Shown here: positions 1 through 64,000 of the stretch, piece after piece
Position numbering within the stretch: the stretch's first letter is position 1
Layout of the letters: every line of letters begins with the position of its first letter
Source: Pontibacter sp. Tf4
Lineage (GTDB): Bacteria > Bacteroidota > Bacteroidia > Cytophagales > Hymenobacteraceae
DNA: 64,000 bases
Direction: 5' to 3'
Assembly: GCF_014212495.1 (NCBI RefSeq)
Contig: NZ_JACKZC010000008.1
Location: 1 to 64,000, forward strand
The notes under the pieces: generated by a model
Database searches by the model: none
The model's input: only the letters and a program-made list of their open reading frames with translations
Told to the model about the DNA's origin: nothing
Program-made: the position numbers and the translations under genes

Positions 1-114
1 ACTTGCAATACCTTTTCAAAAATCTTTTTTTTCTTTTTTCAAGGCCACTGTCGGCGTGTTTCCACCTTCCACAAAGCCCTGAACTGCTTCCGGCTCACTG
101 CTTGAACCGGGTTG

Positions 115-146
115 CAAAGGTAACACCCTTCAAGGGATGTTTGCAA
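115..146 (-). promoter_or_regulatory. Minus-strand promoter (proximal of a tandem pair)
   Basis: TACCTTTG on the minus strand (115-122) is preceded by TTG (complement of 144-146) with a 21-nt spacer. It is a close match to the Bacteroidota consensus with a slightly long spacer, and it reads out of the left edge of the window. Confidence 0.4.
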
Positions 147-295
147 GCATTTGCAAAAAAGAAATCAGAAAGTTTTTTTTTGGGGAAGATTCGGTTGCTA
201 AAGTGTAGCTACGCTTGCGCCTGAGGGGTTTACACCCATTCGGCTCGACTCTTCTCCTCTCTCACTTTCCTTGCCCTTCCTGCTGAACGGGGAGG

Positions 296-325
296 CAAAA
301 GTAGGAAGTTTTTCCCTTCCCGCAA
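296..325 (-). promoter_or_regulatory. Minus-strand promoter (distal of a tandem pair)
   Basis: On the minus strand, a TTG (complement of CAA at 323-325) is followed by exactly 19 nt and then TACTTTTG (296-303), matching the Bacteroidota sigma-A consensus TTG-N19-TAnnTTTG. It reads leftward off the window. Paired with the element at 115-146, it resembles the tandem promoters often found before rRNA operons; the target gene itself is not visible. Confidence 0.5.
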
Positions 326-545
326 GCTCCCGGCCCAAAGTTTTCACCTGACAGAAGCTAAATGACTGAAAACCTGTGGCAAAATTTTACAGCCTGCGTT
401 ACCTTTACTTTTAAACCGGCATAATTCAACAGGATACAGCCGTTTCCGAACCTTCGCGCCTGCTCGGTTGGCTTGGCGCAGAGTGGTAACAGTTCAACAT
501 TAGGCTATAGTTCCATATGAGATGAACTTTCTTTAAAACCATAAA

Positions 546-573
546 GGCCCCAGGCTTTATGATGCCTGGGGCC
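546..573 (-). terminator. Terminator after purA
   Basis: A perfect 10-bp GC-rich stem (GGCCCCAGGC with its complement) encloses an 8-nt loop. On the minus strand it is followed by a T-rich run. It lies 23 nt beyond the purA stop codon and probably ends the spoT-fur-STAS-purA operon. Confidence 0.8.
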
Positions 574-595
574 ATTATCTATAGTTGATCGTAAC

Positions 596-1879
596 TTATA
601 CTTTCTCTGCTTCTCTCTTTAATGTGCTCTTTCTATCCGGGCCAACTGAAACTATAGTTATTGGCGCATGCAGATGAGACTCTATAAAGGAAAGGTAATT
701 TTTAAAGGCTTCCGGCAGCTCATCTACCAAATCAATTTTGTTCAGGTCCACTCTCCAGCCTGGCAATTCTTCATAAACCGGTTCCAGTTCTCCTGCTTCC
801 AACGAATGCGGCAACTGGTCGGTAATGTCACCATTAGGCAATCTATAGTGTGTGCAGACTTTTATAGTGTCAAAATCTGTCAGTACATCGGCCTTCATCA
901 TATTCAGCTGTGTTACCCCGTTCAGCATAATGCTGTATTTAAGAGTTGGCAAGTCTACCCAGCCGCAACGGCGCGGACGACCTGTTGTTGAGCCAAACTC
1001 GCGACCCGCCTGACGAATGGCTTCCCCTTCTTCATTTAATAATTCTGTCGGAAATGGGCCACTGCCTACGCGTGTGCAGTATGCTTTAAAGATACCGTAT
1101 ACTTCACCGATGTATTTCGGAGCAACACCTAAACCTGTACATGCACCAGCTACCATAGTTGTGGAAGAGGTTACGAACGGATATGTTCCGAAATCAATAT
1201 CCAGCAAAGAGCCTTGTGCGCCTTCGGCCAGTATGCGCTTGCCACTTTGCAGTGCTTCGTTTATCAGATATTCTGTATCGGCCAACTTCAGGGTACGCAG
1301 GTATTCAAGGGCAGCAAAGAATTGTTGTTCCTGTTCTGCAATCTCAAGCGTCTGACCATAGAATTCCACCATTTTGCGGTGGCGGTCTACCAGTTTATTA
1401 TAACGGTCCTTAAAATCAGGAGCCAGTATATCGCCCACGCGCAAACCAACACGGCCAATTTTATCCTGGTATGTAGGGCCTATTCCTTTAAGGGTTGATC
1501 CGATCTTGCCGCTCCCCAGCGCTTCTTCCGAAACTCTGTCTAATACCTTATGCGATGGCAGTATAAGCGCCGCCTTTTTGGAGATGAATAGGTTTTTAGC
1601 AGCGTCTACGCCACGGTCCTGCAGTTTCTGCATCTCAATCTGGAACACGATCGGGTCGAGCACTACGCCGTTGCCAATAACATTCTGGATATGCGGATGA
1701 AAGATACCAGACGGGATCTGGTGCAGTACATGCTTTGTACCTTCAAACTCTAATGTATGTCCTGCATTCGGACCACCCTGGAAACGGGCTACCATGTCAT
1801 AGGTCGGTGCTAGTACGTCAACGATTTTGCCTTTGCCTTCGTCGCCCCACTGCAGACCTAATAAAATATCAACTGCCAT
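596..1879 (-). CDS. purA: Adenylosuccinate synthetase
   Basis: PurA joins IMP and aspartate using GTP to form adenylosuccinate, the first committed step from IMP to AMP in the cytoplasm. The 427-aa product has the family length. The N-terminal GDEGKGK nucleotide-binding loop is at residues 12-18 and NAGHT at 38-42. It is the last gene of an apparent operon: the STAS gene ends 7 nt upstream, and spoT and fur lie further upstream. GTP and ppGpp bind PurA in many bacteria, so shared transcription with a (p)ppGpp enzyme gene is suggestive, but that link is inference. An AACTATAGTT palindrome at 650-659 lies inside the gene and is read as Thr-Ile-Val. Confidence 0.98.
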   Translation of the reverse strand: MAVDILLGLQWGDEGKGKIVDVLAPTYDMVARFQGGPNAGHTLEFEGTKHVLHQIPSGIFHPHIQNVIGNGVVLDPIVFQIEMQKLQDRGVDAAKNLFISKKAALILPSHKVLDRVSEEALGSGKIGSTLKGIGPTYQDKIGRVGLRVGDILAPDFKDRYNKLVDRHRKMVEFYGQTLEIAEQEQQFFAALEYLRTLKLADTEYLINEALQSGKRILAEGAQGSLLDIDFGTYPFVTSSTTMVAGACTGLGVAPKYIGEVYGIFKAYCTRVGSGPFPTELLNEEGEAIRQAGREFGSTTGRPRRCGWVDLPTLKYSIMLNGVTQLNMMKADVLTDFDTIKVCTHYRLPNGDITDQLPHSLEAGELEPVYEELPGWRVDLNKIDLVDELPEAFKNYLSFIESHLHAPITIVSVGPDRKSTLKREAEKV

Positions 1880-1886
1880 TTAAGTG

Positions 1887-2237
1887 TTAGTAAATTGATT
1901 CCTTTAAGAATTGGGCTGCGTAGTCATCGTTCTCGGCTATAGTAAAAATAGCGTTGAGCTTGGTAACGATGAGCAGCTTGCGGATGTGATCGGATGGTTT
2001 GATGAGCACGAGCTCGCCACCCCGGTTCCTGAACTTGGTAAGCAACGACACCAGCACGCCCATACCACTGCTATCCATAAATCTGACATTAGAGAGATCT
2101 ACAGCGCAAAGCAGCACCTTGCCATCCTGCAGGCCATCTACCTCTTCAATCATCTGCAGCGTGTCGGTGCCGGCTACCAGGTCGCCCTGAAGCCTTACAA
2201 ACAGCAGATCATCTTTAAGTTCGGTCCTGTACTTCAT
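1887..2237 (-). CDS. STAS-domain protein (anti-sigma factor antagonist type)
   Basis: This 116-aa protein is a single STAS domain like SpoIIAA/RsbV. The DSSG motif at residues 55-58 contains the serine that partner-switching kinases phosphorylate in this family. Such proteins release a sigma factor or other partner by binding an anti-sigma kinase; no kinase or sigma factor is encoded in the window, so the partner is unknown. Its start overlaps the end of the fur-family gene by 23 nt, and purA follows after 7 nt, so it is very likely co-transcribed with spoT, fur and purA. The arrangement suggests a stress or growth-control role, which is inference. Confidence 0.9.
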
Positions 2238-2709
2238 GTGCTTGCTCCTGTGTCAGTTTTTTAGTGCGGCAATCGCCACAAACACCATATAGGTTCAGAG
2301 AATGATGCAAGATATGAAAATTTAACAGTTCGCCCACCATAGTTTGGATCTGATGCACTCTTGGGTCGCAAAACTCAACCACTTTATGGCATTCGGTACA
2401 GATCACGTGGTCGTGCTGGCGGTAGCCATACGATTTTTCGTACTGCGCCAGGTTACGGCCAAACTGGTGCTTGCTTACCAGGTCGTTCTCTACCAGCAGG
2501 TCCAGGGTATTGTAAACAGTAGCCCGGCTTACCTGGTAGTTCTTGTTTTTCATACTTATATAGAGCGACTCCACATCAAAATGGCCATCGCGGGAATATA
2601 TCTCTTCCAGGATAGCATAGCGCTCCGGCGTTTTGCGCAGCCCTTTGCTTTCGAGGTAAGCGGTAAATATCTTTTTTACTTCTTCAAATTTTACAGGATC
2701 TAATGCCAT
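2215..2709 (-). CDS. Fur-family transcriptional regulator
   Basis: This 164-aa metal-dependent repressor has an N-terminal winged helix, with recognition-helix residues [12 protein letters not shown] near 61-72. The C-terminal dimerisation domain carries HDH at 99-101 and two CxxC pairs (Cys104/107 and Cys144/147), which hold the structural zinc in Fur and PerR proteins. The sequence alone does not separate Fur, PerR and Zur. It sits between spoT (29 nt upstream) and the STAS gene (23-nt overlap), an unusual place for an iron or peroxide regulator that implies coupling to the stringent-response operon. The last 20 or so residues form a polar tail. Confidence 0.93.
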
Positions 2710-2738
2710 GTCGTCTGTTTTATAGTTTGGCCTGTGCC

Positions 2739-4925
2739 TTAATCAAAACGCTCAACGGTTAGTATACCGTTCACTTTGCCCATCCGCTGTATCAGTTTAT
2801 CCAGGTGGCCGGTGTCGTTCACGAACACCATAATGTTCCCTTCAAATATACCATCGTGCGAGTCTATAGTTATAGAGCGCATATTTACGCGTAAGCTGTT
2901 AGAGATAATGCGGGTAAGGTCGTTTACCAAACCAACTCTGTCGGTACCTTTTATGCGGATACCTGCCAGAAACGCCAGCTCTTTCTGCTCTGTCCATTTG
3001 GCGCGAACGATACGGTTGCCATAGTTCGACATCAGTTCGATGGCGCGCAGGCAGTTGGTGCGGTGTATCTCAATATCTTCGTCGCCGGTCTCAAAGCCGA
3101 ACACATCATCGCCGGGGATAGGGTTACAGCATGAGGCCAGCCTATAGTTCATGTTGGAGGTTTTCTCTCCTATCACCAGCATATCCGAGTTCACGCCACG
3201 TATCTTCTGCACCTCCCTGTCAAAGCTTTTCGGATCTAAGGTAGAGCTGCCTTTCTCGGCGGCGGCTGTAAAGATCACCTCTTTTATATTCTTCGGGTCG
3301 ATGTGCCCCATCGCAATCCTATAGTGCAGGTCCTGCACCGACGGCACATTAAAGAAGGCCATCAGTTTGTTTAGGTTTGTCTGATTATCGGATATCTTCA
3401 GCTGCGAAAGTCTTTTATCCAGCAGTACCTTGCCTTGCTCGGTTTTATGTTTGCGTTCTTCGCGCAGGGCTTCTTTTATGCGGGCCCTTGCCTTGGAGGT
3501 AACAGCATAGTTCAGCCATTCCTCATTAGGCTTCTGCTTCTGCGAGGTCAGGATCTCTACCTGGTCGCCGTTGTATAACCTATAGCTGAGCGGAACCAGC
3601 TTCTGGTTTACCTTGGCGCCCAGGCAATGCAACCCGATCTGGCTGTGTATCTCAAAGGCAAAATCCAGGGCAGTGGCTTTGTCCGGCAGTATGATCAGTT
3701 CGCCCTTCGGCGTAAATACAAACACTTCCTCCACAAAAAGGTTTTTGCGGAACTCGTCCATAAACTCGAGGGCATTGCCGGTGTTGTTTTCCAGCATATC
3801 GCGCACTTTGTTTATCCACTGCTCCAGACCCGATTCGTTGCCAGCACCGTCCTTATACTTCCAGTGGGCCGCGTATCCGCGCTCGGCAATATCATCCATG
3901 CGCTGGGTACGTATCTGCACCTCTACCCACTGCCCCGATTTACTCATTACAGTTGTATGTAACGATTCGTAGCCGTTGGCTTTAGGCGTATTTACCCAGT
4001 CGCGCAGGCGGTCAGGATTGGGCTGGTAAAAGTCTGTTATAATAGAGTATACCTGCCAGCAGGCGGCTTTCTCACTCTCCAAAGGAACGTCCAGGATAAT
4101 GCGGATGGCAAACAGGTCGTATACTTCTTCGAACGTGATGTTCTGCTTCTTTATCTTTTTAAGGATAGAGTAGATCGATTTCGGGCGGCCCTTAATGGTA
4201 AACTTAAAGCCATGCTTGCGCAGCTCCTCTTCAATCGGGGCTATAAAATCCTTTATAAACTTACTGCGCGCACTACGCGTCTGGCGTATCTTATTCGAGA
4301 TATCCTTATAGGTAGCCGTGTCAGTGTACTTTAAGTATAAGTCTTCCAGCTCCGATTTGATAGCATACAAACCCAGGCGGTGAGCCAGCGGCGCATACAG
4401 GTACATGGTTTCGGAAGCGATCTTGAGCTGCTTGTGGCGCGGCATGCTGTCCAGGGTACGCATGTTGTGCAGGCGGTCGGCCAGCTTTATCAGGATCACC
4501 CTTACGTCGTCGCTCAGGGTCAGCAGCATTTTACGGAAGTTCTCGGCCTGCTGCGAAGTACCGTAATCAAACACACCGGAGATCTTGGTCAGTCCTTCTA
4601 TAATACGCGCCACACTTGGCCCGAAGTCGCGCTCCACATCTTCGATCTCCATTTCGGTGTCTTCCACCACATCGTGCAGCAGGGCGGCAATTATAGATGT
4701 AGTGCCCAGGCCAATTTCCTCCACTGCAATCTGGGCCACCGCTATCGGGTGATAGATATAAGGCTCGCCGGATTTACGACGCATGTCCTTATGCGCCTCC
4801 ACCGATGTATAAAAGGCTTTCTTTATGATCTTGGCATCGTTATCCCTTAAAAAAGGCTTGGCGTGCCGAAGTAATCTTCTGTAAAGTCGTAAGATCTCTT
4901 TGCGTTCTGCTTCCGGATCGATCAT
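2739..4925 (-). CDS. RelA/SpoT (p)ppGpp synthetase/hydrolase
   Basis: This 728-aa long RSH protein makes and degrades the alarmone (p)ppGpp. The N-terminal HD hydrolase has HP at 59-60 and LLHDVVEDT with the metal-binding HD at 84-85. The synthetase domain follows, with [10 protein letters not shown] and ANGYESLHT motifs. A TGS domain (starting VFVFTPKGE) and a C-terminal ACT domain (around [13 protein letters not shown]) complete the family order. Both catalytic halves look intact, so a bifunctional enzyme is expected, as usual when a bacterium has one long RSH. It is first in the spoT-fur-STAS-purA operon, with a near-perfect promoter at 5023-5052. Confidence 0.97.
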
Positions 4926-5022
4926 ATCACTTGTAGGGTCTCAAAAAAAGCGGATAACCGCATTATACTGGCTGCCAAAGGATTAGCTATAGTTATAAAA
5001 CTATGGTAGCCATACTAAGTTT

Positions 5023-5052
5023 CAAATATACAGGATAAATAACTGCATTCAA
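5023..5052 (-). promoter_or_regulatory. Promoter of the spoT operon
   Basis: Minus strand: TTG (complement of CAA at 5050-5052), exactly 19 nt, then TATATTTG (5023-5030). This matches the Bacteroidota consensus fully. The predicted start near 5016 leaves a leader of about 90 nt before the spoT start codon at 4925; the leader contains a CTATAG palindrome core. Confidence 0.75.
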
Positions 5053-5118
5053 TAGCCTGTGTTAAAAGCACCTGCGGCATTGGCCCGAAAAAATATTAAG
5101 TTTTTTTTGATGCAGCTA

Positions 5119-5148
5119 TTGCAATTAAAAATCTGAGTCGTAATTTTG
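5119..5148 (+). promoter_or_regulatory. Promoter of tRNA-Leu
   Basis: TTG (5119-5121), exactly 19 nt, then TAATTTTG (5141-5148): a full match to the Bacteroidota consensus. An A/T-rich run lies upstream. The predicted start near 5155 is about 23 nt before the tRNA. It is divergent from the spoT promoter, about 65 bp away. Confidence 0.75.
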
Positions 5149-5177
5149 CATCACTATTACAAACAAGCACACATTAT

Positions 5178-5259
5178 GCGGATGTGGCGAAATTGGTAGA
5201 CGCACTAGACTTAGGATCTAGCGCTGCGAGGCATGGGGGTTCGAGTCCCTCCATCCGCA
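5178..5259 (+). tRNA. tRNA-Leu (anticodon UAG)
   Basis: An 82-nt tRNA. The acceptor stem pairs GCGGATG (5178-5184) with CATCCGC (5252-5258), and the discriminator is A5259. The anticodon stem CTAGA/TCTAG encloses the loop CTTAGGA with anticodon TAG at 5212-5214, so it reads CUA-type leucine codons. The extended variable region and the TTCGAGTC T-arm fit a class II leucine tRNA. The 3' CCA is not encoded. It has its own promoter and a terminator-like hairpin follows at 5273-5298. Confidence 0.95.
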
Positions 5260-5272
5260 CAACAAAACAATG

Positions 5273-5298
5273 AACCCTCAACAGCGATGTTGGGGGTT
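5273..5298 (+). terminator. Hairpin after tRNA-Leu
   Basis: An 11-bp stem (one G-T wobble) with a GCGA loop is followed by a short T-rich run. It probably ends or attenuates tRNA transcription before the trigger factor gene. The hairpin covers the region where a longer trigger-factor reading frame would have to start, which argues for the later start. Confidence 0.5.
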
Positions 5299-5339
5299 TG
5301 TTATTACTGGATGTATCAAAACTAAAAAATTTTATAGCC

Positions 5340-6662
5340 TTGAATATTACATTAAACCAAACCGACAGCACGAACGCGCAACTGAAGGTGGTACTGGAAG
5401 AAGCAGATTACGCTTCTAAAGTTGACCAGCAGGTAAAAGAATTCAGCAAGAAAGCCCAGATCAAAGGTTTCAGACCGGGTAAGGTGCCTGCCGGACTTGT
5501 TAAAAAAATGTACGGCAAGAGCATTCTGGTAGAGCAGATCAACAAACTGCTGCAGGAAGAGATCTCTAAATACATTAAAGAAAATGATGTAAAACTGCTG
5601 GGCGAACCACTTCCGGAGCCAAGCCAGGCTGACATTGACTGGGATAACCAGAAAGAGTTTGAATTTACCTACGCTGTAGGTTTACTGCCGGATTTCAACC
5701 TTCCGCTGGATAAGAGCGTAGACGGGTACGCTGTTGAACTGGATCAGAAAACGGTTGACGAAGCGTACGAGAACATCAAGCGCCAGTTCGGTAAAACCAC
5801 TAACCCGGAAACATCGGAAGAAGGCGACTTTATTTATGGCGACCTGAAGCAGGTAGACGGCGAATTTGAGTCGAAGACCCTGATCCCGACCAACCGTGTA
5901 GTAGCTGGTAAAGAGCAGTTTGTAGGTGTTAAAGCTGGTGATGTTATCAAATTCGATATCCGTAAGGCGTTCGGAGATGACAATGCTGCCCTTGCCCACG
6001 TAACCGGCCTGAGCAAAGAAGTAACTGCTGACCTGAACGGTGAGTTTGAGTTTACAGTAGAGAAGATCAACCGCACAGAAGAAGCTGAGCTAAACCAGGA
6101 ACTGTTCGACAAACTGTTTGGTAAAGACGAAGTTAAGACAGAAGAAGAGTTTGATGCCAAGATCCGTGAGACGATCAAGGAGAACTATGACCGTGAAGCT
6201 GATAACCTGCTGAACCGCAACATCATCGACACACTGGTTGATAATGTAGCTGTTGACATCCCGGCTGATTTCTTTAAGCGTTGGTTACAGGTAACAAACG
6301 AAGGCCGCTTAACTACAGAGCAGATCGAGGAGAACTTTGACAAGTATACCAAAGAGCTGAAGTGGTCTATGATCAAGAACAAGGTTGTAGAGGAGAACGA
6401 GCTGAAAGTAACGAACGATGAAGTTGTAAGCAGCACGAAGGAGAAGATGATGGCCCAGTTCAACATGCCGGAAATTCCTGAAGAACTGGCTGAAAGCATG
6501 AACAACTATGCACAGCAGTATCTGCAGCAGGACAACGGCCGTAACTACATTAACGAGTACGAGCAACTGCTGGCCGAGAAGGTGCTCGCTAAACTAAAAG
6601 AAAAGATGACTGTTGTAGAGAAAACAATCTCTGCAGAGGACTTCAGAAACTTATCGTTCTAA
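5340..6662 (+). CDS. tig: Trigger factor, ribosome-associated chaperone
   Basis: Trigger factor binds ribosomal protein L23 at the exit tunnel and shields nascent chains. The N-terminal ribosome-binding signature GFRPGKVP is present at about residues 44-51, followed by a peptidyl-prolyl isomerase-like middle region (from about 150) and a long helical C-terminal region. I chose the TTG at 5340 because the resulting N-terminus (L/M-N-I-T-L) matches Bacteroidota trigger factors. The open frame extends back to another TTG at 5298, but that lies in the hairpin after tRNA-Leu. The resulting 440-aa protein has the family length. It is followed by clpP and clpX, the classic tig-clpP-clpX order. Confidence 0.95.
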   Translation: MNITLNQTDSTNAQLKVVLEEADYASKVDQQVKEFSKKAQIKGFRPGKVPAGLVKKMYGKSILVEQINKLLQEEISKYIKENDVKLLGEPLPEPSQADIDWDNQKEFEFTYAVGLLPDFNLPLDKSVDGYAVELDQKTVDEAYENIKRQFGKTTNPETSEEGDFIYGDLKQVDGEFESKTLIPTNRVVAGKEQFVGVKAGDVIKFDIRKAFGDDNAALAHVTGLSKEVTADLNGEFEFTVEKINRTEEAELNQELFDKLFGKDEVKTEEEFDAKIRETIKENYDREADNLLNRNIIDTLVDNVAVDIPADFFKRWLQVTNEGRLTTEQIEENFDKYTKELKWSMIKNKVVEENELKVTNDEVVSSTKEKMMAQFNMPEIPEELAESMNNYAQQYLQQDNGRNYINEYEQLLAEKVLAKLKEKMTVVEKTISAEDFRNLSF

Positions 6663-6692
6663 CTATAGCGCGATATAAATAAGTATATTATC

Positions 6693-6725
6693 AAAAAAGT
6701 CCTTTAGTTTTTAAAGGACTTTTTT
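6693..6725 (+). terminator. Terminator after trigger factor
   Basis: A perfect 14-bp stem with a 5-nt loop; the A-run/T-run arms make it work in either direction. It lies 30 nt after the tig stop and separates tig from clpP. Confidence 0.85.
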
Positions 6726-6755
6726 ATTTTTGACAAAACCGTAACCTAAACAACT

Positions 6756-7457
6756 ATGATGTTTAACAAAGACGAGTTCCGCAAATTCGCTGTAAAAGGC
6801 CAGGGCCTGAGCGGCCTGGGCGTAGACCAATATATTCACCACATAGAGGGCAGAGCCATGCACAACATTGAAAGCATGACCCGCTCTGTAATCGAAGAAC
6901 GCCCTACCAACTTCCGTGAGATCGACGTATTCTCACGCCTGATCATGGACCGCATTATTTTCTTAGGCACGCAGGTAGATGATTTTATCGCCAATATCAT
7001 CACTGCACAGTTACTGTTCCTGGAGTCGGCGGATGCGAAGAAGGATATCCTGCTGTACATTAACTCACCGGGTGGCTCGGTGTATGCCGGCCTTGGTATT
7101 TACGATACCATGCAGTATGTAAACCCTGATGTAGCTACGATCTGTACAGGTCTGGCGGCAAGTATGGGCGCTGTGTTGCTGGCTGGTGGTGCTAAAGACA
7201 AGCGCTCTGCCCTGCCTCACTCCCGCATCATGATTCACCAGCCAATGGGTGGCGCACAAGGCCAGGCAACCGATATCGAGATCACAGCCCGCGAAATCCT
7301 GAAACTGAAGAAGGAACTATACGAGATCCTGGCGCAGCACTCAGGCAAATCGTACCAGGACATTTACGACAACTCGGAGCGTGACTACTGGATGCGTGCC
7401 GAAGAAGCAAAAGAGTTTGGCCTGATCGACGAAGTACTGACACGCAAGAAACAGTAA
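6756..7457 (+). CDS. clpP: ATP-dependent Clp protease proteolytic subunit
   Basis: ClpP is the tetradecameric serine protease chamber that works with ClpX and ClpA/C. At 233 aa it is longer than the mature E. coli enzyme because of an N-terminal extension of about 30-40 residues, which may be a propeptide. The catalytic triad is visible as Ser136 (ASMGA), His161 (MIHQP) and Asp210 (ERDYW), with the spacing known from E. coli ClpP. It lies 94 nt after trigger factor and about 350 nt before clpX, each with its own terminator, so the genes are neighbours but probably separately transcribed. Confidence 0.97.
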
Positions 7458-7481
7458 CCTTTTTCAGGTAACTATAGATAT

Positions 7482-7509
7482 AAACCCACTCCGGCTTCGG
7501 GGTGGGTTT
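7482..7509 (+). terminator. Terminator after clpP
   Basis: The stem AAACCCAC with GTGGGTTT, extended by inner CCG/CGG pairs, is followed by GTCTTTTT. It lies 24 nt past the clpP stop. Confidence 0.8.
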
Positions 7510-7751
7510 GTCTTTTTACACCGGTTTGCAAGGGGTTTGCTTACTTAGCGGCCGGGCTATAGCTAAATAGTGAAAGAATACGCAAATATTTATCAACAGG
7601 TGGTTGTGGATACCTGTTGAATGTATTCACCTAATTATCAGGCACTTAATTAAAAATAGCGGAATATAAATAATTTAATTCTAAGGGCATTTTTGAGTGT
7701 TTTTTTCAGAGAGCCTCAAATATTTTATGTTTTAATAAACTTCCAATTTTG

Positions 7752-7759
7752 TACCTTTG
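7752..7759 (+). promoter_or_regulatory. Promoter -7 element for clpX
   Basis: TACCTTTG matches the Bacteroidota -7 consensus, about 50 nt before the clpX start. The matching -33 element is weak (TTT at the expected 19-nt spacing). Confidence 0.5.
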
Positions 7760-7809
7760 TTTTGAGCGTGGTATAAAACGCTCCTTATTCCCTGTACCAA
7801 ACAATACTT

Positions 7810-9033
7810 ATGGCTGAGATTACGTGCTCATTTTGCGGCAAAAACAAGAAAGATGTATCGGTGATGATCTCCGGTATAAACGCGCATATCTGCGACCGAT
7901 GCATTGGGCAGGCCCAACAGATCCTGAACGAAGAGAACAAGATCAGAGCCAGCAGCCGCAGCCCTAAGTTTAACCTGATGAAGCCACGCGAGATGAAGGA
8001 GTACCTTGATCAGTTTGTGGTTGGCCAGGATGAAGCAAAGAAGGTAATGTCGGTGGCGGTGTATAACCACTACAAACGCCTGATGCAGCACAGCGACAAC
8101 GAGGATGTGGTGATCGAGAAATCGAACATTATCATGGTTGGCGAAACCGGTACAGGTAAAACGTACCTGGCCCGCATGATGGCTGGTATTCTGCAGGTGC
8201 CGTTCTGTATTGCCGATGCTACGGTACTGACCGAAGCCGGTTATGTAGGTGAAGACGTAGAAAGCATACTTACCCGTTTGTTGCAGGCCGCCGACTATAA
8301 TGTAGAAGCAGCCGAACGCGGCATCGTTTATATTGATGAGATCGATAAGATTGCCCGTAAGAGCGATAACCCATCTATTACCCGCGATGTGAGCGGCGAA
8401 GGTGTACAGCAGGCCTTACTTAAGTTACTGGAAGGTACTGTAGTAAACGTGCCACCACAAGGCGGACGCAAGCACCCGGAACAGAAAATGATCACGGTAA
8501 ATACAGAGAACATCCTGTTCATTTGCGGAGGTGCCTTTGTAGGTATCGACAGACTGATCAAGAACCGTTTGAATACCCGCCCAATTGGTTTCTCTAAATC
8601 GAAGCAGGACGATAACGAAGAAGGTGAAAACTTCCTGCGTTATTTATCTGCCCAGGACCTGAAGAACTTTGGTCTGATACCAGAACTGATCGGTCGTTTA
8701 CCAGTACTGACGCACCTGAACCCGCTGGATAAGGAAACGCTGAGACTGATTCTGCTGGAGCCTAAGAACTCTATTGTAAAACAATACAAGCGCCTGTTCG
8801 AGATGGAGAACATCAACCTGACGTTTGATGAAAGTGCATTGGATTACATCGTTGAGAAAGCTTCGGAATACAAGTTGGGTGCCCGTGGTCTGCGTTCTAT
8901 CTGCGAAGGTATTATGACAGACGCCATGTTTGATCTGCCATCGGAAGAAGGAACCAAAGAACTGGTAATTACCGGTGATTATGCCCGTGAGAAGTTCGAG
9001 AAATCAAGCTTAAAGCAATTGAAAGTGGCGTAA
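7810..9033 (+). CDS. clpX: Clp protease ATP-binding subunit ClpX
   Basis: ClpX is the AAA+ unfoldase that recognises substrates such as ssrA-tagged proteins and threads them into ClpP. The 407-aa protein has the N-terminal C4 zinc domain (Cys6, Cys9, Cys28, Cys31), the Walker A motif GETGTGKT at 111-118, Walker B VYIDEIDK, and the C-terminal sensor region ending in a helical domain (GARGLRS). All key residues are present and the length is typical. It is transcribed from its own promoter (7752-7759) and followed by a strong terminator. Confidence 0.98.
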
Positions 9034-9054
9034 ATTCTACTTACCTATAGTATC

Positions 9055-9092
9055 AAAAAAATCCCCGGTAGTTAACCTGCCGGGGATTTTTG
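9055..9092 (+). terminator. Terminator after clpX
   Basis: ATCCCCGG pairs with CCGGGGAT around an 11-nt loop, flanked by A and T runs. It lies about 25 nt past the clpX stop. Confidence 0.85.
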
Positions 9093-9528
9093 TTTTGTTT
9101 TATAACTATAGTTTCTAACTATAACTTGGTGCCCTGTGCCCTCGCTCGCGTCCCGCGTGTGTGAGGTACAAGCGGACTCTGGCCGCGTCTATAGATTGCT
9201 ATAGTTGAAACCTGCTAAACTATAGTTATGCATCAGCGTGGCGGGGCGCCATATGATAGCTCACACTCGCGAGACACGAGCGAGAGCGGCAACACTACCG
9301 CTCTTTCGGACATCCTTGTCCGAAAGCACTCTGTCAGGGACATCCTTGTCCCCGTGTTGCGCGTAACGCGGACAAAGAAGTCCGGAGCAGCACATATATA
9401 TTCCTGCTGGCGTGGATCTGCGATCCGTGACTTACTATAATAGTGGATCTGCGATCCACTGGGCGGGACGCCCAACTATAGTTCATCACGAGCGTGGACG
9501 CTCGCGCCATAGTCTGACAAACTATAGT
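9093..9528. repeat. Repeat-rich intergenic block with serial mini-hairpins
   Basis: No gene is credible here; small ORFs merely cross repeats. A 25-bp inverted repeat with 3 mismatches lies at 9141-9165 and 9260-9284. Then comes a run of short perfect hairpins: 9283-9304; 9303-9326 (loop TCCT); 9337-9352 (TCCT); 9369-9384; 9414-9426 and 9442-9460 (both loop TGC); 9461-9473 (GGA); 9490-9503 (TGGA). Six CTATAG palindrome cores are interleaved, three of them perfect AACTATAGTT (for example 9104-9113). The hairpins share loop types and flanks with others in the window but differ in stem sequence. Confidence 0.7.
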
Positions 9529-10056
9529 TTAATCCAGGTCTCTGTCGCCGCGCTTCAGTTCTTCTACCGAGCGCATTACTTTATCTTTCAGACCAGACTT
9601 ATACTTCTCCAGTTTGTCCGCTACGGCGGCGTTGGTTGTGCCGATAATCTGTGCGGCCAATATACCTGCGTTCAAGGCACCATCCAAAGCAACAGTAGCA
9701 ACAGGTACGCCACCCGGCATCTGAAGAATTGATAGTACAGAATCCCAGCCATCAATAGAGTTGCTTGACTTTACCGGCACGCCAATTACCGGCAGTGTCG
9801 TTAGCGATGCCACCATGCCTGGTAAGTGTGCAGCGCCACCAGCTCCGGCAATAATCACTTTCAAGCCTTTCTTGCGGGCCTGCTCGGCATACTCGAACAT
9901 ACGATGCGGTGTGCGGTGCGCCGAAACTATAGTTAGTTCGTAAGGCACGCCCAGCGTTTCCAGAATTTCTGCGGCGGCATCCATTACTCTAAGGTCAGAC
10001 TGGCTGCCCATGATGATGCCCACTAAGGGTTGTGTATGTGTTGTTGCTTCGGCCAT
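9529..10056 (-). CDS. purE: N5-carboxyaminoimidazole ribonucleotide mutase
   Basis: PurE moves the carboxyl group of N5-CAIR to C4, giving CAIR in de novo purine synthesis. The 175-aa protein has the class I signatures GSQSDL near the N-terminus, SAHRTP (about 45-50) with the catalytic histidine, and AGGAAHLPG (about 71-79). It works directly after PurK, which is encoded 3 nt upstream (10060-11190), so the two are translated from one transcript. Class I PurE together with PurK indicates the two-enzyme bacterial route rather than the animal-type class II enzyme. Confidence 0.97.
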   Translation of the reverse strand: MAEATTHTQPLVGIIMGSQSDLRVMDAAAEILETLGVPYELTIVSAHRTPHRMFEYAEQARKKGLKVIIAGAGGAAHLPGMVASLTTLPVIGVPVKSSNSIDGWDSVLSILQMPGGVPVATVALDGALNAGILAAQIIGTTNAAVADKLEKYKSGLKDKVMRSVEELKRGDRDLD

Positions 10057-10059
10057 AGT

Positions 10060-11190
10060 TTATGCTTTTACTTTAATTACGTTTCTGATTTGCTCGGCAC
10101 GCTGCTGCGCTTCTTCTATAGTTTGTCCCAGTACGGTAATGTGTCCCATTTTGCGGGCTGGTCGGGTAAACTTCTTTCCATACAGGTGAATGTAAACTCC
10201 TGGCACGGCCAGAGCCTCTTGTAAACCTTCGTATTTAGCTTCGCCATCAAAGCCCGGTTCGCCCAGCAGGTTCAGCATAACAGCTGCGCTTTGTATTTCC
10301 GTTGAGCCCAGTGGTAGGTTCAGGATAGCACGTAGGTGTTGCTCGTATTGCGAGGTATAGTTAGCTTTTATAGTATGGTGGCCGCTGTTGTGCGGACGAG
10401 GCGCCACTTCGTTTACAAGGATCAAACCGTCTTTTGTCAGGAACAATTCCACAGCCAGTATACCTACCATGTCAAATGCTTCGATTACGCGTGTGGCAAT
10501 TTCGATGGCGTGGCGTTGTAGCTTGTACGCTACATTTGCCGGTGCGAAAAGCGAATCTACCAGGTTATGCTCCGGGTGGAAGCTCAACTCCACCACCGGA
10601 AAAGCAGTTACTTCGCCGTTGGCATTGCGGGCAACTATAACCGATATCTCCTTCTCAAAATCTACCAGTTTTTCCAGCACGCTTGGCTCCTCGAACGCTT
10701 TCCCGAAATCTGCTTCTGAAGTTAAACGGCTCACTCCTCTCCCATCGTAGCCCTCGCGACGCAACTTCTGGAAGGCAGGCAAAAAGTTAGTGTTCTGCTC
10801 CAGCTCCGTTTTATCTTTCAACACTATAAAGTCGGAAGTCGGGATGTTGTGCTGGCGATAGAACTCTTTCTGCAGGCCTTTATCCTGTATGGTTCTTATC
10901 GTTTTGGCATCCGGATAAACTTTCACGCCTTCCTGCTCCAGTCTTTCCAGGGCATCTGCGTTTACGTGCTCAATTTCGATCGTTACAATATCGCACTGCC
11001 TGCCAAACTCATATACCGTATCAAAATCGCGGAAGCTACCTACAAAAAACTCGTTGCAGATGTCTTTGCAGGGGGCGTTCTCGTCGGGGTCCAGCACGAG
11101 GGTATAGATGTTAAAATCGAGCCCGGCCTGCATCAGCATGCGGCCTAATTGTCCGCCGCCAAGTATACCAAGCTTTACTTCTCCTTTCAT
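10060..11190 (-). CDS. purK: N5-carboxyaminoimidazole ribonucleotide synthetase
   Basis: PurK is the ATP-grasp ligase that makes N5-CAIR from AIR, bicarbonate and ATP. The N-terminal GILGGGQLGRM loop binds nucleotide/AIR, and ATP-grasp residues such as LVNEVAPRPHNSGH lie in the C-terminal half. I place the start at 11190 (MKGEVKLGI), giving 376 aa. An earlier in-frame ATG at 11220 would add ten polar residues, but it overlaps the predicted -7 element at 11218-11225. The gene heads a two-gene purK-purE operon. Confidence 0.95.
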   Translation of the reverse strand: MKGEVKLGILGGGQLGRMLMQAGLDFNIYTLVLDPDENAPCKDICNEFFVGSFRDFDTVYEFGRQCDIVTIEIEHVNADALERLEQEGVKVYPDAKTIRTIQDKGLQKEFYRQHNIPTSDFIVLKDKTELEQNTNFLPAFQKLRREGYDGRGVSRLTSEADFGKAFEEPSVLEKLVDFEKEISVIVARNANGEVTAFPVVELSFHPEHNLVDSLFAPANVAYKLQRHAIEIATRVIEAFDMVGILAVELFLTKDGLILVNEVAPRPHNSGHHTIKANYTSQYEQHLRAILNLPLGSTEIQSAAVMLNLLGEPGFDGEAKYEGLQEALAVPGVYIHLYGKKFTRPARKMGHITVLGQTIEEAQQRAEQIRNVIKVKA

Positions 11191-11217
11191 AGATGGGTGT
11201 TTTGGGTGATCGTTTCT

Positions 11218-11225
11218 CAAAATTA
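11218..11225 (-). promoter_or_regulatory. Promoter -7 element for purK-purE
   Basis: TAATTTTG on the minus strand, 28 nt before the chosen purK start. No clear TTG lies at the 19-nt spacing, so the -33 element is weak. It supports the 11190 start because the longer frame would begin within the promoter. Confidence 0.5.
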
Positions 11226-11346
11226 AGGATTATAGTTAAACCTACCTGCCCTAACTATAGTATTATGCCCCTGTTGTTACATATACTTTGATTTATATAC
11301 GTAATCCTTTATATTGTTAGCTTACTTTTTCTGAACTATACCTTCA

Positions 11347-11970
11347 ATGGAAATCATCCTTGCCACTTTTTCTGCCTTATTTTCTGTCGTTAACCCCTTT
11401 GGCGCCATGCCCGTGTTCCTGACCCTGACCCAGGACGACACCCCGGCACAACGTAACCAGCAGGCCCTGAAAGCCTGTTTATACATGGTCGGTATTCTGG
11501 CAGTTTTCTTTCTGGCGGGGCAGTACGTGCTTAACTTTTTCGGTATCCGCATCCACGACCTGCGCATTGCCGGTGGATTAATGATTATGCGTGCAGGCTT
11601 TGAGTTACTTAGCCCGGGCGCCAGCAAAAAGAAAATATCTCCGGAAGTAGTTGAAGAAGGGCAGCATAAAGAAGACATTTCGTTCACGCCACTGGCCATG
11701 CCCATGCTTTCGGGCCCCGGTGCCATTGCGGTAAGTATTGCCATGTATACCACTTCGCTTTCTTACCTGGATATGGGCCTGATCCTGATCGCTATTGTGT
11801 TACTCGCAGCAGTTTCTTACATCATCCTGCGCTTCTCGCACCAGCTTACGCGCTACATGGGCAAATCCGGTTTGTCGGCACTTTCCCGCATCATGGGCTT
11901 TATAGTACTTTCCATCGGGGTAAACTTTATAGTTTCGGCAATCTATGCGCTGTTCTTTACGGGGCGGTAA
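11347..11970 (+). CDS. MarC-family integral membrane protein
   Basis: A 207-aa protein of the MarC/UPF0056 family with about six membrane segments. The N-terminal FSALFSVVNPFGAMPVF motif and the central PLAMPMLSGPGAI motif are family hallmarks. MarC was once linked to multiple antibiotic resistance, but its transport function is not established. It starts 156 nt after the divergent purK gene. A lipoprotein gene follows within 25 nt, so the two may be co-transcribed. Confidence 0.93.
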   Translation: MEIILATFSALFSVVNPFGAMPVFLTLTQDDTPAQRNQQALKACLYMVGILAVFFLAGQYVLNFFGIRIHDLRIAGGLMIMRAGFELLSPGASKKKISPEVVEEGQHKEDISFTPLAMPMLSGPGAIAVSIAMYTTSLSYLDMGLILIAIVLLAAVSYIILRFSHQLTRYMGKSGLSALSRIMGFIVLSIGVNFIVSAIYALFFTGR

Positions 11971-11994
11971 GTGATATTGATGACCTCCATACGT

Positions 11995-12828
11995 ATGCAT
12001 AAAAACAGGATTTTCAGGCTTGGCATGCTGCTCCTTGTTTTCTGGTTAGCTTCATGTAAAAATGGAGATGCTACTAAATCAGATATAGTTTTGGAGGGAG
12101 TTACCGCAGAGGATAGTCAAAGATTTGAAAAATCTTCTGTAAAAGAATTTTCATGGCAGGAAGGGCTATGTGATTATACAGGGTATTACCAATCTGATAA
12201 ATACTCTGAAAAGCAGATTGATGATACTTACTTCTTGGTATTTGGATACAATAGTGTTACTTCTTCTGATGTTGACGCCACATTAGATAGCCCTGCTAAC
12301 TATACTGTTGCTTACATTGATAGCTCATTGAAGAAACTTGAGAGCAACTATAGTGAAGCAATCAAAAAGATACAAAGCTTAGAGGTTGTTCCAACTCCAT
12401 TCTGGCAGGAACATAAAGAATTAACTGTCCTGCAACTCAGAGAACTATGCCAGTTAGAAAAGCTTACGTTAGAAGCACATTTAAACCCAAAATTGCTTGC
12501 AGGCACAACTTACTCAGAGAATTGTAAAGATTATGTTAATGCGTTAACCTCCGAAGACACAACAGTACTTCTTGCCACCTGGAGAAAACTAACTGACTAT
12601 AACAAATCTAAAAACGGCTACCCGGAAATGGTTGAACGCAAATATCAGGAACAGTTAAAGTCTGCCGACAAGTTACTTCTTGCCCGCATTGATTTGATGA
12701 CTTATGGCTGGTGGAATTGTGCAAACCGACAAAGAAAGTATGTTAAGGGTTTTAACCAGGAAGGGCGAATGACCAGAGAGTTTGAAAAGTTGTTTGATCG
12801 TGTAGCAGAATCGAACTGCGAAGAATAA
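11995..12828 (+). CDS. Predicted lipoprotein of unknown function
   Basis: I do not recognise this 277-aa protein. The start at 11995 gives a clear lipoprotein signal: two basic residues, a hydrophobic stretch and the lipobox LASC with Cys21. Earlier in-frame starts at 11971 (GTG) and 11980 (ATG) would only lengthen the n-region. The mature part is polar and mostly alpha-helical in appearance, with paired cysteines near the C-terminus. Base composition is visibly more A/T-rich than neighbouring marC and hemE, so recent acquisition is possible. It lies 24 nt after marC. Confidence 0.75.
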   Translation: MHKNRIFRLGMLLLVFWLASCKNGDATKSDIVLEGVTAEDSQRFEKSSVKEFSWQEGLCDYTGYYQSDKYSEKQIDDTYFLVFGYNSVTSSDVDATLDSPANYTVAYIDSSLKKLESNYSEAIKKIQSLEVVPTPFWQEHKELTVLQLRELCQLEKLTLEAHLNPKLLAGTTYSENCKDYVNALTSEDTTVLLATWRKLTDYNKSKNGYPEMVERKYQEQLKSADKLLLARIDLMTYGWWNCANRQRKYVKGFNQEGRMTREFEKLFDRVAESNCEE

Positions 12829-12945
12829 CAGCAAAGGCTATAGTTAACTATAGTTCTCCCATACTAAACCACACTTTATAAAACCAAGTAAACACTCCTA
12901 TAGTTTGGTGATATCGATCACCTTCACATAGTCGGCAAATTAGCT

Positions 12946-12953
12946 TATCTTTG
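12946..12953 (+). promoter_or_regulatory. Promoter -7 element for hemE, possibly leaderless
   Basis: TATCTTTG lies only 4 nt before the hemE ATG (12958). With the usual 5-7 nt from the -7 element to the start point, transcription would begin at or next to the start codon, giving a leaderless mRNA. The -33 element is weak (TTCA at the 19-nt position). Confidence 0.5.
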
Positions 12954-12957
12954 CGCC

Positions 12958-13995
12958 ATGCAATTGAAGAACGACCTGCTTATTAGAGCTGCCAAAGGAG
13001 AACCTGTTGAGCGCACACCGGTATGGCTGATGCGCCAGGCCGGCAGAATTTTACCTGAATACAGAGCCGTACGCGAAAGCCTGAGCGGTTTTAAAGAACT
13101 TGTAGAAACTCCTGAGTTTGCTGCCGAAGTAACGATACAACCGGTTGATATACTGGATGTGGACGCGGCCATCATCTTCTCTGATATATTGGTAGTGCCG
13201 GAAGCAATGGGCTGCACCTACGAAATGGTAGAAAAGCGCGGACCGTGGTTCCCGAACACCATAAGAACTGAAGCAGACCTTAAAAAGCTTCGTGTAGCCG
13301 ACCCGCACGAGCACCTGCATTATGTACTGGATGCCATTAAGGTTACCAAAAAAGCATTGAACGGCCGTGTGCCGCTGATCGGTTTTGCCGGAGCTCCCTG
13401 GACCATTCTGGCTTACATGGTAGAAGGCAGTGGCTCTAAAACGTTCTCGCATGCGCGTGGCATGTTGTATACCAACCCACAGTTGGCGCACCAGCTGCTC
13501 CGCATGATCACGGACACAACTATAGCTTACCTTAAAGCACAGGTAGAGGCAGGCGCAAACCTGATCCAAATCTTCGATTCGTGGGCTGGTATCCTTACAC
13601 CGGCGCATTACCGCGAATTCTCATTGCCATATATCAGCGAGATCTGTAATGCTATCCGCAATGTGCCGGTAACGGTGTTTGCCAAAGGCGCTTTCTTTGC
13701 CTTAGAAGATTTCGCTAAACTAAACTGCGAAACAATCGGTCTGGACTGGAACATGGAGATCGCTAAATCCAGAGCGCAGATCGGCCCGAACAAGACCCTG
13801 CAGGGCAACATGGACCCATGCCTGCTGTACAGCCCGTTCGAAACGATCCAGTCAGAAACTATCAAAATGCTGAAGGAGTTCGGACCGCAGCGCCACATTG
13901 CCAACTTAGGCCACGGCGTGTACCCGGATACTGACCCTGAGAAAGTAAAATGCTTCGTACAGACCGTAAAAGAATACGGACAGTTTAGAAGTTAG
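12958..13995 (+). CDS. hemE: Uroporphyrinogen decarboxylase
   Basis: HemE removes four acetate carboxyl groups from uroporphyrinogen III to form coproporphyrinogen III in heme synthesis. The 345-aa protein has the N-terminal signature [18 protein letters not shown] at about 20-37, which holds substrate-binding arginines, and the family motif [13 protein letters not shown] in the middle. Length and start fit the family. It is a single gene closed by a strong terminator at 14054-14096. The heme made supplies, among others, the cytochromes and the oxidase encoded at 38-39 kb and 60-64 kb. Confidence 0.97.
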
Positions 13996-14053
13996 AGAGT
14001 TTGGGAGTTTAAGAGTTTAGAAATTAAACCTGACATGAAATTCTTTCACGGAT

Positions 14054-14096
14054 AAAACTATAAAGGCCTGCAAATTTTGCAGGCCTTTATAGTTTT
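14054..14096 (+). terminator. Bidirectional terminator between hemE and trkH
   Basis: A perfect 18-bp stem with a 7-nt loop; A-run and T-run ends make it work for both convergent genes. The arms contain ACTATAAAGG and its complement, so the terminator borrows half of the CTATAG palindrome. It is flanked by two purine-rich AGTT-repeat stretches in inverted orientation (13988-14030 and 14098-14148). Confidence 0.85.
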
Positions 14097-14144
14097 TGCT
14101 CTCCAACTTTTTAACTTCCCAACTTTTTAACTTTCTAACTTCTT

Positions 14145-15944
14145 CTATCCTATCGGCAGTTGGGTTGCCGGGTACTTGTAGGCGGTTGTGGTGGCGCGTG
14201 TGCTCAGGGCGAGTGCCAGTGTCAGGGTTCCTACCCTGCCTATGTACATTGATAGGATCAGCACAATTTTACCTACATCCGACAGGCCGGCAGTTATACC
14301 CGTACTTAAACCCACCGTGGCAAAAGCCGAAACCTGTTCTATAGCCAGCCGGATAATATCGTATTGCGGATCGGAAATGGTAAGTATAAACAGAAAGGCC
14401 ATATTCAGCAGCGCTGCAAAGGCAAACACGGTAAATGCTTTATATGCAACTGAATAGGGTACTGTGCGCCGCCCTATCTCGATATCCTTCTTGTTCCGGA
14501 TAGTAGCCGACATCGCCAGCAGGATCACAACAAATGTAGTGGTCTTGATACCGCCCCCCGTTGAACCCGGCGACGCCCCGATAAACATCAGGAAAATGAA
14601 CATAAAAAGTGTGGGCGTAGCAAGCTGCGAAATGTCCACACTGTTATACCCTGCCGTACGGGTAGTTACCGACTGGAAAAAAGATGTTATCAGCGCCTCG
14701 GCAAAACTTAAACCTGCCAGGGTACCATTATATTCCAGGAAAAAGAAACCCACCATACCCAGCAGGATCAGCGCAGCCGAAGTATAGATGGTGATCCGTG
14801 ACAGGAGCTTCCAGTTGCGCCAGGGTGTTGCCATACGTGTGCGCATCGCCTTCGGAGAAAGCACATCCAGGATAGTGGGGAAGCCGATACCGCCAAATAT
14901 GATGAGGAACGCAATGACCAGATGCAGGATATAGGAAAAGCGCACCGGTTCGGTATACAAACTGGCCGGGTACAACGAAAAGCCTGCATTACAGAACGCC
15001 GAAACCGAGTGGAAGATAGAGTAGAATATTTTGCTGCCCAGGCTGGTAAATTTCACGTCGGTGCCCCAGGTCATAAAAACGATCACTGCCCCGATGCCTT
15101 CTATCAGGAAGGTCAGGTAAACCAGTTTGCGCAGAAGGCCTTTGGATGAGAAGAGGGATTCGCCGTCCAGCAGCTCGTGTATGGCTACGTGTTGTCTTAT
15201 ACCAATGCCCCGGCGCATCATCGAAGCAAAAAAAGTAGCAAAAGTAAGGATGCCAAGCCCTCCCATCTGCACCAGTAACAACAGCACCACCTGCCCCGAA
15301 AACGTGAAGTACGTGCCCGGATCTACCACGGCCAGACCGGTTACACAGGCAGCACTGGTAGCCATAAACAAGGCATCCAGAAAAGGCATGTTGCCCGGCA
15401 CATTTATCATCTTCGGCATCATAAACAACCCGGCACCCACAAAGATCAGGACCACAAAGCTGAGTATGAACGCCACGGAGGGCTTTATCTGCATCGCCCG
15501 GATGTGAATGCGCGTTTCCAGGAGCTCGACGGTAAGCAGCACCAGCATATACAACGACACTACCACCCTGTAAAGCTCCACCGACAACGGAATGTCGATG
15601 CTCTCGAAGAAATTGTAAACAACAGGCGTGTTAAAGATATAGGTACCTACCTGGTTAACCAGTATGATGAGCATAAGCAGCCCTTCGAACCAGGTGCGCT
15701 TCAGAAACTTTTTCCGCTCGAAGGTATACAGAATGCGGAGCAGGTAGATGAAAACAAAAACAGCTAAAATAGCATCTATCGCTATGAACAGAAATTTTAT
15801 AGTTTCCGGCTTTTCCGCAATACCGTGGGCATAGATCAGCAGACCTACCGAAAGGATGGAGAGCAGGTACGTTGTGCGTCGCATCAGGGTGTAAGCCCCG
15901 CGTTTGGTATCGTAAAGCGCTCTGTTTAGTTTTTCTGTATTCAT
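14145..15944 (-). CDS. TrkH/KtrB-family potassium channel subunit (second copy)
   Basis: A 599-aa membrane protein of the TrkH/KtrB cation transporter family. The four pore loops are visible: SAACVTGLAVVDPGTYF, SVSAFCNAGFSLYP, SVTTRTAGYNSVD and VSAFATVGLSTGI, with the selectivity-filter glycines. Compared with classical TrkH it has an N-terminal extension of about 150 residues with extra membrane helices. It is closely related to the neighbouring gene at 15978-17786, 33 nt upstream, implying tandem duplication. These channels need a cytoplasmic RCK partner (TrkA/KtrA); none is encoded in the window. Confidence 0.93.
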   Translation of the reverse strand: MNTEKLNRALYDTKRGAYTLMRRTTYLLSILSVGLLIYAHGIAEKPETIKFLFIAIDAILAVFVFIYLLRILYTFERKKFLKRTWFEGLLMLIILVNQVGTYIFNTPVVYNFFESIDIPLSVELYRVVVSLYMLVLLTVELLETRIHIRAMQIKPSVAFILSFVVLIFVGAGLFMMPKMINVPGNMPFLDALFMATSAACVTGLAVVDPGTYFTFSGQVVLLLLVQMGGLGILTFATFFASMMRRGIGIRQHVAIHELLDGESLFSSKGLLRKLVYLTFLIEGIGAVIVFMTWGTDVKFTSLGSKIFYSIFHSVSAFCNAGFSLYPASLYTEPVRFSYILHLVIAFLIIFGGIGFPTILDVLSPKAMRTRMATPWRNWKLLSRITIYTSAALILLGMVGFFFLEYNGTLAGLSFAEALITSFFQSVTTRTAGYNSVDISQLATPTLFMFIFLMFIGASPGSTGGGIKTTTFVVILLAMSATIRNKKDIEIGRRTVPYSVAYKAFTVFAFAALLNMAFLFILTISDPQYDIIRLAIEQVSAFATVGLSTGITAGLSDVGKIVLILSMYIGRVGTLTLALALSTRATTTAYKYPATQLPIG

Positions 15945-15977
15945 GTAGTGCTATGCTCGCTACCGTATAGTTTGGTT

Positions 15978-17786
15978 TTAGCCAATGGCCAGGTGAGTAC
16001 TTGGGTATTTATAAGCTGTTGTGTAAGCTCTTGTACTGATGGCAAGTGCCAGCGTTAAGGTCCCTACCCTGCCTATGTACATCGACAGGATCAGAACACC
16101 TTTCCCTACATCAGACATACCGGCGGTTATGCCTGTACTTAAACCTACCGTAGCAAATGCCGATACCTGCTCAAAAGCCAGCCTTAAAATATCAAACTGT
16201 GGGTCTGAAATAGAAAGAATGATCAGGAAAAAGACATTGAACACAACGGCAAAGGTAAAAACGGCAAACGCTTTATACGAAACCGCAGGCGGTATAGTAC
16301 GCCGGCTTATTTCGATGTTCTTTTGTCCACGTATAGTTGCCCACACTGTAAGAATGATCACTGTAAAGGTAGTGGTTTTGATACCGCCACCCATCGACCC
16401 CGGCGAAGCACCGATAAACATCAGGATCATCATGATCAGTAAGGCCGGGACAGATACAGCCGACATATCGACGGTATGGAAGCCCGCAGAACGCGTAGTT
16501 ACCGACTGAAAAAAGGAAGTGACCAGGGTTTCGGTGAAGTTGAGGCCGGTAAGGGTATTAAAAAACTCCAGCGCAAAGAACGTAACAGTGCCAAAAGCCA
16601 GCAAAGCCGCCGACGTATACACTGTTACCCGGGTAAGCATTTTCCAGTTGCGCCACGGGGCATGCAGCCGGGCTCGCAGGGCCGATGGCGAAAACAGGTC
16701 GATCATGACCGGGAAACCGATGCCTCCAAAAATAACCAGCACTGCTATAGTTAAATGCAGAATATAGGCATCGCGCAGCACATCGGTATAAAGCCCTTCC
16801 GGGTAAAGCGAGAAACCGGCATTACAGAACCCCGACACGGCATGAAAGATCGAATAAAAGATCTTTGTCCCTAAATCCGTAAAAACCGCATCCCGGCTCC
16901 AGGTCATGAATATGATTACTGTACCGACCGCTTCAATAAAAAGGGTCATGATGATGAGCTTCCTGAGCAGGCCGCGCGTAAACGACAAGGACTCGCTTTC
17001 CATGATCTCGTACATGGCCACGTGGTGGCGGATACCAATACCGGCACGCATCAGCATAGCAAAGAAGGTGGCAAAGGTCATAACTCCCAACCCGCCCAGC
17101 TGCACCAGTACCAGCAACACCACCTGCCCCGAAAACGAAAGGTAAGTTCCGGGATCTATCACGGCCAGGCCTGTAATGCAGGAGGCACTCGTTGCCATGA
17201 AAAGGGCATCAATAAACCGCATGCCGCCCGGCACCACCGACATTTTGGGCAGCATAAACAGCGCTGTGCCAATAGCTATGAGGGCAATAAAGCTAAGCAG
17301 GAACGTAACAGCAGGCTTTATCTGCAGCGCTTTGAGGTGTACCTTGGTTTCGAGCAGCTCAATTACAAGCAGCATGAGCATGTACAACGACACCAGCGCC
17401 CGGTAAATCTCTACCGAAAGAGGTATACCAATGCTGCCGAAGATGTTGTAAACGATAGGAAAGTCGAGCAGGTAGGTACAGACCTGGTTTACAAAGATAA
17501 TGGCCATCAGGGTGCCCTCGAACCAGGTGCGCCGCAGAAACTTTACCCGCTCAAAGGTATACAGGATGCGCAGCAGGTAAATGAGCACAAAAATGGCCAG
17601 GATACCATCTATAGTATAATACAGATAGCTTAGCGTAACAGGATCTTTTACGACACCATGCGCATACACCAGCAAACCCACCGACAGGATGGTGAGCACA
17701 TACGTGGTGCGCCGCATCAGGGCATAGGCCCTTAGTTTACTGTCATATAAAAATCTGTTAAGCTGTTCGCTGTTCATGCGCTTCAA
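15978..17786 (-). CDS. TrkH/KtrB-family potassium channel subunit (first copy)
   Basis: A 602-aa paralogue of the downstream TrkH gene, alike along the whole length. Pore loops are SASCITGLAVIDPGTYL, AVSGFCNAGFSLYP, SVTTRSAGFHTVD and VSAFATVGLSTGI. The N-terminal extension with extra helices is shared by both copies. The start overlaps the end of the heptose kinase gene by 29 nt, so translation is probably coupled. The two filters are nearly the same, so a difference in partner or affinity rather than ion choice is more likely, but that is inference. Confidence 0.93.
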   Translation of the reverse strand: MKRMNSEQLNRFLYDSKLRAYALMRRTTYVLTILSVGLLVYAHGVVKDPVTLSYLYYTIDGILAIFVLIYLLRILYTFERVKFLRRTWFEGTLMAIIFVNQVCTYLLDFPIVYNIFGSIGIPLSVEIYRALVSLYMLMLLVIELLETKVHLKALQIKPAVTFLLSFIALIAIGTALFMLPKMSVVPGGMRFIDALFMATSASCITGLAVIDPGTYLSFSGQVVLLVLVQLGGLGVMTFATFFAMLMRAGIGIRHHVAMYEIMESESLSFTRGLLRKLIIMTLFIEAVGTVIIFMTWSRDAVFTDLGTKIFYSIFHAVSGFCNAGFSLYPEGLYTDVLRDAYILHLTIAVLVIFGGIGFPVMIDLFSPSALRARLHAPWRNWKMLTRVTVYTSAALLAFGTVTFFALEFFNTLTGLNFTETLVTSFFQSVTTRSAGFHTVDMSAVSVPALLIMMILMFIGASPGSMGGGIKTTTFTVIILTVWATIRGQKNIEISRRTIPPAVSYKAFAVFTFAVVFNVFFLIILSISDPQFDILRLAFEQVSAFATVGLSTGITAGMSDVGKGVLILSMYIGRVGTLTLALAISTRAYTTAYKYPSTHLAIG

Positions 17787-18777
17787 ATAACCTGATCTGG
17801 GTAGCCTCCTGCAACAGGCGTTGCTTATCTACGGGAACCACCCCTACCTGTTCGCAAACCAGCCCGCCGCCCAGGTTGCTCAGCCCGGCCAGAAACTGTA
17901 CCGATGTGCGCAGCGCCATACACAAAGCCGCTATACTTATGACCGTATCGCCGGCACCAGAAACATCGGAAATAGAACGGCGGTGGGCTTCCATGTAAGT
18001 TTTATGGCTGCCGTTTGCAATAAATATGCCGCGCTCCGAAAGCGTCACCAATACCTGTTCTGTCTGCAGGCGTTTCTGTAGTTCCTTTACTGCTTCTTCA
18101 AACGCGTGCAGGTTCTCGTCGGCAAAGTCAACCTTCAGGCCTTCTTTCAGCTCTTTCAGGTTTGGCTTGAACAGGGTGCACCCCACAAAGCTAAGGAAGT
18201 TCTTCTTTTTAGGATCGACAACGGTAGGAATATTGTGCTCATTGGCCAGTTGGATAAACCGCCTGATGTTGGCCTCAGAGAACACGCCTTTGTCGTAATC
18301 TTCCAGCACCACAACATCCGCCGCATCCAGCAATTTTATGTAACGCTCTTCCAGGTGCTGGTTATCATAAGCGGTCAGTTCGGTCTCTATCTCTGCATCA
18401 ATGCGCAGCAACTGCTGGGCACTGGCAATAATGCGGTGTTTTATAGTTGTAACCCGCTCAGGGCTCTGCACAATCCCTTCCGTCGACAGTCCTTTTTCTT
18501 CAAGCAGGCGCAGAAAATCGCCGCCATCCTTGTCGTCTCCTATTACAGAGCAGAGCAGTGGCGTAGCGCCAAGGGCCTGCACATTTAGGGCCACGTTGGC
18601 AGCACCGCCCAGGCGTTTCTCGCGTTTTACAACGTTAACTATAGGCACAGGTGCTTCCGGCGAGATGCGCGTCGATTTTCCCCACAAGTAGGAGTCTATC
18701 ATCACGTCGCCAACTATAAGTACGGTCAGCCCATTAAAGGCTGTAAAAATATCTTCTAAACTATGGATGTGGTTCAT
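17758..18777 (-). CDS. D-glycero-beta-D-manno-heptose-7-phosphate kinase
   Basis: A 339-aa PfkB-family sugar kinase matching the kinase half of HldE (RfaE domain I), which phosphorylates heptose-7-phosphate at C1 for ADP-heptose synthesis. Visible motifs are GDVMIDSYLWG near the N-terminus, VVLEDYDKGVF in the middle and the anion-hole/catalytic SGAGDTVIS near residue 270. The adenylyltransferase half is absent, so this is the split type; no RfaE2 gene lies in the window. HldD, the last enzyme of the route, is at 50425-51390. It overlaps the aminotransferase gene by 1 nt and trkH by 29 nt. Confidence 0.92.
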   Translation of the reverse strand: MNHIHSLEDIFTAFNGLTVLIVGDVMIDSYLWGKSTRISPEAPVPIVNVVKREKRLGGAANVALNVQALGATPLLCSVIGDDKDGGDFLRLLEEKGLSTEGIVQSPERVTTIKHRIIASAQQLLRIDAEIETELTAYDNQHLEERYIKLLDAADVVVLEDYDKGVFSEANIRRFIQLANEHNIPTVVDPKKKNFLSFVGCTLFKPNLKELKEGLKVDFADENLHAFEEAVKELQKRLQTEQVLVTLSERGIFIANGSHKTYMEAHRRSISDVSGAGDTVISIAALCMALRTSVQFLAGLSNLGGGLVCEQVGVVPVDKQRLLQEATQIRLFEAHEQRTA

Positions 18778-19991
18778 TACTGAAGTTTAGCCAGGCTAAG
18801 TTTGATGCGGCGCAGGGCCTCGGTCAGTTTTTCGTCGGAGGTGGCATACGAGAAACGAACGCAGTTCGGTGCCCCGAACGCTTCGCCACTTACCACAGCT
18901 ACCAACGCATCGGTCAGTAAAAACATGCACAGGTCCAGCGCGTTCTGTATGGTGTTGCCCTCGTAGCTCATGCCAAAATAATGGCTTACATCCGGGAAAA
19001 TATAAAATGCTCCTTCCGGCACATTGGTTTTAAAGCCCGGGATGTCGTTCATCAGTTCCAGCACCAGGTTACGGCGACGCAGGTAAGCTTCCCGCATCTC
19101 CAGGGCTGCTTCCTTGCCACCTTGCAGGGCCGCGTAAGCTGCTTTCTGGGCAATGGAGCAGGTACCGGACGTGATCTGGCTCTGCATTTTTTCGCAGGCG
19201 GCGGCAATGGTCTTGTGGGCTGCAATATAGCCTACACGCCAGCCCGTCATGGCGTAGCCTTTCGAGAAGCCGTTTACCGTCACAACACGGTCCTTTATAA
19301 AGTCGAAGCCGGCCATGCTGGCGTGCTGTCCTTCAAAGTTGATGTACTCGTAAATCTCGTCGGCAATGACATGAATCTGCGGATATTTCTCCAGCACTTT
19401 TGCCAGTGCAAGCAACTCTTCTTCGGTAAACACGGAACCCGTCGGGTTGCATGGCGAAGAATACATGATCAGTTTAGTATTGGAAGTAATGGCTGCTTCG
19501 AGCTGTGCTGGCGTAACTTTAAAATCGTTTTCCAGTTTGCCCATTACCTGCACCGGCGTGCCCTCTGCCAGCTTCACTATCTCTTCATACGACACCCAGT
19601 AAGGTGAAAAAATGATCACTTCATCGCCGGGGTTAACCAGGCACATTACCGCATTGGCAATGCTTTGTTTGGCACCGGTCGAGACCACAATGTTTTCCGG
19701 CTTATAGTCCAGGTTGTTGTCGCGCTTAAATTTATCGGCAATGGCCTGGCGTAGTTCCGGGTACCCGGGCACAGGCGTGTAAAAAGTAAATCCGTCGTCG
19801 ATAGCCTTTTTGGCGGCATCCTTTATGTATTGCGGCGTCTGAAAATCAGGTTCTCCAAAGCTCAGGCTTATTACATCGTGGCCCTGCGCAGCCAGCTCAC
19901 GGGCTTTTTTTGCCATCGCTATCGTCTGGGGCTCGGCAAGAGCCGTTATTCTATCGGACAGAATGTTGCTTACTTTATCAATGTGCTGCAT
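18777..19991 (-). CDS. Pyridoxal phosphate aminotransferase (aspartate aminotransferase type)
   Basis: A 404-aa class I aminotransferase of the subgroup that includes bacterial aspartate aminotransferases. SLSFGEPDF (about 42-50) lies in the substrate domain, YSSPCNPTG carries the conserved Asn, and NGFSKGYAMTGWRVGY holds the PLP lysine. Substrate choice cannot be fixed from sequence, but aspartate/2-oxoglutarate or prephenate is usual for the subgroup. It is the first gene of a four-gene minus-strand run (aminotransferase, heptose kinase, two TrkH), an odd mixture of functions likely read from the promoter at 20012. Confidence 0.93.
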   Translation of the reverse strand: MQHIDKVSNILSDRITALAEPQTIAMAKKARELAAQGHDVISLSFGEPDFQTPQYIKDAAKKAIDDGFTFYTPVPGYPELRQAIADKFKRDNNLDYKPENIVVSTGAKQSIANAVMCLVNPGDEVIIFSPYWVSYEEIVKLAEGTPVQVMGKLENDFKVTPAQLEAAITSNTKLIMYSSPCNPTGSVFTEEELLALAKVLEKYPQIHVIADEIYEYINFEGQHASMAGFDFIKDRVVTVNGFSKGYAMTGWRVGYIAAHKTIAAACEKMQSQITSGTCSIAQKAAYAALQGGKEAALEMREAYLRRRNLVLELMNDIPGFKTNVPEGAFYIFPDVSHYFGMSYEGNTIQNALDLCMFLLTDALVAVVSGEAFGAPNCVRFSYATSDEKLTEALRRIKLSLAKLQ

Positions 19992-20011
19992 CTACTTGTC
20001 GTTTAAAAGGC

Positions 20012-20019
20012 CAAAGGTA
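20012..20019 (-). promoter_or_regulatory. Promoter -7 element for the aminotransferase operon
   Basis: TACCTTTG on the minus strand, 20 nt before the start codon at 19991. No clear TTG lies at the 19-nt spacing. Confidence 0.45.
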
Positions 20020-21060
20020 CTTATTCTGTTACACACTTTCCAGAAAGCACGGCTGTAATATGCGGGTACCTCCTGGTTAGCCAGGTAAATTGCCAAATTG
20101 TTCTGAACGAAGAAAGAGATCGGTTATAAAATCCGGATTTATAGGTTGGTTGCAGGTGGAATGACTGGATTTTGGTTTAATGGGTATGGTCCTGTAGTTA
20201 CCTCACCCCAACCCTCTCCTAAGAACAGGAGAGGGAGATTGTTCTGTTGCTATAGTTTGAACTATAGTTAGCATATATGTATCCTATCCCAACCCTCTTG
20301 TCTGAATCAGGATTTTCTGGATTACCGGCTTTGTCTATAGTTAGAACAGCTATAGTTACTTTTACTCTTTCGCTGGCGCGGGTTTGCAACCCGTGCCTAC
20401 CTATAGGGTTGAATTTGTAACTCAACTGACCCGGCAGAGACAGGAAATTCGATGTCTTTAGCTATAGTTCTACATTTACGAGACAATAGACCCCTGCCCC
20501 TCTCAAGAGGGGAATTGCTACTGTTGCTATAGTTTGGTTTATAGTTTTATAGTTTGTGTGGTCCAACCACCCCTGCCCCTCCTTATCCAAGGAGGGGAGC
20601 TCTGACATTGCTATAGTTTAAGCTATAGTTTTATAGCTCAGACCACGAGCAGGACAGGTCGCGACCTGTCCCTACAGAATTACATCCACGAGAAAACCGA
20701 TCTGCCACAGCCAAGATCAAGGAAAGTAACTATAGTTTAAGTAGAAGCTATCGAATATGATTTCAGTCTTTGGGTTGAGCGCCTTTGACTTGTTGCAGTG
20801 CCGCAGGCAATCCGAGGTACGAGGATAGCAAGAAGGCAGCAGCGCGATGCCCGAAGACGGGGCCTCCCGGCCCCAGAGGGAGCCAAGTAAACTATAGAAC
20901 AGTAGGTGATTAGAGCTCCCAGGATTAGAAGCAACTATAGAAAGAAGGCTTGGTTCAGATAGTAGGAAAAGCAAACTATAGGACATATAAGATTTCTCGA
21001 CTACGCTCGAAATGACAATAGAGAAGCTAAAAGTTTTGCTTTCAACAATTGGAAGACAAA
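20020..21060. repeat. Large intergenic repeat block 1
   Basis: About 1 kb without a credible gene; ORFs here cross repeats. It holds fourteen CTATAG palindrome cores between 20.2 and 21.1 kb and three C-rich/G-rich hairpins (20212-20235; 20497-20512; 20576-20597). There is also a TGC-loop hairpin at 20379-20393 within GGCGCG/CGTGCC caps, a perfect 20-bp palindrome GGACAGGTCGCGACCTGTCC at 20652-20671, and copy 1 of an interspersed element (about 20638-21021) whose second copy is at about 27094-27500. Confidence 0.7.
20638..21021. repeat. Interspersed intergenic element, copy 1
   Basis: About 380 bp matching 27094-27500 in order: GAGCAGG palindrome area, CCACGAGAAAA, the core TCTTTGGGTTGAGCGCCTT, a GC-rich core (GCGATGCCCGAAGACGGGGC, then CTCCCGGCCC and GAGGGAGCCAA), ACTATAG-linked segments with TAGAG(C/T)TCCCAGG, and the end GAAATGACAATAG. 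Conservation is patchy: short cores are nearly the same while the spacers differ. The GC-rich core can fold (GGGGCC/GGCCCC). It encodes no protein that I recognise. Confidence 0.65.
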
Positions 21061-21064
21061 CAAA

Positions 21065-21096
21065 AAAAGGGTCGCAACTATAGCTGCGACCCTTTT
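21065..21096 (-). terminator. Terminator after recR
   Basis: A perfect 12-bp stem (AAAAGGGTCGCA with its complement) surrounds the loop ACTATAGC, which itself contains the CTATAG core. On the minus strand it is followed by a T run. It lies about 20 nt past the recR stop. Confidence 0.85.
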
Positions 21097-21115
21097 CCAA
21101 AAGGTAATTTAACTC

Positions 21116-21730
21116 TTAAGCCCTGCCGTAAGCAGTGCGCTCTACAATACTTCTGCCTAAGGTAATCTCATCCGCATACTCCAACTCGCCTCCAACCGGA
21201 ATACCGCGGGCAATAGATGTGATCTTCAGGTTCTGGTGGTCGCGTAGCTTGCGTGTCAGGTAAAAAGCAGTGGTATCGCCTTCCATGGTCGGGCTGATCG
21301 CCATTAACACTTCTTTAACCTCTGTGTTTGGCAGCAGGCGCTCCAGCAAACTGTCGATGTGCAGATCCGATGGGCCTACACCTTCGAGCGGCGAAATAAC
21401 ACCACCCAACACATGGTACAGGCCTTTGTACTGGGCCGTATTTTCAATGGCAATCACATCCCGTATGTCGCTTACCACACACAGCAAGCTGCGGTCGCGA
21501 AGCGGGTTGCTGCAAATGCCACACACTTCAGTATCGGAGATGTTATGGCACTGCTTGCAATGTTTTACTTCGGTGCGCATTTTCACCAGGGCTTCGGCCA
21601 GCGAGAACGTGTCTTCTGACTCATTCTTAAGCAGGTGTAACGCTAAGCGAAGGGCCGTTTTTTTTCCTACACCGGGCAGCTTGGCCAGCTCTTCCACGGC
21701 ATTTTCTATCAGCTTCGACGGAAACTCCAT
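21116..21730 (-). CDS. recR: Recombination mediator protein RecR
   Basis: RecR acts with RecF and RecO to load RecA on gapped DNA. The 204-aa protein has the helix-hairpin-helix LPGVGKKTALRLALHLL at about 18-34, a C4 zinc finger (CKQC and CGIC, about 58-74) and the TOPRIM domain beginning LLCVVSD. Length is typical. clpS lies 9 nt upstream and the two are probably co-transcribed. A strong terminator follows. Confidence 0.97.
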   Translation of the reverse strand: MEFPSKLIENAVEELAKLPGVGKKTALRLALHLLKNESEDTFSLAEALVKMRTEVKHCKQCHNISDTEVCGICSNPLRDRSLLCVVSDIRDVIAIENTAQYKGLYHVLGGVISPLEGVGPSDLHIDSLLERLLPNTEVKEVLMAISPTMEGDTTAFYLTRKLRDHQNLKITSIARGIPVGGELEYADEITLGRSIVERTAYGRA

Positions 21731-21739
21731 TTAACCTCC

Positions 21740-22021
21740 TTACTGAATATCCGCAGAAAGTGATTTCTGGTGCAGCGCGGTGCACATGCCTTCCAACTCC
21801 TCGTAAGACCCCATTTTAACCGTACACTTGCCTTTGTAGTGGATCAGCAGCGTACATTGTTCTGCCTGCTCCGCCGTGTGGCCGCATACTTTAATCAGGG
21901 TCTCGATCACGTGGTCGAAGGTATTAACGTCATCATTAAAAACGATCAGCTGGCGCAGGTCGGTATTCTCTTCCAGCACCGCAACATCTTCCTGATGTAA
22001 AATTTCTCTCTCCGTATTCAT
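21740..22021 (-). CDS. clpS: ATP-dependent Clp protease adaptor ClpS
   Basis: ClpS delivers N-degron substrates to ClpA/ClpC unfoldases. The 93-aa protein has the motif VFNDDVNTFDHVIETL (about 28-43), in which Asn-Asp-Asp residues contact the substrate N-terminus and the unfoldase. It precedes recR by 9 nt. TAATTTTG at 22026-22033 lies so close to the start codon (22021) that the transcript may be nearly leaderless. The partner ClpA/ClpC is not in this window. Confidence 0.95.
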   Translation of the reverse strand: MNTEREILHQEDVAVLEENTDLRQLIVFNDDVNTFDHVIETLIKVCGHTAEQAEQCTLLIHYKGKCTVKMGSYEELEGMCTALHQKSLSADIQ

Positions 22022-22025
22022 AGCA

Positions 22026-22033
22026 CAAAATTA
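22026..22033 (-). promoter_or_regulatory. Promoter -7 element for clpS-recR
   Basis: TAATTTTG on the minus strand, 4 nt before the clpS ATG. Its placement predicts a start point at or beside the start codon, hence a leaderless mRNA, as at hemE. The -33 element is not clear. Confidence 0.45.
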
Positions 22034-22265
22034 CGAACTAAACAGCACTTTATAAAGCAGCCGGGCAACTATAAATCGCTCTTTTGCTGCTGCATAAAGT
22101 ATAGTTTTTAACAATCCGGAGCGGCTTATAATTCCTGTAAAACCAATTACCTGAACTATAGTTTTTGTACCTTGCACCGCATATCAGGCGCTATTTTTGC
22201 TCTTTAAACAGATTACTGCAATCTTGCAGCTAATTACTCTTTTAACAACCAACCAATCAACTCTG

Positions 22266-24437
22266 ATGATCTTTTCTAACCGATTAAAAGGGCTGGCTTT
22301 TACTATGCTTTTGGCTGTAGCAACGTTGCAGGCACAGGCACAGGACAAAATGCTGACCATGGAAGATGCCATTATTAACCCGGCACTTCAACCCGAAAAC
22401 CTGCGCCAGCTGAACTGGGTAGCGGGTTCCGACGACTTTACTTTTGTAAAAGACAACGCTTTGGTTCGTGGCAACGCGAAATCCACGAAGCACAATACCA
22501 TACTTACCGTTGATAAGCTGAGTGCGGCCATACAAGCGGCAGGCGGTAAAGAAGTAAAAAGCTTCCCGGCAGTGCAGTGGAAAGATGCCAATACTCTTGT
22601 TCTGAACCTGCAGGGCAAGATCTTTAACTATAACCTGAAAGATGGGAAAGCAACTATAGTTACTACATATGCTGCCGATGCCGAGAACGCAGAACTGGAC
22701 CCAACCAAACAGCGCATCGCTTACACCAAAGGCAACAACCTGTATGTGTCTGCCCCGGGCGCTGCTGATGTGGCTGTTACGAATGAAAAGAATGAAGGGA
22801 TAGTTAACGGACAGGCGGCGCACCGCTCTGAGTTCGGTATCAGTAAAGGCACTTTCTGGTCGCCGACTGGTAAGCATCTGGCGTTCTACCGCATGGACCA
22901 GACCATGGTTACTGATTACCCGCTGGTTGATGTGGCCCCACTTCCAGCTAAATTAAATAACATTAAATACCCGATGGCAGGCGGCAAAAGCCACCATGTA
23001 ACAGTGGGTGTTTACAACACGGCTACGAAGCAAACTACTTTCCTGAAAACCGGTGAACCGGCTGAGCAATACCTGACCAACATTACCTGGAGCCCGGACG
23101 AAAAGCACATTTACATTGCCGTAGTTAACCGCGACCAGAACCACATGAAACTGAACCAGTACGATGCTGCTACCGGTGATTTTGTGAAGACACTGCTGGA
23201 AGAAAAACATGCCAAGTATGTGGAGCCTGAAAAGGGCCTGTACTTTGTGCCTGGCAAACCAAACCAGTTTGTAAGAGTAAGCGAGCGCACCGGCTATGAT
23301 CATTTATACCTGTATGATACCAACGGCAAAGAGATCAGAACCCTGACCAAAGGCGACTGGATGATCACCGATGTGCTTGGTTTCAGTAAGGATGGCAAAA
23401 AATTATACTATAGTTCTACTGCCGAAAGCCCGCTGGAGCGCCATTTTTATAGTGTAGACCTTAACAATGGTAAAAACACGCGTCTGTCTCAGGGTAGCGG
23501 TACGCACAGCGCCAAACTTAGCCCGAACGGCAACTACATCATCGATACCTATAGCAGCCAGGTAACACCACGTAAGATCTGGGTAGTGAATACAAAAGAT
23601 GGCAAAGTAGCGCAAACACTGCTTACTTCTAAAAACCCTGTGGCCGATTATGCACTTGGTGAAGTAACTATCTTCCCGATCAAGGCTGACGATGGCACCG
23701 ACCTGTATACCCGCATGATCACGCCTCCGAATTTTGATAAGAACAAGAAATACCCGGTGGTGGTGTATGTGTATGGTGGTCCGCATTTGCAGTTGGTAAC
23801 CAACAGCTGGATGGGTGGCGCGAACCTTTGGATGCAGTTAATGGCCCAGAAAGGCTATATCGTTTTCACCTTAGACCCACGTGGAACATCAGCCCGCGGA
23901 CTGGAATTTGAACAGGCTACTTTCCGCCAGTTAGGCACCGTAGAAATGGCCGACCAGCTGCGTGGCGTAGAGTATTTAAAATCGTTGCCTTATGTAGATG
24001 CCAGCCGCATGGGTATCCATGGCTGGAGCTTCGGTGGTTTTATGACCACTACCATGATGCTGAAGTCGCCTGAGACCTTCAAAGTTGGCGTGGCCGGCGG
24101 TCCGGTTATCGACTGGAACTACTACGAAGTGATGTACACTGAGCGTTATATGGATTCTCCGGAGCAAAACCCGGAAGGCTACAAAAATGCCAACCTGCTG
24201 AACCACGTAAAGAACCTGAAAGGCAAACTGCTGATGATTCACGGCACGGTGGATGATGTAGTAGTGTGGCAACACAGCTTAGCGTTCCTGAAAAAGGCCG
24301 TGGACGAAGGCGTGTTACTCGATTACTTCGTGTATCCGGGCCATCCACACAACGTGATCGGGAAAGACCGCGTGCACCTGATGCGAAAAGTAACGCAGTA
24401 CCTGGATGATAACCTGAAAGCTACTCCACAACAATAA
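22266..24437 (+). CDS. S9-family (dipeptidyl peptidase IV type) serine peptidase
   Basis: A prolyl oligopeptidase-clan enzyme, probably a periplasmic dipeptidyl peptidase IV that removes Xaa-Pro dipeptides. I start at the ATG at 22266 (723 aa), which gives a signal peptide ending AQAQ; the longer frame back to 22197 adds 23 residues in front of it. The N-terminal beta-propeller (DPPIV_N) fills about 90-480. The hydrolase domain follows with nucleophile Ser588 in GWSFGG, Asp663 in GTVDD and a late His in GHPHN. A terminator follows directly. A perfect AACTATAGTT lies inside the gene at 22652-22661. Confidence 0.94.
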   Translation: MIFSNRLKGLAFTMLLAVATLQAQAQDKMLTMEDAIINPALQPENLRQLNWVAGSDDFTFVKDNALVRGNAKSTKHNTILTVDKLSAAIQAAGGKEVKSFPAVQWKDANTLVLNLQGKIFNYNLKDGKATIVTTYAADAENAELDPTKQRIAYTKGNNLYVSAPGAADVAVTNEKNEGIVNGQAAHRSEFGISKGTFWSPTGKHLAFYRMDQTMVTDYPLVDVAPLPAKLNNIKYPMAGGKSHHVTVGVYNTATKQTTFLKTGEPAEQYLTNITWSPDEKHIYIAVVNRDQNHMKLNQYDAATGDFVKTLLEEKHAKYVEPEKGLYFVPGKPNQFVRVSERTGYDHLYLYDTNGKEIRTLTKGDWMITDVLGFSKDGKKLYYSSTAESPLERHFYSVDLNNGKNTRLSQGSGTHSAKLSPNGNYIIDTYSSQVTPRKIWVVNTKDGKVAQTLLTSKNPVADYALGEVTIFPIKADDGTDLYTRMITPPNFDKNKKYPVVVYVYGGPHLQLVTNSWMGGANLWMQLMAQKGYIVFTLDPRGTSARGLEFEQATFRQLGTVEMADQLRGVEYLKSLPYVDASRMGIHGWSFGGFMTTTMMLKSPETFKVGVAGGPVIDWNYYEVMYTERYMDSPEQNPEGYKNANLLNHVKNLKGKLLMIHGTVDDVVVWQHSLAFLKKAVDEGVLLDYFVYPGHPHNVIGKDRVHLMRKVTQYLDDNLKATPQQ

Positions 24438-24444
24438 CAACTAT

Positions 24445-24477
24445 AAAACAGGCGCTGATGATCTCAGCGCCTGTTTT
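24445..24477 (+). terminator. Terminator after the S9 peptidase
   Basis: A perfect 14-bp stem (AAAACAGGCGCTGA with its complement) with a 5-nt loop, followed by GTTTC. It starts 8 nt after the stop codon. Confidence 0.85.
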
Positions 24478-24578
24478 GTTTCTTAATTGCAACAGCGAAG
24501 CTTTTGTATATAAGATGATCAACAGTGAGGCCGTATTGCTAATGGTAGTGCCTAACTATAGTAGTGCCAATAGTAAAA

Positions 24579-25844
24579 TTACCATGTCTTTTCCCCGGCT
24601 TTCATCTTCTCAATGATTTCTTCTAAAAACTGGCCTTCAGCTCCTGCAAGCTCGATTGTATGGCTCATTACTTTTATTGCTTCTTCAGTCTTGCCTATCT
24701 TGTACAATAAATTGGCATAAGTATACAAATATTTGGGGTTGCCTTTTTCTTTTTGTGTAGCTAACTCCGCCGCCCATTCCAATGCCGTTTTCAGATTTTC
24801 CTTATCATCACTAAAAAGGAATAGCTTGTTAGCATGGCTATCGAGTTGTGGGTTGTCAATCTTGTTTTTAACAGACAAAATATAGTTGGTGTATTCGGTC
24901 CAGTTTTGGGTCCACTGGAAGTACATTGGCTTGGCAGTCATTATAATTTTATCCTTCAGATCCGGAAACTGCTTTGTCAGCATTCCATCTACTTCATTCC
25001 AGTCAACTTGCTCATTAACTATACCGGTATAAGCTACCATGCCACCACCATAGTCCTTCTTTCTCCCATCTACCCTGAGTTTAGGGAGAACAAGTTCATC
25101 AAAAATTACCGTTGTAGTAATTTGCTCACTCACTCCTTCCCCAAGCACTGCATTAGCTTTTGCTGAATGGCTTCTCAGGACAGCGAAGCCAGGATCTGTT
25201 ATCTTTTGCGTGGAGACTGCAATAAGTTTAAGATTCTCTGCACTGGTTAAATCCTTTTGCGTTTTCAGGTAGGCATTTGCAGCTATAGGAATGAGTTCTC
25301 TGTCATTCATCAGTTGTGCGGACTTTAATAATTCTGAAAGAAAAGCCGGGTCTTCCACTCCTTTCATAAAATCCCACTTCTGCTTCTGATATCCACTAAG
25401 GGCCAGTTCTGACTTCGAGATAAATACTGCCGCAGTAGGAGAAGCTCCGTTTACCCTGTGTACGAGCTCACCCTGCGGATTGAAAAACAGGTAAACAGGA
25501 TAACTGTCGACGTTATAGGTCCTAACTATAGCCTGCGCATCTTTGTACCACTTTTTTACGTCCTCACTATCTTTCTTCGTAGTATCTGCCTGAACTTTAA
25601 CACTTACAAAATAGGTGTTAAAAAAATCGCCGACTTCTTTTTTAGGAAAAATATCCCTATCCATTTGTTTGCAAGGCCCACACCAGGTTGTAAATACATC
25701 TACAAAAATGTACTTGTTTTCCTTCTTCGCTTTCTTCTGAACCTGTTCCCAACTAAGGCCCTGCTCAAATTTAATGCCTTCTACATTTTGTGCCTGCGCC
25801 CCACCTATCATAAAGAGCAGCGCAATTAAAAGTTTGATTTTCAT
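24579..25844 (-). CDS. Thioredoxin-fold protein with helical-repeat C-terminus
   Basis: A 421-aa exported protein: signal peptide (residues 1-19, ending AQA), then a thioredoxin-like domain with active site WCGPC (Cys55/Cys58) of the DUF255/thioredoxin_7 kind. A long C-terminal helical region follows, with TPR-like character (KYLYTYANLLYKIGKTEEAIKVM near 380). The substrate is unknown; such proteins are usually periplasmic disulfide reductases. It is A/T-richer than the peptidase gene beside it and convergent with it. The gene is alone on its strand. Confidence 0.85.
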   Translation of the reverse strand: MKIKLLIALLFMIGGAQAQNVEGIKFEQGLSWEQVQKKAKKENKYIFVDVFTTWCGPCKQMDRDIFPKKEVGDFFNTYFVSVKVQADTTKKDSEDVKKWYKDAQAIVRTYNVDSYPVYLFFNPQGELVHRVNGASPTAAVFISKSELALSGYQKQKWDFMKGVEDPAFLSELLKSAQLMNDRELIPIAANAYLKTQKDLTSAENLKLIAVSTQKITDPGFAVLRSHSAKANAVLGEGVSEQITTTVIFDELVLPKLRVDGRKKDYGGGMVAYTGIVNEQVDWNEVDGMLTKQFPDLKDKIIMTAKPMYFQWTQNWTEYTNYILSVKNKIDNPQLDSHANKLFLFSDDKENLKTALEWAAELATQKEKGNPKYLYTYANLLYKIGKTEEAIKVMSHTIELAGAEGQFLEEIIEKMKAGEKTW

Positions 25845-26136
25845 GATCCAGTTTGTTTTGATGAACTATCTTATTGCAAAAACTATAGACGCTGGTCGCC
25901 TATAAGTAGAGCGTATTACCAAAAAGTAGGCAGGTAACTCAGTGAGCGGATACAGAAAGCAGATCAACTACGAGTATATCGTAATACTACGAAATATTCG
26001 TACATATTCAACCTTTACACCGCAAAATAATTTTGGTTGGATCAGGACTTTTGCTTTGCGTTACTTTGGAGTAGGCTACCACTGTTTACTCCTGGTATTG
26101 CAACAACTATAGATTCACTTAAAACGCTGAATTACG

Positions 26137-26144
26137 TACCTTTG
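26137..26144 (+). promoter_or_regulatory. Promoter -7 element for the gene at 26169
   Basis: TACCTTTG lies 24 nt before the ATG at 26169. It is inside the longer open frame (from 26037), so it argues against that longer start. An AACTATAGTT sits between it and the start codon. Confidence 0.45.
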
Positions 26145-26168
26145 CAGCACCAATACAACTATAGTTTT

Positions 26169-26711
26169 ATGCCTGCACCATCTGCATCCTTCAAGAAAGC
26201 CATCAAACAACTCTCAGATAAAGACAAGGAAGCCCTTTTACTGAAAGCAGTGCGCCGCGATGCCGAGCTGTATGACATGTTTTCGTACGAACTGGGCGAA
26301 CTGACGCTGGAGGAACTGCAGGAACAAAGTCAGGACGTGATACATGAGTTGTTGCTGAATGCGACCGGCCGCAGCCTGACCAAAGCCTTAGCCAAAGCAC
26401 TGCGCAAAGCTGTAAAAGAGATTGCCCGGTTCAAGCGCATCACCAAGGATAAGAAAGCCGAAGTAGAGCTACACCTGTATACCCTGGACATTATTTTCCG
26501 GAACTATACCGGCCAGTTCGACAGCTACTACAAGGTTTTCTATACTTCTACAGCGCGTTTGCTACTCAAAACCATCCAGCTCATCCGCAAAAACCTGCAC
26601 GAAGATTACCACCTGGAATACAAAGACACTATAGACGATTACCTGCTTCAGATCCGGTACCGAAACAAACCGCTGCCTGTGGAATTGCCTTCGGAGTTTG
26701 AAGTGGAGTAA
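26169..26711 (+). CDS. Conserved hypothetical helical protein
   Basis: A 180-aa, strongly charged, alpha-helical protein without signal peptide or membrane segment, hence probably cytoplasmic. I do not recognise a named family. Two features stand out: a lysine/alanine-rich helix around SLTKALAKALRKAVKEIARFKRI (split across about 66-88) and a C-terminal aromatic-rich part. I chose the ATG at 26169 because a promoter element lies just upstream and the extra N-terminal residues of the longer frame look non-coding. The perfect palindrome AACTATAGTT lies immediately before the start codon. Confidence 0.75.
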   Translation: MPAPSASFKKAIKQLSDKDKEALLLKAVRRDAELYDMFSYELGELTLEELQEQSQDVIHELLLNATGRSLTKALAKALRKAVKEIARFKRITKDKKAEVELHLYTLDIIFRNYTGQFDSYYKVFYTSTARLLLKTIQLIRKNLHEDYHLEYKDTIDDYLLQIRYRNKPLPVELPSEFEVE

Positions 26712-27652
26712 TTTGTCTGAATCTTTAAATAGGGCCCCTACCCCAAGGATTTACAGGATTCGAGGATTTAAGGATTGTCTGCTATAGTTGGTAGCTATAG
26801 TTTGATGCTTGCCCACTAACCCACCCCTACCCCTCCCTAGAGGGGAATTTTGGCTATAGCTATAAGTGGTTTTCACAGTTCTATAGTTAAGGTTGGTCCA
26901 ACCACCCCTAACCCCTCCTTATCTAAGGCGGGGAATTTTCTGATACTGCTCTGTTGATAGCTATAGTTTTATAGTTGCTGCTTTAACACCCCTGTGAGCT
27001 GTGCTCGCAAGTTTCGAACTCTCGTTCTCACTTGTCCTCAAGGGGACAGTCTGCGTCTTTGCTATAGTTTACAACTATAGTTCTATAGTTACAGACCATG
27101 AGCAGGTAGGCGCAGCCTGCCCCCAGAAACTACAGCCACGAGAAAAACAGATCTGTCCTAACCAAGAATGAAAAAGGAAACTATAGCCAGATCATAACCT
27201 ATCGAGCTTGTTATCAGTCTTTGGGTTGAGCGCCTTGTAGATTTCCGGTGCCTGTAGGGCATTGCGACGTCAGGAGCAAAGGAAATATACACCGCGCGAT
27301 GCCCGAAGACGGGGCCTCCCGGCCCAGGAGGGAGCCAATTTAACTATAGGACTGTAGGCTTATAGAGTTCCCAGGGTTGGAGGAAACTATAATACAGTGG
27401 CTTGTGTCGGATAGTAGGCAAAGTAAATTATAGAAGGTTAGCTCTTGAGCAAAAACTATAGTCTAAGATAGATTTCTCGCTGCACTCGAAATGACAATAG
27501 TTACTATAGAACAAATAAGATGTCTCACAGCTACGCTGGCTCTTTTCTACTCACATCTCAAGAATGCTCGACATGATAAGGCAGAAATTTAGATTTTAGG
27601 ATAAAATCTAAATCAATACAACACATCCATAGTAAACCCTGGTTCAGGAGAT
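26712..27652. repeat. Large intergenic repeat block 2
   Basis: About 940 bp without a credible gene. It begins with a GTCTGAAT/AGGATT-type repeat (26716-26775), also found at 51392-51425 and inverted at 51755-51795. Twelve CTATAG cores lie between 26.78 and 27.51 kb. C-rich/G-rich hairpins are at 26830-26845 and 26912-26933. Copy 2 of the interspersed element spans about 27094-27500. The end (about 27470-27500) has the common ATTTCTCGCT...CGAAATGACA motif. Confidence 0.7.
27094..27500. repeat. Interspersed intergenic element, copy 2
   Basis: The second copy of the element at 20638-21021, in the same orientation. The cores TCTTTGGGTTGAGCGCCTT and GCGATGCCCGAAGACGGGGC are preserved exactly, while the segment between them differs in both length and sequence. 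The palindrome near its start has changed (GCAGGTAGGCGCAGCCTGC against GGACAGGTCGCGACCTGTCC), but it is still a palindrome-like hairpin, so pairing rather than sequence seems kept. Confidence 0.65.
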
Positions 27653-28414
27653 TTACTCCGGCAACTCCCTTACTTCTATCTCTTCCAGATTTATATCCGA
27701 AACTTTCTTCAGGTTGCCGGCCTCAAAAGCTGTATCGTAATTTTCGATGTTAAGGCCTTTTTCTTCTGAAGTATAGTTGATATAGTCCTGGAAACGGATG
27801 CCGCTGATCGTGCGGGGGTTTATGGCTTCGCGGAAGCGGGTGCCTAAACTGCCGTCGTCCTCTTTATAGTTATAGGCCAGGTAATCCATGGTGTGGTGTT
27901 GCTTGTGGAACCAGTACACGTACTCGTCTTCGTGGTCCTGGCCGCCGCCTTCCTGGGCAAAGGTTACTTTAATTTTATAGTAAGGCTCTCCCTTTATAGT
28001 TACCTCACCCAAATACGCTTTCTGCACGGCCGCATCGTTTAAAAAATAAGGCAGCAGCGCAAAGTATATCACGGAGTTTACCGAGTTGCTGAAGGCCTGC
28101 TTCCGCTCTTCGGGTAACTCCACTTCCTTGTTGTCTATAGTTCGGGTAAAGCCGCTGTTGCGCAGCACATCGTGCACATGCTGGCCCGTGGTGTCGGTAA
28201 AGGTGCGGCTGTACACAAAGGCGCCGTTATCGCGGAGCGAGCGGTAGAGTTTGTCGCGGAGCCGGAACTGGATGATGCTTTTATCGAATCTTTTACCGCC
28301 GTGTGCTTCAATGGCTTTGTCAACTATCTGCTGTGCCGAAGGTGCTTCTGGTTCGCAGCCGGACAATAGCATCAGGAGAGCAACTATAGGTAAGAAAAAA
28401 TAAAGTGCGCGCAT
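27653..28414 (-). CDS. DUF6503-like lipoprotein
   Basis: A 253-aa exported lipoprotein: hydrophobic signal and lipobox LLSGC with Cys20. The mature part begins with AQQIVDKAIEAHGG, a signature shared by many Bacteroidota outer-membrane lipoproteins of the DUF6503 type. These look like LolA/LolB-fold lipid-binding proteins, but function is not established. The rest is beta-rich. The gene stands alone, with a -7 element at 28438-28445. The palindrome core occurs in and just before it. Confidence 0.8.
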   Translation of the reverse strand: MRALYFFLPIVALLMLLSGCEPEAPSAQQIVDKAIEAHGGKRFDKSIIQFRLRDKLYRSLRDNGAFVYSRTFTDTTGQHVHDVLRNSGFTRTIDNKEVELPEERKQAFSNSVNSVIYFALLPYFLNDAAVQKAYLGEVTIKGEPYYKIKVTFAQEGGGQDHEDEYVYWFHKQHHTMDYLAYNYKEDDGSLGTRFREAINPRTISGIRFQDYINYTSEEKGLNIENYDTAFEAGNLKKVSDINLEEIEVRELPE

Positions 28415-28437
28415 TAATTATAATCCTTGGTTTATAT

Positions 28438-28445
28438 CAAAGGTA
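28438..28445 (-). promoter_or_regulatory. Promoter -7 element for the DUF6503-like gene
   Basis: TACCTTTG on the minus strand, 24 nt before the start codon at 28414; no clear TTG at the 19-nt spacing. Confidence 0.45.
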
Positions 28446-28473
28446 ACAAACTATAGCTTAGCCCGAAAGAAAA

Positions 28474-28505
28474 CCGCCCCGACACTACAAGGAGCGCCGG
28501 GGCGG
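28474..28505 (-). terminator. Terminator after the yceI-like gene
   Basis: CCGCCCCG pairs with CGGGGCGG around a 16-nt loop. On the minus strand it is followed by TTTTCTTTC. It lies about 28 nt after the stop of the YceI gene. Confidence 0.8.
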
Positions 28506-28532
28506 AATCAAAACCTTAATTATCTACTCCAA

Positions 28533-29192
28533 TTACTGCTTTGCAGTTACATTGAATGATACAGTGAAATCATCCATGATAACGTTATCACCCAGATTAT
28601 CGAAGAAGCTCTTAGAGCCATACTTCACATCGTACTGAGAACGGTCTACTGTAACATCAGCCTTAGCTGTTACCACACCATTTTTAGTTGTGATAGTAGC
28701 CGGGAACTGTACTGGCTTGGTAATGCCTTTGATCGTTAACAGACCATTTACTTTATAGTTTGGCTTACCGGCAGCAGCTTTTGCGATCGGGGCAAGCGAC
28801 TTGATTTCGAAAGTAGCGGTAGGGTGTTTCTCCACGCCAAAGAAATCGTCAGACTTCAGGTGGCCTACCAGTTTGCCGTTGTACTCAGCGTCTTTAATAT
28901 CTTCTACAGTGATAGAGTTCATGTCGATCACGAACTTACCGCCAGTTACTTTGTTTTTGTCTACAGTAAGGTTACCGCTCTTCAGGGCAATAGCGCCATA
29001 GTGCTCACCACCAATTTTCTTACCGTTCCATTTTACTTCGCTCTTCTCGATTACAGCGTTGTAAACACGGCCTTTAGCAGGAGCTGCTACTTCAGTAGTG
29101 GCTACAGCATTTTCAGTTTTGGTTGTATTACCAGCGTAAGCCGTCATCATCAGGGCACCGGCAAGTGAGGCAAGAATTGCTACTTTTTTCAT
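28533..29192 (-). CDS. YceI-family periplasmic lipid-binding protein
   Basis: A 219-aa protein with a signal peptide (cleavage after TAYAG/N about residue 21) and a YceI domain, a lipocalin-like barrel that binds isoprenoid-type lipids in characterised members. The motifs VDKNKVTGGKFVIDMNSI and HPTATFEI are typical. It is 35 nt downstream of a MarR regulator on the same strand and is very probably in its operon, so its expression is likely controlled by that regulator. Confidence 0.93.
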   Translation of the reverse strand: MKKVAILASLAGALMMTAYAGNTTKTENAVATTEVAAPAKGRVYNAVIEKSEVKWNGKKIGGEHYGAIALKSGNLTVDKNKVTGGKFVIDMNSITVEDIKDAEYNGKLVGHLKSDDFFGVEKHPTATFEIKSLAPIAKAAAGKPNYKVNGLLTIKGITKPVQFPATITTKNGVVTAKADVTVDRSQYDVKYGSKSFFDNLGDNVIMDDFTVSFNVTAKQ

Positions 29193-29227
29193 TTTAATTT
29201 ATGGTTATGTATTGGTTACTATTTTAA

Positions 29228-29680
29228 TTAATCTCTGATTTTATCCAGCATCCGGTTAAGCTCCCGGGTTTCATCTTCTGTCAGGTTATAGATGCCGCCG
29301 CTTTTGTTGTCGTTATCCAGGGCATCGAGCTGTTTCAGCAGGTCAAGGCCTTTCTCGGTTATCAGCACATCCACGGTGCGGCGGTCGTTGGGACATTGTT
29401 TGCGGGTTACCAGCTCTTTTGCTTCCAGCTTATCCACGATCCGCGATGCGTTAGAGGTCTTATCCAGCATGCGCTCTATCAGCAGGCTAACGGTAGCCGG
29501 CTTCGGGTATTGCCCACGCAGAATGCGAAGCACATTGAACTGTGGCGATGTAATGCCAAACGGTTTTAACATACTGCCATGTTCCTGCTGCAGAAAATTA
29601 GAAGTATAAAGCAAATTGATGTATGCCTTATGATACTCGTTTCTGAATGCTGTCTGCTTTATTTCTTCTTCTATCTTCAT
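29228..29680 (-). CDS. MarR-family transcriptional regulator
   Basis: A 150-aa winged-helix regulator from the ATG at 29680; a longer frame to 29719 runs through the promoter and operator and is rejected. The DNA-binding part is recognisable from TSPQFNVLRILRG through the recognition helix LLIERMLDKTSNASRIVDKLEAK, with the wing VTRKQCPNDRRTVDV. The next gene is the YceI-family protein. An inverted repeat TGTACAT-N7-ATGTACA lies exactly in the spacer of the gene's own promoter, so autorepression is the natural reading. The ligand is unknown. Confidence 0.93.
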   Translation of the reverse strand: MKIEEEIKQTAFRNEYHKAYINLLYTSNFLQQEHGSMLKPFGITSPQFNVLRILRGQYPKPATVSLLIERMLDKTSNASRIVDKLEAKELVTRKQCPNDRRTVDVLITEKGLDLLKQLDALDNDNKSGGIYNLTEDETRELNRMLDKIRD

Positions 29681-29700
29681 CGTTGATATGAATGATGATG

Positions 29701-29730
29701 CAAATATATGTACATACATTTAATGTACAA
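29701..29730 (-). promoter_or_regulatory. Promoter of marR-yceI with embedded operator
   Basis: Minus strand: TTG (complement of CAA at 29728-29730), exactly 19 nt, then TATATTTG (29701-29708). An inverted repeat TGTACAT (29709-29715), 7 nt, ATGTACA (29723-29729) fills the spacer. MarR dimers bind such palindromes, so binding here would block RNA polymerase. Confidence 0.7.
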
Positions 29731-30301
29731 ACACAATACACGTTTTTTTTCAGATTAGTTTCAAGAAAACCTAAATTTTCAGAAAAAAACAGCTCAGGCA
29801 ACTATAGAAGCCGGTTTTTGAAAGGATGTTTTATTATTCATGGAAGACTGGTATGCAAAGTTAAGCGATTCCAGCATCGGGCCTTACATAGGTTATGGGA
29901 GATTTGACCGGAAGCAAACTATAGTTTCGGAGCTATAGTTGGGAAGCTATAGTTTATGAGATGCCTTTGCTATAGTTGTGTCTGTAGTGCAGTTACAACT
30001 ATAGTTGCTATAGTTTGGCCTGGTTAGTTTAGGATTCTACAGTTAATCTTAGATCATTATCTGTTCAGGATTCCGGGCTATAGTTGGCGCAGTGTTGATG
30101 AGTAACTTCAGAGCCATTTTAAACTATAGTTATCCGATAGAACTATAGTTCAGACTATAGGTGCAGGTCTTTTGTCCCATGTCAAAAAATCCTTTGTCAA
30201 AAATTCAGGGCGTGCCGGCAAGCCGTCGGGTTCTCTTTTTCAGGGAGCAGTAGACAGCTAACAATTCAACAATTTAACTATCAACAATTTAACAATTCAA
30301 C
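29731..30301. repeat. Intergenic block with densest CTATAG palindromes
   Basis: About 570 bp without a credible gene. Eleven CTATAG cores lie within roughly 380 bp. Three are spaced exactly 14 bp apart (29919, 29933, 29947). Two perfect AACTATAGTT copies are at 30122-30131 and 30141-30150, 19 bp apart. The end (30250-30301) is a degenerate AACAATT tandem repeat just after the stop of the epimerase gene. Confidence 0.7.
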
Positions 30302-31291
30302 TTACTTCAGGTACAGAATTCCCTGCTCTTCGCGTACCAGCTTAAAAGGCTCATCGTCCAGGATCAGGAAGCCATCGAGGTCGGCAAAGTCGAAGGCGGC
30401 GCTAAGCTGCATGGCGCACCAAATGCCCAGGCTGGTCTCCACCATGCACCCGATCATCGCCATCAGGCCATGTTTGCGCACTTCCTGCAACAGGCGCACG
30501 GCATTTAAGTAGCCACCGGCTTTCATCAGCTTTATGTTCACCCCATGAAATTCCTGCTTCAGCATCGAAAAATCCGCATCATCGGTCACAGATTCGTCGG
30601 CCACCAACGGAATCGGGCTGAGCGGTTTAAGATGGGCGTAGGCGGCGGCTTCGGAGGCGGGCATAGGCTGCTCTATAAACAAGACCCGTTGCCTGTCGAT
30701 CGTCTGCAGAAAGCGTAATAGCTCGTCGGGGTCTTTCCAGCTTTCGTTTCCATCCAGCACCACGGGTTTCTCTACCACGTCCAGCACTTCCTGCAGCAGC
30801 TCGGCGCCCTGCTCGCTGTTCACTTTTAGCTTTAAACACGGAAAACGCTGCAGGTTATGCTTTTTTATAAACCCGCGCACCTGCCCCACTTCCATGATCG
30901 GCAACGAAAAGCAGGTAGCCTGCTGGTGCGGCAAAGGCTGGCCCAATAGCTGGTGTACCGGTACCTGTTTTACCTGGCAGTAGTAGTGCAGGTAGGCGGC
31001 TTCCACGGCAAAGCGCAAGGCATTCACGGGCGGGTGCTCGGTAAGCAGCTGCAGCAGCTCCTCCATCGATTTTACACTGGCCAGCCCCGCCATCAGCAAT
31101 ACCTGGTACTGTTGCAGCAGCAGGTCCGGGGTCTCGCCGTAACGAATGTTGGGTGCCGCCTCTCCAAAACCACTATAGGTTCCGTCCGAGACCTGTACCA
31201 GGAAGTTCAGTTTCTCGTCGCTGGCATTGCGGGCTATGCGCCAGGTATATTTCAGTTTCAGGTGCAGGGCCTCGATGCGCCAGGTTAGCAT
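30302..31291 (-). CDS. Dipeptide epimerase (enolase superfamily)
   Basis: A 329-aa muconate-lactonizing subgroup enolase, like L-Ala-D/L-Glu epimerases used in murein peptide recycling. Expected residues are visible: Lys in CLKLKVN (about 160), metal ligands Asp in VLDGNESW, Glu in FIEQP and Asp in VADESV, and the second catalytic Lys in NIKLMKAGG (about 254). Substrate specificity among dipeptides cannot be fixed from sequence. It stands alone on the minus strand, with a divergent symporter gene on the other side. Confidence 0.9.
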   Translation of the reverse strand: MLTWRIEALHLKLKYTWRIARNASDEKLNFLVQVSDGTYSGFGEAAPNIRYGETPDLLLQQYQVLLMAGLASVKSMEELLQLLTEHPPVNALRFAVEAAYLHYYCQVKQVPVHQLLGQPLPHQQATCFSLPIMEVGQVRGFIKKHNLQRFPCLKLKVNSEQGAELLQEVLDVVEKPVVLDGNESWKDPDELLRFLQTIDRQRVLFIEQPMPASEAAAYAHLKPLSPIPLVADESVTDDADFSMLKQEFHGVNIKLMKAGGYLNAVRLLQEVRKHGLMAMIGCMVETSLGIWCAMQLSAAFDFADLDGFLILDDEPFKLVREEQGILYLK

Positions 31292-31408
31292 ATAGCAGAA
31301 TAATAAGTTTGGATTAGCTGAGGCTAAATATACTGATAAGGCACAACATAAGATGCACCGCCTTAAGGGTTAATGACACTATAAAATTGAGTTTATACTA
31401 TAACTGTC

Positions 31409-31439
31409 TTTGGCGTTGCGCTTGATCTGGTTATATTTG
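31409..31439 (+). promoter_or_regulatory. Promoter of the dicarboxylate symporter gene
   Basis: TTTG (31409-31412), exactly 19 nt, then TATATTTG (31432-31439): a full Bacteroidota consensus match. The predicted start near 31446 leaves a leader of about 100 nt, which contains a GC-rich inverted segment (CCGGCAACCTGCCGCTGGCGG) that might form structure. Confidence 0.7.
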
Positions 31440-31549
31440 CTTAGTTTTAACAGGTGGGTTTATGAGCGTTTACTACGTTATGGGCTGCTTATTACTTACT
31501 TAACATCCGGCAACCTGCCGCTGGCGGGTGCTATACTTCACTCATCTTT

Positions 31550-32992
31550 ATGAAGAAATTATCTTTTATTCCTGTAGCTGCGCTGTTAAGTATCACGATA
31601 GCAGCTATCCTCACCGTGTTGCAGTACTATAACGTCATTAACCTTCCGGGCGAGGTGCTGATGGCTGTGCGCTGGACCTGTATCGGCTTTTTGCTGGCGT
31701 ACGGTATCCGGAAAAAGTCACTTACCACCTGGATCCTGATCAGTATGGTTCTGGGTATTGAGATCGGTTACGATTTCCCGGAATTTGCAACCAACCTCAA
31801 CGTACTCAGCAAGGTCTTCCTGAAGCTGATAAAAACAATTATTGCACCGCTTATTTTTGCCACGCTGGTGGTGGGTATTGCCGGCCACTCTAACCTGAAA
31901 CAGGTAGGCAGCATGGGCTGGAAAGCGCTGGTTTACTTCGAGGTTGTTACAACTATAGCCCTGTTCATCGGTTTGGCAGCTATCAACATCAGCAAGGCCG
32001 GCGAAGGCGTTGACATGAACCTGGCGGAAGTAAATGAAGACATTACGGCCCCGGCCAAACAAACCGCTTCAGATATCATTCTGCACGTTTTCCCAGAGAA
32101 CATTGCCAAATCCGTAGCCGAAGGGCAGGTATTGCAGATCGTGGTATTCAGTGTGCTGTTTGCCATTGGCCTGGCCATGGTAACCGAGAAAAAGCGCAAG
32201 CCAATGCTCGATTTCTGCGAGAGCTTGTCTGAAACTATGTTCAAGTTCACGAACATCATCATGTACTTTGCACCGGTTGGTGTGGGTTCGGCTATCGCTT
32301 ATACGGTTGGCCACATGGGGCTTGGTATCCTTGTAAACCTGTTCCATTTGCTGGCAACCTTGTATGTGGCGCTGCTTGCCTTTGTGTTGCTGGTGTTATT
32401 GCCAATAGCCTTGATCGCCCGTGTTCCTATCATCCGCTTCCTGAAGGCTATCTCCGGCCCGGTGTCTATCGCGTTTGCTACTACCAGCTCCGAGGCTGCC
32501 CTGCCACGCGCCATGGAAGAAATGGAAAAACTGGGTGTGCCGCGTAAGATCGTAGCCTTTGTAATGCCGACCGGCTATAGTTTTAACCTTGATGGAACAA
32601 CCCTGTACTTATCGCTGGCTGCAGTGTTTGTGGCGCAGGCCGCTGGTATTCCGCTTAGCTGGGAACAACAGTTGGTGATGGTGTTTACCCTGATGCTGAC
32701 CAGTAAAGGCGTGGCCGGCGTACCGAGAGCGTCACTGGTTATCTTATTAGGTACAGTGGCCTCGTTTGATCTTCCGGTATGGCCTGTATTTGCCATTTTA
32801 GGGATAGATGAACTGATGGACATGGCCCGTACTTCCATTAATGTAACCGGTAACTGTCTTGCTACTGCCGTAGTTGCCCGCTGGGAAGGCGAGCTGGATA
32901 TTCAGCCGGAAACTGGTATAATAGCCACTACTAACCCTGAGCTGGCAGACGAACTACCTGCCACAGAAGAAAAGCCAAAAGAACTGGTCTAA
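31550..32992 (+). CDS. Dicarboxylate/amino acid:cation symporter
   Basis: A 480-aa DAACS-family transporter, like GltP/DctA, that imports glutamate, aspartate or C4-dicarboxylates with protons or sodium. Visible hallmarks are the serine-rich hairpin ATTSSEAALP (about 304-313) and the ion-site motif NLDGT (about 345-349), followed by the last helix with NVTGN. About eight membrane helices. The N-terminus has two extra hydrophobic stretches compared with GltP. It has its own promoter and a strong terminator; which substrate it carries cannot be read from the sequence. Confidence 0.93.
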   Translation: MKKLSFIPVAALLSITIAAILTVLQYYNVINLPGEVLMAVRWTCIGFLLAYGIRKKSLTTWILISMVLGIEIGYDFPEFATNLNVLSKVFLKLIKTIIAPLIFATLVVGIAGHSNLKQVGSMGWKALVYFEVVTTIALFIGLAAINISKAGEGVDMNLAEVNEDITAPAKQTASDIILHVFPENIAKSVAEGQVLQIVVFSVLFAIGLAMVTEKKRKPMLDFCESLSETMFKFTNIIMYFAPVGVGSAIAYTVGHMGLGILVNLFHLLATLYVALLAFVLLVLLPIALIARVPIIRFLKAISGPVSIAFATTSSEAALPRAMEEMEKLGVPRKIVAFVMPTGYSFNLDGTTLYLSLAAVFVAQAAGIPLSWEQQLVMVFTLMLTSKGVAGVPRASLVILLGTVASFDLPVWPVFAILGIDELMDMARTSINVTGNCLATAVVARWEGELDIQPETGIIATTNPELADELPATEEKPKELV

Positions 32993-33013
32993 CTATAGTT
33001 CAGAAAATTGCAG

Positions 33014-33040
33014 AAGCCCCGCCCACAACAGGCGGGGCTT
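33014..33040 (+). terminator. Terminator after the symporter gene
   Basis: A perfect 10-bp stem AAGCCCCGCC/GGCGGGGCTT with a 7-nt loop, then TTTT. It lies 21 nt past the stop; a perfect AACTATAGTT lies between. Confidence 0.9.
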
Positions 33041-33191
33041 TTTTATGTAGCCGGTCAGCGATAAAACCCGATAGTTGATAGATATAAAAGCGCTTTATAG
33101 CCAGTGTTTTGGGCAAAAAAAGCTAAACCGCTATATTTAAACGTAGTATTACCGTACGTACTTACACGATAACACACTAAACCTATAAAAC

Positions 33192-34547
33192 ATGAGAAAC
33201 AAGATAGTAGCGCTGCTGCTGCTCGTGCTATGCACCATTTCGGCGGTGATAGCGCAAACCCAGCAAAGCAGTAAAATTCTGCCCTACCCTATCCACCAGA
33301 AAAAGCTTGACAATGGCCTGAACGTAGTAACCGTACCTTACAACAGCCCGGGCATTGCCGCTTTTTATATTGTAGTAAGAGCCGGCTCGCGTGAGGAAGT
33401 AGAGAAAGGCAAAACCGGCTTTGCGCACTTTTTTGAGCACATGATGTTCCGGGGAACCGACAAGTACAGCACCGAAGCCTACGGCGACATTATGAAGGAA
33501 ATGGGCGCTGCCGCCAACGCCAACACCAGCATCGACCGCACCCTGTACCACATGACCGGCAACGCCGACATGCTTGACAAAATGTTCGAGATCGAAGCAG
33601 ACCGTTTCCAGAACCTGAAATACAGCGTGCACGACTTTAAAACCGAAGCCGGCGCCGTGAAGGGCGAGTATACCAAGAACTCAGCCAGCCCCTACCAGCA
33701 ACTATACGAAAAACTGGTTAGCACTGCCTTTACCAAGCACACCTACGCGCACACCACCATGGGCTTTTTTGAAGACGTGGTAGACATGCCTAACCAGTAC
33801 GACTACTCGCTTACCTTCTTCGATCGCTTTTACCGCCCCGAATACACTACCATACTGGTTGTAGGCGATGTAACGCCGGATAAAGTAAACAACCTGGCGC
33901 AGCAATATTTTGGCAACTGGAAACGCGGCAACTATAAGCCTGATATTGCAACAGAGCCAAAGCAAACACAAACGCGCTATGCACACGTGCAGCAGCAGGG
34001 TTTCCCGCCATATTTAACGCTGGCATTTAAAGGGCCTGCTTTCTCTGATAACAGTAAAGACCTGCCGGCGCTGAGCATCCTGTCCAATATTCTGTTCTCG
34101 CAAAACTCAGACCTGTACCGCAAACTGGTAGTGCAGGAACAAAAGGCCCGCTTTATTGGCGGTGGTCCGCAATACTCCCGCGACCCAAACCTTGTTTCTT
34201 ACTCGGCCTCTGTGGTAAATGCCAACGACATGCAGTATGTAAAAGACGAGATGATGCGCGTGCTGAACGAGGCGAAAACCAAACCGATAGATGCCCAGAA
34301 GATTGCGGATACCAAATCGCGCATCAAGTATAGCTTTGCCATGAGCATGGACAGCCCCGATGCCATCGCCAACTCACTCTCGCAGTACATCTGGCTGACC
34401 GGCAACCCGGAAGCACTCAACAACATGTATGCGGTGTTCGACACTGTTACGGCCAAAGACCTGATGGATGTAGCCAAAAAGTACTTTACACCAACCACAC
34501 TCACGGTAGGCACCATTGCCCCGTCGGAGAAATCGCCTGTAAAGTAA
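33192..34547 (+). CDS. M16-family zinc metallopeptidase (active member)
   Basis: A 451-aa exported peptidase of the insulinase/PqqL clan: signal peptide 1-21, then the inverted zinc motif HFFEH at 79-83, with the distal Glu in the TEAGAVKGEY segment. Only one full M16 unit pair is present per chain, so activity normally needs a partner. The next gene, 33 nt downstream, encodes an M16 protein without the zinc motif. The two most likely form a heterodimer like the mitochondrial processing peptidase or PqqF/G types. The location is probably the periplasm. Confidence 0.93.
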   Translation: MRNKIVALLLLVLCTISAVIAQTQQSSKILPYPIHQKKLDNGLNVVTVPYNSPGIAAFYIVVRAGSREEVEKGKTGFAHFFEHMMFRGTDKYSTEAYGDIMKEMGAAANANTSIDRTLYHMTGNADMLDKMFEIEADRFQNLKYSVHDFKTEAGAVKGEYTKNSASPYQQLYEKLVSTAFTKHTYAHTTMGFFEDVVDMPNQYDYSLTFFDRFYRPEYTTILVVGDVTPDKVNNLAQQYFGNWKRGNYKPDIATEPKQTQTRYAHVQQQGFPPYLTLAFKGPAFSDNSKDLPALSILSNILFSQNSDLYRKLVVQEQKARFIGGGPQYSRDPNLVSYSASVVNANDMQYVKDEMMRVLNEAKTKPIDAQKIADTKSRIKYSFAMSMDSPDAIANSLSQYIWLTGNPEALNNMYAVFDTVTAKDLMDVAKKYFTPTTLTVGTIAPSEKSPVK

Positions 34548-34580
34548 TTTTATAGTTAACCAGACTTAGAAAGAGAAAAG

Positions 34581-36215
34581 ATGAAAAAAATAGCTGCATA
34601 TATACTGCCTGTTGCCCTGCTGGCTGCCTCCTGCACCAAACAGCCGCAGGCATCCCAGCAAACCACCGATACAACCACAACCACTGAAACAGCTCCTGTA
34701 GCCTTTGATGCCAACACCGCTTTTGGTCCGGGCAAAGTGGTAGAGTTACAGAACCCGCAGTCGAACAAGGTCATCATTAAACTGATGTTCAAGAACGGCT
34801 CTATGGCGGATCCGAAAGGCAAGGAAGGCTTAACCTATGCCACAGCTCAGATGATTGCCAATTCCGGTACCCAAGACATGACCGTCACCCAGATCCGTGA
34901 AAAAATATATCCATGGGCAGCTGGTTATGGTGCGAGCACTGATAAGGAAGTAACTACTTTTACTTTTATGGTGCACCGCGATTTCCTGAACGATTTTTAC
35001 CCGATCGTGCGTGGCCTCATGCTGCAGCCTGCTTTTGCTGAAGACGATTTTAAACGTGTAAAATCGAACCAGCAGAACTTTGTAGACCAGGTGATCCGGG
35101 CTTCATCAGACGAAGAATACAGCAAAAAGGCATTGGAAGACCTGTTGTTTAGAGGTACCAATTACCAGCACATGGTAGAAGGCACATCTGCCAGCGTACC
35201 GAACATTACCCTGGAGGACGTGAAGAAGCATTGGCGCAACATGTTTACCCGCAACAACCTGATGATAGGCGTAGCTGGCAACTATAGCGCTGACTTCCTG
35301 AACAAGCTGAAAGCCGACATGGCGCAGTTATCGGATGTGAAACCAACTATACCACTGGCCGGTCAGCCAAACAAGCCGAATGGTGTGCAGGTAGAGATCA
35401 TTCAGAAAAGTGATGCCTTAGGCTCCGCTATATTTACAGGTACGCCGATGCCTATAACGCGCTCTGCCGATGATTTTGCTGCCCTGATGGTAGCCAACTC
35501 GTTTCTGGGGGAGCACCGCAAGAGCTATGGTAAACTATACGACAAGATCCGGACAACCCGCTCCATGAACTATGGCGACTATTCATACATTGAGTGGTAC
35601 GACCAGGGCGGAAGCTTCCAGTTGCCAAACCCGGGTGTGCCGCGTACATCCAACTACTTTGCCCTCTGGATCCGTCCGGTACAAATTGCGGAAGGTTTGA
35701 AGCAGCAGTATGCCGAACTGAAAGACATTAACGTTGGTCATGCCCATTTTGCCCTGCGCCTGGCCATGCGCGAAGTAGATAACCTGATCAAGAATGGCAT
35801 GACGGAGCAGGAGTTTGAGCTCACACGCAAGTTTCTGAGATCATACATGAAACTATACGCCCAGACCGAAGAGAAACAACTTGGCTTTATGATGGACTCA
35901 CGCTTTTATGGTCGCGAAGATTACCTGAAAGAGATGGACCAGTTACTGGCTAACCTGACCGTAGAGCAAGTGAACGATGCCGTGAAAAAGTACTGGGATG
36001 TGCAGAACATGTACGTAACCATAGTTACCGACGACAGCGAAGCCGAGCCGCTGAAGCAGGCACTGCTCAACAACACGCCGTCGCCGATGAGCTACTCGAA
36101 CCTGGTAAAAGAAGGCTTGCCAAAAGAAGTACTGGCCGAAGACGACATCATCGCCAACTATACACTGAATGTGAAAGACGTAAAGATTGTAGACAGCAAG
36201 GATACCTTTAAATAA
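34581..36215 (+). CDS. M16-family protein without zinc motif (partner subunit, lipoprotein)
   Basis: A 544-aa lipoprotein (lipobox LLAASC, Cys17) with the M16 fold. Where HxxEH should stand it reads KGKEGLTYATAQM, so zinc binding and catalysis are lost. It has the R/Y substrate-binding region typical of inactive partners (SMNYGDYSYIEW near 330). A T/Q-rich linker follows the lipid anchor. It is encoded 33 nt after the active M16 gene and is expected to be its membrane-anchored partner. A strong terminator follows. Confidence 0.9.
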   Translation: MKKIAAYILPVALLAASCTKQPQASQQTTDTTTTTETAPVAFDANTAFGPGKVVELQNPQSNKVIIKLMFKNGSMADPKGKEGLTYATAQMIANSGTQDMTVTQIREKIYPWAAGYGASTDKEVTTFTFMVHRDFLNDFYPIVRGLMLQPAFAEDDFKRVKSNQQNFVDQVIRASSDEEYSKKALEDLLFRGTNYQHMVEGTSASVPNITLEDVKKHWRNMFTRNNLMIGVAGNYSADFLNKLKADMAQLSDVKPTIPLAGQPNKPNGVQVEIIQKSDALGSAIFTGTPMPITRSADDFAALMVANSFLGEHRKSYGKLYDKIRTTRSMNYGDYSYIEWYDQGGSFQLPNPGVPRTSNYFALWIRPVQIAEGLKQQYAELKDINVGHAHFALRLAMREVDNLIKNGMTEQEFELTRKFLRSYMKLYAQTEEKQLGFMMDSRFYGREDYLKEMDQLLANLTVEQVNDAVKKYWDVQNMYVTIVTDDSEAEPLKQALLNNTPSPMSYSNLVKEGLPKEVLAEDDIIANYTLNVKDVKIVDSKDTFK

Positions 36216-36236
36216 AACTATAGTTTATAGTTACGG

Positions 36237-36269
36237 AAGCCGGAGTCCTGATCTGCAGGGCTCCGGCTT
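36237..36269 (+). terminator. Terminator after the M16 pair
   Basis: AAGCCGGAG/CTCCGGCTT stem with an inner CCTG/CAGG extension, then TTTTTT. It starts 22 nt past the stop; a perfect AACTATAGTT lies between. Confidence 0.85.
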
Positions 36270-36371
36270 TTTTTGGCACAGTTTTAGATATAAGACAGAA
36301 GCTATATATTTTATACAAAATCTTTAATTCTATACATCTACAGTTCAGACCACCATTAATTTCCATAGCAC

Positions 36372-37106
36372 ATGAAACAGACTTATACCCTTCTTTTACT
36401 GCTTGTTACGCTGCTAACAGCATGCTCCGACCCGGAAGATCAACCGCCAGTATTGCGCGGTACCGTTAGCGGAAAAGTGAACGTTTACAACGAATATAAC
36501 GAGCCCGAGCCGGCGGAAGGCGTAACGGTGCAGGCGCTGGTTGGTAACACCACCCTGGAAGCCAGTGTTGACGAAAACGGCAATTATACGATAACAAATG
36601 TGCCGTATGGCCAGTGGACCTACCTGATCTCGAAACCCGGTTTTAAGCAGCATTATAAAAAGGACTTTAATCTTTCCGAGGAGAAGGCAACGCTGGATTT
36701 CTCTATATCGCGGGCGCCATCTTTTTACGTAGACCGGGCCGAATTTTATGTACACAACGATGACCAGATACGCGCCAATGTGTTGCTCAGCGAAGCGGTG
36801 CCTGCCGGGAAAGAGTTTACGCTGGTTACCTATGTTGGCAAAACAGCCAATGTCTCTTACGAAGATTATCTGTTTAACAGCATTGCAGGCTTTACATCTA
36901 CCGGCGAAGAAAATGTGCAGTTGCTTCCTTCTATTTCAGTAGATGACCTGAAAACCAACTATGGCTTTACGTCGGGAGACACGATTTATTTTATGGTTTA
37001 CCCCGGCGCTGCCCGGCTGTATGGTTACTGGGAGGGCAAAGAATATAAAGTGGAGGCTGGCCTGAACCCCTCGCTGGCCGTTACTTTCACGCTTACCTTA
37101 CCTTAA
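36372..37106 (+). CDS. Lipoprotein with carboxypeptidase-like regulatory domain (copy A)
   Basis: A 244-aa lipoprotein (lipobox LLTAC, Cys18). After the anchor, a beta-sandwich of the carboxypeptidase-regulatory type spans about 28-115: GKVNVYNEYNEPEPAEGVTV, then DENGNYTITNVPYG. The second half is unlike known domains. It is paralogous to the next gene, with the same order and the shared phrases VNVYNEY/VKVYNVY and VPAGKE. No catalytic residues. A role in surface binding is guesswork. Confidence 0.82.
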   Translation: MKQTYTLLLLLVTLLTACSDPEDQPPVLRGTVSGKVNVYNEYNEPEPAEGVTVQALVGNTTLEASVDENGNYTITNVPYGQWTYLISKPGFKQHYKKDFNLSEEKATLDFSISRAPSFYVDRAEFYVHNDDQIRANVLLSEAVPAGKEFTLVTYVGKTANVSYEDYLFNSIAGFTSTGEENVQLLPSISVDDLKTNYGFTSGDTIYFMVYPGAARLYGYWEGKEYKVEAGLNPSLAVTFTLTLP

Positions 37107-37163
37107 CAGCTTTTACAGTTACAACATCTCATCAGCATACAGGCATTATAATCTGATTAACCT

Positions 37164-37931
37164 ATGAACTCATTTTTAAGAGCTGCGGCTATAGTTGCGG
37201 CAACTATAGCAGGCCTTATCCTAAGCAGCTGCGAGCGCGAACCTGGCTCAGGCCCTAATGCCGAGGGCATAAACGGCGGCGTAAAAGTATACAACGTGTA
37301 TGGCGAAGAACAGGACCCTTCAGGCATAACCGTTACCATGGAGCAAACAGGCAAAACCACCCTTACCGACCACGAAGGCGGCTATGTATTCCCTTACCTG
37401 GAGTCAGGCACCTATAGTTTTAAATTTACCAAAGACGGTTTTCCTGCTACTTACGTACGCGATGTGGAGCATAAGCGCACCAAACATTTCTCAACACCGG
37501 CTCCCGTGGCCAGAGTTATAGAACACTCCACCTATTATGTGACCGAGGCCAGCGTTACTGTAAACACCGAAACACAGGGAGGCCCGTATTTTATACTGAA
37601 AGGAAAACTGAACAAGCCGGTACCCGCCGGAAAAGAGATACGCCTGAAACTTTACCTTGACGACGAAGAAACGGTCTCGCTCTCAAACTTTGTACACTTT
37701 TTTCCTTACAGGGTAACCGGCCAGGAGTTTGAGCTATACTATCCCTACTTTGCCAGCCTGACCAGCAACGGCGAAATGAAACGGGGCGACCGTGTATACA
37801 TGGTTTTCTTTACCGATGCCATGGTAGAAGACAACTGCACCGGAGAGTACCTGAAACCAGATTGCACGAACAGCACTTCCATAAACACCACCAACCCTAT
37901 TGTGCTAAACGAAGTGATCCCGCAACTATAG
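37164..37931 (+). CDS. Lipoprotein with carboxypeptidase-like regulatory domain (copy B)
   Basis: A 255-aa paralogue of the gene 57 nt upstream. The lipobox LSSC gives a lipidated cysteine near residue 23. The regulatory-like beta-sandwich shows KVYNVYGEEQDPSGITV and DHEGGYVFPYLESG. The C-terminal half contains a pair of cysteines (DNCTGEYLKPDC) that copy A lacks and that could form a disulfide. The two form a likely operon that ends at a terminator (37963-37982). CTATAG palindrome cores lie at the very start of the coding region, read as parts of AlaIleVal. Confidence 0.82.
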   Translation: MNSFLRAAAIVAATIAGLILSSCEREPGSGPNAEGINGGVKVYNVYGEEQDPSGITVTMEQTGKTTLTDHEGGYVFPYLESGTYSFKFTKDGFPATYVRDVEHKRTKHFSTPAPVARVIEHSTYYVTEASVTVNTETQGGPYFILKGKLNKPVPAGKEIRLKLYLDDEETVSLSNFVHFFPYRVTGQEFELYYPYFASLTSNGEMKRGDRVYMVFFTDAMVEDNCTGEYLKPDCTNSTSINTTNPIVLNEVIPQL

Positions 37932-37962
37932 TTTGACCAGCTTTTTTGAAAATTATTGAAAG

Positions 37963-37989
37963 CCGCAGCTAAACGCCTGCGGTTTTTTT
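37963..37989 (+). terminator. Terminator after lipoprotein copy B
   Basis: CCGCAG/CTGCGG stem with an 8-nt loop followed by seven T. Confidence 0.75.
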
Positions 37990-38134
37990 ATTTGTGTCTA
38001 CCAGTTCGGGAGCAACATTTACTAAGTAATATAGAACTTTCGGTATACTATAGTTGCAACATTCATATTTTATACTGAAATTTCACAATTAACTAATACT
38101 ATAGTTCTATCAATCACCATCATCACCGCACACT

Positions 38135-39130
38135 ATGAGAAAGTTTTTCAGAATTGCCGGCTATGTTGTAGTAGCCATACTGGCAGTTATAGCAGCCGGC
38201 GTAATTTACATGCAGTACGCCTTCCCTAACGTAGATGCTGCTCCTACTATTACCGTAAAAGCCACTCCTGCTTTGGTAGAGCGCGGCGAGTACCTGGCCA
38301 ACCACGTAGCTGTTTGCGTCGACTGCCACTCCCAGCGCGACTGGTCTCGTTTTGCTGGTCCTGTAACACCGGGTACCGAAGGCAAAGGCGGCGACCGCTT
38401 CGACCATTCCATGGGGTTTCCGGGCGTATTTTATGCCAGAAACATCACCCCTGATAAAGAGACCGGCATTGGCAACTGGACCGACGGCGAAATTTACCGC
38501 GCCATTACAGCCGGCGTAAACAAAGATGGTGACCCGCTTTTCCCGGTAATGCCTTATAAATCGTTCAGCCAGATGCAGGAGCAGGATGTGTACGCCATTA
38601 TTGCCTACCTGCGCACGCTGCACCCGATCCGGAATGAGATACCTGCTTCTGATGCCGATTTCCCAATGAACCTGATCCTGCGCACTATGCCGGCAACGCC
38701 TGCCAATAAGATAAACACGGTGGCCGAAGACCAGCTATCGAGAGGAAAATACCTGGTAACCATTGCCTCCTGCAACGACTGCCACACCCCTGCCGAAAAA
38801 GGTACTCCCATAGCGGGCAAAGAACTGGCCGGTGGTTTTGAGTTTAAGCTGCCTTCGGGCACACTGCGCTCCACTAATATTACCCCGGATAAAGAAACCG
38901 GCATTGGTAACTGGACCGAACAGGCATTTGTGAACCGCTTTAAGCAGCACCTTGACCCTGCTGTTGCCAACCGGAAACTTGGCCCGAACGACTTTAACAC
39001 CATTATGCCCTGGGCCATGTATGCCGGCATGAAAGAAGAAGACCTGCGCGCCATTTACCAGTACCTGCGTACCATAGAGCCTAAAAAGAACAAAGTAGAG
39101 CGCTTTACACCCGCTCCTGCAAAATCATAA
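38135..39130 (+). CDS. Diheme cytochrome c
   Basis: A 331-aa c-type cytochrome with an N-terminal membrane anchor (about 8-25) and two heme sites, CVDCH at 61-65 and CNDCH near 213-217. Each is followed by the NITPDKETGIGNWT repeat and a methionine ligand candidate in PVMPYK and NTIMPWAMYAG. The two halves are clearly repeats of one cytochrome c domain. It resembles the cytochrome subunits of membrane dehydrogenases, but no dehydrogenase is adjacent, so the electron donor is unknown. It is a single gene with its own terminator. Confidence 0.92.
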   Translation: MRKFFRIAGYVVVAILAVIAAGVIYMQYAFPNVDAAPTITVKATPALVERGEYLANHVAVCVDCHSQRDWSRFAGPVTPGTEGKGGDRFDHSMGFPGVFYARNITPDKETGIGNWTDGEIYRAITAGVNKDGDPLFPVMPYKSFSQMQEQDVYAIIAYLRTLHPIRNEIPASDADFPMNLILRTMPATPANKINTVAEDQLSRGKYLVTIASCNDCHTPAEKGTPIAGKELAGGFEFKLPSGTLRSTNITPDKETGIGNWTEQAFVNRFKQHLDPAVANRKLGPNDFNTIMPWAMYAGMKEEDLRAIYQYLRTIEPKKNKVERFTPAPAKS

Positions 39131-39159
39131 CTAAACTATAGCCTTACCCCTATCTGCGG

Positions 39160-39191
39160 AAAGAGCCTTTTGTTGCTACAAAGGGCTCTTT
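39160..39191 (+). terminator. Terminator after the cytochrome c gene
   Basis: AAAGAGCC/GGCTCTTT stem with inner pairs, followed by eight or so T. Confidence 0.85.
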
Positions 39192-39252
39192 TTTTTAAAT
39201 TTATAGTAGACTTAAAATTGGCTGGATGCTATGCCCGCAAATACCCGGACTT

Positions 39253-39657
39253 ATGAAGAAAGCGCTGACAACTATAGTTCTTGTTTTACTACTTGCCCTA
39301 AGCTCTAACGCGCAGGCTCCAACCCACGAGCTGCATACCTTTGTAAAGCGATTTGAGTACTTTCTGAAAACCAACACCGCAAAACTGAGCTTGTCGGCTA
39401 CAGACTCTGCCAATACCATGCCGGTGCCAATGCCAAACGCCCTCGATGCAACCAAAACACGCGTAACAGACCCGAGCACTGGCCTCTGGGTTTACCCCAA
39501 CATGGGCAAGGTATACGACCCCGAAACCGGCTACTACATTGCCTATGAAGGGCAGTATTACTATCAGTACAAAGCAGATACAGCTTCCGCGAAGATCTAC
39601 AAAGGAAAAACAGAGATTGAAATAAAAAGGCTGAAGCAGGACGCAGCCAGGCAATGA
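39253..39657 (+). CDS. Small secreted protein of unknown function
   Basis: A 134-aa protein with a clear signal peptide from the ATG at 39253 (MKKALTTIVLVLLLALSSNAQA). The longer frame from 39226 places nine residues in front of it and is less likely. The mature part is short, with aromatic repeats GYYIAYEGQYYYQY near residue 100 and no cysteines. I recognise no family. It is isolated and followed by CTATAG palindrome cores. Confidence 0.65.
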   Translation: MKKALTTIVLVLLLALSSNAQAPTHELHTFVKRFEYFLKTNTAKLSLSATDSANTMPVPMPNALDATKTRVTDPSTGLWVYPNMGKVYDPETGYYIAYEGQYYYQYKADTASAKIYKGKTEIEIKRLKQDAARQ

Positions 39658-39682
39658 CCCAACTATAGTTCGGACCAATGCG

Positions 39683-40231
39683 CTATAGTTTACCTGCCTG
39701 AAATTGTTCGTAAGCCTCTCGGGTAAGCTGCCAGCGGTTTACTTCCTGTTCAAAATTTATAGTTCCGGGTATAGTTGTGTGCCGCTTTACAAACTCGAAA
39801 CCTGTTTTAGCCAGTGTTTTATTCGGAGCAGGGTTAAGTGCATAAGGCTCGCAGTAAAGCGTTTTGAGCTGCAGGTTTTCGAAATAGAATGGTAGCGATT
39901 TTTTAATCAGTTCGGTTCCAGCGCCTCTTTGCCGGAGCGCCGGTTGCCACAAATGCAGGTGCATGTACGCCGCCTCACCGAACTCGATCCTGTTCACGTT
40001 GCTGTGCCCTACCGGCCTGTCATTTTCCAGCCAGATCAGCGCATAGCTCATCCGTTCGTTCACTGGCAAGCCCAGTTGCTGTGTAAGCATGGCAGTCAGG
40101 TCTCCGCGTGAAGGTACTTTGGCCAGGTCCACGCCCATACCAACTAGGAAATCAGGTTCAGAGGTCAGCCAGTAATCGGCGATGAGAGGAATGTCTTCAG
40201 ATTGAAGTTCGCGTACGCTGAGTTGCTGCAT
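39683..40231 (-). CDS. GNAT-family N-acetyltransferase
   Basis: A 182-aa GNAT enzyme. Acetyl-CoA binding is expected around LRQRGAGTELIKKSL (about 115-129; Q/RxxGxG/A motif). The following strand with NPAPNKTLAKTGFEFV is typical of the RimJ/L-like C-terminus. The substrate is unknown. It is followed, on the same strand after 45 nt, by a hexapeptide-repeat acetyltransferase, and the two may be an operon. Confidence 0.88.
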   Translation of the reverse strand: MQQLSVRELQSEDIPLIADYWLTSEPDFLVGMGVDLAKVPSRGDLTAMLTQQLGLPVNERMSYALIWLENDRPVGHSNVNRIEFGEAAYMHLHLWQPALRQRGAGTELIKKSLPFYFENLQLKTLYCEPYALNPAPNKTLAKTGFEFVKRHTTIPGTINFEQEVNRWQLTREAYEQFQAGKL

Positions 40232-40276
40232 AATGCTATAGTTGTCGGCTATAGTTAAGGTAACTATAATTCCGGG

Positions 40277-40834
40277 TTAATCCAGCTCGCGGATTACTTT
40301 ACACGGATTTCCGGCAGCAAACACACCGGCCGGAATATCTTTGGCAACCACACTTCCGGCACCTATTACGCTTCTGTCGCCGATGGTTACGCCGGGACAA
40401 ATCACTACACTGCCGCCTATCCAGACGTCTTCGCCTATCGTTATGGGTTTGGCAGATTCCAGTCCGGTGGCGCGTTCTTTATAATTTAGTGGGTGCGTAG
40501 CAGTATAGATCTGCACATTCGGTCCGAAAAGTGTGCGGCTGCCTATAGTTACCGGCATTACATCCAGCACTACGCAGTTAAAGTTAAAAAACACCTTGTC
40601 GCCAACTATAATATTGTAGCCATAATCGCAGTAGAAAGGTGGTTGCAGCCACAGGCCTTCGCCGGCGTTGGGTATCAGCTCTTTTAAAATGCGGCTTCGC
40701 TCAATGGGGTAATCTTCGCGGGAGTTGTTGAGCTGTTGCAGCAGCAGCCTTGCCTTTATCCGCTCTTCTGATAGTTGTGGGTCGAGCGCATCGTACAACT
40801 CACCCGTTAGCATTTTCTCTTTTTCAGTTTGCAT
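40277..40834 (-). CDS. Sugar O-acetyltransferase (maltose/galactoside type)
   Basis: A 185-aa left-handed beta-helix acetyltransferase like Maa/LacA. The N-terminal MAC-type domain (GELYDALDPQLSEER) is followed by hexapeptide repeats, the catalytic His in TATHPL (about 114) and the CoA-binding VWIGGSVVICPGVTIGD. Full length for the family. A partial, frameshifted copy of its first 60 or so codons lies 2.5 kb away at 43067-43303 in the same orientation, with the Fic and nuclease-like genes in between. Confidence 0.93.
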   Translation of the reverse strand: MQTEKEKMLTGELYDALDPQLSEERIKARLLLQQLNNSREDYPIERSRILKELIPNAGEGLWLQPPFYCDYGYNIIVGDKVFFNFNCVVLDVMPVTIGSRTLFGPNVQIYTATHPLNYKERATGLESAKPITIGEDVWIGGSVVICPGVTIGDRSVIGAGSVVAKDIPAGVFAAGNPCKVIRELD

Positions 40835-40857
40835 GAGGTATTGTACGTGGGATTAGG

Positions 40858-41952
40858 TTATAGTTGCACTTTAGTTTCAAGCACAGCCATCAATCGCTGG
40901 TTCAAGTATAGTTTTTCCTTCCCTACTTTAGTTGATTTCAAAAAGCCTTCTGTTTCGAGTGCTATGAGATAATTCCCTACTGTTTTTGGTGTACCCATAT
41001 TTGCATCAATTAGAAACTGACGCTTGGTATACGGCAATCTGAACAATATTTCAATTAGCTCTTTTGAATACACTTTCGGGAGTTTTTCTTTGATCTCATC
41101 TGCTGTATCCTTCATTACATTTATAATACTTTCTAATTTGTGTAAACCACTTGTTGCGGTTTTCTCAATCATATCCAGCATGTACATTATCCACCCTTCC
41201 CAGTCGTGTTCTTCAGTTACAGCTCTTAACCGCTCATAATAATCAACTTTGTGCTGTATTATATATTCACTTAAGAATAATGCAGGTACATGTAATAGGT
41301 TTGTCAACTTGAGATACAGCAGCAGTAAAATTCTTCCAGTACGCCCGTTGCCATCTATAAACGGGTGTATGGCCTCAAACTGGTAATGCATAAGCGCCAT
41401 TTTGATCAGCGGATCTAAAGAGCTGTCCTCATTAATGAACAGCTCCAGATTCGTGAGCTTTTCCCGAATAATATCTTCACCGGCTGGTGGGGTATAAATT
41501 ATCTCGCCTTTTGCATTAGACAGTGTAGTACCTGGCGTTGACCGAATACTCGATGTGTTCTGCTTTATACATTGCATAATCTCAATGCACAGGTTAGTTG
41601 TAATAAAGGGCCGTGACTCTAGTTTCTTAAATCCATACCACAAGGCATCCTTATAACCTATTACTTCTTTGGCTGCGGCATTTTCATATTTCAGATCAGC
41701 AACTACCGCTTTATAAAGATCATCATTGGTGGTTATAATATTCTCTATCTCAGAGCTCGCCTTTGCTTCTTGTAGGTGAATTGTATCTAAAAACAGCGTA
41801 GGATTGGGCAAGTTGATAATTGCTCCATCTAGCTGAGCGAGTGCTCTGCTGGCGGTTATTGTTTTCCGTAAGACCTCTTTTGTTTCCAACTCTATTTGTG
41901 GTGGTAACAGAGGCAAATCATTGTAAGGTTTGTGTCTGTTAAACTGTGGCAT
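40858..41952 (-). CDS. Fic-family protein with intrinsic inhibitory motif
   Basis: A 364-aa Fic enzyme, predicted to transfer AMP (or a related group) from a nucleotide to protein hydroxyls. The core motif HPFIDGNGRTGR at 196-207 has all catalytic residues. An [S/T]xxxE[G/N] inhibitory motif is present as SSEIEN at 66-71, upstream of the core, making it a class II, self-inhibited Fic. A C-terminal winged-helix part (about 290-360) is common in this Fic subtype. It lies 23 nt upstream of the acetyltransferase gene in a region that is more A/T-rich than the rest of the window. Confidence 0.93.
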   Translation of the reverse strand: MPQFNRHKPYNDLPLLPPQIELETKEVLRKTITASRALAQLDGAIINLPNPTLFLDTIHLQEAKASSEIENIITTNDDLYKAVVADLKYENAAAKEVIGYKDALWYGFKKLESRPFITTNLCIEIMQCIKQNTSSIRSTPGTTLSNAKGEIIYTPPAGEDIIREKLTNLELFINEDSSLDPLIKMALMHYQFEAIHPFIDGNGRTGRILLLLYLKLTNLLHVPALFLSEYIIQHKVDYYERLRAVTEEHDWEGWIMYMLDMIEKTATSGLHKLESIINVMKDTADEIKEKLPKVYSKELIEILFRLPYTKRQFLIDANMGTPKTVGNYLIALETEGFLKSTKVGKEKLYLNQRLMAVLETKVQL

Positions 41953-41983
41953 ATAAGAGTAGCATTTATACTCACGACAAATA

Positions 41984-41991
41984 CAAAGGTA
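41984..41991 (-). promoter_or_regulatory. Promoter -7 element for the fic gene
   Basis: TACCTTTG on the minus strand, about 32 nt before the start codon at 41952. No clear TTG at 19-nt spacing. Confidence 0.4.
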
Positions 41992-42165
41992 AATATATGT
42001 AAATTTTACCCTTATTCACAATTCAGGTGTAATTGTTACACTCTAAGTCAGAAACACAGCTACAGATAATTATTGAGTACGTCGTACAACTATATAGAAC
42101 TAGCTTTCTAAGAAAATACCTATTTGCGTGCACCTGTCTCTACATATCATAGCAATAAAAACGCA

Positions 42166-42960
42166 CTACTTTTTAGCTTTGATAAACCTCTCTTTATTAG
42201 CCTCCCAATAGGTCCTAATTTTACTTATAGTTTGTGCTGATGTTCTAGGATTAAAATAACCAGCTTCATATTGAGTATTAAAATAAAATGAGAAGGTTAG
42301 CATCTTTGAATAATCCTTTTCTATATTTAACCCTACTGTTTTTAAACCCACATATTTAGGGAAGCCCCTGCTTACAAGTCGTCTCATTTGATTATCTAAT
42401 GAAACGATTGCTAAATGATCGAAAAGAACATCTACAGCTTCTCTTTCATCTAGAGGTACCTTGCTAGCATTTTCACCTACTCCTCCTGTAATATACCTTT
42501 GCTTTATCTTTTCATTTTCATTCAATGGTTCTGGCATGCAAATATGTATAAGCCCTACTAATGGAAAACCATCATTTATTAGTCCATAAACCTGCTCTTC
42601 CCCTATAGAGTTCGCATTTCTCTTAGGATTTCTTCTTGTTGGTCTAACTACTTTAACTTCTATAGCACACGATCTTTCAAAGAATACTTTTTCACCTGAA
42701 AATGGTATTATAATAATGTCAAAATCGCCCGGTTTAGTTGTCTTATCAAAACCAAGACTTTCTCTCAAAAGGTGTTTACCAATAAAAAATCCTTTGTACT
42801 TATTATATTCATGGTCTCCTACAGGCTGATAAATTAGATTTGAAAAAAGATTATAATTGATTTTATCCTCATGCCCCTCAACAATAAGAGAGTCTATGAG
42901 CTCCCTTTCATCAATGTAGGTTTTGATATAATTAAACTCAGGAATTTTCTCAGCTTCCAT
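42166..42960 (-). CDS. PD-(D/E)XK nuclease-like hypothetical protein
   Basis: A 264-aa protein I cannot name. The region TKPGDFDIII (Asp79/Asp81) followed after about 20 residues by AIEVKVV (Glu101, Lys103) has the order and spacing of a PD-(D/E)XK nuclease core. QVYGLIND follows at about 123-130, resembling the helix with a conserved Gln. The C-terminal half is rich in aromatic residues. No membrane or signal segments. It lies on A/T-rich DNA between fic and the acetyltransferase pseudogene, without CTATAG palindromes. No methylase is present, so it is not a classic restriction pair. Defense or DNA repair are possibilities only. Confidence 0.6.
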   Translation of the reverse strand: MEAEKIPEFNYIKTYIDERELIDSLIVEGHEDKINYNLFSNLIYQPVGDHEYNKYKGFFIGKHLLRESLGFDKTTKPGDFDIIIIPFSGEKVFFERSCAIEVKVVRPTRRNPKRNANSIGEEQVYGLINDGFPLVGLIHICMPEPLNENEKIKQRYITGGVGENASKVPLDEREAVDVLFDHLAIVSLDNQMRRLVSRGFPKYVGLKTVGLNIEKDYSKMLTFSFYFNTQYEAGYFNPRTSAQTISKIRTYWEANKERFIKAKK

Positions 42961-43066
42961 AGATATATAATGTGCTTATATTCAAGATCATTAATTCACA
43001 ACTAGCTTTTGGATACCATTTATCAATTAATAAAACAGAGGTAATTATTTTATCTATCCATTAAAC

Positions 43067-43303
<237 letters not shown>

Positions 43304-43415
43304 CGGGTGTTAATTAGTTTATAGTTAACAACTATAGTATGCAGGTAAATACTCTACTCACTGGCTTAGGTTATGTTGATGTTTAAATCAAATTTTAGAT
43401 AGTTTGCCATAAATC

Positions 43416-43450
43416 AAATAATATTTATTGTTTATCAATAAATATTATTT
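43416..43450 (+). promoter_or_regulatory. 15-bp inverted repeat before the DUF2975-HTH operon
   Basis: Perfect 15-bp arms, AAATAATATTTATTG (43416-43430) and its complement (43436-43450), separated by TTTAT. The left arm ends in a TTG, which is followed after 19 nt by TATACTTA, a weak -7 element. The arm pair would then cover the promoter. It is probably an operator for the HTH protein encoded downstream, or alternatively an RNA hairpin. Confidence 0.5.
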
Positions 43451-43484
43451 ATACTTAGAACATAAACTATAAAACCCGACAACT

Positions 43485-44021
43485 ATGGAAAAGCATACCA
43501 AAACCCAGACGCAGACGATCCTGACTATCATGCACGTACTGGCTTGGATTGTGTTTATAGGCCTACTGATAAAAACAGGCGCGCTGCTTTTTACCTACAT
43601 ACTGAGCTACTTCAAACCCATTGCTGCACAAAATTTATATAAGGGCCTGAACTTGTATGACCTTCGCCAGTCGAGTTTCTACAACTATAGTTTACATTAT
43701 TCATTTATAGTTGCTTTGTCTGCTATGAAAGCCTATATCGCTTACCTGGTTATCCAGACACTGTCTAAGGTTAATTTGCAGAACCCTTTTACAGCTGAAG
43801 TGGCAGGCAGAGTAGCAGCCATCAGTTATGTTTTGCTGGGCAGTTGGGTTGTGCTGCAGCTAAGCAGTGCGCACAGCAAATGGCTGGCAAAAAGCACAGG
43901 CGAATTGCTGAGCAGCGGCAATGGAGGCGAGTATTTATTTATAGCAGGCCTGGTATTTATAATTGCCCAGATCTTTAAGCGCGGCGTTGAGATTCAGTCC
44001 GAAAACGAGCTAACCGTTTAA
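43485..44021 (+). CDS. DUF2975 membrane protein
   Basis: A 178-aa integral membrane protein with four predicted helices (about 14-40, 70-90, 105-125 and 148-166), matching the DUF2975 family. Its function is unknown. In Bacteroidota and Firmicutes, such genes usually precede a small Cro/C1-type regulator, as here (next gene 3 nt downstream). They probably form a regulatory unit in which the membrane protein and the regulator act together. The gene contains a perfect AACTATAGTT. Confidence 0.85.
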   Translation: MEKHTKTQTQTILTIMHVLAWIVFIGLLIKTGALLFTYILSYFKPIAAQNLYKGLNLYDLRQSSFYNYSLHYSFIVALSAMKAYIAYLVIQTLSKVNLQNPFTAEVAGRVAAISYVLLGSWVVLQLSSAHSKWLAKSTGELLSSGNGGEYLFIAGLVFIIAQIFKRGVEIQSENELTV

Positions 44022-44024
44022 ACC

Positions 44025-44231
44025 ATGCCTATAGTTGTGAACCTGGATGTGATGATGGCTAAACGGAAAATGTCGCTGAACGAGCTGTCGGAGAAAGTGG
44101 ATATTACGCTCTCAAACCTGTCGATCCTAAAAACCGGTAAAGCCAAAGCGGTGCGTTTCAGTACCCTGGAAGCTATTTGTAAAGCCCTGGATTGCCAACC
44201 AGGAGACTTGCTGGAGTTTACGGAAGATTGA
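44025..44231 (+). CDS. Small Cro/C1-type HTH regulator (YozG-like)
   Basis: A 68-aa helix-turn-helix protein: MIVVNLD-type N-terminus, HTH from MAKRKMSLNELSEKVDIT through LSNLSILKTGKAKAV, and a final CQPGDLLEF motif characteristic of the YozG/XRE group. It starts 3 nt after the DUF2975 gene and is the natural candidate to bind the inverted repeat at 43416-43450. There is no ligand or kinase domain, so control must come from elsewhere, possibly its membrane partner. Confidence 0.88.
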   Translation: MPIVVNLDVMMAKRKMSLNELSEKVDITLSNLSILKTGKAKAVRFSTLEAICKALDCQPGDLLEFTED

Positions 44232-44273
44232 GAACCGTAGCGTTCTTCTAATTATTTAGTTTGGGTTTAGGTT

Positions 44274-45074
44274 TTACGTCGGTTGCAGGTCTGTAACCAT
44301 ATCTTCAAGCATATGCGCCAGTATAGGAGCACATTTTTCCTGGCAGGAAGGGTAAAAATGGCCGTGTTTCCAGGTAGCTGATTTAGGGGATTGCCCCCAC
44401 CAGAACTCTGCCAAAGCTAAAGGCTGCATCTGGTGCCGGAAAGCATAGTGTAATAGTTTGGGAGCAGCGCATTCACCGGCCCCGGCAGGCGGGTTGTTGT
44501 TGAATTGTTTTTGAAAGATCGTGCGCAGGCTTTTTTCTTGCCCAGCCTGGTTCAGGAAATGATATTGGTCAAAAAGTTTAGCCTGTAACGCAACAGATGT
44601 CGTTTTACGCAACTGATGAAGCATACCGATCATCTCCTTGTTATCGGCCAGCTCTTCCTGTAGTTCCTTTATCTGCTTGCTTATTTGTGTAAGCTCCTTC
44701 ATTCCGACGTTTAGAAAGCTGCCTTCTTTAAGGGCATCATATACCGGGGGAACGAACTTTGCATGATGATAACCTCCTGCCAGTTTACCCGAAAAGGCTG
44801 CCAGGTATCCGACCTCATGCTGGGCCGTTCTGACGACCAACACCCCAAACATTTTACCAATGATCCTGCCTTCACAGCTATCGTTCAGCCCGAAGTTATG
44901 CTCCCACTCCTTCTGCTTACTAAGGTAATCCTGTAGCTCTCTGGATGCCAGTAAGCTGATAGGGTGCGGTTTATAGTTAAAAGGATCCATAAACGTATCA
45001 GGTAAAGCAAAACGCTCTATCGATTCTTTAAATGGGGTAAAGAAGCTATTTTGGGGAGGTAAGGAAGGCGGCAA
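44274..45074 (-). CDS. Stand-alone N-terminal domain of an RluA-like pseudouridine synthase
   Basis: The C-terminal part has PPAGAGECAAPKLLHYA and LAEFWWGQSPKS followed by FYPSCQEKCAPILAHML. Together with GKMFGVLVV and YLAAFSGKLAGG, this matches the accessory region that precedes the catalytic domain in long RluA-type pseudouridine synthases. The catalytic domain is missing: the frame stops directly after this region and nothing homologous follows. A helical coiled-coil segment lies between. I favour the TTG start at 45074 (266 aa); the ATG at 45167 lies upstream of a TACTTTTG element at 45102-45109. It may be a truncated remnant or a free-standing regulator. Confidence 0.6.
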   Translation of the reverse strand: MPPSLPPQNSFFTPFKESIERFALPDTFMDPFNYKPHPISLLASRELQDYLSKQKEWEHNFGLNDSCEGRIIGKMFGVLVVRTAQHEVGYLAAFSGKLAGGYHHAKFVPPVYDALKEGSFLNVGMKELTQISKQIKELQEELADNKEMIGMLHQLRKTTSVALQAKLFDQYHFLNQAGQEKSLRTIFQKQFNNNPPAGAGECAAPKLLHYAFRHQMQPLALAEFWWGQSPKSATWKHGHFYPSCQEKCAPILAHMLEDMVTDLQPT

Positions 45075-45520
45075 GCTGATACTTTTACTATTAACAGGGT
45101 GCAAAAGTAGCAAGAATAGCCAAGAGTTTTCCCGGTTTAGCAGAATTGAATTACATATTCTAACCAACCAGTAAGTATAGGCTTGAAGCTTTTATCAGAA
45201 ACACGCATTTATTTGTAAAGCATAAGCTTGCCAACTGGAAAACTAGCTGGTGTTTACTGAAGAGTAACCATACCGCCATTTTGAGCGCAGCGGTAACTGG
45301 TGGTTGTATTTGGCGGCAGTTTGCAACTGCCAAAACTATAGTTTAAGGTTGATACGCCAGTTACAAACTGGCACCATAGTTAGCCACAAGTTACGCTGGC
45401 GCTAAACTGTCGGGATACAACACTTTATTATATTAAAATTCCATTAAAATATTTGATTTTTATTGCGATTACATTTCAAATCCTGTATATTGAATAATTG
45501 CTAACTATAATCAAAAGAAA
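45075..45520. other. Intergenic region with two mini-hairpins
   Basis: About 450 bp with no credible gene. A TACTTTTG promoter element (45102-45109, minus) serves the pseudouridine-synthase-like gene. Two short hairpins resemble those at 9.4 and 20.4 kb: 45315-45331 (GGCAGTT, loop TGC) and 45356-45372 (GCCAGTT, loop ACA), with a perfect AACTATAGTT between them. The rest is A/T-rich DNA before the next start. Confidence 0.55.
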
Positions 45521-46618
45521 ATGGACTTTATAGACATCATCAAAGCGCTATCTGAAAAGGTAGGCCGGCTTCAAAACAGCATTCAGACTGAAGAAGCTAC
45601 AAAAAATGCATTTATTATGCCCTTCATAGCGGCTTTAGGTTATGATGTCTTTAACCCTCATGAGGTAGTTCCTGAATTCATAGCAGATTTAGGAATTAAG
45701 AAAGGTGAGAAGGTTGATTACTGCATCTTCAAGGATGAAAAGCCTGTTATCATAATTGAATGCAAACACTGGAAAGAAGATTTGAATGTTCATAACAGCC
45801 AGCTTCACCGCTATTTTCATGTCACTACTTCCAAGTTTGGTATCCTTACCAATGGCATAACCTATAAGTTCTACACTGATTTAATAGAGCCTAATAAAAT
45901 GGATGATAAGCCATTTTGGGAGTTTAATATCACTGAAATTACTGATGTTACTGTTGCGGAACTGAAAAAGTACCACAAGAACTCTTTCGATATCGACAAG
46001 ATATTAAATGCCGCCACAGAGTTGAAATACAACAGAGAAATCAAAAAGATAATGTTGGAAGAAATGAATAATCCAACAGATGCTTTTGTCCGCCACTTTG
46101 CTAAGCAGATACATTCAGGAGTACTTACTGCAAAGGTAATGGAGCAATTCACTGGTATAGTTAAGAAGGCGCTAAATCAGTATGTAAGTGATTTAATATC
46201 TGACAGATTAAAATCAGCTCTTCAAAATGAGGCCCAGCGAGATTTTGCTGATACTGTATCTCCAACGCCTGAAAAAGATGCTTTACTACCTGAAGAAACC
46301 ACAGAAAACAAGGTTGTTACTACAGAGCTTGAGAAAGAAGCATTTTATATTGTTCGCTCTATTCTTATAACACAGTTAGACGTAAACAGAATCGTTTATC
46401 GGGATGCACAAAGTTATTTCAGCGTACTGGTAGATGATAATAACAGAAAGCCAGTTTGCAGACTATTCCTGGAAGGTATTAAGAAAAGTATTGTGTTGTT
46501 TGATGAAAACAGAAAAGAAACCAGACACGAATTGACTTCCTTAGATGACATCTACTTACATACAGAGCAGTTAATTGTAACAGCAACAGGTTATGATATT
46601 AAGAAGGCTACATCGTAG
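45521..46618 (+). CDS. HsdR N-terminal-like PD-(D/E)XK protein
   Basis: A 365-aa protein whose first 150 residues match the type I restriction enzyme R protein N-terminal domain. TEEATKNAFIMPFIAALGYD (about 23-42) is followed by Asp66 in KVDYCIF and Glu80/Lys82 in IIIECKHWK, a complete PD-(D/E)XK core. No helicase domain follows, and there is no HsdM/HsdS, so it is not a type I system. Such orphan proteins are widespread and their role is not established. The second half is helical with a short beta-rich end (YRDAQSYFSVLVDD). It is A/T-rich and ends with a strong terminator. Confidence 0.82.
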   Translation: MDFIDIIKALSEKVGRLQNSIQTEEATKNAFIMPFIAALGYDVFNPHEVVPEFIADLGIKKGEKVDYCIFKDEKPVIIIECKHWKEDLNVHNSQLHRYFHVTTSKFGILTNGITYKFYTDLIEPNKMDDKPFWEFNITEITDVTVAELKKYHKNSFDIDKILNAATELKYNREIKKIMLEEMNNPTDAFVRHFAKQIHSGVLTAKVMEQFTGIVKKALNQYVSDLISDRLKSALQNEAQRDFADTVSPTPEKDALLPEETTENKVVTTELEKEAFYIVRSILITQLDVNRIVYRDAQSYFSVLVDDNNRKPVCRLFLEGIKKSIVLFDENRKETRHELTSLDDIYLHTEQLIVTATGYDIKKATS

Positions 46619-46640
46619 ATCAAACTAACTACACATAGTC

Positions 46641-46678
46641 AGGCCCACATTATACTATGCATAGTAAAATGTGGGCCT
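46641..46678 (+). terminator. Terminator between convergent genes
   Basis: An 11-bp stem AGGCCCACATT/AATGTGGGCCT with an inner ACTATGCATAGT palindrome; T-rich tail on the plus strand. It probably serves both the HsdR-like gene and lpxB (stop at 46704). Confidence 0.8.
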
Positions 46679-46703
46679 AATTTTTATATCAGGACTATAA
46701 CCC

Positions 46704-47816
46704 CTACCCCTTCAAATACTCCACCATCAATTCAGCGGCGCGTTCAGCGGTGCGGTACTCTCCTATTTTCTCGCGTACGAGGGCGTAACCATCTTTTTGC
46801 TTTTTGATGAAGGCTTTGTCGAAGAGGATGCTTTTTAGCTCGGCTGTTACCTGCTTACCTGTAAATTCGTCCTGAATCAGTTCGGTAACTACTTGCTTGC
46901 CAGCAATCAGGTTTACCAGCGAAATATAAGGCACTTTGATCACCCACTTACCGATGGTGTAAGAGAGTTTGCTAGTCTTGTAGCATACCACCTGCGGCAC
47001 ATTAAACAGGGCTGTTTCTAAAGTGGCTGTGCCGGATGTAACCAAAGCTGCTACCGAATGCGAAAGCAGGTCGTAGGTCTGGTCGTATACTATTTTAATG
47101 TTCTTGTCTTTGTTATATTGCTCGTAGTAGTCTTTGCCAAACGTAGACACACCGGCAACTATAAACTGGTAATCACGGAACGACGGAAGTACACTCAGCA
47201 TTACTTCGAGCATGTTCTCTATTTCCTGGGCACGGCTGCCCGGAAGTATAGCCACGATAGGCTTGGAATTATATAGCTTATTTTTACCTCTGAAATCTGG
47301 GTTCGCCACATGGTCAGTTACCGAATCAGAAACCGGGTTACCAATGTAATCCACGTCGTAATCGAAGCGCTTGTAGAAATCCTTCTCAAACGGCATGATC
47401 ACGAACATGCGGTCCACTACTTTTTTGATTTTGTGCGCGCGGCCCTGGTTCCAGGCCCAGATCTTCGGGGAAATGTAATAGAAAACCTTTAGCCCGCGGC
47501 TTTTGGCAAACCTGGCGATGCGCATGTTGAAACCAGCATAATCTACCAGTATCACCACATCAGGTTTATAGTTGGCGATGTCGGCTTTCGCTTCTTTCAG
47601 GTAACCGAAAATTTTGCGGAGATTCTTGATCACTTCGGCAAAGCCCATAAAGGCCATGTCCTGGTAATGGCGCACCAGGTCCATGCCGGCGGCCTGCATC
47701 ATGTCGCCGCCCCAGCCGCGTATCTCCGCGTCCGGGTCTTTCTTCCGAAGCTCCTTTATAAGATTGGAACCATGCAAATCACCTGATCGCTCGCCAGCTA
47801 TAATGTAGTATTTCAT
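46704..47816 (-). CDS. lpxB: Lipid-A-disaccharide synthase
   Basis: LpxB joins UDP-diacylglucosamine and lipid X to form the beta-1,6 disaccharide of lipid A. The 370-aa glycosyltransferase (GT-B fold, GT19) has the N-terminal AGERSGDLHGSNL (about 7-19) with catalytic Asp, the PKIWAWNQGR motif (about 121-130) and the C-terminal TSGTATLETAL. Length and motifs are typical. With hldD and the heptose kinase, it shows a Gram-negative envelope with lipid A and a heptose-type sugar. It is a single gene. Confidence 0.97.
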   Translation of the reverse strand: MKYYIIAGERSGDLHGSNLIKELRKKDPDAEIRGWGGDMMQAAGMDLVRHYQDMAFMGFAEVIKNLRKIFGYLKEAKADIANYKPDVVILVDYAGFNMRIARFAKSRGLKVFYYISPKIWAWNQGRAHKIKKVVDRMFVIMPFEKDFYKRFDYDVDYIGNPVSDSVTDHVANPDFRGKNKLYNSKPIVAILPGSRAQEIENMLEVMLSVLPSFRDYQFIVAGVSTFGKDYYEQYNKDKNIKIVYDQTYDLLSHSVAALVTSGTATLETALFNVPQVVCYKTSKLSYTIGKWVIKVPYISLVNLIAGKQVVTELIQDEFTGKQVTAELKSILFDKAFIKKQKDGYALVREKIGEYRTAERAAELMVEYLKG

Positions 47817-47904
47817 GTAATGCAGAAACGTAATGGGCTACCTGAACAGGTATAAGCGCACTAAAAATTAAAAAGGAATAAGTATAAAAGAAGAATCAGT
47901 TTAC

Positions 47905-47995
47905 ATTATTTGTCATCCTGAAAGGATCTTGTTGGCAAGTTGCATTAGCTTAACCTCCCTTCTACCAGGTTTCTTACAGAATGACAATTCTCTTT
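47905..47995. repeat. Intergenic TGTCAT-type hairpin element
   Basis: TTGTCATCCTGA (from about 47908) and its distant complement AGAATGACAA (about 47982-47991) frame a segment with AAGGATCTTG and ACCAGGTTTCTTAC. Such TCAT/ATGA-ended elements are familiar in Bacteroidota intergenic DNA; they also appear as GAAATGACAATAG at the ends of the elements near 21.0 and 27.5 kb. It lies between lpxB and queD. Confidence 0.45.
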
Positions 47996-48024
47996 TATAC
48001 TTTGATTTAATACTGTTATAAAAC

Positions 48025-48441
48025 CTATTCTCCGAAGTACTCCACGTAGTTACGCGGGGTTTCGTAAAGCTTGAGGCTGTGTAGTTTAGCGCTGGATATC
48101 TTTTCTATTTGCGGAGCCAGGATATTCCAGAACTCTACAATCAGGTTCTCTGTGCTGGCCAGTTTGCCTTCCATAAACGCCACGTCTAGGTTCAGGTTCT
48201 TGTGATCTACCTTCTCGATGATGTGGGTACGGATAAGCGTGCTCAGTTTTTTCAGGTCTATTACAAAGCCAGTGTCAGGGTCCGGCTTGCCTTTTACGGT
48301 AACAATAAGCTCGTAATTATGCCCATGCCAGTTGGTATTTGCACACGGCCCGAAAACCTCCTTGTTCTTCGCCATCGACCAATTCGGGTTGTGCAGCTTG
48401 TGGGCTGCATTAAAATGCTCTAATCTGCTAACGTAAATCAT
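48025..48441 (-). CDS. queD: 6-pyruvoyl tetrahydropterin synthase / 6-carboxytetrahydropterin synthase
   Basis: A 138-aa T-fold enzyme. Zinc ligands are visible as His in AAHKLH (His13-region) and His-x-His in NWHGHNY (about 39-44); the catalytic Cys is in GPCANTN (about 33). QueD produces 6-carboxytetrahydropterin for queuosine/7-deazaguanine synthesis, whereas PTPS makes a pterin cofactor precursor; the two are not separable with confidence here. It directly follows an ABC importer permease (0-nt gap) and seems to be the last gene of that operon, which is unusual. Confidence 0.88.
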   Translation of the reverse strand: MIYVSRLEHFNAAHKLHNPNWSMAKNKEVFGPCANTNWHGHNYELIVTVKGKPDPDTGFVIDLKKLSTLIRTHIIEKVDHKNLNLDVAFMEGKLASTENLIVEFWNILAPQIEKISSAKLHSLKLYETPRNYVEYFGE

Positions 48442-49449
48442 CTAACTGCTAAACTTGTAATTTTTTCTGGACAGCAAATATACAAAGAAAGGAACACCAA
48501 AGAACGATGTAATGATTCCGATTGGCAGCCCGGTTGGCGGATAAATTAATCTGGAAAGTAAATCGCAAAGCAACATGAACAAACCTCCGACAAAAGCACA
48601 GAAGAGCAGGTTGCTCCGGCCAGTGGTACCCAGCAGCCCGCGTGTTACATGCGGCACTATCAGCCCCACAAACCCGATAGGCCCCGACGTAGCCACGGCA
48701 AAGCCCGTAACTATAGATACTGCCGCCAAAATAGCCCAGCGCGTATGCGACACCTGCACACCCAGCGCCTGTGCCCTTTCGGAGCCCAGCATGAGTATAT
48801 TCAATTGTTTTTGAAGGAAGGCGAAAAGGATAAGCGCAACTATTAGCGCCACTGCCGGGTAAGGCAGCAAAGTCCAGCTGGCCCGCTCAAAACTGCCCAT
48901 ACTCCAGAAAATAACCGATTTCAGTTTGGATTCTGAATCTGAAAGGAAGGTAAGTAAACCCACCATAGCCGTGCAAAGCGAGCTGATGGCAATACCGGCC
49001 AACAGTAACTGCGCCGGAATAAGCTGTCGTTTGCGGTAACCCAATATCACCACTACCAGCGTAACTATAAAAGCGCCCGCCATAGCCAACACCGGCGGCA
49101 TGTAAAAGCTACCTACTGTTATCTCCACAAAGCCAAAGAACACCAGTACCGCCCCTAAAGATGCGCCCGAAGCAGTGCCAAGCAAATAAGGATCTGCCAG
49201 CCCGTTGTTCACCATCGCCTGCATTAAATAGCCGCAAAAAGCCAGCGAAGCACCCACCACCAACGCCAGCAGCAAACGCGGCAAACGCAAGTGCACGATA
49301 GCGTAGTGCGTAGTATTGTCGGGGTTATAGTTCAGGAAAGCTTCGGCTATAGTTGAAAGGTCCGACTCAAAAGAACCCACCTGTAAGCCCAGAACTATAA
49401 CTATGGCTATCAGCAACAGGGCCAGTATAAAGTACAGGCTGCGCATCAT
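48442..49449 (-). CDS. FecCD-family ABC transporter permease
   Basis: A 335-aa integral membrane permease of the BtuC/FecCD family with about ten helices, including the motifs FLSDSESKLKSVIFWSMGSF (about 167-186) and GPIGFVGLIVPHVTRGL, which contact the ATPase. It overlaps the binding-protein gene by 4 nt. The importer would bring in a cobalamin or iron-siderophore; no ATP-binding subunit and no cobalamin riboswitch are visible here, so the ATPase must be elsewhere. queD follows without gap. Confidence 0.93.
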   Translation of the reverse strand: MMRSLYFILALLLIAIVIVLGLQVGSFESDLSTIAEAFLNYNPDNTTHYAIVHLRLPRLLLALVVGASLAFCGYLMQAMVNNGLADPYLLGTASGASLGAVLVFFGFVEITVGSFYMPPVLAMAGAFIVTLVVVILGYRKRQLIPAQLLLAGIAISSLCTAMVGLLTFLSDSESKLKSVIFWSMGSFERASWTLLPYPAVALIVALILFAFLQKQLNILMLGSERAQALGVQVSHTRWAILAAVSIVTGFAVATSGPIGFVGLIVPHVTRGLLGTTGRSNLLFCAFVGGLFMLLCDLLSRLIYPPTGLPIGIITSFFGVPFFVYLLSRKNYKFSS

Positions 49450-50360
49450 GGGTATAGAAATCCTTCCAGTTCTCTGATCGATTCCACAATTCTTGGGCCT
49501 GGCCGTTCAATTAAATTTCCGGTTGGCGCGTAGATTCGTCCGTCTTTATAAGCTTTTATCTTGCGCAGTTCCGGATACTGGCTGAAGAAAGTCTGCTCCA
49601 GTTTTTCTTTGGTGCCACCCATCAACACATCCGGGTTCAGCTTTAAAATATATTCGCGGGTAAGCGCCGGGTAAGGCTGATCAAATGTTTCCTTCACGGC
49701 ATTCTCGGCACCTAAAATACGAAGTTTATCAGTCAGCAGCGTGTTTTGGCCATACACATAGATCGGGTCGGTCCAGGTTATCGTCAGCACCTGCAGCGGA
49801 TTTGGGTGGTTTTTATAGTTGGCTTCGAGTTGCTTTACTTCTTTCCTTAGCGAATCAGCTAAATGATTGGCTACCTGCTCGCGGTCCATAATGTGGCCAA
49901 TGTCTTCTATGCCTGTCAGTACATCTTCTACGGTTCTGTACTTCTGGTAATAAACAGGTATGCCCAGTTCCTGCAGTCGTGCGGCATCTTCTAACGGCGT
50001 CATGCCTTCGCTGGTAAAGATCAGGTCGGGTTTCAGGGCAAGTACCTGTTCCAGGTCTACGGGGTAATTGCTGACGACAGGTTTTGTGTAAACGGCTGCC
50101 GGGTAATCACAATCGGGCGTTCGGGCAATGACGTTGGCGGTATCAACTATAGCAAACAGCATTTCGGCCATGGCTGAGGTAAACCCGAAGACGCGCGTTG
50201 GTCTTTTAGAAAGATGCAGCTCCCGGCCCAGGTCATCGGTTATAGTTATCCCTTGCTTCTGCTCTGCTTGCTCCTGTTTTTGCTGGCAGCTAACTATAGT
50301 TAGCGCTGCAACTATAAAACACAGAAAGTATAAAGTATAAACTATAGTTTTGTTCTTCAT
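49446..50360 (-). CDS. ABC transporter substrate-binding lipoprotein (BtuF/FhuD type)
   Basis: A 304-aa periplasmic binding lipoprotein. I start at the ATG at 50360, giving lipobox TIVSC (Cys25); the longer frame from 50402 adds a basic stretch and no signal. The class III fold shows RVFGFTSAMAEML at the N-lobe, DLIFTSEGM at the C-lobe and the final RPGPRIVESIRELEGFLYP segment, here quoted in part only. It likely delivers a cobalamin-like or iron-chelate ligand to the permease encoded 4 nt into its end. It is transcribed divergently from hldD. Confidence 0.9.
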   Translation of the reverse strand: MKNKTIVYTLYFLCFIVAALTIVSCQQKQEQAEQKQGITITDDLGRELHLSKRPTRVFGFTSAMAEMLFAIVDTANVIARTPDCDYPAAVYTKPVVSNYPVDLEQVLALKPDLIFTSEGMTPLEDAARLQELGIPVYYQKYRTVEDVLTGIEDIGHIMDREQVANHLADSLRKEVKQLEANYKNHPNPLQVLTITWTDPIYVYGQNTLLTDKLRILGAENAVKETFDQPYPALTREYILKLNPDVLMGGTKEKLEQTFFSQYPELRKIKAYKDGRIYAPTGNLIERPGPRIVESIRELEGFLYP

Positions 50361-50424
50361 CGGGGCAGGACCTGCTCTTGATATTTTCGTAAATTTACGC
50401 AAAATCTAACATAGCCCTAATTCT

Positions 50425-51390
50425 ATGATCGTAGTAACCGGTGCTGCCGGGTTTATTGCCAGTTGCCTGGTAAGCCGACTTAATGCAGCAAACTTCAATT
50501 ACATTGTAGTGGTGGATAATTTCTCTGTCGCTAAAAAAGAAGACAACCTGAAAGGCAAAAAAATAAAGGAGTTTGTTGACCGCGATAACTTTATAGAATG
50601 GCTGGACAAGAACTATGAAGAAGTAGAATTCATCTTCCACCTGGGTGCCCGCACCGATACTACTGAGTTCAACAAAGACGTTTTCGACCTGCTGAACCTG
50701 AACTACTCCAAAGCTATCTGGAATGCCTGCTGCGAATACCAGATTCCGCTGGTTTATGCTTCTTCGGCAGCCACGTATGGTTCCGGCACATTGGGCTATG
50801 ATGATGATGAAGCAACTATTCCGCTGCTGAAACCACTGAACCCCTACGGCGAATCCAAGAACGATTTCGATATCTGGGCACTGCAGCAAACAGCAAAACC
50901 TTTCTTCTGGGCTGGTCTGAAGTTCTTTAACGTGTATGGCCCTAACGAATACCACAAAGGCAAAATGGCGTCGGTTATTTTCCATGCCTACAACCAGATA
51001 AAGGCCCACGGCAGCATGAAACTGTTCCGCTCACACCACCCCGATTTTAAGGATGGTGAACAGATGCGCGACTTTGTGTATGTAAAAGATGTAGTGGAAG
51101 TTTGTATGTTCCTGATGCACCACCGCAAGAATTCCGGCATCTACAACTTAGGCTCCGGCCAGGCCCGCACTTTTATGGCGCTTGCGCTAAATACCTTCGA
51201 TGCCATGGGCGTAACTCCGAACATCGACTTTATGGATACCCCCGAAAACCTGCGCGACAATTACCAATACTTCACCGAAGCCAACATGAGCAAACTCCGC
51301 TCTATCGGGTATGATAAACCTTTTTATAGTTTAGAAGAAGGCGTTAAAGACTACGTGCAGCATTATTTGATGGAGGGCAGGTATTATTAA
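50425..51390 (+). CDS. hldD: ADP-L-glycero-D-manno-heptose-6-epimerase
   Basis: A 321-aa short-chain-type epimerase that converts ADP-D-glycero- to ADP-L-glycero-D-manno-heptose, the last step of heptose activation. The NADP-binding GAAGFIASCLV motif is at about 6-16; the catalytic YxxxK is in NPYGESKNDF. Length and motifs fit HldD. The kinase of the route is at 17758-18777. It is alone on its strand and divergent from the ABC binding-protein gene; a perfect 12-bp palindrome CGTAAATTTACG lies in the 64-bp intergenic gap (50388-50399). Confidence 0.94.
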   Translation: MIVVTGAAGFIASCLVSRLNAANFNYIVVVDNFSVAKKEDNLKGKKIKEFVDRDNFIEWLDKNYEEVEFIFHLGARTDTTEFNKDVFDLLNLNYSKAIWNACCEYQIPLVYASSAATYGSGTLGYDDDEATIPLLKPLNPYGESKNDFDIWALQQTAKPFFWAGLKFFNVYGPNEYHKGKMASVIFHAYNQIKAHGSMKLFRSHHPDFKDGEQMRDFVYVKDVVEVCMFLMHHRKNSGIYNLGSGQARTFMALALNTFDAMGVTPNIDFMDTPENLRDNYQYFTEANMSKLRSIGYDKPFYSLEEGVKDYVQHYLMEGRYY

Positions 51391-51838
51391 TTGTCTGAAT
51401 CAGGATTTACAGGATTTTAGGATTAGCTGGATTTCTGCTTGAGTCAGGGTTAATGGGCATTTTTAGGGTTGGTCGGCTTCTATTGTAGGGACAGGTCGCG
51501 ACCTGTCCGTGGGTAAGTTTTAACTATAGGACTATACTTTCAACTATACCAACTGCAGAAATTCCCCTCTCGGGAGGGGCAGGGGTGGGTTAAAAAGTCA
51601 ACTATAAAACTATAGCCAGCGCCTTTGCAATTCCTGTCCCTGCCGGCCCAGTTGAGTCAGGAGACTCAACACCATAGTAAGTCACGAGTCTGGAGACTCG
51701 CGCCAGCAGGCGGGTTTCGGAGCAAGGACGCTCGCGCCAGCAGAAGTTTATTTTTTGATCCTGAAAATCCAATAATCCTGAAAATCCTGATTCAGACTAT
51801 ATTTTACTAACTTGATAGCCACTTCTAAAACTATATTT
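51391..51838. repeat. Intergenic repeat block 3
   Basis: About 450 bp, no credible gene. It has an AGGATT-type repeat (51392-51425) and its inverted counterpart (51755-51795), so the block is framed by the pair. There is a perfect 20-bp palindrome GGACAGGTCGCGACCTGTCC at 51489-51508, also found at 20652-20671. A C-rich/G-rich hairpin is at 51564-51579. Hairpins with AGGA and TGGA loops and CGCGCC flanks lie around 51650-51740. Only two CTATAG cores appear. Confidence 0.65.
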
Positions 51839-52297
51839 ATGAAATACTTCTTCACCCTTGCTATACTTTGCTGCCTTAGTTTTGCAGCCAGCGCCCAAAC
51901 ACAAAACCCAACCTATAACAAAGCCCTGGCCGACTCGTTGGGGGCCGACAACTATGGCATGAAGCAATATGTGCTGGTTATATTGAAGACCGGTTCCAAT
52001 ACCACCACCGACAAAGAGAAGCTGAACCAGTACTTCAGGGGGCACATGGAAAACATCGGCAGGCTGGCCAAAGAGGGGAAATTGGTAGTTGCCGGTCCGT
52101 TTGGCAAAAACGACAAGAACTACCGCGGCATTTTTATACTGGATGCCAAAACTATAGAAGAAGCGCAGAAACTCGTTGAAACCGACCCTGCCGTACAGGC
52201 GAAGATCTTTGACGTGGAGCTTTATCCGTGGTATGGTTCAGCGGCCCTGCCTGTATATTTGGATACCCACAGTAAAATTTCAAAAGAGAATCCATAG
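51839..52297 (+). CDS. YciI-like secreted protein
   Basis: A 152-aa protein with a signal peptide (MKYFFTLAILCCLSFAASA) from the ATG at 51839; a longer frame starts at 51812. The mature part matches the YciI/YCII-related fold: KQYVLVILKTG, then HMENIGRLAKEGKLVVAGPFG, FILDAKTIEEAQKLV, and DPAVQAKIF. YciI proteins are small dimeric alpha-beta barrels with a conserved His and Asp; here the His in RGHMENI is kept. Export is unusual for this mostly cytoplasmic family. Function is unknown. Confidence 0.82.
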   Translation: MKYFFTLAILCCLSFAASAQTQNPTYNKALADSLGADNYGMKQYVLVILKTGSNTTTDKEKLNQYFRGHMENIGRLAKEGKLVVAGPFGKNDKNYRGIFILDAKTIEEAQKLVETDPAVQAKIFDVELYPWYGSAALPVYLDTHSKISKENP

Positions 52298-52320
52298 GTT
52301 TGAACCGGAGTTAATTGCAC

Positions 52321-52410
52321 AGACCTCCGAGTGTTTTTAGAACTCGGATCGTCTTATTTACACCGCAGCTGAAGACACTCACAGGAGCTGCGCACACTGT
52401 GAGGTCAACA
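52321..52410. repeat. Intergenic hairpin segment before the surface-protein gene end
   Basis: AGACCTCCGAGT (52320-52332) pairs imperfectly with ACTCGGATCGTCT, followed by a CAGCTG/CAGGAGCTG and CACTGTGAGG segment. It lies between two convergent genes, so it may act as a transcription end, although no T run is present. Confidence 0.35.
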
Positions 52411-52425
52411 AACGAATCATAGACT

Positions 52426-55400
52426 TTAGAACAACACTGATACCTGCGTTCGCCCGGTGTGTACGGCATTTATACCATTGGCTTTGCGGCCATCATAGTT
52501 TAGTGAGATGTTGAGGCCGTTGCTCAGGCGTTGCTGCAGGTTCAGGCTCCAGGTCAGGTTGTTGCCGGGGCGCAGGGCATTCAGTATCTCATAGCCTACA
52601 AAAGAAAACTCATCGCCGGTAAAGCCTATCTTTACATACTTTAGGGTGGCGGTGGCAGCACGTTTGTTTACCTGGCTCAGCCTTGTTTCCAGGCCCAGCT
52701 CATGAAAATCGGCTTGTTGCTCGCCATTGTCTGTATTTAGTTCGTTTTCGCGGTGCGAGAACTGGTAGGTGCCTGTAAAGCGCAGGCGGGTATTCGGCTG
52801 GAAAGCCAGCTCCGGCATCAACTCCGCCGACCTGATCCTGAAATTCTTGGATTCCAGAAAATTAGACTGGTTCTCGCGTACGCTGGTGCCAATTGTTAGC
52901 TTCGAGCTCAGTACTTCGTTCAGGTTAACACGGCCAATTACACTATGGCTGCCCACAATACGTGTTTCGGTACCATTTGCCAGCAACGACTTCTGCTGAT
53001 TCTGCTGGAAAGTGTACTCCAGGCCATACAGCGGGTTGCTGCGGTTAAAGTAGACCGAGTTGCGCAGCGTGCGGGCCATCGAGATCAGGAACTCATCTTC
53101 AATATCCTGGCTGAAAGGATTAAAGCGGTTTTGCAGGTCATCGTCTGTCGTCTTCTTATCGATACTCACAAAAGATAGAATGGCGAACCTGGCAGCAAAG
53201 CCTTTTACTCCGTTGGCTGTGCGCCAGCTGCGTGGGGCGTTTGTGTTCAGCCGGTAGGTAAAACGGTTGGTATAGGCATTAATGTACTCGTCAGTCGGCA
53301 GGAAAATCTTGATGTAGCGCTGCTGGTCTACGGTCTGGGCTTCCAGGTAATCGTTCAGGTCGTTGGGGTTGCCGCCTTCGCGCAGGTAGTGCGTGCCCTG
53401 GCCGGGCAATGTTTCGCGGAACACGAATATCTTTTTCAGTTCACGGCCGGTAGCCACTTCGTACGTCAGTTCGGAGCGCAGGCTACCATCCAGCATCGTG
53501 GCATTCCAATCGGCACGGCTTTGTATGGTTTCTTCCAGCTTGCCATCCGACAGTTTTAATTTGCGATACGTAGCCTGCAGCGCCAGGTCGCTTTCTGCTC
53601 CTATGGGTGTGCTGAGCGCGGCATTGTACGTTTGCCCTACTTCCGGTGACCCGAATTTGCCGGCTATAGTTGGGCGCTGGTCAGTGCGGTGGCTATAGTC
53701 TACCCGGAAGCGGGTACGGGCTGTGTCGCCGCTTTCTATGTAAAACAAGTGCTCATCAAAATACTGAGCCGATCCTACCAAGGAGTCTGTTCCAATTGTT
53801 TCGATCCGGTTCTTATCGAAGCGGTATAAATAACCCGGCGAAAAACCTTTAAACTTATACTTTGCGCCCACATCGCCGCGGTACCAAGTAGATCTGTTCT
53901 GATTTTGTTCGCTGTTGAGCATAAATAAGTTATTGCGGAGCTCTACGTTACCTATTTGCTTCAGTATATCCAGGTAATGCTGCACGCCCTGCAACTGTTC
54001 TTCGCGGTTGCGGCTGCTGATCCTATAGTTAAACAAATTCAGCTGGTCTTTTATAGCTCCCACAGAGAAGTTAAAAATATGATCTTCCGCTTTTGTGTCA
54101 GGGTTCTGCAGGCTCCAGTCGCGGTCGAACTCTATGGGGCGGTAACGGTCTATGGGTTCAAAATTCTGATCGGTAAATTCATAGTTCAGGGTGCTGTTCA
54201 GCTTGTACTTGCCGAGTATTGCCAGTTCCTTGTCCTGCACCTGGTAGCCCACCCGCAAGGCTTTTCCGTTATCATCAGCCGCATCTAAAGGCGAAAACCG
54301 GTTCAGGTCGTTTTGCGAGGCAGCTCCTTCCACAAAAACATTGATACCTTTCTGTAGTTCGTAGCCGGCACCTATGGTTACCAGCTGTTTTTTGCGTGGC
54401 GTGGGCACCACCCGCACCGGAGCGTAATTCCCCTGCTGCACATTATTTACCGGGGCTACCCAGCGGTACACACGGCCATTCACTGTTGTATTTGCTACCA
54501 CATAGTCGCCACGACCCTGCCCTACTTCCGAGAAACGGACGTTAAAATACGCCGAATCAGGGTTGGTAGAGTATACATAGATCTGCCTCGGGAATCCGCC
54601 AACTATCGTATCTTTCCGGGCATACAACACCTGGTTCGGGTCAAAAGCCACACTGTCTATACCGGGTATTACGGCGCGGTTCAGGTCATCGCCTATGCTG
54701 GCGAGCAATTCCTTATCCTCGTCGCGCAGGTCCAGGTTCAGCAGGTTGTTGGGGTTATCCTGCTCGTTGTAGTAGTTGCCGTATACACTCAGCTTGCCCA
54801 GCTGCTGGTAATGGCTGGCATGGTAAATGGCCCGGCTATAGTTTTGGTCCGAGTACTCAAAATCAACTTTAATACGGGAATTACGGGTGATAACATGCTT
54901 GGTGGTAAAGGTGATCTCGGCCTGGTTATAGTCGATGGTATAGTCGTAATCGTAGCCACGCAGCAGCAGCCGGCCATCTAAAAATACCCGCTCCGAGTTA
55001 GCCAGCACGATAATAAAGCGCTCGTTGTTCGGTCCGCGCAAACGGTAAGGTCCGAGCACACCTTCCTGCGGTTGTATCTCCTGCGAGGTGAACTTCCCCT
55101 TTGAGGCCGATGCCGCTATAGTTGTAATACCCTGCCGTTCCGGTGTTTTGCCAAACGTCGTCTCAAAGGCTGCACCCTGTACGTTTTTATAGAACTGCAG
55201 AAAGTACGACGGCCTGTTACGCAACACCACATCGCCGGCCGTGAGCTGCCATAGTTTGTGTTTCAGGGTGATGTATACTTTATCGAACTCCTGTAATTGC
55301 TGTGTATTTCCTTCCGGCTGAAACGGGATGTTCTGATCCGTAATAGCGGCTGTTATATCTATTTCGTCCGTCAGTTTACCGTCCAGCTGCAGGTTAAGAG

Positions 55401-55911
55401 CAGAGTTTACAAAAACGTTCTGCGTGTTACCAAACGAAATACCCCGGCTTATGCTACCGGTCTTGTTCAGGCCTGGTGTTTTAAAGATCTCTTCGCGCTG
55501 GGTAATATCCTCCTGTAAAAAGCCTTTGTTAAACGAGCTCATGTCCAGTTTGGTAATGTCCCGCCGGAAGGCTGGCCTGGTCAGGTTCAGGGGCAGCACC
55601 CGGAAACAGATCAGTACCGAATCCGGCAAGGCGCGCATGGTACCCAACGTATCTATAGCTACAGAATCAGGAGCAGGAAATCTGGTGAATGTAAACTCAT
55701 TGCGGCTATAGTTGTAATCAAACGCGTACTGGTCTTTTTTTGGCCCGAAAAATTCTATCGTAGATGGCAGCACCGTCATAGAGTCCAGCACGACAGGCTC
55801 TGAAGTGACGCGCAGCCATTGGCAACGGCGGTTGCTCAGGGGCGTCTGGGCCAGCAGCGGAAGGCAAACTATAGTCAGTAATACAGCAAGTATAAACGTT
55901 TGGCTACGCAT
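52426..55911 (-). CDS. Large predicted outer-membrane/surface protein
   Basis: A 1161-aa exported protein from the ATG at 55911 (signal peptide MRSQTFILAVLLTIVCLPLLAQ, quoted in part). A longer frame to 55995 lies in the kinase gene. The long mature region is beta-rich, with many short strands and aromatic ends that fit an outer-membrane barrel. It contains GSISRGISFGNTQN, LNLQLDGKLTDEID, TDQNIPFQPEGNTQQ and FDKVYITLKH segments, shared by a widespread uncharacterised Cytophagales surface protein family (resemblance to SprA-type segments, not proof). It overlaps the sensor-kinase gene end by 8 nt, so the two are translationally linked. Confidence 0.75.
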   Translation of the reverse strand: MRSQTFILAVLLTIVCLPLLAQTPLSNRRCQWLRVTSEPVVLDSMTVLPSTIEFFGPKKDQYAFDYNYSRNEFTFTRFPAPDSVAIDTLGTMRALPDSVLICFRVLPLNLTRPAFRRDITKLDMSSFNKGFLQEDITQREEIFKTPGLNKTGSISRGISFGNTQNVFVNSALNLQLDGKLTDEIDITAAITDQNIPFQPEGNTQQLQEFDKVYITLKHKLWQLTAGDVVLRNRPSYFLQFYKNVQGAAFETTFGKTPERQGITTIAASASKGKFTSQEIQPQEGVLGPYRLRGPNNERFIIVLANSERVFLDGRLLLRGYDYDYTIDYNQAEITFTTKHVITRNSRIKVDFEYSDQNYSRAIYHASHYQQLGKLSVYGNYYNEQDNPNNLLNLDLRDEDKELLASIGDDLNRAVIPGIDSVAFDPNQVLYARKDTIVGGFPRQIYVYSTNPDSAYFNVRFSEVGQGRGDYVVANTTVNGRVYRWVAPVNNVQQGNYAPVRVVPTPRKKQLVTIGAGYELQKGINVFVEGAASQNDLNRFSPLDAADDNGKALRVGYQVQDKELAILGKYKLNSTLNYEFTDQNFEPIDRYRPIEFDRDWSLQNPDTKAEDHIFNFSVGAIKDQLNLFNYRISSRNREEQLQGVQHYLDILKQIGNVELRNNLFMLNSEQNQNRSTWYRGDVGAKYKFKGFSPGYLYRFDKNRIETIGTDSLVGSAQYFDEHLFYIESGDTARTRFRVDYSHRTDQRPTIAGKFGSPEVGQTYNAALSTPIGAESDLALQATYRKLKLSDGKLEETIQSRADWNATMLDGSLRSELTYEVATGRELKKIFVFRETLPGQGTHYLREGGNPNDLNDYLEAQTVDQQRYIKIFLPTDEYINAYTNRFTYRLNTNAPRSWRTANGVKGFAARFAILSFVSIDKKTTDDDLQNRFNPFSQDIEDEFLISMARTLRNSVYFNRSNPLYGLEYTFQQNQQKSLLANGTETRIVGSHSVIGRVNLNEVLSSKLTIGTSVRENQSNFLESKNFRIRSAELMPELAFQPNTRLRFTGTYQFSHRENELNTDNGEQQADFHELGLETRLSQVNKRAATATLKYVKIGFTGDEFSFVGYEILNALRPGNNLTWSLNLQQRLSNGLNISLNYDGRKANGINAVHTGRTQVSVLF

Positions 55912-58900
55912 GGTTCGCCAGCGGTAACGTAATTTTAAACGTGGTGCCTTTGCCTTCTTCTGTCTCAAACCAGATCCTGCCTCCCGCATTCTCAATGCCG
56001 CGTTTGGCTACCGCCAGGCCAATGCCCGAGCCGGTATACTTGGTACTGAAGTTCGGTACAAATACTTTATGCCGGATCTCTTCGGGTATGCCACTGCCGT
56101 TATCACTTATCCGGATGTAAACTTCCTGTGCATTCTGGCTCAGCTCTACCCTTATCTGTGGCTTACGGGTGGTAGGCACGGCCTGTATTGCATTCAAAAG
56201 CAGGTTATTAAAGGTACGTACCAGCAAGCTTTCATCGGCCATCACCATCACTTCTTCCGCAGGAATATCAGAAACCACATGGGCAGAGGCCGGGTCGTTG
56301 TGCAGATCGGCTGCTTTACGCAACGCAGTAGCCACATCCACCAGTTCCGCCTTCGGTTCCGGCATCGATGTAAAGCTGGAAAAAGAGGTAGCAATATCGC
56401 TCAGGATGTTGATCTGCGTGATCAGTGTCTGTGAGATCTTGCTGATCAGCTGTTCTGTGTTCGGCCTGTTCTCTTCTATGGCTTTCTGCAGGTATTGCAG
56501 CGAAAGCTTCATCGGCGTCAGTGGGTTCTTGATCTCGTGCGCTACCTGCCGGGCCATTTCGCGCCAGGCGGCCTCTTTTTCCTGTATGGCCAGGTCCTGC
56601 TTGTTCTGCTCCAGTGTCAGCAACATGCGGTTGTACTCGTTCACCAGCATCCCAATCTCGTCAGCGCCTTCGTAGGCCAGCATTTCATTCTTACCGGTCA
56701 GGGAGGTACGTTTCAGTTTGTCGGCCAGCAGGCGTAATGGCACGGTCAGTACCCTCGAGGCAAAGAAGGTAAGCAGCATGAACAGGATGAACATGACAGT
56801 AAAAATGTTCATGGTCGTAGTGATCAGCTCGATCAGTTTCATATCCAGCTCTTTCTCCGAGTCGAAGAACGGAATGCCAATGAAACCGGCAATGGAAAAT
56901 GGATCGTTGTTGACGCGCAAAGGCAGGTAAACGGAATTAAAGGTCAGGTTGCCGGCTTTTTCCTGCAGCAATACCCGCAGCGCCTGCCGTTCCGAGATAG
57001 CCGCAAATGCTTCCGGATTTACCAGTTTGGAAAGTAATCCGGCTTCGAATATCAGAGGCTGACTGGTAGTAAGCAGTCTTCCGTTGCGGTCGTACAGGTT
57101 TATATCGGTCTCTGAGATGGCAGCTACTTCGGTAATGCGTTGCTGCAGCTCATTCTTATCATAGGTAACGCCTGCGCTCAGCATGTCGCCCAGGGTTTCC
57201 TGCACAATTCGTCCGCGCTGCTCGTAGGTCAGCATCAGGTCGCGCTTGTACGAGGCTGTCACCAGGCTGGCAGTAGTAATACTTACCAATAGCAAGGGCA
57301 GCAGTATGCCAAAGTTCAGGAAGACCTGGATCTTGGTGCTGAAGTTAGGCCGGAAGTCCCGGATATAGGCCGGCCTGGCCAGCAACACAAGCAACAAAAT
57401 CAGGATAATGCCCGCCAGGAAGATGAGGAACATGAAAGAGAAGTTGGATAATACTTCCCAGACACTGTATTTCTGTGTAGTTACCACCAGCACCCGGTGC
57501 GGCCCGTCCTTCACGCCAAAATGATGGTAGTTGCCCTGGTTATGTCCGTCGCGGTAAAACTCTGAGTGGCCTATGTGCGCGGGATCCAGGTTGGTGGCGT
57601 AATCGTACTGTCCCTCACTGAAACTGAGTTTGCGGTCTTCGTAAATGGCATAGCTCAACAGGTCCGTCCGGAATGGCTGCGAAGATTTCTGGTTGCTCAG
57701 AAGTTCGGGTACCAGGCTGTGCGGCAAAAGTTTCTGCAAGCTGAGCTGCAATACTATAGTTCCTTCCTGCTGATGGCCAAGCGGTACTTTTATCAGCTTA
57801 AAGTATAGCCTGGAATTATACCGGGCAGGGTCTTGCACCAGGAACAGGTTTTTACGCTCTGTCCGGTTTTCCGGCGTGTTATATTTTTTCAACAGTTCCT
57901 GCAGAGTAGCAGCCGTGGTGTCGGCGCTTTCCAAGGAGTTTCCTCTGCTATCAAAAAGCAACACATTGGTTTCGTACTTGTCGAAATACTCGTGCAGGTA
58001 CTGCCTTGTGATCTTCCGCTTTATAAAAGACGCATCTACATACGGTCCTAACATTTTGGAGCGTATCAGCTGATCTGCCGCAATCCGGGCGGCTACTTCA
58101 TCCAGAAAATATTCGCCTACCACATCGTTACCTTGTATTATGCTGTTCGCAAACGATTGCTTGTACTGCCGCACCTGGCTCTGGTAGTGCCTGTACAGCG
58201 CAAAGGCTCCTGTCAGGGCACTCATCATTAGCACCAGAAAAACAAACAGATAGCCCCGGAAAGCAGTATTCACCACCTTCCTGTACTGCGCCGATAATAG
58301 GATGACGAGCCAGAAAAGCGTACCGTTCACGATGAGAGCCCAGAACTGTACCGGCCCCAGAAGCGCAGATACCAGCAGCACAACAAAGATCAGCAGCAAC
58401 AGGCGGTAGGTCCAGCCCAGGTTACGCTTCACCAGAACAATAACTGTAGTTGCCAGCATGTAGGTAAAGCAGCAAAGCGCTATCGTGTGCAGCAGCATAA
58501 TGCTGTACAGAATAACCTTATACTTCGTAAACTCCAGCGACTGGTTAATGTCCAGAACGAGCGGGGAATTATGGTAAATGCCAAAATAGAACCTAAACAG
58601 CACTACCAATAGCAGGTAGAGAGCCACAATACAACAGGCAATTACCAGCCGGGCCTGTTTCTGCGAAAGCGTTTTGAGCTGCTGGGTAATATCGTATTTA
58701 AAGTATAGGTAAACGCCGGCACCAGCCACTGCCAGCAGCAGCAACATATTCAGGGCCAGGTCACCGATGGAAGGCGACCAACTGGAGGATGCATATAAGC
58801 GGGAATCAAACAGCTCGAGGTCGATGATCGCAAACGGCAGGTTGAATAGCAGCAAAACAATCCGTAGCACAATAAGCGCTACAAGCATAGTAATAACTCC

Positions 58901-59608
58901 ACGGCCATAGTTAGCGCGCCTTACCTGCTGCTGACAATAAACTATAGCCGCTGCTATGTAAAGCACAATTGCCAATAAAAGTAATAGTAGCTGTACTGTC
59001 TGCTGCCCGTCGTTTCCGGTTGGGCTTTCCAGGTTAAGGGAGAACAGGTAAGTGCCTGTTGGGGAGTATATTTTCGGTAGCGGCGCCAAGTGGTTCTGCA
59101 ATACCATTACCGCTGCCTTCCCAAAAATCTCTTCAGATAGCTTCCGGGTAAGGTATTCGTTTTTCACACGGTAGTCAGTCTCCAGCGGGATGTAAACATA
59201 TACACGATACTCTCTTACCTGGCGCGGCACCACAATAAATCGCCCGAACTCACTCCCCGAAAAAGAGATATGGTCTGTAGCAGGCGTAATATCCAGCTCG
59301 GTTATCACGGCATGTTCTGACCAGAAAACCAGCCTGTTGCCTTTGTAAATGTGGGTCGGGTAATGAGCTATGCTCAGTAGTGTAGAGAAGGATAACTGTC
59401 CGCTGTTCAATTCATGGGCTAACTGCTCTGCCTGTATTTCCGCTTTGGCTATAGTTTGATTAACCTGCTTTTGGATGGTTTCTGCCTGGTCCTGCTTACC
59501 GGCAAGCGCAGCCGGCAACGTGATGATGTTAAAATGAACAGCAGCCGTAACCGCAAAACACAGCAGCGACAGGAACAATAACAGATAAGGGGCAACCTTC
59601 CGATTCAA
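55904..59608 (-). CDS. Large membrane sensor histidine kinase (NtrY-like)
   Basis: A 1234-aa protein. The N-terminus has a signal/anchor, an external loop and about nine more helices (about 200-470). A second external domain (480-750) follows, then a further helix pair, a HAMP domain (after about 960), and the kinase core. The H-box is HEIKNPLTPMK with the phospho-acceptor His near 1020; the N-box FNNLLLNAIQAV is near 1130 and GSGIGLAVAKRG near 1205. The H-box sequence is NtrY-like. No response regulator is near. It shares a transcript with the surface-protein gene. Confidence 0.9.
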   Translation of the reverse strand: MNRKVAPYLLLFLSLLCFAVTAAVHFNIITLPAALAGKQDQAETIQKQVNQTIAKAEIQAEQLAHELNSGQLSFSTLLSIAHYPTHIYKGNRLVFWSEHAVITELDITPATDHISFSGSEFGRFIVVPRQVREYRVYVYIPLETDYRVKNEYLTRKLSEEIFGKAAVMVLQNHLAPLPKIYSPTGTYLFSLNLESPTGNDGQQTVQLLLLLLAIVLYIAAAIVYCQQQVRRANYGRGVITMLVALIVLRIVLLLFNLPFAIIDLELFDSRLYASSSWSPSIGDLALNMLLLLAVAGAGVYLYFKYDITQQLKTLSQKQARLVIACCIVALYLLLVVLFRFYFGIYHNSPLVLDINQSLEFTKYKVILYSIMLLHTIALCCFTYMLATTVIVLVKRNLGWTYRLLLLIFVVLLVSALLGPVQFWALIVNGTLFWLVILLSAQYRKVVNTAFRGYLFVFLVLMMSALTGAFALYRHYQSQVRQYKQSFANSIIQGNDVVGEYFLDEVAARIAADQLIRSKMLGPYVDASFIKRKITRQYLHEYFDKYETNVLLFDSRGNSLESADTTAATLQELLKKYNTPENRTERKNLFLVQDPARYNSRLYFKLIKVPLGHQQEGTIVLQLSLQKLLPHSLVPELLSNQKSSQPFRTDLLSYAIYEDRKLSFSEGQYDYATNLDPAHIGHSEFYRDGHNQGNYHHFGVKDGPHRVLVVTTQKYSVWEVLSNFSFMFLIFLAGIILILLLVLLARPAYIRDFRPNFSTKIQVFLNFGILLPLLLVSITTASLVTASYKRDLMLTYEQRGRIVQETLGDMLSAGVTYDKNELQQRITEVAAISETDINLYDRNGRLLTTSQPLIFEAGLLSKLVNPEAFAAISERQALRVLLQEKAGNLTFNSVYLPLRVNNDPFSIAGFIGIPFFDSEKELDMKLIELITTTMNIFTVMFILFMLLTFFASRVLTVPLRLLADKLKRTSLTGKNEMLAYEGADEIGMLVNEYNRMLLTLEQNKQDLAIQEKEAAWREMARQVAHEIKNPLTPMKLSLQYLQKAIEENRPNTEQLISKISQTLITQINILSDIATSFSSFTSMPEPKAELVDVATALRKAADLHNDPASAHVVSDIPAEEVMVMADESLLVRTFNNLLLNAIQAVPTTRKPQIRVELSQNAQEVYIRISDNGSGIPEEIRHKVFVPNFSTKYTGSGIGLAVAKRGIENAGGRIWFETEEGKGTTFKITLPLANHA

Positions 59609-59776
59609 ATTTCAGCAGTTTATCACACGAATTTAATTAAAACCACAGAGATGCCCTATTGATTCGGAGTTGAATTATAGTTTGCCGCAACCGAAAGGCG
59701 CCTTCTCTTACGTGGTGGCTTTACAAACAGAGTACTATGGTGCCAAACCGACTACAAAAATGATGCTAAAACATAA

Positions 59777-59823
59777 ACCCCGGCAAGCAGCCCGCTATAG
59801 TTGCGGATATTGCTGACCGGGGT
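59777..59823 (-). terminator. Terminator of the cytochrome oxidase operon
   Basis: ACCCCGG/CCGGGGT stem with an inner AGCA/TGCT and CCGC/GCGG stem. On the minus strand, T-rich DNA follows. It lies about 58 nt beyond the last gene of the run (stop 59882). A CTATAG core sits in the loop region. Confidence 0.65.
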
Positions 59824-59881
59824 CTCTTGCTTATAGTTGAAAGCTATAGTTCTGACTTGCATTAACTATAGCTTAACTGAA

Positions 59882-60163
59882 TTACATCTTCTGAGCGGCG
59901 TTGCGCTTCTGCATCTTATGACTTCTGTACCACATAAAGCCAATTGTTCCAACCAGGATATACGGGATGGCCATCAGGTAAAGGATACCGGTGTTCAGTC
60001 CGGAACCAACCTCATTGCTGTCGCTAGAGCTGCCTGTACCTACGTTAGACTCTACGGTAGCACGGCACATGGCACATTGGCTGTAAGCGGGTGCTGAAAA
60101 ACTGATTATTAGCCCTGCTACCAGTGCTATAGTTAGGATATGTTTTAACAGTAACTTTTTCAT
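59882..60163 (-). CDS. Small CxxC membrane protein in the oxidase operon
   Basis: A 93-aa protein: signal peptide up to about residue 28, immediately followed by CAMC (CxxC), a polar G/S-rich stretch and one membrane helix (about 60-77), with a basic cytoplasmic C-terminus. I do not recognise a named family. It closes the operon containing ctaB, two subunit III genes, a subunit IV-like gene, a Sco-like gene and a DUF420 gene. A Cxx-C pair facing the periplasm could bind copper or do thiol exchange during oxidase assembly; this is inference from context. Confidence 0.7.
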   Translation of the reverse strand: MKKLLLKHILTIALVAGLIISFSAPAYSQCAMCRATVESNVGTGSSSDSNEVGSGLNTGILYLMAIPYILVGTIGFMWYRSHKMQKRNAAQKM

Positions 60164-60194
60164 GATACTATAGTTTGCTACTTGTTTTACGAAT

Positions 60195-60755
60195 TTAAGC
60201 GTAGTAAGGCGATATTAAAAGATAGACCAGCACTCCTGTAATGGCTACATACAACCAGATCGGGAATGTCCATTTAGAAATGCGGCGGTGGCGCGCCAAC
60301 TGATTGCTGATACCGAAATACACGGATAATAATACCAATGGAACTATAACTACGGCCAGTACAATATGTGTTAGCAGCACAAAGTAATAAATGTATTTCA
60401 GGACTCCATCGCCTCCATATATGGTGCGTTCGCCTAAAAAGTGATAGGTCACATACGATACCAGGAATATCGCCGAAAGTCCGAATGCGGTGAGCATAGC
60501 GCCGCGGTGCACTCTTACATTTCCTTTTTTAACATTGATATAGCCTACTACCAGCGCAATTGCAGTCAGAGAATTGAGGATAGCATGCAGCGGTGGCTGA
60601 AAAGATACATCAACTGTAGTGTTAGCGGTAGCCTTATCAAAGTAAAAAAGCACGGCCACTGTAACCGGAATTACTATTGAAAGGATGGCAATCAGAAATA
60701 GCACGCGTTTGTCACGGGCGCCGGTCAGGTTATTTTCTTTTACTGTATTCATCAA
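60195..60755 (-). CDS. DUF420 membrane protein (CtaM/YozB-like)
   Basis: A 186-aa integral membrane protein with five or so helices, matching DUF420. Proteins of this family (CtaM in Staphylococcus, YozB in Bacillus) are linked to maturation of heme A-containing oxidases. Conserved His residues appear in FQPPLHAILNSL, VHRGAMLTAF, YHFLGERTIYG and ILLTHIVLA-type segments, which could bind heme. Its start overlaps the end of the Sco-like gene by 26 nt. Confidence 0.88.
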   Translation of the reverse strand: MMNTVKENNLTGARDKRVLFLIAILSIVIPVTVAVLFYFDKATANTTVDVSFQPPLHAILNSLTAIALVVGYINVKKGNVRVHRGAMLTAFGLSAIFLVSYVTYHFLGERTIYGGDGVLKYIYYFVLLTHIVLAVVIVPLVLLSVYFGISNQLARHRRISKWTFPIWLYVAITGVLVYLLISPYYA

Positions 60756-61398
60756 TCAACACATTTATTTCCAGTATCAGGCGGTCTACATCTGTTAAAT
60801 CCGTTCCATCATAGACCCCACGCACCACATTCTCTTTGTCAACCAGCATGATCTGGTTTGTGTGCAGGAAATCTTCTGGTCCGCCCGTTTTCTGTAATGG
60901 AATATCAAAGCCTTGCTGGGCCAGCTGGTAAATCGTATTCCGGTCGCCGGTTAAAAAATGCCACTTTGAAGTATCGGCTTTAAAGCTGGTGGCGTACTGT
61001 TGTAGTTTCTGTGGCGTGTCTTCTTCCGGCTTAACCGATATCGAAACAAGCGCCACATCCGGATTGTTCTGAAAAGCCTCCTGTACCCGCACTAATTGTG
61101 AACTTAATTTATGCCATATGCCCGGGCCATCGGCCATCACAAAATTTACCACATAGATCTTCCCCTGCAGGTTCTGCTGTGAGAAAGGCTTCCCCTGCTG
61201 GTCAGTGAGCTTAAAATCCGGGACTTTCCGGAAAAGTGTATCCCCTTCAGCGGTATACACCACACTTCCGCTTTCATCTCTGACAGGGAAATATGACTTA
61301 AGGGTGAAGTAGTGCTCCCCGAAAATGTAGATAAATATAAAAACGAAAAGAGGCACTAATAATAGAATCCCTACTATTAGTGCCTTTAGCTTAGTCAT
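60730..61398 (-). CDS. Sco-family protein lacking the copper-binding cysteines
   Basis: A 222-aa membrane-anchored thioredoxin-fold protein (anchor at about 8-26) of the Sco/SenC family by its place and fold: VPDFKLTDQQGKPFSQQ, then the active-site strand, and the late FLHTNQIMLVDKE with the distal His that Sco proteins use to bind copper. Where Sco proteins have CPxxC, this one reads MADGPGIWHKLS, and the entire protein contains no cysteine. Copper binding of the Sco type is therefore not expected. It lies in an oxidase operon, between the subunit IV-like gene (11 nt upstream) and DUF420 (26-nt overlap). Confidence 0.85.
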   Translation of the reverse strand: MTKLKALIVGILLLVPLFVFIFIYIFGEHYFTLKSYFPVRDESGSVVYTAEGDTLFRKVPDFKLTDQQGKPFSQQNLQGKIYVVNFVMADGPGIWHKLSSQLVRVQEAFQNNPDVALVSISVKPEEDTPQKLQQYATSFKADTSKWHFLTGDRNTIYQLAQQGFDIPLQKTGGPEDFLHTNQIMLVDKENVVRGVYDGTDLTDVDRLILEINVLIDEYSKRK

Positions 61399-61409
61399 TT
61401 ATAAAAAGC

Positions 61410-61751
61410 TTATTTAAAGTAATTGGTAATAGAGTCGTAGTAGTAGCTACCTTCTGCAATAAGTGCTACCATCAGCCATACAACCAGTACCAACGGAATC
61501 AGGATTGACCAGATCAAAGCTTTAGTTTCGTGCTTTAAGTGCATGAACTCCGCAACAATATAAAATGCTTTGAAAACTGTCAGGATAATAAAGATCGCGT
61601 TACGCAGAGTGCTGGACTCCATTGTAAAAGCAAAAAGGAATTCGATTGCCGTTAAACCAACCAGAATAATGAATGTTCTCCAGATGGCTTTAGTCTGTGG
61701 TTTCGGAACCTCCCCGGTTGCGCTATAGTCGTGTTCGTGATGCGTTGCCAT
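61410..61751 (-). CDS. Cytochrome c oxidase subunit IV-like protein
   Basis: A 113-aa protein with three membrane helices (about 25-45, 52-70 and 78-100). The FMHLKHETKALIWSILIPLVL segment, typical of CoxIV/CtaF-like subunits (Cox-C oxidase subunit 4, bacterial caa3), is quoted here in part. A His-rich N-terminus (ATHHEHDYS) precedes the helices. It follows the subunit III gene after 60 nt and precedes the Sco-like gene by 11 nt. It assists assembly or stability of the oxidase and has no redox centre. Confidence 0.85.
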   Translation of the reverse strand: MATHHEHDYSATGEVPKPQTKAIWRTFIILVGLTAIEFLFAFTMESSTLRNAIFIILTVFKAFYIVAEFMHLKHETKALIWSILIPLVLVVWLMVALIAEGSYYYDSITNYFK

Positions 61752-61811
61752 ATTTATAACATTTAAACCTATGCTTTTATGAGCTGCAGGTTGTTGTTTA
61801 TACTTTGTTTA

Positions 61812-62558
61812 TTAGATCAGGTAGAAGAATGTGAAAACGAATACCCATACAAGGTCTACAAAGTGCCAGTAAAGACCGATCTTCTCTACCATTTCGTAGT
61901 GTCCACGCTTATGGTATACCCCGTTTACTGTGCTGATGAAGGCAATTATTAAAAGTGTCCAGCCAATAAATACGTGGAAACCGTGGAAACCTGTAATAAA
62001 GAAGAATGCATCAGCAAACAGCACCGGCCCATACTGGTTAGCCAGCAAACTGGCCCCATAAATACGGCTGCCATCAGCCAGCAACATGCCTTCTTCAGTT
62101 CCTGCTATAAAGTGAGACCACTCCCAGGCCTGGCAACCAAGGAAGGTAGCACCAAACAGGATAGTCCATAACAGCCATTTCTGCACATCGTTTTTATCCA
62201 TTCTGTGTCCTGCTTCTACGGCTAACACCATTGTTACAGAGCTCAGGATCAGGATCATTGTCATTAAGGCCACAAACGCCAGCGGCAGATCCATGCCATG
62301 TAGTCCAGGGAAAGCGTTGAATACTTTCTCAGGGATAGGCCACCATTCTGTTGAAAATGTAAATGCTTCCGGCTCACCTGTGTATGGCGTGTGCCTGTGA
62401 CGGGCCAGACCATAAACAATAAGAAAAGCGCCAAATGTAAATGCATCGGACAGCAGGAAAAACCACATCATGAGTTTTCCATAGCTCGCTTTCAATGGCT
62501 CATTGCCACCATCCCATGTACCCGAATTAGGTGCTTCCAGCGTAGTTGAAGTAGACAT
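61812..62558 (-). CDS. Cytochrome c oxidase subunit III (long copy)
   Basis: A 248-aa heme-copper oxidase subunit III with six or so helices. Motifs FFLLSDAFTFGAF (about 32-44), the conserved Glu in GCQAWEWSHFI, and FHGFHVFIGWTLL (about 191-203, His ligand region) followed by YWHFVDLVWVFVF at the end are family signatures. The next gene upstream (62579-63157) is also a subunit III, giving two copies in tandem, a pattern seen in Bacteroidota caa3-type oxidase operons. Confidence 0.92.
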   Translation of the reverse strand: MSTSTTLEAPNSGTWDGGNEPLKASYGKLMMWFFLLSDAFTFGAFLIVYGLARHRHTPYTGEPEAFTFSTEWWPIPEKVFNAFPGLHGMDLPLAFVALMTMILILSSVTMVLAVEAGHRMDKNDVQKWLLWTILFGATFLGCQAWEWSHFIAGTEEGMLLADGSRIYGASLLANQYGPVLFADAFFFITGFHGFHVFIGWTLLIIAFISTVNGVYHKRGHYEMVEKIGLYWHFVDLVWVFVFTFFYLI

Positions 62559-62578
62559 AGTTTATGTATAAAACGTGT

Positions 62579-63157
62579 TTAGTGATTTACCTGTAAAAAG
62601 AAATACAAATATAGCCAAAGTCCGCCTAAAAAGTGCCAGTATATGGTGCATAACTGCAAACGAAGCATATTTTTAGAGTGTACTTTGTATTTAAAGCTCG
62701 CCATCAGTACGATAGCCAGAAATATTAACCCTGTGATCAGGTGGAACCCGTGCACACCGGTTAATACATACAGGAACGAGCCTGCCGGGTTGCTTGATGT
62801 ACCACCAAAGTACACATTATTCTGTACCAGGTTATCCCATGCACTCAGCTGACCGAACAGGAAGCCTGCACCCAGCAGCATGGTTAAGGCCAGCATGATT
62901 TTTACCAGACTAAGGTTATCTTTTTTAGCAGCATTATTTGCCCATTGCATTGTAACACTGCTCAGAATGATAAGAACGGTATTAATGATAAACATCTGTG
63001 GCAGGTCAAATTCCAGCCAGTTACCTTCTGCCCGTCTTACAATGTAAGCACTGGTAAACGCCCCGAACATCATCACAATACTGAGGATGATAAGCCAGAG
63101 CGAAAATTTAAGCGGGTGTATACCGCCTGTAGTATTGTTATCTATATTGGCAACCAT
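62579..63157 (-). CDS. Cytochrome c oxidase subunit III-like protein (short copy)
   Basis: A 192-aa subunit III paralogue with five helices. Motifs are KFSLWLIILSIVMMFGAF-type start (quoted in part), FLFGQLSAWDNLVQ, VHGFHLITGLIFL and IYWHFLGGLWLYLYFFL at the end. It lacks the first part of the long copy. It begins 2 nt after ctaB ends and is followed after 20 nt by the long subunit III, so translation is closely coupled. Subunits I and II are not in the window and are probably beyond the right edge. Confidence 0.9.
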   Translation of the reverse strand: MVANIDNNTTGGIHPLKFSLWLIILSIVMMFGAFTSAYIVRRAEGNWLEFDLPQMFIINTVLIILSSVTMQWANNAAKKDNLSLVKIMLALTMLLGAGFLFGQLSAWDNLVQNNVYFGGTSSNPAGSFLYVLTGVHGFHLITGLIFLAIVLMASFKYKVHSKNMLRLQLCTIYWHFLGGLWLYLYFFLQVNH

Positions 63158-63159
63158 AA

Positions 63160-64000
63160 CTATAGGTTAACTTTATCTAAAACAAAAGCGATCTGTACGA
63201 TCGGTAAATACAAAAACGACCCGAACATGATGTTCATCGCTGCCTTTTTAGAGCAGGTGCGCATCAGATAAAAGGTCTGAGCCAGAAACAGTACCCCACA
63301 CACCACTGCAATTAAAGCAGAAGTTTTACCAGTCATGCCAAACTGTAATGGCAAAAGACTTAACGGTATCAGTACCAACGTATAGATCATGATCTGGAAA
63401 GCTGTTTTAAGATTCTTACCACCCTCAAATGGCAGCATCTTAAAACCAGCCTTTTTATAGTCGTCATCCAGCACCCAGGCAATTGCCCAGAAGTGCGGGA
63501 ACTGCCATATAAACTGAATCCCGAATAAGATCCAGGCTTCCACGCCCAGTACACCTGTAGCAGCTACCCACCCGATCAGGGGTGGCATGGCTCCCGGTAT
63601 AGCACCTACAAAAACACAGATAGGGCTGATGCGCTTTAGCGGTGTATAAACAAAGCCATACAGAACAAGCGAAAGTAACGAGAAAGCTGCTGCAAGTATG
63701 TTAAATGTATATGCCAGCAACACCAGTCCTGCTACTCCAGTCAGTACACAAAACAAGATAGCTTCCGGAACGCTCAGTGCACCTGTTGGCATTGGCCTTT
63801 TAGCAGTGCGCTTCATGAATTTATCATGGTTGCGTTCCAGTATCTGGTTAATTGTGTTGGCTGATCCTGTTACAAGTAAACCACCAATAAAAACCAGAAC
63901 TATCTCCCAGTAAGGTGCTCCCGGCTTGCCCAGCATAAACCCTATAGCGCTCGAAAAAGCAACTGTAAAGCTTAACCTGAACTTGAGCAGTTTAAAATAT
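63160..64000 (-). CDS. ctaB: Protoheme IX farnesyltransferase, 5' end cut by the window edge
   Basis: CtaB (CyoE) attaches a farnesyl chain to heme B, giving heme O for heme-copper oxidases. The open frame runs to the edge; upstream of the first internal Met it continues as FKLLKFRLSFTVAFSS-type sequence (cut here), the normal N-terminus, so 5' residues are missing from the window. UbiA-family motifs visible are NQILERNHDKFMKRTAKRP and, later, YTPLKR and GWVAATGVLGVEAW. It has about eight helices. It is followed by the subunit III gene after 2 nt and belongs to the oxidase operon. Confidence 0.94.
   Translation of the reverse strand, partial: YFKLLKFRLSFTVAFSSAIGFMLGKPGAPYWEIVLVFIGGLLVTGSANTINQILERNHDKFMKRTAKRPMPTGALSVPEAILFCVLTGVAGLVLLAYTFNILAAAFSLLSLVLYGFVYTPLKRISPICVFVGAIPGAMPPLIGWVAATGVLGVEAWILFGIQFIWQFPHFWAIAWVLDDDYKKAGFKMLPFEGGKNLKTAFQIMIYTLVLIPLSLLPLQFGMTGKTSALIAVVCGVLFLAQTFYLMRTCSKKAAMNIMFGSFLYLPIVQIAFVLDKVNL

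Follow-up and report, generated by a model that had tools for sequence, protein, structure and literature searches.

Hairpins of the window

The window analysed here, a stretch of 64,000 nucleotides from Pontibacter sp. Tf4, contains a run of short hairpins at 9283-9503 whose loops and flanking caps are shared and whose stems differ from one hairpin to the next. The initial annotation read this as structure being selected and sequence not, and the question raised by the locus is what kind of element carries such hairpins and how free the letters of their stems are.

All the hairpins listed in that annotation are present in the sequence, and the array exceeds its shuffles both in density and in folding. 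A script (stem of at least 5, loop of 3-4) recognised 5 non-overlapping hairpins in the 221 bases of 9283-9503; 2000 dinucleotide-preserving shuffles averaged 0.41 and never gave more than 4. Folded as single-stranded DNA, positions 9291-9510 reached -50.5 kcal/mol, the shuffles giving -30.9 (sd 3.4; z -5.75). Along the array we distinguish H1 (9303-9326, stem CTTTCGGACA, loop TCCT), H2 (9337-9352, GGGACA, loop TCCT) and H3 (9369-9384, CGGAC-AAAGAA-GTCCG), which has a mismatch beside the loop and was missing from the initial list. They are followed by hairpin A (9414-9426, GGATC, loop TGC), hairpin B (9442-9460, AGTGGATC, loop TGC, of the GGATC type), hairpin C (9461-9473, GGGCG-GGA-CGCCC, identified by eye) and hairpin D (9489-9504, CGAGCG, loop TGGA, of the GAGCG type).

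Related hairpins had been claimed around 20379, 45315, 45356 and 51650, and they are indeed there. The capped hairpin GGCG-CGGGTT-TGC-AACCCG-TGCC occupies 20375..20397 on the plus strand (stem-loop 20379-20393). A CAGTT-family pair, given without strand, spans 45315..45372 and consists of GGCAGTT with loop TGC (45315-45331) and GCCAGTT with loop ACA (45356-45372); its pattern GCCAGTTNNNAACTGGC occurs 25 times in the Tf4 genome and is present in 41 of 50 genomes of the genus (control 0). Finally, a two-hairpin unit on the minus strand at 51651..51704 reads GGCG-CGAGTC-TCCA-GACTCG-TGAC, a spacer and then GTTGAGTC-TCCT-GACTCAAC; its hairpins had been listed as GTTGAGTC-AGGA at 51651-51670 and CGAGTC-TGGA at 51685-51700. 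The same two-hairpin layout recurs at 15235-15287 of locus L014, with stems GAGTT and GAGTC.

Other repeats lie near the hairpin-rich stretches. Hairpins of the form CCCCTC/CCTCTCC...GAGGGG at 20212, 20497, 20576, 26830 and 51564 adjoin CACCCCTG/CAGGGGTG and are unlike any stem seen beside a RAYT gene, and a degenerate repeat, TCTGAATCAGGATTT / CAGGATTTTAGGATT, is found at about 20300, 51390 and 51760.

Caps, loops and stems

The pairing of the stems was assessed with a caps-only pattern, TGGCGCG N11-12 CGTG[AC]C, which leaves the stem unconstrained and was searched in the whole Tf4 genome. It matched in 53 places, versus 0 for the backward control, so that the proposed caps are real and recur outside the window. 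Four perfect inner stem pairs were present in 45 of these matches, with pairing complete only by G.T in 4 and a mismatch in the other 4; when the 3' stem halves were redealt in 1000 trials, four-pair matches averaged 17.4 and never exceeded 26. REPs are defined by a GT[AG]G foot together with a palindrome of variable composition (PMC3686654, in the passages concerned), and these complementary regions of variable base composition agree with the second part of that definition. This search was taken as the fair test of pairing instead of alignment A3, where the count of 100% paired cells was set aside because its rows had been preselected as paired, and where the numbers of pair types and of changed pairs lay within the range of its own shuffles. 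In alignment A2, MAFFT misplaced the loop gap by one column and only the rows with three-base loops were used.

Regarding the stem letters, seven sequences cover 43 of the 53 matches: GATC (19), GGTT (6, all perfectly paired and of the type found at 20375..20397), AGCG (6), AGTC (5), AGTT (3), AGCT (2) and GAAA (2). With rare exceptions, each stem is combined with a single loop type. Since the paired stems are few and the loop is mostly tied to the stem, the pairing is preserved and yet the stem is not made of arbitrary letters but labels the family. The simplest view is that the stem marks the identity of the transposase by which the element is copied. Thus, the part of the initial annotation that spoke of constant caps and loops, differing stems and pairs that change together holds, both in these 45 matches and in the paired changes between clpX and purE described below, whereas its statement that sequence is not selected does not, given the seven stems and the link of stem type to RAYT lineage.

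Elements between clpX and purE

The array sits between two convergent genes which we take, from their sequences, to be clpX and purE. The stretch 9137-9510 between them is an insertion hot spot that holds three abutting elements, none with a RAYT gene.

Element 1 (9137..9298, given without strand) is a relic of the CTCGCG type. Its left end (9137-9186) is identical to one end of the Tf4 RAYT locus L004 at 45 of 50 positions and its right end (9257-9298) to the other at 37 of 42, and it is this agreement of both ends that identifies it as a RAYT-less relic. Against 200-base pieces drawn at random from the window (300 in all), the best background value for the left end was 26 versus 75; for the right end the best values were 59 and 57, from pieces probably covering the site itself, and then 19, versus 59.

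Element 2 (9300..9392, plus strand) belongs to the GGACA family and is made up of H1, H2 and H3. The same array, in the same order and with similar spacers, stands directly upstream of the RAYT genes L033, L046, L048 and L071 of relatives, and GGACA RAYTs were found in other species only. Its pattern TTCGGACANNNNTGTCCGAA occurs 5 times in the Tf4 genome and in 19 of the 50 genomes (control 0).

Element 3 (9406..9510, plus strand) carries the four hairpins A-B-C-D between GCTGGCG and CGCCAT. Hairpin B was found in 14 places among the 50 genomes, 8 of them in Tf4 (9406-9510 included), 3 in G009 and 3 in G015, and the A-B-C-D layout was seen at all 14, with A, C or D altered in some. A and B carry GGATC, and C and D carry GGGCC or GGGCG and GAGCG. 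The element is a chimera of two end types, GGATC joined to GAGCG; GAGCG RAYTs were found in other species only and no GGATC RAYT was found. As in a REPIN, A and D of these 14 GGATC elements are inverted to each other over a span of about 105 bases. Of their 28 A and D hairpins, 24 were detected by the script, and 18 of these 24 have all six pairs.

PurE was found in 50/50 genomes and 30 of its loci were examined, 24 of them uninformative because clpX is not in the locus. In the 6 comparable genomes the site bears arrays in 5 (Tf4 included) and is empty in 1, G013, whose clpX and purE are separated by 80 bases without any hairpin. Between the filled sites the stems differ on both sides at once. 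H1 is GGACA/TGTCC in G000 and G018 and GGACT/AGTCC in G009 and G029; H2 is GGGACA/TGTCCC in G000 and GGGGATT/AATCCCC in G018; H3 has ACT/AGT in G018, ACA/TGT in G009 and G045, and the mismatched ACA/AGT in G000 and G029. Partial decay is seen in some of these homologous hairpins (H2 in G009, G029 and G045; H1 in G045).

RAYT genes and stem types

The Tf4 genome (4.45 Mb, 23 contigs) encodes four proteins that match Y1_Tnp (PF01797), and a profile built from 30 family members recovered six RAYT-like genes, the sixth weakly (24.5 bits). The NCBIfam cut-off for REP-associated tyrosine transposases was passed by 7 of 9 tested proteins, L158 and L159 of Tf4 scoring below it. By profile, the nearest solved structure is that of TnpA-REP (4er8), with a whole-sequence E of 6e-7 and no significance for either stretch alone. 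Residues H60, H62 and Y144 are invariant in 30/30 aligned RAYTs and presumably correspond to the HuH motif and the catalytic tyrosine.

Each of the six genes adjoins hairpins whose stem is its own. Those of L001 are CGAGCT with loops TGT/ACA/GCA and those of L004 are CTCGCG with loops TCC/GGA. L002 (CCGGT and (G)CGAGTC/GTGAGTC) and L003 (CGAGCT, loops TTC/GAA) have perfect hairpins on one side only. L158 is accompanied by GTTGTTGGTG, and L159 by GGACAGGT, with one copy upstream near the gene start and another inside the open frame. RAYT genes beside the same hairpins, in Tf4 (L001-L004, L158, L159) as well as in relatives, together with the HuH residues and the tyrosine, are the features of a RAYT/TnpA-REP system.

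Across the genus, PF01797 matched in 43 of 50 genomes (Tf4 included) and the family profile in 44. A further 129 PF01797 loci were sampled from the other genomes, a few of them IS200-type relatives. The tree sample comprised 133 loci, of which 3 lacked a RAYT frame (leaving 130) and 15 fell short of 120 aa or were weak, so that 115 RAYTs entered a tree built by a quick method, 112 with a stem label and 3 without, L158 and L159 of Tf4 being absent. On this tree the majority stem tip changes 27 times, versus 73-86 in 200 label shuffles. Most of the genus RAYTs examined have hairpins close by with stems specific to their clade. In relatives, GAGCG hairpins flank the RAYTs L074, L107, L109 and L112 on both sides, and CAGTT hairpins do so for L044, L050, L053 and L062.

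None of the four Tf4 RAYTs on the tree falls inside the GGACA, GAGCG or CAGTT clades, and the stems of L158 and L159 are different; in the Tf4 genome no RAYT was found beside GGACA, CAGTT, GAGCG, GGATC, GGGTT or GAGTC+TTGAGTC hairpins. The hairpin lists of the 130 loci contained no RAYT with capped GGATC, with the GAGTC+TTGAGTC unit or with capped GGGTT, the hairpin of 20375..20397; the vicinity of L036 has one GGGTT hairpin, of 5 bp and without caps.

The association was also followed in named RAYT loci (the best 80 of 327). At least two hairpins sharing a four-base stem tip within 300 bases were present at 39 of these 80 loci and absent from the other 41, versus 0 in a Markov control. Judging by the names, nearly all their titles belong to Bacteroidota. 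One RAYT of this group, L226, is in a record named Aggregatibacter segnis, which we take to be the one clear non-Bacteroidota title among the 80 and which reflects either transfer or a mixed assembly.

Copy numbers were higher in genomes with the cognate RAYT (one-sided Mann-Whitney, genomes uncorrected for kinship): for GACA the median was 4 in 8 genomes with it versus 0 in 42 without (p 2e-5), for AGCG 24 in 13 versus 3 in 37 (p 3e-4), and for AGTT 10 in 14 versus 2 in 36 (p 0.002). Tree and hairpins together served for a manual assignment of RAYT presence, which counts broken genes and may miss some RAYTs; the GAGCG RAYT in G003 was assigned from coordinate nearness, and the GAGCG pattern gave one control match in each of two genomes. 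Hairpins also occur in genomes with no assigned cognate (11 of 42 for GACA, 28 of 36 for AGTT and 28 of 37 for AGCG). Tf4 is one of them for three families, with 5 GGACA, 25 CAGTT and 28 GAGCG copies. Such copies fit either RAYT loss or action in trans; in Tf4 the cognate RAYTs may have been lost. In all, five partly overlapping patterns matched in 53, 25, 28, 8 and 5 places of the Tf4 genome, and 9/9 capped hairpins in 464 kb lay outside the ORF mask, in agreement with the numerous and almost wholly intergenic occurrence of REPs.

The palindrome AACTATAGTT

The palindrome AACTATAGTT is expanded in the same genome, with 1477 copies versus 4 for the backward control. Within the genus it has 1087-1300 copies in G009, G015, G018 and G029, 330 in G045, 232 in G013, 104 in G049 and 0-28 in the other 42 of the 50 genomes. 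It is found in the window at 9474-9483, 9520-9529, 9925-9934 and many more positions, and AACTATAG occurs there 138 times versus 2.3 expected. In most of the GAGCG elements shown it forms the spacer between C and D (9474-9483; L299-L311), and two genomes that lack the expansion also have it next to GAGCG hairpins (G004:C10:170825 and G007:C41:73948).

The copy at 9925-9934 is inside purE, where the codons ACT ATA GTT form AACTATAGTT in 8/8 expansion genomes. The other 22 purE loci have 0 palindromes and mostly encode the same T-I-V with other codons; hence, synonymous changes seem to have created this site. The palindrome resembles HIP1 of cyanobacteria (PMC4390886) but is limited to a few species. 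Among the literature matches listed for the letters of AACTATAGTT, all concerned malaria markers.

Comparison with known systems

The elements resemble the REP/REPIN-RAYT systems, as portrayed in the relevant parts of PMC2817692 and PMC3686654 (see also PMC3116915), in being short intergenic palindromes of variable composition and many copies, in their inverted pairs, in the adjacent rayt gene and in the higher copy number where the RAYT is present. RAYTs are moreover described as coevolving with their own REPs (PMC2817692, PMC3686654, in the sections cited). The differences, on the same descriptions, are that known REPs start with GT[AG]G whereas the hairpins here mostly lack this foot, that many ends here have at least two hairpins, and that one element joins two stem types.

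Concerning the foot, GT[AG]G was found at 28 of the 409 hairpins that surround 125 RAYTs, within the 9-28 of scrambled tetranucleotides (AGTG 28, others 9-21). As the main hairpin families here do not have it, they are filed as a REP variant and not as strict members. A scan of all tetranucleotides brought out no single foot and was dominated by A-rich, terminator-like contexts; its GTAG rows came mainly from the GGACAGGT and AGACGCAA families. These are separate families with the canonical foot. A REP of the form GTAG-GGACAGGT-CGCG-ACCTGTCC is located in the window at 20652..20671 on the minus strand, with a second copy at 51489..51508 on the plus strand, and its cognate is most likely L159, since GGACAGGT hairpins are found upstream of and inside that gene. 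GTAG-AGACGCAA-NNNN-TTGCGTCT hairpins, for which no Tf4 RAYT could be named as cognate, were seen at L005 (2661, 3477) and L006 (2864).

Another close precedent is TnpA-REP subclass 2.6, which the available part of PMC6006769 presents as mostly from Bacteroidetes, with atypical hairpins lacking GT[AG]G that were found by hand. It is alike, by this description, in genes flanked by footless hairpins with copies elsewhere in the genome, and subclass 2.4 of the same source is alike in its double-foot REPs and in REPs inside the gene, as in L159. The stem families, multi-hairpin ends and chimeras reported here go beyond what that part of PMC6006769 describes for both subclasses. The GTAG/CGTC palindromic superfamilies, in the account given by the portion of PMC3733652 that covers them, are likewise sorted by stem and loop and show complementary stem changes within families, unlike most families here in having the GTAG foot. 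Among the open-licence papers listed, none was on such elements in the genus Pontibacter by its title or the start of its abstract. The elements are of a known kind, REP/REPIN with RAYT, in a variant form marked by a near-absent foot, multi-hairpin ends and a chimeric element.

Interpretation of the hairpins

The hairpins are very probably the ends of REP/REPIN-type non-autonomous mobile elements, copied now or formerly by HuH transposases of the RAYT family. Judging from the family name and the distant match to TnpA-REP, a RAYT would recognise, cut and copy them: it would read the folded single strand through the flanking cap, the loop and the three to four loop-proximal pairs, and would cut and rejoin close to the hairpin. 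Each RAYT lineage has its own stem; successive visits by different RAYTs would leave several stem families with similar caps, and within a lineage the loop-proximal pairs would drift by compensated steps.

The reading of the initial annotation takes them for structured RNAs or regulatory hairpins retained for the benefit of the host, under selection for structure but not for sequence. It draws on the strong folding and on the paired changes at homologous hairpins and among copies. This reading is extremely improbable because the stems fall into a small number of discrete sequences linked to RAYT genes, the counts vary widely within the genus (TGGATCNNNGATCCA in only 3 of 50 genomes) and one orthologous site has no array; in addition, the sole Rfam match at gathering score in the 64-kb window is a tRNA, and no pointers to a small RNA were found. 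The position between convergent genes would also suit transcription terminators for clpX and purE. However, all 6 aligned species, the array-less one among them, retain another hairpin with T after it (9063-9085, CCCCGG...CCGGGG), and the hairpins of 9303-9504 have no T run directly behind them, so that this role, with intrinsic terminators judged by eye, is very improbable. The variable stems mark different transposase families and not a new kind of RNA.

A further alternative accepts the same mobile elements and is compatible with the preferred explanation, concerning how the stems change. They could be replaced by gene conversion instead of stepwise compensated mutation, and donors exist, as the new stems (GGGACA vs GGGGATT) match stems beside RAYTs of the genus; the mismatched H3 intermediates (ACA/AGT) of two species are nevertheless what stepwise change predicts. 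We regard conversion as possible, without favouring it.

Returning to elements copied by RAYTs, a more speculative extension, which we hold to be rather unlikely, is that the RAYTs of this Bacteroidota lineage switch specificity through compensated stem changes at all ends, that the three to four loop-proximal pairs are the recognition code, and that the GGATC/GAGCG chimeras were mobilised in trans after RAYT loss. In a bolder form, the spacer palindrome AACTATAGTT and its clade-wide expansion may share one single-strand processing system with the hairpin elements.

These results give details of the atypical RAYT hairpins of Bacteroidetes, which earlier work, going by the part of PMC6006769 cited above, could find only by eye. 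Moreover, a single genus yields a set of 115 RAYT proteins, 112 labelled by stem, in which the question of how hairpins are read can be posed, and what a small HuH transposase reads out, whether structure, loop or stem letters, becomes approachable by correlation.
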